22,374 nucleotides of DNA from a virus. The number at the start of each line of letters is the position of its first letter. The stretch's first letter is position 1. Below are positions 1 through 22,374 of this stretch, piece by piece. The position numbers were made by a program, and so were the translations under genes. Where the stretch lies: IMG/VR virus record IMGVR_UViG_3300032053_000577, positions 1 through 22,374 of that record, one strand, 5' to 3'. The notes under the pieces were generated by a model. It was not told the DNA's origin and made no database searches. It saw only the letters and a list, made by a program, of their open reading frames with translations.

Positions 1-121
1 TGTAAGATAGAATTTTTTCAGTTGATCTTTCTGGCTTTGCGTCTAGGGCATCAACTGCATCAACTGCATCAACTTCATCGGCTTCGTTCAAGTTCTTTTT
101 AAATTCTTTATAGGTTTTCAT
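1..121 (-). CDS. Partial CDS with N-terminal capsid-targeting-like leader
   Basis: Only the first 40 codons are in the window and the rest lies beyond base 1. The protein opens MKTYKEFKKNLNEA, close to the MKTYQEFIAE leader of T4 internal head proteins, and L-N-E/A fits the L/I-x-E cleavage rule of the T4 prohead protease gp21. After the leader comes an acidic run, V-D-A repeated, encoded by a 9-bp tandem repeat. The start ATG at 121-119 has an AAAGG ribosome-binding site just upstream, inside the end of the HNH endonuclease gene, which overlaps it by 14 bases. An internal or virion-associated head protein is an inference from the leader alone. Confidence 0.65.
   Translation of the reverse strand, partial: MKTYKEFKKNLNEADEVDAVDAVDALDAKPERSTEKILSY
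48..74. repeat. Three tandem copies of a 9-bp unit
   Basis: The unit GCATCAACT occurs three times in perfect tandem and is followed by a partial TCATC. It is in frame with the minus-strand gene starting at 121 and encodes repeated Val-Asp-Ala. A perfect in-frame repeat suggests recent slippage expansion in a low-complexity acidic linker. Confidence 0.9.
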
Positions 122-761
122 TTTGCCTTTCTACTTCTTTATTTTTAAATAATGTTTGTAAACGTTTTTCTGTCGATTCTTTAGATATAAGTTTTCCCTT
201 TTCGGATAAACTAATTTTCTTTTTAGTTTCCTCCGACAAGACCCGACCAGAACAATTTTTGTTTCCAGTTAACTTATTTCTAATTTTTTCTTTAGTTTCT
301 TCGGAATGCTTTATTCCACGATTCCAAGCAACTTGCCCGCGATGATTTTCTCTCATTTTTTGAACAGATTCTTTCGAATGTTTTTTACCAAGCATTGGGG
401 GGCTGAGCGGATGCAGCTTTCTATATAATTTCATTTCAACTGATACATTATTCCTCAACTGTTCATATGTTCGAGAATTTAATTTTTCGCCGACATTTCT
501 GTATTGATACATACATGCCAATTTCCAAGCAGCACTTATCAATTTAAATCTAAATTCATTATCATATATTTTTGGGAGCAAAAGATGACAGATAAAATGT
601 TCTCTTGGATACAGTCGAATAATATTTTCTTTTGCATTGTTTCCGCCACAACATTTTGGAATAATATGATGTCTCTCCGAATAAATATTTTTCGGTATAC
701 TCCGAGTTTTAGCTTTATCAATAATTCGATAATAACAATTATAATACTTATTTTTTAGCAT
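108..761 (-). CDS. HNH homing endonuclease with NUMOD3 repeats
   Basis: This is a free-standing homing endonuclease of about 217 residues. The HNH core is ERHHIIPKCCGGNN, followed by N-I-I-R-L and R-E-H-F-I-C-H, giving the paired histidines and asparagine of the beta-beta-alpha metal fold. The C-terminal half has three NUMOD3-type DNA-binding motifs (GKKHSKES, GIKHSEET, GRVLSEET, each followed by a basic helix). I chose ATG at 761 (MLKNKYY) over the TTG at 779 because GATGGAAAAAA lies just upstream. The gene overlaps the end of the upstream gene by 14 bases and the start of the downstream gene by 14 bases, so it sits precisely at a gene junction. Such enzymes nick or cut cognate phage genomes lacking the insertion and spread by repair. 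Confidence 0.9.
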   Translation of the reverse strand: MLKNKYYNCYYRIIDKAKTRSIPKNIYSERHHIIPKCCGGNNAKENIIRLYPREHFICHLLLPKIYDNEFRFKLISAAWKLACMYQYRNVGEKLNSRTYEQLRNNVSVEMKLYRKLHPLSPPMLGKKHSKESVQKMRENHRGQVAWNRGIKHSEETKEKIRNKLTGNKNCSGRVLSEETKKKISLSEKGKLISKESTEKRLQTLFKNKEVERQNENL

Positions 762-1074
762 TTTTTTCCATCTTCTCAAGAAGATCGTAGTAATTTGGAA
801 TTTCTCGCAAATGTGCTAAACCGATTTTAGCAGTGGCCAATAAATTTCCGCCCGTAATATCCAAATGTTCTAATTCTGTATTTAAACTTTTTAAAAATTG
901 ACATGGACAAACTTCATTGGGTTGCCTATCTTTCTTTTTCATTAATTCTTTGAGAGGAACAAATTGGAGTCCTAGCATGTGCGCGGCTGCTTGAGCATCT
1001 GCTTCTGTGAAGCTGAATATATTTTTATCTAACTTCTCTTCTAAATCTTCAACTAGATTTCTGAAACTTTTCAT
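748..1074 (-). CDS. DUF5661-like protein with capsid-targeting-like N-terminus
   Basis: A 108-residue protein whose C-terminal half (ELEH, then TAKIGLAHLREIPNYYDLL and KMEKN) resembles the DUF5661 family seen in phages and bacteria; that match is from memory of the pattern. The N-terminus is MKSFRNLVEDLEEKL, sharing M-K-S-F-R with other proteins in this window, and L-E-E/K could be a prohead protease site. It also has a C-P-C motif near residue 58. It is followed by the HNH endonuclease with a 14-base overlap. No function is established. Virion packaging is inferred only from the leader. Confidence 0.75.
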   Translation of the reverse strand: MKSFRNLVEDLEEKLDKNIFSFTEADAQAAAHMLGLQFVPLKELMKKKDRQPNEVCPCQFLKSLNTELEHLDITGGNLLATAKIGLAHLREIPNYYDLLEKMEKNAKK

Positions 1075-1083
1075 AATAGTTCT

Positions 1084-1401
1084 CTAAAATAAAATCTTAA
1101 ACCAGTTCCACGCTGCATAGAAATAAAAACAGTTCACAAAAAATAACAAAAGCAAAGTTGATGTTTTATAACTAAACTTCTCAAAATAAAAGATATATGC
1201 TATTAACACCAAACTAAACAGTTTCGGCAGCATAAGCCCGGCATGAACACCAAAACTGTCCATGAAACAGCGAATTAATGGATTCGCTTCAATATCAATG
1301 CCGAACTGATCAACTCCAGCGTGAGTACACAATCCATCTTGGATTTGAAATATAGCCAGTAAGACTAGTAAAATCTTAAACAAAAACTTTTTGATAGCCA
1401 T
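1084..1401 (-). CDS. Small DUF5658-like membrane protein
   Basis: A 105-residue hydrophobic protein with three predicted membrane segments: near residues 5-23, 53-73 and 80-98. The pattern D-G-L-x-T-H-x-G, then E-x-N-P-L-I-R, a G, and a P-K before the second segment matches what I recall of DUF5658, a small family of unknown function in bacteria and phages. Its start overlaps the end of the RuvC-like gene by 26 bases, so the two are probably co-translated. Nothing in the sequence gives a specific role. Residues 1-24 could also be read as a signal peptide, but the later segments argue for an integral membrane protein. Confidence 0.75.
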   Translation of the reverse strand: MAIKKFLFKILLVLLAIFQIQDGLCTHAGVDQFGIDIEANPLIRCFMDSFGVHAGLMLPKLFSLVLIAYIFYFEKFSYKTSTLLLLFFVNCFYFYAAWNWFKILF

Positions 1402-1930
1402 ACTTTGCCAAAAAGTAGCTGTCTACTATATCCGATTCTGGATTTGTTCCTGCTACTTTAATATTTAGTTCTTTCAATAAGTCAAACTGGGTTTCTTTGT
1501 AGAAGGCTTCGTACATAACTTCTTTTCTGGCGTTACCTTTGCCAGTTGCAAACTTTTTAACAGTTGTTGGCGGAACTAAGGTAAAGTCTATCTTGGCTTT
1601 ATACAGCTTGTGTTTGAGTAGGCCAGTTAACTCTGCGATATTAAATAACATTCCAAGACGAGATCCGAACGAGTATCCTTCCAGGAAGACTACGGTGCCA
1701 GGCGAAAGTTGCGTGATTGCCCATTCTGTAATATTTTCATAGCGTTCTTCGTTGGTTTGCCAAAGCTTATGTGGGTGCCCAATGAACTTTCCGCAGAATC
1801 TTTCAAACTTCTTTTTGTCAATTAAGTAAGAAAAGCAGCAACCGTCCAAGCTAAATGGAACATTCCCGCCGTCCCAGAAACAAAGACACGGACAGGTCAA
1901 GCTAAAATCAATACCTACCAATGGGGCCAT
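1376..1930 (-). CDS. RuvC-like Holliday junction resolvase
   Basis: A 184-residue protein with the RNase H-like fold signature of RuvC resolvases. It has an N-terminal G-I-D-F-S strand (Asp8), an acidic strand end in FLEGYSFGS (Glu84), a basic stretch PPTTVKKFATGKGNARKE (about residues 120-137) typical of the DNA-binding segment, and a C-terminal ESDIVDSYFLAKYG with Asp167 and Asp170. These four acids would bind the catalytic metals. It would cut branched recombination or replication intermediates before packaging. In T4 that job is done by the unrelated endonuclease VII, so this phage uses the RuvC-type solution seen in other large phages. It overlaps the downstream membrane-protein gene. 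Confidence 0.87.
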   Translation of the reverse strand: MAPLVGIDFSLTCPCLCFWDGGNVPFSLDGCCFSYLIDKKKFERFCGKFIGHPHKLWQTNEERYENITEWAITQLSPGTVVFLEGYSFGSRLGMLFNIAELTGLLKHKLYKAKIDFTLVPPTTVKKFATGKGNARKEVMYEAFYKETQFDLLKELNIKVAGTNPESDIVDSYFLAKYGYQKVFV

Positions 1931-1951
1931 AAAGGGGCCAAAGGGGCAAAG

Positions 1952-2221
1952 TTATTTCTTGGAGGTCTTCTTTACGGGCTTCTTGGCAACTTTCTTAACT
2001 GCCTTCTTGACCGCCTTCTTGATCGGTTTGCAAGGATATGTCGGTTCATAATCGGCAATTACATTTTCATCTACCGGCTCTAATTCGCCAAGACCATCAG
2101 ACCAATTTTTCAGATCCTTTATAACTTCATCCATACGGGCCTGTCGATCTGTATTCTTATCGAGCAGGATGTCTAGTGTATATCCAAACAGCCTGAAAGT
2201 TACAATCTTTGGGTATCTCAT
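1952..2221 (-). CDS. Small protein with lysine/alanine/valine-rich tail
   Basis: An 89-residue protein I do not recognise. Residues 1-45 look globular (MRYPKIVTFRLFGYTLDILL), followed by an acidic linker (GELEPVDENVIADYEP). The last 24 residues are almost only K, A, V, P and T in a K-K-A-V-K-K rhythm, resembling histone H1 or bacterial HU-type tails. Such tails usually bind nucleic acid without sequence preference, so a DNA-associated role is plausible but unproven. The ribosome-binding site AAGGAA lies 6 bases before ATG. A good sigma-70-type promoter sits in the 65-base gap upstream. The resolvase gene follows after 21 bases. Confidence 0.8.
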   Translation of the reverse strand: MRYPKIVTFRLFGYTLDILLDKNTDRQARMDEVIKDLKNWSDGLGELEPVDENVIADYEPTYPCKPIKKAVKKAVKKVAKKPVKKTSKK

Positions 2222-2250
2222 TTTATTCCTTCCAATCTAAAATATAAAAC

Positions 2251-2279
2251 ATATTATCACAGCACGAATATTTTTTCAA
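2251..2279 (-). promoter_or_regulatory. Sigma-70-type promoter for the small lysine-tailed gene
   Basis: On the minus strand, TTGAAA (2279-2274) is followed after exactly 17 bases by TAATAT (2256-2251). A TG-T-GATAAT extended -10 overlaps the same place. The site lies in the gap between the ribonucleotide reductase stop and the gene starting at 2221. It would let host RNA polymerase transcribe the resolvase-side genes separately. In an AT-rich genome chance matches occur, but position and spacing both fit. Confidence 0.6.
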
Positions 2280-2286
2280 CCAATAT

Positions 2287-4809
2287 TTATCCACATTTGC
2301 TATTAACGGTTGAACAGTCTAAGCAAATAATAGAATAACAACCATTTTCATTCTTGATTTGAACATTTTTGCTGTTGCAATGTTCGCAACAAACATATTT
2401 TTTCATATCTTCTATTTTGATATATTTCTTGAGAACTCTTGAAATGGCAGAGCCATATTCAATAATTGACGGCGAAGATTTCTGTAGCTGGTCCACAACA
2501 TAATACAGCGGCGTTCCATGTCTCAGCGCCGTTGAAATGAGTCTAGTGGCCGCTTCATAGTCTTTGTTATCAAAATATTTGTTAACATCAATTTGTTTGA
2601 CTTCTACGTCTTCGATAAAAGTTAAATAATATCTAGACCGACCTTTCTTCTCAATAAAACTATGAAAAGGTTTCATAGGAATTTGATTATCATACTTACC
2701 AAAGAACACTTCATAAACAGATCCGTTCAGCAAACCAACAATAACAACGTAGTCTTCGCCCTTGACCTTGGTAAAATGAACCTCACAAGGAAGTTTGTCT
2801 GGACGAACGGGCGCTTCGACTCGTTGAATATGATCTGGCTTCTCGTTTGTATCTGTTACCAATACACCGGTTCGGCATCCATCGCGGTATACCGTCAGCC
2901 CTTTAAGACCTTTCTCCCAGGCCATTTCATAAAGTTCTTGAACCGTTTCTTGTGGAACATCTTTTGGCAAATTGATTGTTGAACTTATAGAATGATCAAC
3001 ATACTTTTGAATTGTGCTTTGCATCTCGACTCTTTTTTTCCAATTGATTTTATCGCTGGTTATGAAATAGCTTGGTAATATTTCATTTAATAATTCATCT
3101 TCGTTCTTGATTTGATCTGGAAGCTTACGATTATTAACTTCAAAATATCTCTTAACGTTCTTTTCAAACTGAGGAAAATGCATCCACTTGTCACCCATTG
3201 CATCTACAAAATCAACCCTGGCATTTAAATCATTTTGATTGATCTTTCTTCGGCGAATATAAACGTGTCTGAAAGATGGCTCAATTCCAGAACTGCACTG
3301 GGAAAGAATTGATATCGTTCCTGTTGGGGCCATCGTGAGTAAAGATATGTTTCTTCTGCCGTGCTTCTTCATTTTCTTTCGGAGCGCGTCAGGAAGTCTT
3401 TTAATGTATTCGCAGTTCTTTTCTTTCTCATAATCATATACAGGGAACGGCCCGTATTCAATTGCCATCTCTATTGACTCGTCGTATGCGGTATTACGAA
3501 ATGTTTCATATATTTTATCTACAATTTGAATTGCGGCTGAAGAATCATATCTTAAACAAAGCTGCGCCAAACAATCTGCTAGACCATGCGTTCCTAAGCC
3601 GCAGCGGCGACCGTTGATAGTACTTGTCAAAATTTTATTCCAGAGGTCTAATTCAACTTGATGATTTCCAGGATCGCTCTGTATCTTCTCAATAATTTTT
3701 TTGATGGCGACAATTTCTGTAGATACAATTGCATCCATCATTCTCATGGCGATTCGAACGTCGGTTTCAAACTTTCTGAAGTTGAATGCGGCCAACTTCG
3801 AAAATTTGTTGTCAACATACTGGGTCAAACAAATTGTGGTCAAGCGGCACGAATCGTTTGGACTAAGTATGATTTCGCCGCATGGGTTTGTTGAGACAGC
3901 TTTAAATCCTTCATAACAATGTGCTGGCAGGTTCTTTATACAGTTGTCCCACATTATAAGTCCCGGTTCTGCCATTTGCCAAGCCGATTCACATATTACT
4001 TTCCATAACTCTTTTGCCCGAACCTTTTTTACAACTGATGGCATATGTGAGTCAATTGGCCACTGCTGGACAAATTCTTTATCATTTATGACAGCTTTCA
4101 TAAACTCGTCAGAAATCTTCAAACTTACATTTGCGCCAGTGCAATATTTCAAATCGCGTTTGGCTTTAGCAAATAACTCAGCGTCTGGGTGTTTAATGTC
4201 CAGGGTAATCATCAGTGCGCCACGTCTACCAGATTGTCCGATTGCCCTGCACACATTTGAAAACTGATCCATAAATCCATAAGCGCCCGAGGATGATCTT
4301 GCAGCATTTGCGACTGGATGACCACACGGCCTTAATGTTGAGATATCAAGGCCAACGCCGCCGCGCCGCTTACTAAGTTGTGCAATCTCTTCGCTCGTTT
4401 TCATAATTCCAGATATACTATCTTCCGGGGAATCAATTACAAAACAATTTGAAAGACTCTGTGGAATAAATTTATTTCCAGCTGCGCTCAAAACACTTCC
4501 TTGCGGGCACACTCCCCGAAAATTATCACACGCATGACCAAAAACATCGACCCAAATAAATTGTCGGTCGGATCTAAGTGGAGAATATCCTTCGATGTTT
4601 TTTTCAAGCCATGCTTCAGAAGGAGCGCCATATGGTAAATTTAAAGCAAGGTCAAACATTACTCGATAGATCATTTCCTCTGGGCGGGTTTCAACAATTT
4701 CGCCCTGTTCATTCTTTAACAAATATTTGTTGATTGTTGTAGTTGCAGCAAATTCATTATCTTCAAAAAATGAAAATACCAACGGAAATTTTTCTTTGAT
4801 ATCATTCAT
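2287..4809 (-). CDS. nrdJ: Class II (adenosylcobalamin-dependent) ribonucleotide reductase
   Basis: An 840-residue reductase that turns ribonucleotides into deoxyribonucleotides in the cytoplasm. Visible landmarks are SNCFVI with Cys122, the active-site loop NPCGEI (Asn308, Cys310, Glu312), GLGTHGLAD near 404-412, APTGTISIL near 494-502, SSGIEP near 506-511 and YRDGCRTG. The length, single-chain form and lack of a small-subunit gene nearby fit class II NrdJ, which uses vitamin B12 coenzyme. The C-terminus has two Cys pairs (CCEHC, CLDC) and ends C-G, typical of the zinc-ribbon tail carrying the redox cysteines that re-reduce the active site. It starts 6 bases after the dCTP deaminase gene and has no clear ribosome-binding site, so translation may be coupled. 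Class II use makes synthesis oxygen-independent but dependent on host cobalamin. Confidence 0.95.
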   Translation of the reverse strand: MNDIKEKFPLVFSFFEDNEFAATTTINKYLLKNEQGEIVETRPEEMIYRVMFDLALNLPYGAPSEAWLEKNIEGYSPLRSDRQFIWVDVFGHACDNFRGVCPQGSVLSAAGNKFIPQSLSNCFVIDSPEDSISGIMKTSEEIAQLSKRRGGVGLDISTLRPCGHPVANAARSSSGAYGFMDQFSNVCRAIGQSGRRGALMITLDIKHPDAELFAKAKRDLKYCTGANVSLKISDEFMKAVINDKEFVQQWPIDSHMPSVVKKVRAKELWKVICESAWQMAEPGLIMWDNCIKNLPAHCYEGFKAVSTNPCGEIILSPNDSCRLTTICLTQYVDNKFSKLAAFNFRKFETDVRIAMRMMDAIVSTEIVAIKKIIEKIQSDPGNHQVELDLWNKILTSTINGRRCGLGTHGLADCLAQLCLRYDSSAAIQIVDKIYETFRNTAYDESIEMAIEYGPFPVYDYEKEKNCEYIKRLPDALRKKMKKHGRRNISLLTMAPTGTISILSQCSSGIEPSFRHVYIRRRKINQNDLNARVDFVDAMGDKWMHFPQFEKNVKRYFEVNNRKLPDQIKNEDELLNEILPSYFITSDKINWKKRVEMQSTIQKYVDHSISSTINLPKDVPQETVQELYEMAWEKGLKGLTVYRDGCRTGVLVTDTNEKPDHIQRVEAPVRPDKLPCEVHFTKVKGEDYVVIVGLLNGSVYEVFFGKYDNQIPMKPFHSFIEKKGRSRYYLTFIEDVEVKQIDVNKYFDNKDYEAATRLISTALRHGTPLYYVVDQLQKSSPSIIEYGSAISRVLKKYIKIEDMKKYVCCEHCNSKNVQIKNENGCYSIICLDCSTVNSKCG

Positions 4810-4815
4810 GTTTAA

Positions 4816-5331
4816 TTATATCTTTGGAGCAGTCGCGCCAAATTGATTTTGATATTTGTCTGTATTCTTTTCGCCATATGCACATTCGGCTGGCTCTTCC
4901 ATTCCGAGAAAGACAAGTTGCGCTATCTTATCTCCATGTTTAAGAACATATGGATTTGGCCCGATGTTGTGAAGTTCCAATGTAATTTGTCCGTTAAATC
5001 CCGGATCTACCCACCCAGCAAGTGTGTGATTAATGAAGCTTCTTCCAATTGTGCTTTTTAATTTCAAATCGCAGCAAACGTCGCGTGGTATTTTAACATA
5101 TTCAAATGTAGTTGCAAGTACAACTTCATTTGGTCGTAAAATAAATTCATCTGAAACTTTAGTAGTAAATCCAGATATCCAAGACCCACAAAGATAATAT
5201 TTTTTAATTGGGACCAACCAACTATTCCCGAGTACTACGTCATAGCTTGCCGAATTAACTTGCTCAGAACTAAAAGGAGAGATGCCTCCCGCTTCACCAA
5301 ATTCTCGAATCCATCGATCATTCTTAATCAT
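4816..5331 (-). CDS. dcd: dCTP deaminase
   Basis: A 171-residue trimeric dUTPase-fold enzyme that deaminates dCTP to dUTP, feeding dTTP synthesis. Diagnostic segments are KSTIGRS (phosphate-binding), AGWVDPGFNGQITLELHN with the catalytic-type Glu in ITLE, HGDKIAQLVF, and a C-terminal DKYQNQFGATAPKI matching the nucleotide-covering tail of bacterial Dcd. Length is close to bacterial Dcd (about 190). The sequence cannot decide whether it is monofunctional or also hydrolyses dUTP, as some archaeal and phage relatives do. AAGGAAC lies 8 bases before ATG, and a possible extended -10 lies upstream, just past a terminator. It is paired with the reductase as a nucleotide-supply unit. Confidence 0.92.
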   Translation of the reverse strand: MIKNDRWIREFGEAGGISPFSSEQVNSASYDVVLGNSWLVPIKKYYLCGSWISGFTTKVSDEFILRPNEVVLATTFEYVKIPRDVCCDLKLKSTIGRSFINHTLAGWVDPGFNGQITLELHNIGPNPYVLKHGDKIAQLVFLGMEEPAECAYGEKNTDKYQNQFGATAPKI

Positions 5332-5351
5332 ACACGAAGTTCCTTAATAAA

Positions 5352-5360
5352 ATTCTAACA
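5352..5360 (-). promoter_or_regulatory. Possible extended -10 promoter for dcd-nrdJ
   Basis: On the minus strand TG-T-TAGAAT lies about 20 bases before the dcd start codon and just downstream of an intrinsic terminator. No convincing -35 is visible 17 bases upstream. The position is right for restarting transcription of the nucleotide-supply pair, but the match is short. Confidence 0.35.
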
Positions 5361-5370
5361 ATACTGGGCG

Positions 5371-5398
5371 ATAAAAAAGAGAGCGGTGAAACACTCTC
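5371..5398 (-). terminator. Intrinsic terminator after the lipoprotein gene
   Basis: Read on the minus strand, GAGAGTG (5398-5392) pairs with CGCTCTC (5385-5379), seven base pairs with one G-U, around a 6-base loop. A run of six T follows. It lies 27 bases after the stop of the gene at 5425-6468, in the 93-base gap before dcd. It is the only clear hairpin-plus-T-run terminator I see. On the plus strand the hairpin has a mismatch and a poorer T-run. Confidence 0.8.
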
Positions 5399-5424
5399 GG
5401 ATTTTATTTATGAAAAAGTATATT

Positions 5425-6468
5425 TCACTTTAGCACAACTTCTGCCTCAGAGATTCCCAGCAATAAACTCGCCGATCCTAGAGGGTTATCCAAAACATAA
5501 TTCCTATTTGTATATTCAGGATATGGAATAAAGTTTCCCGGACTTGTTTGTTGAAGCCCCTGCCCGTGCTCCGACCACACAAACATCAATATTCCTTTAG
5601 CTTGTGTGTGAGATATTGCATTACGAATTTGAGATTCTGACAACGCGCCTGGGGCACACGTTGGATTTGCAGCAAAGCAAAATGTATTTCCATCATTGTT
5701 AAAAATATCTCCCGGCCTCAAACTTCCGATTGCAGAATAATTGTGTGATTCGTATATTGTTCCGTTCTCTCCGGGACTTCCTCCATTGCGAACGATTTTA
5801 GATTTATCTGACCAGCCCACATTAGCCAACATACTCAACAAGATATTAAATGACGAATGATTTTGATTGTCTTCCAATTCAGGACAAATCAAAACGTTAA
5901 CGCCAAGAGCCTCCAAGGTGTTTGCATATGCCACAACCTCTCCAAAAAGATTTTGCACGGCGTCTCTAACTTTTTGATTTGATTGAAGCAAAGAAACAAA
6001 TTCTTCATCGGAAACATTTTTCCCTACCACTCCATTAATCCAAGAATCTCGGCTCTTTCTCATACTTGGGCCGTTTAAAATATGAATCTCGTGTGTTACT
6101 AGAAATCCATCATTGATGAATGATTCTAGAACACTCTGAACTTGAAGATGCGAAGGCGTCTCTGGAAAGGTATATAGTTCATTTGTTGCTATGTGTCTGA
6201 CGACCTTAGCAATAGATTTATACCCAATTCCTTCTGCGGTTTGCGAGTCCTCAAGAGGAAATTTTCCAGAAACGCCCATAGCAAAAGTCGATAGTCCAAG
6301 TGGTGTGGTATTTTCTACAATCGAATTCAAAATTCGATTGTCTGTAGAATCGCCACCAGTATCTTGGCCGCCGCCAGAGCCTCCGCCTGAACAAGACAAA
6401 ATCGTAATTGAATATAAACAAAACCCCGCTATAAAAACTTCAGTTGCGTATTTAATATAATTTTTCAT
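5425..6468 (-). CDS. Lipoprotein, glycosidase-like barrel candidate (paralogue of neighbour)
   Basis: A 347-residue putative lipoprotein. A hydrophobic signal ends in I-L-S-C with Cys26 as the lipid-attachment residue. A flexible Gly/Ser/Asp linker (about 27-43) follows, then a globular domain of about 290 residues. I do not recognise the family. Four segments match the neighbouring membrane protein at 6479-7822 with nearly equal spacing: I-H-I-L-N (128) with Arg137, ICPELEDN (194), IFNNDG (255) and MFVWSEHGQG (295). Glu199 and Glu300 would end predicted strands, as the acids do in TIM-barrel glycosidases; that is inference. It starts 10 bases after the upstream gene, and a terminator follows it. 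It should be exposed in the periplasm or on the infected cell surface. Confidence 0.82.
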   Translation of the reverse strand: MKNYIKYATEVFIAGFCLYSITILSCSGGGSGGGQDTGGDSTDNRILNSIVENTTPLGLSTFAMGVSGKFPLEDSQTAEGIGYKSIAKVVRHIATNELYTFPETPSHLQVQSVLESFINDGFLVTHEIHILNGPSMRKSRDSWINGVVGKNVSDEEFVSLLQSNQKVRDAVQNLFGEVVAYANTLEALGVNVLICPELEDNQNHSSFNILLSMLANVGWSDKSKIVRNGGSPGENGTIYESHNYSAIGSLRPGDIFNNDGNTFCFAANPTCAPGALSESQIRNAISHTQAKGILMFVWSEHGQGLQQTSPGNFIPYPEYTNRNYVLDNPLGSASLLLGISEAEVVLK

Positions 6469-6478
6469 TTCTATTTCC

Positions 6479-7822
6479 TTATTGAACTGGCTGTGGCACT
6501 AGTGCGGTCACATCATCAATCTGATAGCACACGAGTTTGTCGTCTTGAAGTTGGATCTTAAGTCCAATTTTTAAAGGATACAGTTCTGGACTCAAAAGCG
6601 CCTTCCAGGTATATGTGAATGCCACATCATCTTTAGATGCAAAAGTAAATCGATCAATCTTGCCATAAAAGGTATATGCTTCAACGGATTTTGCGTCTTG
6701 TTTTAAAATCCAATCGCTGCCGCCTTCAACATTGGAGATGACAGAAAATGCATTCTTTTTGAAGACTTTATTGCAGTCTTTAAAAATATCTAACTCCCGA
6801 TAAGTCCAAACATCTTTATTAACTCTAGGAAAATCTTGACCGCGCACTACTTGTTCTCCAACCAATTTATATGCATTCGTGGAATTACAATTTCTTGTGC
6901 GAGGATCTGGACGAGGCCCATTATATCCAGTCTCGTAACAATTGCTTTCCCACGTCCACAGATATACAAACCGGCACTTATTGCCGTTCGTGTACATATA
7001 CTTATCCAATTCCTGGCCAACATCTAAGATGGTTGGTTTATATCCAGCACTTGATGTTGGTTTGCCTGGGAAACGAATTTCACCGCCGTCCAAATTGTAA
7101 ATGCATGGCGCAGGAACATCTGAATAAATTGCGTGTGTTTCTGTCAAATCAGCAAGGATGTTGTGTTTCCAATTATTGGAACGCTTCATCGTGTTCCACG
7201 TAATTAGGCAATTTGGAAAGCTTTCCCGCGTTAGGTCTACTAATACTTTCCCGGCATCATAGTCTAAATTACTTTCTAACCCAGGACTTATATAGCACGT
7301 TGTCCACGGAGCCAGGTTTATATCTAAGAATTTTCTAATCCCCGCAAAATATACCTTAAGCTTTTTAAGGAGAACTTTATCTTTGGCAATTAGTTTATTG
7401 CTATAGGTAGTTGGGGTTGAACCTGCTAAGAACTCATATGAGCCGCAGTTTCTATTTCGATTGCATACTTCGTTTATTGCATGTATTTGCAAACTCTTGG
7501 TTCGAGTGTCGTTTAATAATTTCAATAAACAATCGGGATTATTTCCAAAACTGTTCCAGACAATTGACAAATCAATCCGCTTTGCTTTTTTGGTAGACTT
7601 AATAAATTTCTTACATTCAAATTTATCGTGCATGATTGCATAGGGCGAATATGCAATGTTCAGAAGCTTTTTGTTATTTACAACTTTGGGTTTGGCCAGC
7701 GATACTACTAAAACTATTGCCAAACATATTCCAAGTGTAAGGAATCCAACTCGTGCTGGATGAGTCTTTTCTTTTTCTTCGTCCAAAAGTTTGCTATCAT
7801 CTTCTAATAGTAAGTCGCCCAT
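6479..7822 (-). CDS. Single-span membrane protein, glycosidase-like barrel candidate
   Basis: A 447-residue protein with an acidic cytoplasmic N-terminus (1-24), one membrane segment (about 25-43, GFLTLGICLAIVLVVSLA) and a large extracytoplasmic domain. Ten or more cysteines in that domain fit disulfide bonds in the periplasm. Motifs I-H-A-I-N (113) with Arg122, ISPGLESN (178), IYNLDGG (241) and FVYLWTWESN (285) line up with the lipoprotein gene downstream, spaced 65, 63 and 44 residues against 66, 61 and 40. It has an extra C-terminal region of about 110 residues, probably a beta domain, that the lipoprotein lacks. Glu183 and Glu292 are candidate acids. The family is unknown to me; glycan hydrolysis is a guess from pattern. 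The gene abuts the primase gene upstream (1 base). Confidence 0.82.
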   Translation of the reverse strand: MGDLLLEDDSKLLDEEKEKTHPARVGFLTLGICLAIVLVVSLAKPKVVNNKKLLNIAYSPYAIMHDKFECKKFIKSTKKAKRIDLSIVWNSFGNNPDCLLKLLNDTRTKSLQIHAINEVCNRNRNCGSYEFLAGSTPTTYSNKLIAKDKVLLKKLKVYFAGIRKFLDINLAPWTTCYISPGLESNLDYDAGKVLVDLTRESFPNCLITWNTMKRSNNWKHNILADLTETHAIYSDVPAPCIYNLDGGEIRFPGKPTSSAGYKPTILDVGQELDKYMYTNGNKCRFVYLWTWESNCYETGYNGPRPDPRTRNCNSTNAYKLVGEQVVRGQDFPRVNKDVWTYRELDIFKDCNKVFKKNAFSVISNVEGGSDWILKQDAKSVEAYTFYGKIDRFTFASKDDVAFTYTWKALLSPELYPLKIGLKIQLQDDKLVCYQIDDVTALVPQPVQ

Positions 7823-7823
7823 A

Positions 7824-8846
7824 TTAACATTTCTTCCACTGGTCTAAATTTAATACCGCACTTAATCCATTATAAGTATTTTCTTCGATTTCTGTTACGA
7901 TAGATTCTGCTGTTCGACCAGAAAGAATCATATCATTAATATCTTTATTAGGATTTGTTTGTGGCCAAATACAAATGTTATATCCTTCGTTGATTATATG
8001 TCGCATTTGTGTTATAAGTTCTTTATTTCTGCATTGATTGTCGAAAACATATGTTGCATCTTTTTTGTTTGGGAACAGACTTGAAACATTTACCGAAGAT
8101 CCTGCCATAGCCAAACAGTTGGGAAGAAAGAGCGCATCAAATGGCCCCTCAACAATTAACGTCGATTTTCTTTTATCCCAACGTTCTAGTCCAAATATTT
8201 TTGGAGCTTCTTGATCGAACTTGATAGTAACATATCTAAGCTTCGAAGGCAACAAAGATCTGCCCTGAAGCATCACCATATTTTGTTTTTGATCAAAAAA
8301 TGGAATTACGATTCTTGGGTCAGACGTTTCGCTGTGATACTTTTCTTTAAACTCACCATCAGTTATTTTGATTGCCCATTCTTTAAAGTCTGAACAGTAA
8401 TAGAAAAGACTTAGAAACTTTTCTGGAATTTTTCTTTCGATTAAATACTTTTTGGCTACGTGTGAGTCTAGAAGGTCTTCTATATTCGGCAGTCCCAGTT
8501 GAAACTTTTCAATCTTCTTTGGTTTTATGTTTTTAAATTCTGGGACCGAGTGTGCTTTCTTGCCACCTTCTCCTGATGTATATCGTTCTAATCTATATTG
8601 TTCATACAATGGAACGTTCAAAAATTTAATGAAGGTTCCAATCGTAACACTTTTATTGCAGTTGTGACAGAAGAAGTACAGATCGCTTTTGCGCCGGTAA
8701 ATATATCCGCGACATTTGGATTTTTTCCTCTGAGAATCTCCACAATATGGACAGCGAGCTATAAATAAGTAGTCGCCTTTCTGTTTAAATCTTTCTAAAC
8801 AGGAAGCTAACAATTTAACATATTTTAGATCTAGATATAAACTCAT
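7824..8846 (-). CDS. 61: T4 gp61-like DNA primase
   Basis: A 340-residue primase, close to the T4 gp61 length of 342. An N-terminal zinc ribbon is visible as CPYCGDSQ (about residues 32-39) and FFCHNCN (about 58-64). A TOPRIM-type catalytic core shows in LIVEGPFDALFLPN with the conserved Glu, then TYVFDN. It makes RNA primers for lagging-strand synthesis with a gp41-type helicase. The ATG at 8846 lacks a visible ribosome-binding site: the upstream bases are the 5' end of the plus-strand GIY-YIG gene, whose ATG is only 6 bases away. Transcription therefore has to pass antisense through that endonuclease gene or start inside it. It is followed by the membrane protein gene after 1 base. Confidence 0.92.
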   Translation of the reverse strand: MSLYLDLKYVKLLASCLERFKQKGDYLFIARCPYCGDSQRKKSKCRGYIYRRKSDLYFFCHNCNKSVTIGTFIKFLNVPLYEQYRLERYTSGEGGKKAHSVPEFKNIKPKKIEKFQLGLPNIEDLLDSHVAKKYLIERKIPEKFLSLFYYCSDFKEWAIKITDGEFKEKYHSETSDPRIVIPFFDQKQNMVMLQGRSLLPSKLRYVTIKFDQEAPKIFGLERWDKRKSTLIVEGPFDALFLPNCLAMAGSSVNVSSLFPNKKDATYVFDNQCRNKELITQMRHIINEGYNICIWPQTNPNKDINDMILSGRTAESIVTEIEENTYNGLSAVLNLDQWKKC

Positions 8847-8852
8847 AGAAAT

Positions 8853-9686
8853 ATGTTTACTATATATAAAATTTTAAATTTAGTCAACAACAAAGTATAC
8901 ATTGGATATACCGGCAAAGATATTAATTGGTATATGAAGCGACGTTTTACTCAAGCAGAACATGGGCACTGGAAATCAAGAATGTTGTATAATGCAATTC
9001 GGAAATATGGTAGTAACAATTTTACTTATAAAATATTGGAAATGGTAACTTCAATAAAAGAAGCTAAAGAGAAAGAAGTCCATTTTATCAAAGAATACAA
9101 TTCTTATTATCAGAATAATAAAGGATATAATATGACATTTGGCGGTGATGGCGGGGCTTGTATAATGACCGAAGAAATTAAACAAAAGATAAGGGATGCT
9201 TGGACCAAAGAAAAGAGAAAATTACATAGTGAAAAACGTCTTGGAAAACCTGGAATGTGTGGAAAGTTAAATCCAAGATATGGTATTCCCAACAATGGTC
9301 CAAAAAATGGAATGTATGGAAAAGAACCCTGGAATAAAGGGAAACCGTGCTCGTCAGAACTATTAGACGCGATTAAAGAACGAGCAAGAAATCCAGAATC
9401 AAGAAGAAAGAAAAGTGAATCAAAAATGGGTAAGAAGAATCCTAATTACGGCAAACCTGAAACGGCAAAAAATTTTGGAGATGTAAGCGGAGGAAATAAT
9501 GGCAGAGCCAAAAAAGTTATAATTAATGGAATTGAGTATTCTTGCATGAAAGAAGCAATGAAAAAATTAAATCTTAAACGAAGACAAGTTCAAAAATATA
9601 TCAATTCTTTTTGGTCAAATCCACAATCGGATCGTATATATTTTCGGTGTAAATCTTCTTGTAGTCTTCTGGAAGTTTCTCTTTGA
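8853..9686 (+). CDS. GIY-YIG homing endonuclease, opposite strand
   Basis: The only plus-strand gene, 277 residues. The GIY-YIG nuclease domain covers about residues 1-95: IYKILNLVNNKVYIGYTG gives the two-motif signature, an Arg-rich helix follows (MKRRF), and YNMTFGGDGG closes the domain. The middle has NUMOD3-like glycine-lysine loops (GKLNPRYG, GPKNGMYGKEPWNKGK, GKKNPNYGK), and the end has a NUMOD1-like helix-turn-helix (IINGIEYSCMKEAMKKLNL, then RRQVQKYI). It sits between the primase start and the next minus-strand gene. Its last 86 bases overlap that gene tail to tail. No ribosome-binding site is clear. This orientation is unusual because the other three endonuclease genes here follow the direction of their neighbours. 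Confidence 0.92.
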   Translation: MFTIYKILNLVNNKVYIGYTGKDINWYMKRRFTQAEHGHWKSRMLYNAIRKYGSNNFTYKILEMVTSIKEAKEKEVHFIKEYNSYYQNNKGYNMTFGGDGGACIMTEEIKQKIRDAWTKEKRKLHSEKRLGKPGMCGKLNPRYGIPNNGPKNGMYGKEPWNKGKPCSSELLDAIKERARNPESRRKKSESKMGKKNPNYGKPETAKNFGDVSGGNNGRAKKVIINGIEYSCMKEAMKKLNLKRRQVQKYINSFWSNPQSDRIYFRCKSSCSLLEVSL

Positions 9687-9870
9687 TAAGACTTTCTAAG
9701 ATTATAGTTTTGGCAAGCAAAGCACTCTGCGCCATTTGCATACTGTAAACAGAACGCTCAAGGTTATATGGGAACGCACATATTGTAAAGATCAAGAAAG
9801 AAAATCGAATGTAATCGTAACTGACACGAAAATCAATACCAGTCAAACCAAAGCAAAGATAAAATGTCAT
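9601..9870 (-). CDS. Small hydrophobic protein of unknown function
   Basis: An 89-residue protein I do not recognise. The first 35 residues are strongly hydrophobic (FSFLIFTICAF near 28-38). The rest looks like an ordinary soluble helix region (SMQMAQSALLAKTIILESLIKE, in part) with a charged end. The ATG at 9870 lies one base after the stop of the preceding gene, with GGAG close upstream, which supports translation. Its 3' end overlaps the plus-strand GIY-YIG gene by 86 bases, so either gene may have a C-terminus altered by the endonuclease insertion. It could be a minor membrane protein. Confidence 0.6.
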   Translation of the reverse strand: MTFYLCFGLTGIDFRVSYDYIRFSFLIFTICAFPYNLERSVYSMQMAQSALLAKTIILESLIKEKLPEDYKKIYTENIYDPIVDLTKKN

Positions 9871-9871
9871 A

Positions 9872-10537
9872 TTACTCCAGCCAAAGAAACCCGTTATTCC
9901 TAAAAGCTAATTTTCCAAAATTCAGACAAGTTGGAATCTCCATTCCTTCAAATACAAAATTTACATTCATTTTTTTCACATATTGACTATATGCTTGTTG
10001 GACTTTGCCAAATTGAATGTTCTTGGAGAACTTGACAAGTTCATCTTTCGTTTTGGAATCGTACACGCCAAAGAGATTGAAATCATCGACCTTCATTACA
10101 ATAGCATCTTGATCATACTTCTTGGCCAGATCAAAACATAGATCAACGAATAACTTAGGATCGAAGTCCTTGAATCTAGGAACAAAGTATGATCGTTCTA
10201 TTGTATCTTTTTTCTTATCAATCGGACACTTATCATATGGCGTATCTGGCAACTCGCACTCCTGCCAGTGACCAACAAGAGGATACCCACCCAATTTTTT
10301 ACTGTTCAAAGCTGCACGAAGCTCCCTATTCGCAAGAACGTTGTCTTCCTTGGTTCTGTCCTTGCCGTCTCGGTCTTTGCGCCTATAGGCCGTAATGATG
10401 CAAAAGTCCGTATCTTGTGCTTTCTGCCACAATCTAGAAAGAGAACCTTCAGATATTACATCAAAACAAAAATCAAGACCCGTGATATACTCATCTCGAT
10501 TTTCTTTTAAGATAACGAATTGTTTGAAACTTTTCAA
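9872..10537 (-). CDS. DUF3293-like protein with capsid-targeting-like leader
   Basis: About 221 residues. The core resembles DUF3293: F-C-I-I-T-A-Y-R, then N-x-x-L near a run of residues, GYPLVGHWQE, ERSYFVP, and FDLAKKYDQDAIVMKVDD. Family assignment is from pattern memory and its function is unknown. I place the start at TTG 10537 rather than ATG 10543. GGAG lies 7 bases before the TTG but only 1 base before the ATG. From TTG the protein begins MKSFKQFVILKEN, matching the leader shared by other genes here, with L-K-E/N as a possible prohead protease site. A near-consensus promoter lies directly upstream. The alternative start adds only Met-Asp. Confidence 0.78.
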   Translation of the reverse strand: MKSFKQFVILKENRDEYITGLDFCFDVISEGSLSRLWQKAQDTDFCIITAYRRKDRDGKDRTKEDNVLANRELRAALNSKKLGGYPLVGHWQECELPDTPYDKCPIDKKKDTIERSYFVPRFKDFDPKLFVDLCFDLAKKYDQDAIVMKVDDFNLFGVYDSKTKDELVKFSKNIQFGKVQQAYSQYVKKMNVNFVFEGMEIPTCLNFGKLAFRNNGFLWLE

Positions 10538-10555
10538 GTCCATACTCCGATTGTA

Positions 10556-10584
10556 AATATATCAGATACTTGCACTATTGTCAA
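10556..10584 (-). promoter_or_regulatory. Near-consensus sigma-70 promoter
   Basis: On the minus strand a perfect TTGACA (10584-10579) is followed after 17 bases by TATATT (10561-10556), with a TG one base before the -10 (extended -10). The -35 overlaps the TGA stop of the gene at 10581-11969, and the whole element fills the 37-base gap. It would start RNA about 6-10 bases before the GGAG ribosome-binding site of the DUF3293-like gene. It is the best host-type promoter in the window. Confidence 0.78.
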
Positions 10585-11969
10585 CGATTTTTATAAATGT
10601 GTTTAGTATCATTATACATCTTTTTAATTTCGGCAGCATGTTTAGGATATCGCTTGACCAAATGCTTCATTAAATCTTTGGTGTTGTTAATTTCATATCC
10701 ACGATTTTTTATAGATTCGGGATCATTGAAATCGTGCATCCAGAATTTTTCAAACCACCTCGACATAATATCTAAAAGATGTTTATCCTCTTGCTTTTTA
10801 AGAAACTTGGCGCGGGTTTCTGGTTCGTCCGGCTGGCCCGCTTTGAAACTTGGATCTGAAGCTCGTTGATTAAATTCGTCAATAACACTTTTTGCTGCTG
10901 ATTGAAATGGTACACTCTTTGCAGCCTGTACACCAATTGTGCCCCGTTCAGATCTTAAACGAATACGATATTTGTGTGGGTCGCTTAGTTTGGCTTCTTT
11001 GTGTTTTTTGTCTCCCATCTTTTTATTATCATAGTATGATTGATCTCTTTCAAATATAATTTCAATTCGTCTTCCTTTTTGTGTCCAATAATATGACCAT
11101 CCACCAAGACTAGATCTTTCCGGTCCTTCTTTTAATTTGTCTCCAATTTCAGTGGCAATATATGCTGCCAATTTTCTTTCACTTGGATTATATGATGGAT
11201 CTTGAAAGGTTGTTACTCCTCCAATTTTATCTTTCGTTAAATTCAAAGGAATAACTTCTACAACTTCAAATGCATCGCGCCTTAAAAATACGATCTGTTC
11301 TGGCTCTCTTGGGTTAATAATTGCGCGTCTTTGGTTCTTTGCCGTATCTACCAGCGAATTGAACCCAAGCTTTAAAAAAATCTGGGTTTGCTCTACATTA
11401 GTGCGGGCTTCATAATATTCTTTTTTTGAATATATCTCGTGTTCTTTAGCTCCATTCTCTATTTTGTGCTGAACAACAAAAAAGAAAACTGTTCCTGGCG
11501 TATTGATATTTCTTCCATGTTTACGAAGCCACTTCCAAACAGTTCGATATACATCTTCTTGGTGCATATCTGCTTCTTTAATCTGCGGGATCTTCCCAAT
11601 CATTCGAATAGCATCCCATTCTTTTATGCTCTGAAGATATAAAGATTTTGTTGCATCATACTTATGAGCAAGTATTCTCATATACTTCGCGTTTGCGCCA
11701 TACCAAATATCAGCCGCGTGATTGATCACGTAATTTAAAGGATATGCATAAATCCCCACTGGATCGCTGTGATCAATCAATTTATTATCAACAAAAGGAT
11801 TTCTGTCCATGTTGTTATCAACGTGGTTTGTGAAGTTGATGTACATTTTCGCAGCAGCCGAGGGATCTTCTCGGCGAAGCTTCATATACTTCTTTCGCAT
11901 CTCAACAAAACGCTGATTGAAAAGATCAGAATAATGGACTTCTGATATGTAATTTTTAAAGGACTTCAT
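10581..11969 (-). CDS. Large conserved phage protein, capsid-targeting-like leader
   Basis: A 462-residue soluble, basic protein. It begins MKSFKNYISEVHY, with I-S-E/V fitting a prohead protease site. The best conserved-looking part is residues 66-100: DHSDPVGIYAYPLNYVI, then ADIWYGANAKYMRIL. I recall this pattern from uncharacterised proteins of large myophages, but no function. The middle third has repeated R-R and K-rich strands (around PQIKE to RRDAFEVVEV) and the C-terminal third is helical and charged. The start overlaps the end of the upstream gene by 14 bases, implying co-translation. A head-internal, possibly DNA-injected protein is inferred from the leader only. Confidence 0.78.
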   Translation of the reverse strand: MKSFKNYISEVHYSDLFNQRFVEMRKKYMKLRREDPSAAAKMYINFTNHVDNNMDRNPFVDNKLIDHSDPVGIYAYPLNYVINHAADIWYGANAKYMRILAHKYDATKSLYLQSIKEWDAIRMIGKIPQIKEADMHQEDVYRTVWKWLRKHGRNINTPGTVFFFVVQHKIENGAKEHEIYSKKEYYEARTNVEQTQIFLKLGFNSLVDTAKNQRRAIINPREPEQIVFLRRDAFEVVEVIPLNLTKDKIGGVTTFQDPSYNPSERKLAAYIATEIGDKLKEGPERSSLGGWSYYWTQKGRRIEIIFERDQSYYDNKKMGDKKHKEAKLSDPHKYRIRLRSERGTIGVQAAKSVPFQSAAKSVIDEFNQRASDPSFKAGQPDEPETRAKFLKKQEDKHLLDIMSRWFEKFWMHDFNDPESIKNRGYEINNTKDLMKHLVKRYPKHAAEIKKMYNDTKHIYKNR

Positions 11970-13644
11970 TATCTTTCATCCATTTTTGAAATGATTGCAA
12001 GTCCAATTCCATTTGTCTAGGATCTTTTACATTAATTCCAAGATATGGTTCAATTACATTCTTTGCTATAACTTCTGCGAATTTTTCCTCGTCAACAAAC
12101 GGGGTTCTAAGTTCTCTCAGTTCATCAGCATAATAATCATCGTCTTCATAAGTATGAAAGTCGTCGTTTTCATCTGCTGCTAAAAAGTCAATTGTACTAT
12201 GAGAGTATTTTGGCATATACAAGCATATATCAACTTCATCTACAATAATATCTGGCGGTGAATCGTCCTCTAGTGTTTTCCAGCCTTCCTTTGATTTATA
12301 AGCAACGGTCAAATCCAAATAAATTGAATCGTCGCCGTCGCCCGAATATCCACTCTTTGACGCTGTGCCCTGTACTGCTGAATATATCTTGGAAGTAATA
12401 TCTGTAAAATATTTCTGACCGTCTTCGCCGTAGTAATATTTTTCTAGTGCATCGATGTAATCTTTGTCATCCATTAAAGCATAAATCATATCATCGTAAA
12501 GATTGGACATCTCTTCGCCGGGTTTGTCTAAGTCAACTCGAACCTTCTTGGCCAAAGGCTTATCATACTGCTTTGGCATATTTGAAACTGTTTGGCCAGT
12601 GATGTTGTGCAGGATTTCTCTTGAAGTAGAATCCTTTAAATCATTAAACATCGCCTCAGTCATATAATATTCTAAGATGAACTTCCGAGCTTCTTCTACG
12701 TTTTCACCAATTTTGTAGGGCATCTCGCCAATCATATATTTGATATTGCTATTATGATCATATATCACATACTTCCCGGAGACTCCATCAACTGTCAATT
12801 CACCATATTTTCTGTCGCAGATTTCATCAACGGCGTCTTTAACTTCTTTGCTGTCGTAACCGTGTTTGTTTATTAAGTGTGTCAGTCCAGTAAAGTATCC
12901 TTCTTTATCAAAGAACTCAACAACGTCCTCGCCAAACTCATCTTCCATAAATTTTTCAACATCTCCGCGATTCGCAACACTATGATCTCTTGAATCCATA
13001 AACTGATTGGATTCAAAGTGAAATTGATATTTGACTGCGCGGCCATTTGAATCTTTTTCTTTCTTGGAGATGATAATAAACAGTGGACCTTCCTGAGAAT
13101 ATCTTCTGAAAAAATGATCTGAACCTTTCGATGCTGTACACCACTGAGTTCCTGCGCCGTAGAAACAAGCAGCATCGTGTGTCTCTGGAACTATGATAGT
13201 CCAGTCACTATTTTCGAAAACCTTCTTAGCGCCTTTTTCTTTGAGTTCTTTTTCGATCTCGCCTTTGGATTTTACATCTTCCAGGTCACCGAGGTTCTTT
13301 GAATCAAGATATTCAATCAGTTCCGTGAGAGATTTAAACTGATTGATATCTTTCTTGTCTACTTTGTTTAGCTTCTTAGCTTTGTCATATAGTTTCAGAG
13401 CATCATTGACTTTGTATAGGTCTTCATCAATAAATCTTTTCTGTTCTCCTGGCTTCATCTTTTTGTAGATTGAAAGAATCCATTTTGAATAGTTTCCAAA
13501 TATTGAATTCTTTGCAGATGGATCAGACCTCCAAAGTTCATTGAATATCTCTTTGTGGATATCTGAATAATACTTATCGTACAACTCTTCTGCGGTTGCT
13601 TCTTCAAGTGTCTGTTCAACTATGTAGTTTTTAAAAGATTTCAT
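11956..13644 (-). CDS. Large phage protein with WCT motif and capsid-targeting-like leader
   Basis: A 562-residue acidic protein. The leader is MKSFKNYIVEQTLEEAT, with I-V-E/Q and L-E-E/A as candidate cleavage sites. Residues 40-115 contain a helical segment (KWILSIYKKMKPGEQ, KKDINQFKSLTELIEYL). Residues 140-220 hold the most recognisable part, WTIIVPETHDAACFYGAGTQ, then WCTASKGSDHFF, PLFIIISK and QFMDSRD. I know this W-C-T module as a widespread uncharacterised phage family. The His/Cys/Trp-rich strand could be an active site, but none is established. The C-terminal 200 residues are very acidic (runs of D/E near 490-520). It abuts gp15 upstream and overlaps the next CTS-type gene by 14 bases. 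Confidence 0.8.
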   Translation of the reverse strand: MKSFKNYIVEQTLEEATAEELYDKYYSDIHKEIFNELWRSDPSAKNSIFGNYSKWILSIYKKMKPGEQKRFIDEDLYKVNDALKLYDKAKKLNKVDKKDINQFKSLTELIEYLDSKNLGDLEDVKSKGEIEKELKEKGAKKVFENSDWTIIVPETHDAACFYGAGTQWCTASKGSDHFFRRYSQEGPLFIIISKKEKDSNGRAVKYQFHFESNQFMDSRDHSVANRGDVEKFMEDEFGEDVVEFFDKEGYFTGLTHLINKHGYDSKEVKDAVDEICDRKYGELTVDGVSGKYVIYDHNSNIKYMIGEMPYKIGENVEEARKFILEYYMTEAMFNDLKDSTSREILHNITGQTVSNMPKQYDKPLAKKVRVDLDKPGEEMSNLYDDMIYALMDDKDYIDALEKYYYGEDGQKYFTDITSKIYSAVQGTASKSGYSGDGDDSIYLDLTVAYKSKEGWKTLEDDSPPDIIVDEVDICLYMPKYSHSTIDFLAADENDDFHTYEDDDYYADELRELRTPFVDEEKFAEVIAKNVIEPYLGINVKDPRQMELDLQSFQKWMKDNEVL

Positions 13645-14439
13645 TTAGATATCTTCAATAATTTCAAGACGAAATTCATAGTTATCGTTTGGTCCAGCCG
13701 TAATAGGATCTGGTTCGCCAATCTTATGAATCTGCGCGGGAGTAATTTCAACTGTTGGGCTTCCGGGGGGAAATCCTCCGCCAACGTGTTCATCGATAAG
13801 AACTCTGCGAATAAGTCCCTGTTCTCGGATGGGTCCATAGATATATGCCTTAGCGGTAAATTGCAAAGTCCAAATGATCATTCTCTTGTTTTCAAAGTCT
13901 CCTTCAAAGTTATCTTCGCTTGTTACAGAGTTTAATATAACTGGCACATCATTTTTAATTCCCATATCTGGAACTGTATTCACTGTAACTGTAAACTCTG
14001 GAGTAAAAAAAGGTAAAATCTGTTCGAGGATTTGTGTTGCATCTTCTGCGTTATCTGCAAGAATATACAATGATATATTAAAGTCGTAGGGCACAGGAGT
14101 ATATATTTTTCCTTTGTGTTCTGTATCTATTGCTGCTGTATTGTATACAGTGGATTGAAGTTTTCTATCGGGGTCATAGACGATATTTTCGACGACAAAC
14201 GCCATGCGAGGCATGACAATTGAGACATTCCCAGATTCGAGAACTGGATTTTGTTTGATGCGATAAATAAATTTTTGCTTTGGTCCGTATGACAATGGGA
14301 CCAAAAGATATTTTTGTACTGGAGTTTCGTCAAGATGATCTCCTTCCAGGCGCTGGATATACACGTCTTTAAACAAACTCCCAAAAGCAATTATTATTTT
14401 TCTTATAACGTGATGATGAAATATTTTGTGGGATAACAT
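13645..14439 (-). CDS. 15: T4 gp15-like tail sheath stabiliser/completion protein
   Basis: A 264-residue protein matching T4 gp15 (272 residues), the hexameric terminator that caps the contracted-tail sheath and tube and joins the tail to the neck. Shared features are an N-terminal F-x-H-x-x-I-R-K start, FGSLFKDVYIQR, VPLSYGPKQKFIYRI, PRMAFVV, a central VPYDFNISLYILADNAEDATQ then ILEQILPFFTPEFTVTVN, and IIWTLQFTAKAYIYGPI followed by GLIRRV. T4 gp15 has the same order, for example VEQILPYFQPHFN and GLIRTTY. The gene follows a GIY-YIG gene by 7 bases. The next gene starts at the base after its stop. Confidence 0.93.
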   Translation of the reverse strand: MLSHKIFHHHVIRKIIIAFGSLFKDVYIQRLEGDHLDETPVQKYLLVPLSYGPKQKFIYRIKQNPVLESGNVSIVMPRMAFVVENIVYDPDRKLQSTVYNTAAIDTEHKGKIYTPVPYDFNISLYILADNAEDATQILEQILPFFTPEFTVTVNTVPDMGIKNDVPVILNSVTSEDNFEGDFENKRMIIWTLQFTAKAYIYGPIREQGLIRRVLIDEHVGGGFPPGSPTVEITPAQIHKIGEPDPITAGPNDNYEFRLEIIEDI

Positions 14440-14446
14440 ATTGATT

Positions 14447-15145
14447 TTACTCGTTATTTTCTAGTATAGTAACTCTGAAACCGTGACAGCTTTTAAATCC
14501 AGGTCGTCTATTAACTATGCTATACATACTTTGACTGGCCAATTGATGTTTTTTTGAAAATTCTACCAAATTAACAACTTCTTCGGTTTCTCCGGTTGGG
14601 TGGGTGACTAGATATTTTCTTTTACACCTGGATTTCGTCATTTTCTTTTTGACTTCTTCAGACCTTTTATAATATTTCCACGGCGCGTTGGTTTGCGCCA
14701 AGGACATTTTCTTTTTGACTTCTTCAGAATGCGCCCAGCCTTTCCCATTGACGGCTTTTTTCTCTCTCCAAATCGGATCGGCCCACAATTTTTTGGACGC
14801 CATTGACGTTTTTCTTTTCTGATCTTCCGACACAACACACCCGGCGCGTCCGTCTCCTCCACCAGTAAGATTATATCCATTTGGAACTTTGGTATTATGT
14901 TCTTTAATAAGTTTTGGCTCTAACACGTGTAAACAATATTCCAATTCCTCTGAGCACTCTAACAGTTCAAATTTAAAATTCTCTTTTCCATATTTACGTA
15001 TGGCCCCATGAATAGCACAATGAGATCCACTTTTTGCTGATGACAGGTGCCTATTCCATCTCCTTTCTAAAGATTGGCTCGTAAAACCAACATATGCCTT
15101 TTGATTGACGAGATTAATTATCTTATAGATTGAATAGACCTTCAC
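14447..15145 (-). CDS. GIY-YIG homing endonuclease before gp15
   Basis: A 232-residue free-standing endonuclease. Nuclease domain: SIYKIINLVNQKAYVGFTS, RRWNRHL, IRKYGKENFKFELLE, a Glu in LEPKLIKEHN, and GYNLTGGGDG (about residues 5-100). The linker has NUMOD3-like units (WAHSEEVKKKMS, YKRSEEVKKKMT), and the C-terminus has a DNA-binding module (VVNLVEFSKKHQLASQSMYS, then VNRRPGFKSCHGF). The start is GTG at 15145, directly after the TAA of the upstream gene, with AGAGGT 4 bases ahead. It is inserted between a conserved unknown gene and gp15. The middle and end resemble the endonuclease at 16297-17067, so the two are close relatives. Confidence 0.92.
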   Translation of the reverse strand: MKVYSIYKIINLVNQKAYVGFTSQSLERRWNRHLSSAKSGSHCAIHGAIRKYGKENFKFELLECSEELEYCLHVLEPKLIKEHNTKVPNGYNLTGGGDGRAGCVVSEDQKRKTSMASKKLWADPIWREKKAVNGKGWAHSEEVKKKMSLAQTNAPWKYYKRSEEVKKKMTKSRCKRKYLVTHPTGETEEVVNLVEFSKKHQLASQSMYSIVNRRPGFKSCHGFRVTILENNE

Positions 15146-15724
15146 TTAAACCTCTTTCCTTCTTTCTACTTTCTTAAATAGCACAGGATCTTCTGTGCAA
15201 CATTCTTCGTACATTTCTGTAAACTTCTTCAAAAGCTCTTCAGGTTTTGTTTTTACTTTTGGTTTAAATGGAACATCTGTAGCTACAGCAGGACCAGTAA
15301 CATTTACAATTTGCTCTGCCATATCTACAAGCTCTAATTCCTTTTTAGTGTTCTCTGTTATTTCAAAATTGTTTAGATACTCGTGCAGTTCTTCTTCTAG
15401 CATCTCTTCGTTGAATTCATACACTTCTAAATTTTTAGACTCCTTAATCAAAAATAATGCAGCCGCATATGAAGCAAGTCTTGATTTGCCACCAGGAAGT
15501 CTTTCGACCATCTTCTTAATATTGAAACATAGCGTATCAAGCACGGTATAAGCATTTTGTTCTTGGCGGGTTTTTAAGGTTCTGCGCTTTCTTAGAACAT
15601 TTCCTTCTTTGTCAATGATGCCAAGTTTATATGCATCTGTCTGATCAAACGGCGTAGTAAGTTTTTTAATAATCTCGTAGACTACATATACACCGACAAG
15701 TTGTTTGCTTTCGTTCAGTTCCAT
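15146..15724 (-). CDS. Conserved T4-like phage protein of unknown function
   Basis: A 192-residue protein. The most conserved-looking part is residues 20-95: TPFDQTDAYKLGIIDKEGNV, LKTRQEQNAYTVLDTL, KKMVERLPGGKSRLASYAAA and LFLIKES. I recall near-identical blocks in proteins of cyanophages and other T4-like phages, encoded near neck and tail genes and without known function. The C-terminal half is acidic and ends in a K/E-rich stretch. It lies 1 base after the preceding gene and directly abuts the GIY-YIG gene (stop followed by GTG). A virion or assembly role is likely from context, not shown. Confidence 0.8.
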   Translation of the reverse strand: MELNESKQLVGVYVVYEIIKKLTTPFDQTDAYKLGIIDKEGNVLRKRRTLKTRQEQNAYTVLDTLCFNIKKMVERLPGGKSRLASYAAALFLIKESKNLEVYEFNEEMLEEELHEYLNNFEITENTKKELELVDMAEQIVNVTGPAVATDVPFKPKVKTKPEELLKKFTEMYEECCTEDPVLFKKVERRKEV

Positions 15725-15725
15725 C

Positions 15726-16133
15726 TTACCTCATAATCTCTTTTTTAATCTGATCCAAACTTGTAAAATATCCGCCCTTGCCACTCCATTCATCGCTGAG
15801 AATAGCTTTGTTCCAGAGCTTTTCATATTTGTCTGCGAGTACGACCACAGCATTCTTTGAATATGGATTCATAAACCTTGCGCCATAATCAAAGAATATT
15901 GTCTTGTTATAATTAGTGACTCCCCAACGGACCCAACCTTTTCGCAATGCTTCGCGTTTACTGCCAAGGCCAAGTTTCTCCGCCAGCTTTTCGTGGCAGC
16001 CTTCTGCTTCTTGTTCGTCTCCGGTTTTTTCTATAACCTTTCCTTCGGGATCAATAAATCCCCAGAAGTGATAAAAAGGATTGCCAGCTTCCGCCAGTGC
16101 TTCCTCTTTCAGATATTGCTTGAAGGTTAACAT
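15726..16133 (-). CDS. Small CTS-type protein with IDPxGKVI domain (copy 1)
   Basis: A 135-residue protein. The leader is MLTFKQYLKEEALAEAG, with L-K-E/E and L-A-E/A as possible prohead protease sites. The body has WGFIDPEGKVIE, a HEKLAEKLG helix (with Cys just before the His), EALRKGWVRWG and a beta strand with FFDYGARF. The same block order is found in the gene at 19047-19601, so the two are paralogues. AGGAAG lies 6 bases before ATG, inside the small upstream gene whose TAG abuts the ATG. Function unknown; packaged head protein is the working guess. Confidence 0.8.
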   Translation of the reverse strand: MLTFKQYLKEEALAEAGNPFYHFWGFIDPEGKVIEKTGDEQEAEGCHEKLAEKLGLGSKREALRKGWVRWGVTNYNKTIFFDYGARFMNPYSKNAVVVLADKYEKLWNKAILSDEWSGKGGYFTSLDQIKKEIMR

Positions 16134-16280
16134 CTATCTTCCTAAATCCCTATACCATCTGTATATATTTAACGGTGCCAAAATTACATATTCTGTGATA
16201 GCCACACTCCAGCTGACCGACCAGAAAATGAACCGGCGCAATTTGATTTTGCACTTTTCCGAATCCCATTGTAGAGCCAT
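16134..16280 (-). CDS. 48-residue single-span membrane protein
   Basis: A short gene between the GIY-YIG gene and the IDPxGKVI gene. It begins MALQWDSEKCKIKLRRF, has one Trp/Ile/Val-rich membrane segment (about 18-40, IFWSVSWSVAITEYVILAPL) and a basic end (RWYRDLGR). Its TAG directly abuts the ATG of the next gene, as elsewhere in this packed cluster. The only ribosome-binding site candidate, AAAGGAA, is about 12 bases before this ATG, which is long. A second frame starting at 16287 has better spacing but encodes a less protein-like 45-residue product. I favour the membrane-protein frame on composition. Confidence 0.55.
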   Translation of the reverse strand: MALQWDSEKCKIKLRRFIFWSVSWSVAITEYVILAPLNIYRWYRDLGR

Positions 16281-16296
16281 CTATCATATAGTTCCT

Positions 16297-17067
16297 TTAA
16301 TTAGGTTTCTCAATTCGCTTTGCTACAAACCCTTTATGGTGGGTCCAGCGTCCATTAACAACTGCATAAATTGCACTAGTTCCTAAATTATTATCTCTAG
16401 CAAACTGTTTCAGGTTATTGACTTGAATTTTTGTGTTATCAGGACAAGTCACTTCATAAGTATATTTACTGTGTTTTTGTGCCTGTATCTTTCGTTTTTC
16501 TGAATCTTTCCATCGATCAGAAACAATTTTAGATAATTTTTCTTTATATTCTTGGGTTGAAGCGGCTTGCTTCATCTTGTCAATTGTTTTTTGAGAATGC
16601 CGATATCCTTTTTTAGATGCTATAAATTTTTCTCTTTGTTCCCCCGACCAACGACTTCCCAGCCGTTGTAAATTTCCCAACATTCTTTGGCGAAGCTGCT
16701 TTTTGGACTTTTCTGTCCAGTTTCTTTTTCGATTTGCATTGCCAACGGCAATACGAGTGTGCTCTGGAACATCTAATCCCACGGCTCCTTCTCCGCCAAG
16801 AGTTAAATTATAACCATCATTGTATGTATTAAATTTCTCTATGAAATATGGCTCCATTACTTTTAAACAGTGATCAACGTCTTTGGATTGATAAATCACT
16901 TCAAATTTAAAATTTTCACCTCCATATTTTTTCATTGCTCGGTGTAAATAATATTTTCGACCGCTCAATTTTTTATGAGCCGACACCCTGGCTTCAAAAT
17001 TAGTAGTAAAGCCAACATATCTTTTGTGGTTTATCAAATTTTCAACAAGATATATATTAGCAATCAT
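16297..17067 (-). CDS. GIY-YIG homing endonuclease after gp14
   Basis: A 256-residue free-standing endonuclease counted from ATG 17067. An in-frame ATG at 17175 would add 36 residues antiparallel in style to the gp14 tail, without motif content, so I rejected it. Nuclease domain: MIANIYLVENLINHKRYVGF, T-x-x-F-E-A-R-V-S-A-H, YGGENFKFEVI, EPYFIEKFNTY, GYNLTLGGEG. NUMOD3-like units follow (MLGNLQRLGSRWSGEQ, KGYRHSQKTIDKMKQ), then a C-terminal DNA-binding module (VNNLKQFARDNNLGTSAIYA, then VNGRWTHHKGF) closely like that of the gene at 14447-15145. It starts 1 base after the gp14 stop. Confidence 0.92.
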   Translation of the reverse strand: MIANIYLVENLINHKRYVGFTTNFEARVSAHKKLSGRKYYLHRAMKKYGGENFKFEVIYQSKDVDHCLKVMEPYFIEKFNTYNDGYNLTLGGEGAVGLDVPEHTRIAVGNANRKRNWTEKSKKQLRQRMLGNLQRLGSRWSGEQREKFIASKKGYRHSQKTIDKMKQAASTQEYKEKLSKIVSDRWKDSEKRKIQAQKHSKYTYEVTCPDNTKIQVNNLKQFARDNNLGTSAIYAVVNGRWTHHKGFVAKRIEKPN

Positions 17068-17068
17068 T

Positions 17069-17947
17069 TTAGTCTTTCCCCGTTCCAAACGGATTGTCGG
17101 GCGTCCAATCCACAACAGGATTTGCTCCGGTCGATGCCGAATCATGAATCTGTTTATTATCGGCGACGGGATCATTTTTCAATTCTCGATTATCAAATGA
17201 AGCAATAGTATAGACAACACCAGAAGTAGCTCCCTTAATTGGAAGTGTATTATCAAAATCTCCAACCAAATCTTTGACTTTTAAAACTTTGTGATGGCGT
17301 TCATAATGAATACACATTGCTTTTGCCGTTGCTGAAGATAGATCATTTCCTTGATATACCCATTCGCCAATCAAATATCTTCCAGAACCTACATCCATTC
17401 TAAAATCTACTGCGAAGGCTCTTTCATTTTCAAAGCGATCTATCTCTCTCACGCCGGTTCTGATTCGTTGATTTGAATAATTGAATAGATCTATCCTCAG
17501 AGAATATAAAGCATTGCTCACTGTGCCCAATTGATGAAACGGTTTTTCGTGCTCCACAAATGTTATCTCATAAATCGAATCAGTTAGAGGAAAGTATATC
17601 ATATCTTTCTCTCTTGGGCGATATAATGTATGTCCTACTGCATGTCTAAAGCGCCGCATTGATATGAGCAAATTTCCCTTCTCCTCAATCTGGATGCCAA
17701 ATTTTGCGATGAAATCGTTCTGTCCTTCCCAACCTGTAACGTGCTCCACGTAGGCTTCTAAATCATATGCCCTTTTATACTCCATTAGAGTATCTTCGCC
17801 ATAAAGTCCATCTGGATTTACAAGATCATATGGCACGAAAATTATATCGATACCATAGCAACGTATTGCTTCTATTAATAAATCTTCCAATAATGACTGA
17901 TCTGCGTTCGACCCGTAGTTAGAAGCGAAATATCTGTTGATCGACAT
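17069..17947 (-). CDS. 14: T4 gp14-like neck protein
   Basis: A 292-residue homologue of T4 gp14 (256 residues), a neck protein that joins the filled head to the tail. Shared blocks in order are LLIEAIRCYGIDIIFVPYDL (T4: ESIQMRGVECYYVPREY), GEDTLMEYKRAYDLEAYVE, GWEGQNDFIAKFGIQI, KEKDMIYFPLTDSIYEI then FVEHEKPFHQLG (T4: DLIYFPMDNSLFEINWVE), and a terminal WTPDNPFGTG (T4: ESSPFDNDFMD). The C-terminal third differs from T4 and is longer. The ATG at 17947 has GGAT 6 bases upstream. A GIY-YIG gene follows after one base, separating it from gp15, which is nearly adjacent in T4. Confidence 0.92.
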   Translation of the reverse strand: MSINRYFASNYGSNADQSLLEDLLIEAIRCYGIDIIFVPYDLVNPDGLYGEDTLMEYKRAYDLEAYVEHVTGWEGQNDFIAKFGIQIEEKGNLLISMRRFRHAVGHTLYRPREKDMIYFPLTDSIYEITFVEHEKPFHQLGTVSNALYSLRIDLFNYSNQRIRTGVREIDRFENERAFAVDFRMDVGSGRYLIGEWVYQGNDLSSATAKAMCIHYERHHKVLKVKDLVGDFDNTLPIKGATSGVVYTIASFDNRELKNDPVADNKQIHDSASTGANPVVDWTPDNPFGTGKD

Positions 17948-17959
17948 AGAAATCCATTT

Positions 17960-17978
17960 ACATTAATGTTCTTAATGT
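17960..17978. repeat. 7-bp inverted repeat upstream of gp14
   Basis: ACATTAA and TTAATGT form a perfect 7-base-pair inverted repeat around a 5-base spacer, in the 50-base gap before gp14. It lacks a T-run and is A+T only except one base per arm, so it is a poor terminator. It could be an operator or a weak mRNA hairpin. Confidence 0.5.
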
Positions 17979-17985
17979 ATTTAGC
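17978..17985 (-). promoter_or_regulatory. Possible T4-type late promoter for gp14
   Basis: On the minus strand GCTAAATA lies 31 bases before the gp14 ATG. T4 late promoters use TATAAATA, and cyanophage variants of the form CTAAATA are known. The context (gap before a neck gene) fits late transcription. A single 8-base AT-rich match is weak evidence. Confidence 0.35.
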
Positions 17986-17997
17986 AAACCAGGAAAA

Positions 17998-18357
17998 TTA
18001 GCGATGCGAGTAGAAAGGAACGGGGTTGGCTAGAGCGCCTTCGTAATAAACTTGATATTGTTTGATAATCTCTTGTAATAGCACAATATAATTTTGGATC
18101 TGCTGCATATTCAACGCAAGAACTTTATAGCTGTTTCCGCTTAGTCCGATGATGACAGGTTTTAAACCTTTCTTTTCTAATTCTTTAAACTTTTGTTCTG
18201 CATTGGCGCGAGTCACTACAAGAAACTGAACGTCTCCCAGTTGTATCGGATCGGGAAGTTTTATCTCAAGCTTCGGCTTTTCAACTGGCTCTGTCTTGAT
18301 ATTGAGCCAAGAACACCCAACCATCCCAATTAAAAGCAAACAAAATAATCTTTTCAT
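17998..18357 (-). CDS. Lipoprotein, o-spanin (Rz1-type) candidate
   Basis: A 119-residue lipoprotein counted from ATG 18357. MKRLFCLLLIGMVGC is a short signal with Cys15 as the lipid-attachment residue. I preferred this ATG to the one at 18378 because TAAGGTG lies 6 bases ahead and the signal peptide then starts at residue 1. The mature part has a Pro/Lys/Glu linker, then VQFLVVT, then GNSYKVLALNMQQIQNYIVL and IIKQYQVYY, a pattern I recall in T4-like outer-membrane spanins. It directly follows an inner-membrane coiled-coil gene, the classic spanin order. Together they would fuse inner and outer membranes at lysis. No holin or endolysin gene is visible here. Confidence 0.72.
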   Translation of the reverse strand: MKRLFCLLLIGMVGCSWLNIKTEPVEKPKLEIKLPDPIQLGDVQFLVVTRANAEQKFKELEKKGLKPVIIGLSGNSYKVLALNMQQIQNYIVLLQEIIKQYQVYYEGALANPVPFYSHR

Positions 18358-18365
18358 ACAACACC

Positions 18366-18791
18366 TTACTTCGAACATTTGGCGCTTTTATCTCCGCTCA
18401 ATGCTCTGAGACAGTTCAATACGTCTAATGTAGCTTTGTTTATCAAATTCTGAATCCTATCTTTTTTATCAAGTAAAGCAAGGTCTTCCAAGGAAGCTTT
18501 GCCCTCGTGCTCTCTGTAAAGAACATCTTCTAACTCTTTGGTTTTCTTTTCTAATTGCTTTACTTTTTCGTTGTAGGCGTCTTTGGCCAGGATAATAGCT
18601 TTGTAGTCTTTCTGAAGAGCGTCGATAGTTTTGAGTTGTTCCTGAACAGCGACCTGCAACTTAGCATTATCTGTCTGAAGAGTGTCAACAGTTGCTCTAA
18701 GATACCAAATATATGCCAGTGCTGCTAAGACCGCTACAGTGATTGCGGTAATTATCATTGCTTTAACACTTGCGAAGATTTGCCAAAACAT
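18366..18791 (-). CDS. Inner-membrane coiled-coil protein, i-spanin (Rz-type) candidate
   Basis: A 141-residue protein with one N-terminal membrane segment (about 10-30, AMIITAITVAVLAALAYIWY). A long heptad-rich coiled coil follows (about 33-90, with LQTDNAKLQVAVQEQL and VKQLEKKTKELEDVL), then a C-terminal tail with two cysteines (CLRAL, KCSK). This is the layout of Rz-type i-spanins, which span the periplasm and bind an outer-membrane lipoprotein partner. The partner candidate starts 8 bases downstream. The membrane and coiled-coil reading is direct; the spanin role is inferred from layout and pairing. Confidence 0.75.
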   Translation of the reverse strand: MFWQIFASVKAMIITAITVAVLAALAYIWYLRATVDTLQTDNAKLQVAVQEQLKTIDALQKDYKAIILAKDAYNEKVKQLEKKTKELEDVLYREHEGKASLEDLALLDKKDRIQNLINKATLDVLNCLRALSGDKSAKCSK

Positions 18792-18799
18792 AATATTCC

Positions 18800-19045
18800 T
18801 TATGGTATGTGCGCTTCTGCTTTATCTGCGGCTTTTGAGGCCGGATATAGGTTAGCTAATTTTTGAATATTAGTCAAGTATTCTTCTTTGGCTTTCTCTT
18901 TGTCGTGAAAACGAGAAACGTCTTTGTTATATTCAGCTATACAGCGAGTTTGAATCTTTTTCCAAGCTGCTAAACGCACTTTCTTTTGAGAAGATTTCAA
19001 ATCCGGAATTAAATCTCTTACGTCTTTTAAGATTGCTGAATACAT
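18800..19045 (-). CDS. Small charged protein of unknown function
   Basis: An 81-residue soluble, mostly helical and charged protein (MYSAILKDVRDLIPDLK, KVRLAAWKKIQTRCIAEYNK, in part). I do not recognise it. It starts 1 base after the preceding stop and ends 8 bases before the i-spanin candidate, so it lies inside the same transcription unit. No signal peptide, metal motif or membrane segment is visible. Confidence 0.7.
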   Translation of the reverse strand: MYSAILKDVRDLIPDLKSSQKKVRLAAWKKIQTRCIAEYNKDVSRFHDKEKAKEEYLTNIQKLANLYPASKAADKAEAHIP

Positions 19046-19046
19046 A

Positions 19047-19601
19047 TTAGTCTCTTTTGTGATGCATTGCTTTAAATTTTTTCATCATAGCTACTTGATG
19101 AGAGTCGTGCTCCTGGGGTTTGATTTCTTCTTCTCCTTGATGAAGTTTCTCAATGTTACGATTTAATGCTCTGAGAAATTGATTGACATCATCTACCATA
19201 ATATCATAAATGTTATCATCACACTCTAGATATACTGAACCGTTTATCTCTTGCTTTTTGTCTAGGACAAACTCTTTCACGTTTTCCAACATCTTCAAAA
19301 TTTTTTGTTTATTGTTCTTACCTTCCATACTAAAAGAAGCTGTCATATTCATTATTCCGCCATATTTGAACTTGCTCATAATCCAACGAACATATCCACG
19401 CCGTAACATTTCATCATAGCCAGACATACCCAATTTTAAAATCAACCCTTCATGTGATCCGCCGTAATCTTTGGTTTCTTTATCATCATCATCGCCTTCA
19501 ATAACCTTTCCGGCGGGGTCGATCAATCCCCAGGAATAATAACCCATCACAGATTTGACTTCTCTAAGAAGGGCTTTTAAATATTGGCGAAATGATTTCA
19601 T
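19047..19601 (-). CDS. CTS-type protein with IDPxGKVI domain (copy 2)
   Basis: A 184-residue paralogue of the protein at 15726-16133. The leader is MKSFRQYLKALLREVKS, with L-R-E/V as a possible prohead protease site. Shared body blocks are WGLIDPAGKVIE, an acidic D/E/K run, a HEGLILKLG helix, EMLRRGYVRWI and a beta strand region. It then adds about 90 residues absent from copy 1 (KILKMLENVKEFVLDKK, NGSVYLECDDNIYDI) and a His/Lys-rich end. The ATG has no strong ribosome-binding site. Function unknown. Confidence 0.8.
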   Translation of the reverse strand: MKSFRQYLKALLREVKSVMGYYSWGLIDPAGKVIEGDDDDKETKDYGGSHEGLILKLGMSGYDEMLRRGYVRWIMSKFKYGGIMNMTASFSMEGKNNKQKILKMLENVKEFVLDKKQEINGSVYLECDDNIYDIMVDDVNQFLRALNRNIEKLHQGEEEIKPQEHDSHQVAMMKKFKAMHHKRD

Positions 19602-19615
19602 TGTAGAACACTTCG

Positions 19616-19972
19616 TTAAAATTCGTCTTGTGCAAAAATTCCAGCGCCAAATGCCATCTTTGCTACAAAGTTAAAGCCGTCTTTGTTCTTGAACATCTGG
19701 TCAATAAAATCTTCGCTGTAATCCAGAAATTTCAGGAAACCGAGAAGATCCTCTGCGCTTTCTTGATCTATATCAATTTCGGTTCCATCTTCTAAATGAA
19801 GTGTGCCGCTGCCAGTTTTCACTATGTCTCTTAGTGCTTCTAACTCTTCTTGCCTATCTGAGCCTCTTTTCATATGAAAAGCGCCCTTGAAGAAATCAGC
19901 GGCTTGTTCTAAAGCTCCTTCATTTATTTGTCTTCGCATTTGTCTGCGAATCTTTTTAAATTCCTTAGCCAC
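19616..19972 (-). CDS. Conserved small protein of unknown function
   Basis: A 118-residue protein with a very basic N-terminus (MAKEFKKIRRQMRRQINEGA) and then an acidic helical body (QEELEALRDIVKTGSGTL, DIDQESAEDLLGFLKFL). The I-N-E/G near residue 18 would fit an L/I-x-E cleavage site, and E-F-K-K echoes the shared leader, but the start M-A-K-E is different. Its ATG overlaps the stop of the preceding gene by one base, so translation is coupled. I do not recognise a family. Confidence 0.75.
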   Translation of the reverse strand: MAKEFKKIRRQMRRQINEGALEQAADFFKGAFHMKRGSDRQEELEALRDIVKTGSGTLHLEDGTEIDIDQESAEDLLGFLKFLDYSEDFIDQMFKNKDGFNFVAKMAFGAGIFAQDEF

Positions 19973-20349
19973 TAGATGCTCCTTAGTACATTTGCAATTC
20001 TAAAATCAACTGGTATATCATTATTGTGAATCGGCTTGTCTGTTATACCAAAAACCATATCTGGCATCAAGTACAAAAATGTCAAAAATGTTTTCAATGC
20101 ACTGTACAGACTTGGATCGAGTTTAAAGAATAACATCCGTACAGCAGCTTCATTCCCAAAGGTATTACAGAAAATAATCAAATGATTCAGTATCAATCTT
20201 TCTTTCAGGGTTCTAGATTTCATATACCTATTTAAAAGTCTTTTGATATATTTTGTCCGGTTTAAATCTTCTTTAAATTCTTCGAGCGTTTGACATCCCG
20301 GATTATCATACGCTTTCATGGCGTGAATTATGTAATTTTGTTCAGTCAT
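19972..20349 (-). CDS. Conserved T4-like phage protein (NYIIHAMKAYDNP family)
   Basis: About 125 residues of helical, soluble protein. The blocks NYIIHAMKAYDNPGCQT, EFKEDLNRTKYIKRLLNRY, LKERLILNHLIIFCNTFG, EAAVRMLFFKLD and LKTFLTFLYLMP form a pattern I recall from cyanophage and other T4-like genomes, without known function. I prefer the ATG at 20349 (MTEQNYI) because TTGGAAAAA lies just upstream of it. The ATG at 20361 has no ribosome-binding site and would add MLEK. Late gene neighbours suggest a role in virion assembly. Confidence 0.8.
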   Translation of the reverse strand: MTEQNYIIHAMKAYDNPGCQTLEEFKEDLNRTKYIKRLLNRYMKSRTLKERLILNHLIIFCNTFGNEAAVRMLFFKLDPSLYSALKTFLTFLYLMPDMVFGITDKPIHNNDIPVDFRIANVLRSI

Positions 20350-20366
20350 TTTTTCCAACATATCAT

Positions 20367-21011
20367 TTAAATTACTACTTCGGGTTGTCCGATTGTCTTT
20401 GTTGCTATATCTTCACCGCCAGATGTCTTTGCGGGTTTCCAGCCCGTTGTCTTGATATTATCGGGCGCTGCGCTTCTCTTCAAAACAAATGCTGCGCCGT
20501 CTTTCTTGGCGTCTCCGCGAATCAAAGCATACTGTTTATCAAAAGCCGATTTGAAGTTCTTCAATGCTTTGAAGATGTGTTGATGATATATCATTGGAAA
20601 TGCTGCTTCGTCTCCTGGAAGAAAACGAATTTCCATCGGTTTCTTGATTTCTAAAAACATATCAATACACTTTAAAACATTTTCAATCATCTGCGGAATC
20701 AAATTCACATTAGCAACTCCATATCTTTGAGTTGGCGAAGTTGCTTTATCTTGTCCTTTAACGTAGAACGTCGCACCATATATCGAATTGCTCTGCTCTG
20801 ATGGAACCAAATCAACAATGTAAACTTTACCCATCGTAAACTGGTAACGATAGATGCCACCGGGAAGTCTGGTTTTGATTACCTTCAGTTCTGCATCGGG
20901 ATCTAGATCCGCTTCAATGATATAAGACTTGGCAAGTGCTTTCTTTGCTTTTGAAAGCCTTTGCTTTATCTTGTTCTCGAAAAGAAGTTTTATGCGTTTC
21001 TTGGTTATCAT
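20367..21011 (-). CDS. Unknown phage protein, tandem paralogue 2
   Basis: A 214-residue basic protein. Residues 50-170 follow the same plan as the upstream gene: a beta-rich start with YIVDLVP, ATFYVKG, a YGVANVNLIPQMIENVLKCI helix, KPMEIRFLP, a Y-x-x-H-I-F-K-A-L helix and AAFVLKR. I recall this architecture from a widespread uncharacterised phage family. The N-terminus is a K/R-rich helix rather than the M-K-S-F leader, although IIEADL could be a protease site. Its ATG overlaps the upstream stop by one base (TAATG), a sign of translational coupling. Confidence 0.75.
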   Translation of the reverse strand: MITKKRIKLLFENKIKQRLSKAKKALAKSYIIEADLDPDAELKVIKTRLPGGIYRYQFTMGKVYIVDLVPSEQSNSIYGATFYVKGQDKATSPTQRYGVANVNLIPQMIENVLKCIDMFLEIKKPMEIRFLPGDEAAFPMIYHQHIFKALKNFKSAFDKQYALIRGDAKKDGAAFVLKRSAAPDNIKTTGWKPAKTSGGEDIATKTIGQPEVVI

Positions 21012-21580
21012 TATTCTTTCTCTTTTACTTCTTTCTCTGGTTCTTTCTTTTCTTCTGGTTCTTTCAAGTCACCTTTCTTAACAACAAATGAAGGGGCCTG
21101 TTGCAAATCTCTTGTATCAAAAGTCGAATAATAACCCAAACGTCTGAACGAATATCTGTAATCTTTCACATACAACTTGAACAAATCACGATAATAGATG
21201 CCACGTTTACTGATGGACATTCCTATAAATTTTATTGTGATGGGCTTAAAAATTTTTATAAAGTCTTTGATGATATCTACTAGTGCTGCCCATATTGCTG
21301 GCCAATCAGATGCGGGACCAAACTTATCGATTGAAGAGCTGTCTCTCTGTCCATGGCGATAATAAATAAATTTGAAATGTTGTTCCGCCTCATCAATGGG
21401 GGAGAATGAAATAACATATTCGTTGCCATTAACCTTAAAACGAATTATCCAACCAGAGTGTACTTTACTCCATTCTCCGATTTCAGACATCGGCTCTTGC
21501 TTCTCATTATCTTTGGATTCAGAATCTTTTTTAGATTCTTTATCTTTTGCTTCTATATTATAATTTTTGAAGTTTTTCAT
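21011..21580 (-). CDS. Unknown phage protein with CTS-like leader, tandem paralogue 1
   Basis: A 189-residue protein starting MKNFKNYNIEAKDKES, a weaker form of the shared leader (N-I-E lacks the usual L/I at P3). A charged low-complexity stretch is followed by a beta-rich core: YVISFSPI, FKFIYYRHGQ, FGPASDWPAIWAALVDIIKD then FIKIFKPITIKFIG, KRGIYYRDLFKLYVKDY and PSFVVKKG. The order matches the next gene downstream. It ends with a second K/E-rich tail. It begins 1 base after the nucleotidyltransferase gene. Function unknown. Confidence 0.78.
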   Translation of the reverse strand: MKNFKNYNIEAKDKESKKDSESKDNEKQEPMSEIGEWSKVHSGWIIRFKVNGNEYVISFSPIDEAEQHFKFIYYRHGQRDSSSIDKFGPASDWPAIWAALVDIIKDFIKIFKPITIKFIGMSISKRGIYYRDLFKLYVKDYRYSFRRLGYYSTFDTRDLQQAPSFVVKKGDLKEPEEKKEPEKEVKEKE

Positions 21581-21581
21581 T

Positions 21582-22374
21582 TTATTCTCCTGGCAAATCC
21601 TTCCCGGCTTTCCTATAAAGTACTTTTAACTTGGCCATCGCGGCAGTTTTTCCCGGCCCCGTATATTTTCGTCCTCTGTATCCAACAGTTAAACTAGCGT
21701 GGGCGGCTCCTAACAACCTGTTTGAAATTTTTCCATATTTTTTAACAGGTAAATGTCTCTTTCCAGTTTTACGATCAGTTATAAGAAAATCTGAATCCGG
21801 CTGATCATCGCGGCTTTCTTTAGCATCTTGAATAAGATACCACTGCTTAAAAGACTGCCACATTTTATCTTGTTGCTCCATAGATTCCTCTACTTTATTT
21901 ATTTGCTTCTTTACGGCCCTTAATTTATTGTATAAGTCTTTTACTAACTCTGGTTTAAGCTTTGAAGAAACGCCTTCTCTAAACTTATCAAATTGTCCTT
22001 CGGCTGCCATTTTTCTAAGATATGAAGAACTTAGAGCTTCAATAGCATTATCCGAATCTGGATCTCGATCCCCGGCAGAAACAACTTTGAAGTTCTTTAG
22101 TTTCAAAGCAGTATCATCTTTCTTATGAAGATATGGCTCAACCATATCGCGGAACTGACGAACGCGATCTTGGCCGACTACCAAAATTACATTCTCGTAT
22201 TTTGTTTCAAGCTCGTGCAGGATATCAAATATAGTCTTTAAAGGAGACTTGATAATATTCTTTTCGAACTCTGGAAAGCTGAGTTTCAAGAACTTTATCT
22301 TTTCATCATAGGGAATTGGATTCTTGTCGTTGTCTACAGTGTGGCTGGCATAGATTCTTAGATCGGCGTCGTTC
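21582..22374 (-). CDS. Partial cytidylyltransferase-like nucleotidyltransferase
   Basis: The frame is open to the window edge, so the 5' end and the expected H-x-G-H site are missing. At least 263 codons are visible. DADLRIYASHTV, N-P-I-P-Y-D-E-K-I-K-F-L and FP at the front, VILVVGQDRV, and IEALSSSYLRK (the I-S-S-T-x-x-R-like motif) followed by A-x-x-G-x-F-x-x-F belong to the nucleotidyltransferase fold that joins a nucleotide to a small phosphorylated molecule; T4-like phages carry such genes. After a Lys-rich helix there is WQSFKQWYLIQDA, which looks like an internal copy of the head leader, and a separate basic domain (GYRGRKYTGPGKTAAMAKLK). The apparent TTG start at 22289 is inside the domain and not real. 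Confidence 0.82.
   Translation of the reverse strand, partial: NDADLRIYASHTVDNDKNPIPYDEKIKFLKLSFPEFEKNIIKSPLKTIFDILHELETKYENVILVVGQDRVRQFRDMVEPYLHKKDDTALKLKNFKVVSAGDRDPDSDNAIEALSSSYLRKMAAEGQFDKFREGVSSKLKPELVKDLYNKLRAVKKQINKVEESMEQQDKMWQSFKQWYLIQDAKESRDDQPDSDFLITDRKTGKRHLPVKKYGKISNRLLGAAHASLTVGYRGRKYTGPGKTAAMAKLKVLYRKAGKDLPGE

Follow-up and report, generated by a model that had tools for sequence, protein, structure and literature searches.

The adjacent P1 and P2 genes of a T4-like phage encode proteins that are as good as certainly true homologues, and sequence comparison indicates that they form an uncharacterised phage protein family, unlisted in the libraries searched. The family is newly defined here by seven proteins, i.e., P1, P2, and relatives from four other phage contigs, and by a set of invariant residues; its two branches co-occur in at least two T4-like phages. 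Our preferred reading, which we hold with slightly less than even confidence, is that P1 and P2 are exported, membrane-tethered, glycosidase-like barrels that act on host envelope glycan, a proposal that draws on sequence features and on a structural model of P2.

Genomic context

The window, i.e., the whole stretch of DNA analysed, is a virus record of 22.4 kb with the gene content of a T4-like phage, including genes for a primase, a ribonucleotide reductase with a TSCPD domain, a dCTP deaminase, a RuvC-like resolvase, a tail sheath stabiliser, a head closure protein, and spanins. The P1 and P2 genes (Table 1) are located on the minus strand between the primase gene and the dCTP deaminase gene (4816-5331) on the same strand, with a single base separating primase and P1, and 10 bases separating P1 and P2. 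A P1-type gene is found in the same slot, directly after the primase gene, in locus L075. At the other related loci examined, primase is followed by a ribonucleotide reductase gene, a thyX-like gene or another gene; in most of them this slot is occupied by nucleotide-metabolism or other genes. The P1- and P2-type genes look like accessory genes with a patchy distribution.

Table 1. Positions of P1, P2, their motifs and domains, and flanking elements in the window.
Feature	Position	Strand	Remark
DNA primase gene	7824..8846	-	directly upstream of P1
P1, 447 aa: N-terminal TM anchor, predicted barrel domain, C-terminal domain	6479..7822	-	relatives L075, L083
P1 predicted transmembrane segment, residues 25-43	7694..7750	-	hydropathy (KD) 2.7 over 19 residues
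P1 predicted barrel domain, ~residues 53-325	6848..7666	-	profile alignment to P2 branch
P1 IHAINEVCNR, from I113, Arg122 invariant	7457..7486	-	
P1 strand-4 motif ISPGLESN, from I178, invariant Glu183	7268..7291	-	
P1 invariant E228-x-H230	7133..7141	-	
P1 IYNLDG, from I241; N243, D245, G246 invariant	7085..7102	-	
P1 W289-T-W-E292; Glu kept in 3/3 P1-type members	6947..6958	-	
P1 C-terminal domain, ~residues 345-447, P1 branch only	6482..6790	-	P1, L075, L083 alignment
P2, 347 aa, predicted lipoprotein with predicted barrel domain	5425..6468	-	relatives L072, L073
P2 predicted lipoprotein signal peptide, residues 1-25, before Cys26	6394..6468	-	read from sequence
P2 predicted barrel domain, ~residues 56-335	5464..6303	-	profile alignment and model
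P2 IHILNGPSMR, from I128, Arg137 invariant	6058..6087	-	
P2 strand-4 motif ICPELEDN, from I194, invariant Glu199	5866..5889	-	
P2 invariant E240-x-H242	5743..5751	-	
P2 IFNNDG, from I255; N257, D259, G260 invariant	5689..5706	-	
P2 W298-S-E300; Trp invariant, Glu not conserved among P2-type relatives	5569..5577	-	
Terminator-like hairpin and T run	5379..5398	-	directly after P2

Homology of P1 and P2 and identification of relatives

BLASTP aligned P1 and P2 collinearly across most of their length with an E-value of 0.028, and shuffle tests returned P values of 0.003-0.013 with BLOSUM62 or PAM250 and 0 of 1000 with BLOSUM45. This two-sequence resemblance, little above chance level, is suggestive only. 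To obtain relatives, IMG/VR was scanned with a degenerate DNA pattern in which two motifs of P2, I-[SC]-P-x-L-E and I-[YF]-N-x-[DN]-G, were set as far apart as they are in P1 and P2; this gave five matches, one of them an open frame (L030, in the 49-kb phage G013). The G013 member had Smith-Waterman scores of 116 against P2 and 65 against P1, and an alignment of these three sequences then recovered L072 (60-61% identity to P2), L073 (43-45% identity to P2; encoded in the 167.8-kb T4-like phage G015), and L075 (32% identity to P1). With a six-row profile, P1 and P2 are found again in the window, and both types in G015 (P1-type domain E 1.3e-33), where L083 (445-2679) encodes a 744-aa protein with an N-terminal anchor, FG-GAP repeats (Pfam E 1.5e-8), a P1-type domain, and a P1-type C-terminal domain.

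The relatives make the homology firm because they permit a profile-profile match: hhalign of the P2 branch (four sequences) versus the P1 branch (two sequences) gave a probability of 97.1 and an E-value of 4.8e-11 over 257 columns. This bears out the earlier note, in which the two were described as diverged paralogues. A chance resemblance between unrelated proteins, to which the BLASTP value by itself would have lent some colour, is practically eliminated by the profile E-value and the existence of intermediate sequences.

Direct searches with P1 or P2 of IMG/VR, phages, plasmids, Pfam, PHROGs, and PDB found no relative, and the seven family members had no convincing barrel match in Pfam, PHROGs, or NCBIfam. 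PADLOC contained no match for the family, and no glycoside hydrolase (GH) family profile matched in Pfam (E up to 5-10) or NCBIfam (E up to 1). A profile search, run without a positive control, of approximately 1,650 sampled bacterial genomes (Gammaproteobacteria, Bacteroidota, Alphaproteobacteria, Desulfobacterota, and Pseudomonadota) found no relative; its single weak match sits in a protein that by eye is flagellar-cap-like. Two further candidates were discarded: the Pfam match between P1 and a reovirus domain (E 0.022) did not reach the cut-off of that domain, and a gene of Aggregatibacter phage S1249 that matched weakly (E 0.02) carries a kinase annotation.

Two branches of the family

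A tree based on 286 core columns separates P2, L072, L073, and the G013 member from P1, L075, and L083 with a support of 99. Because the types are separated in this manner, the sequences indicate that the P1-type and P2-type branches are older than the divergence of the window phage from G015, and the tree rejects a recent tandem duplication. Proteins of opposite branches are 15-25% identical. The search for the pair in other phages, suggested in the earlier note, found one P1-type and one P2-type gene in G015, approximately 24 kb apart (at 44.8 kb and 69.1 kb). The designation as tandem genes therefore holds for the window, where the two are adjacent, but not for G015, nor for L075, which has no P2 neighbour within the 6.4 kb examined.

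Anchoring and export

Two different anchors had been proposed and both were recognised, a predicted transmembrane segment at residues 25-43 of P1 and a lipobox (ITILS-C26) in P2. Lipoboxes are also encountered in L072 (LTAC) and L073 (VLAC). According to the enterobacterial Lol rule, a residue other than Asp at position +2 directs a lipoprotein to the outer membrane; Asp is absent from this position in P2, L072, and L073, and P2 is therefore predicted to be an outer-membrane lipoprotein. On the P1 side, L075 has a signal peptide, and P1 and L083 have an N-terminal hydrophobic anchor. The G013 member lacks an export signal, and thus an envelope location is not obligatory for the family.

Since positive charge is nearly balanced between the flanks of the P1 helix, the orientation of this protein is deduced from its cysteine pattern and its relatives. 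Outside the helix P1 contains 12 cysteines, and a comparison of the three P1-type proteins shows these to be kept or missing two at a time: C70/C98 and C350/C432 are found in all three, L083 shares C120/C126, C176/C205, and C295/C312 with P1 whereas L075 lacks all six, and L075 shares C240/C283 with P1 whereas both are missing in L083, which has one additional pair. Among C120, C126, C176, C205, C295, and C312, more than one choice of partners is compatible with the three sequences. The pattern resembles that of disulfides in an oxidising compartment and supports an extracytoplasmic location of the domain. From these sequence features, export of P1 and P2 is likely.

Conserved motifs and residues

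The family signature consists, in order, of IHxxN...R, PxLE, E-x-H, N-x-D-G, and Trp. Invariant in all seven proteins are R122/137, I-x-P-x-L-E (E183/199), E-x-H, N-x-D-G, W289/298, and G299/304 (P1/P2 numbering); the IH of IHxxN is replaced in the G013 member. The four motifs listed in the earlier note are present in both proteins at near-constant spacing, as it described, and the E-x-H motif had been missed. Its first two intervals were reproduced (65/63 residues in P1, 66/61 in P2); the last one measures 48 and 43 residues to the Trp, and the values of 44 and 40 apply only to the strand start.

The proposed shared ending W-[TS]-x-E did not hold, because the Glu is at W+3 in P1 but at W+2 in P2, where it is not conserved among relatives. 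The context of E292 in the P1 branch is W-x-x-E-[SD]-N, whereas L072, L073, and the G013 member lack an equivalent Glu (WSAALQ, WHSDLQ, and WSANMQ, respectively). Of the two Glu positions that had been regarded as conserved and likened to the acid/base and nucleophile of TIM-barrel glycosidases, the PxLE Glu is thus found in seven of seven proteins and the second one only in the P1 branch, where by strand count it would be on the last strand. Since the E292-type Glu is absent from P2 relatives, the alignment indicates that the classic two-Glu retaining mechanism is not shared by the family as a whole. Should the proteins be glycosidases, the role of second acid may fall to the Glu of E-x-H or the Asp of N-x-D-G, or the activities of the branches may differ.

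Domain organisation and predicted fold

The C-terminal domain, previously assigned to the larger protein only, is indeed limited to that type (three of three P1-type and none of four P2-type members). Eight hydrophobic segments can be counted in the sequence, with the motifs appearing at the ends of segments 3, 4, 6, 7, and 8. A single-sequence AlphaFold prediction of P1 reached a pLDDT of 38. The P2 model, built from six sequences (L083 left out), had a mean pLDDT of 51.7 and a pTM of 0.55; residues 62-186 are mostly confident and display strand-helix alternation, and the remainder is poor, with most of the second half at pLDDT < 50. The VIA-align matches listed for this model are TIM-barrel enzymes (GH35, GH5, GH20, aldolases, and URO-D), many of them glycosidases, at Z 5.0-6.3; Z values below 8 may reflect a common arrangement only, and no family was named from them. 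The prediction agrees, at limited confidence, with the barrel-like fold suggested in the earlier note, and a beta/alpha barrel is the likely fold of the P1/P2 domain.

Foldseek matches in PDB were not significant (E 0.1-1) and comprised glycosidases and sugar epimerases (the latter including psicose 3-epimerase and UlaE; both groups at E 0.1-0.5), as well as unrelated folds. The top three matches among viral predicted structures (BFVD; E 0.011-0.016) were A0A6J5SYH0, A0A6J5M538, and A0A6J5MYV4, uncharacterised proteins of 268, 451, and 375 aa, respectively, from uncultured Caudovirales phages, which on the basis of the model may be further members of the family.

Proposed role and alternative explanations

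In the preferred reading, the phage would export both proteins from the cytoplasm. The N-terminal helix would tie P1 to the inner membrane, with a disulfide-rich barrel and the extra C-terminal domain in the periplasm, while P2 would be lipidated and sent to the outer membrane. Each protein would expose a probable (beta/alpha)8 barrel with an invariant polar cluster of Arg, PxLE Glu, E-x-H, N-x-D-G, and Trp at the ends of the strands, which is where the active site of such barrels is located, and host envelope glycan would be cleaved or bound in a glycosidase-like manner from both membrane surfaces during infection; here both the nature of the substrate, a glycan, and the advantage for the phage are inferred. 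A glycan theme fits the fusion to an FG-GAP propeller in L083 and the location of the G013 gene next to genes for a family-2/92-like glycosyltransferase and a methyltransferase. It is doubtful that the pair constitutes a two-membrane system, in which diverged barrel enzymes face each other across the periplasm and jointly remodel host glycan; such remodelling would exclude competitors or prepare the envelope. Provided that the barrels are active, a tethered glycan enzyme would be deployed by the phage on both membranes of its host, for which we know of no described example.

Retaining glycosidases of clan GH-A have two catalytic Glu residues, located after strands 4 and 7. P1 and P2 resemble members of this clan (GH5, GH35, GH26) in their probable beta/alpha barrel, the Glu after strand 4, and the Trp near the end, and such enzymes are among the structural matches listed for the P2 model. 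They differ in that there is no sequence match, and in that the second Glu is confined to the P1 branch, and a count of the strands places it after the last one. GH family membership is not claimed, as no profile matched and the two-Glu feature fails.

The strongest rival to the glycan-enzyme reading is superinfection exclusion or receptor masking, which we regard as unlikely but deserving of weight. By analogy with T5 Llp and T4 Spackle, P2 (and P1) would act from the periplasm without catalysis, binding either an envelope protein of the host or an incoming tail component, and thereby block further phages. Proteins of the Llp/Cor class are small lipoproteins that jam a TonB-dependent receptor. 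P2 shares with them that it is phage-encoded and, by prediction, an outer-membrane lipoprotein facing the periplasm, but it differs from the small, receptor-jamming Llp in its enzyme-like invariants and its 347 aa, a size (the only feature compared) that does not fit the class; it had no match in a phage collection that includes many coliphages. Llp acts from the periplasm as an outer-membrane lipoprotein (PMC9586334) and Spackle is a periplasmic inhibitor of the gp5 lysozyme (PMC7677548), so that the predicted location of P1 and P2 fits those of both. The accessory nature of the genes is also in keeping with exclusion, most related loci examined having nucleotide-metabolism or other genes directly after primase. 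Spackle is likewise a periplasmic accessory protein of a T4-type phage, but it inhibits a lysozyme, and neither Spackle nor Llp is related in sequence to P1 or P2 as far as tested. Moreover, the Glu, E-x-H, and N-x-D-G residues are invariant at the low identity between the branches, which suggests an enzyme site, since a binding face would diverge with its target.

Less probable again is a barrel enzyme of another class, e.g., a metal-dependent epimerase, phosphodiesterase, or deacetylase that would act on envelope lipids or sugars. The invariant Glu, E-x-H, and Asp could bind metal, and the Foldseek list mixes psicose 3-epimerase and UlaE with glycosidases; however, these matches are not significant and the PxLE Glu, aligned by eye, is off the position of the epimerase Glu.

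It is improbable that P1 and P2 form a pair for lysis or envelope weakening, in place of the spanins or in support of them. Spanins consist of a short inner-membrane protein and a short outer-membrane lipoprotein, often encoded by overlapping genes, and P1 and P2 similarly combine an inner-membrane and an outer-membrane-lipoprotein partner encoded together. They are nevertheless far larger (447 and 347 aa), their genes do not overlap and adjoin replication genes, the two types are not always adjacent (G015), and the window already has a normal spanin pair (17998-18791).

Additional observations

In the minus-strand spanin-like pair, the gene at 18366-18791 overlaps the lipoprotein gene at 17998-18378; in many related loci the gene for the lipoprotein partner lies immediately upstream of the primase gene, whereas here approximately 9 kb separate the two. 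The ribonucleotide reductase (2287-4809, minus strand) has a C-terminal Cys cluster in addition to its TSCPD domain, and is approximately 22-31% identical to those of primase-matched phage loci, the nearest one found being that of L026 (44%). Genes for a DUF5658 protein (1084-1401, minus strand; E 1.8e-7) and a DUF5661 protein (748-1074, minus strand; E 1.2e-11) adjoin the RuvC-like resolvase gene. Three homing-endonuclease-like frames (8853-9686, plus strand; 14447-15145 and 16297-17175, minus strand) were judged by eye to be GIY-YIG-like from N-terminal YKILN...YIGYT / YVGFT motifs, and the first of these is the only sizeable plus-strand gene in the window. Upstream of the P2 relative in L072, a 1160-aa protein with collagen-like GPTG repeats (433-3912) is perhaps a tail fibre. 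Finally, the 223-aa protein encoded at 9872-10543 (minus strand) matches the S-adenosylmethionine lyase family of Pfam weakly (E 6.6e-4; 20.1 bits against a cut-off of 28), and could be an anti-restriction, SAM-degrading enzyme.
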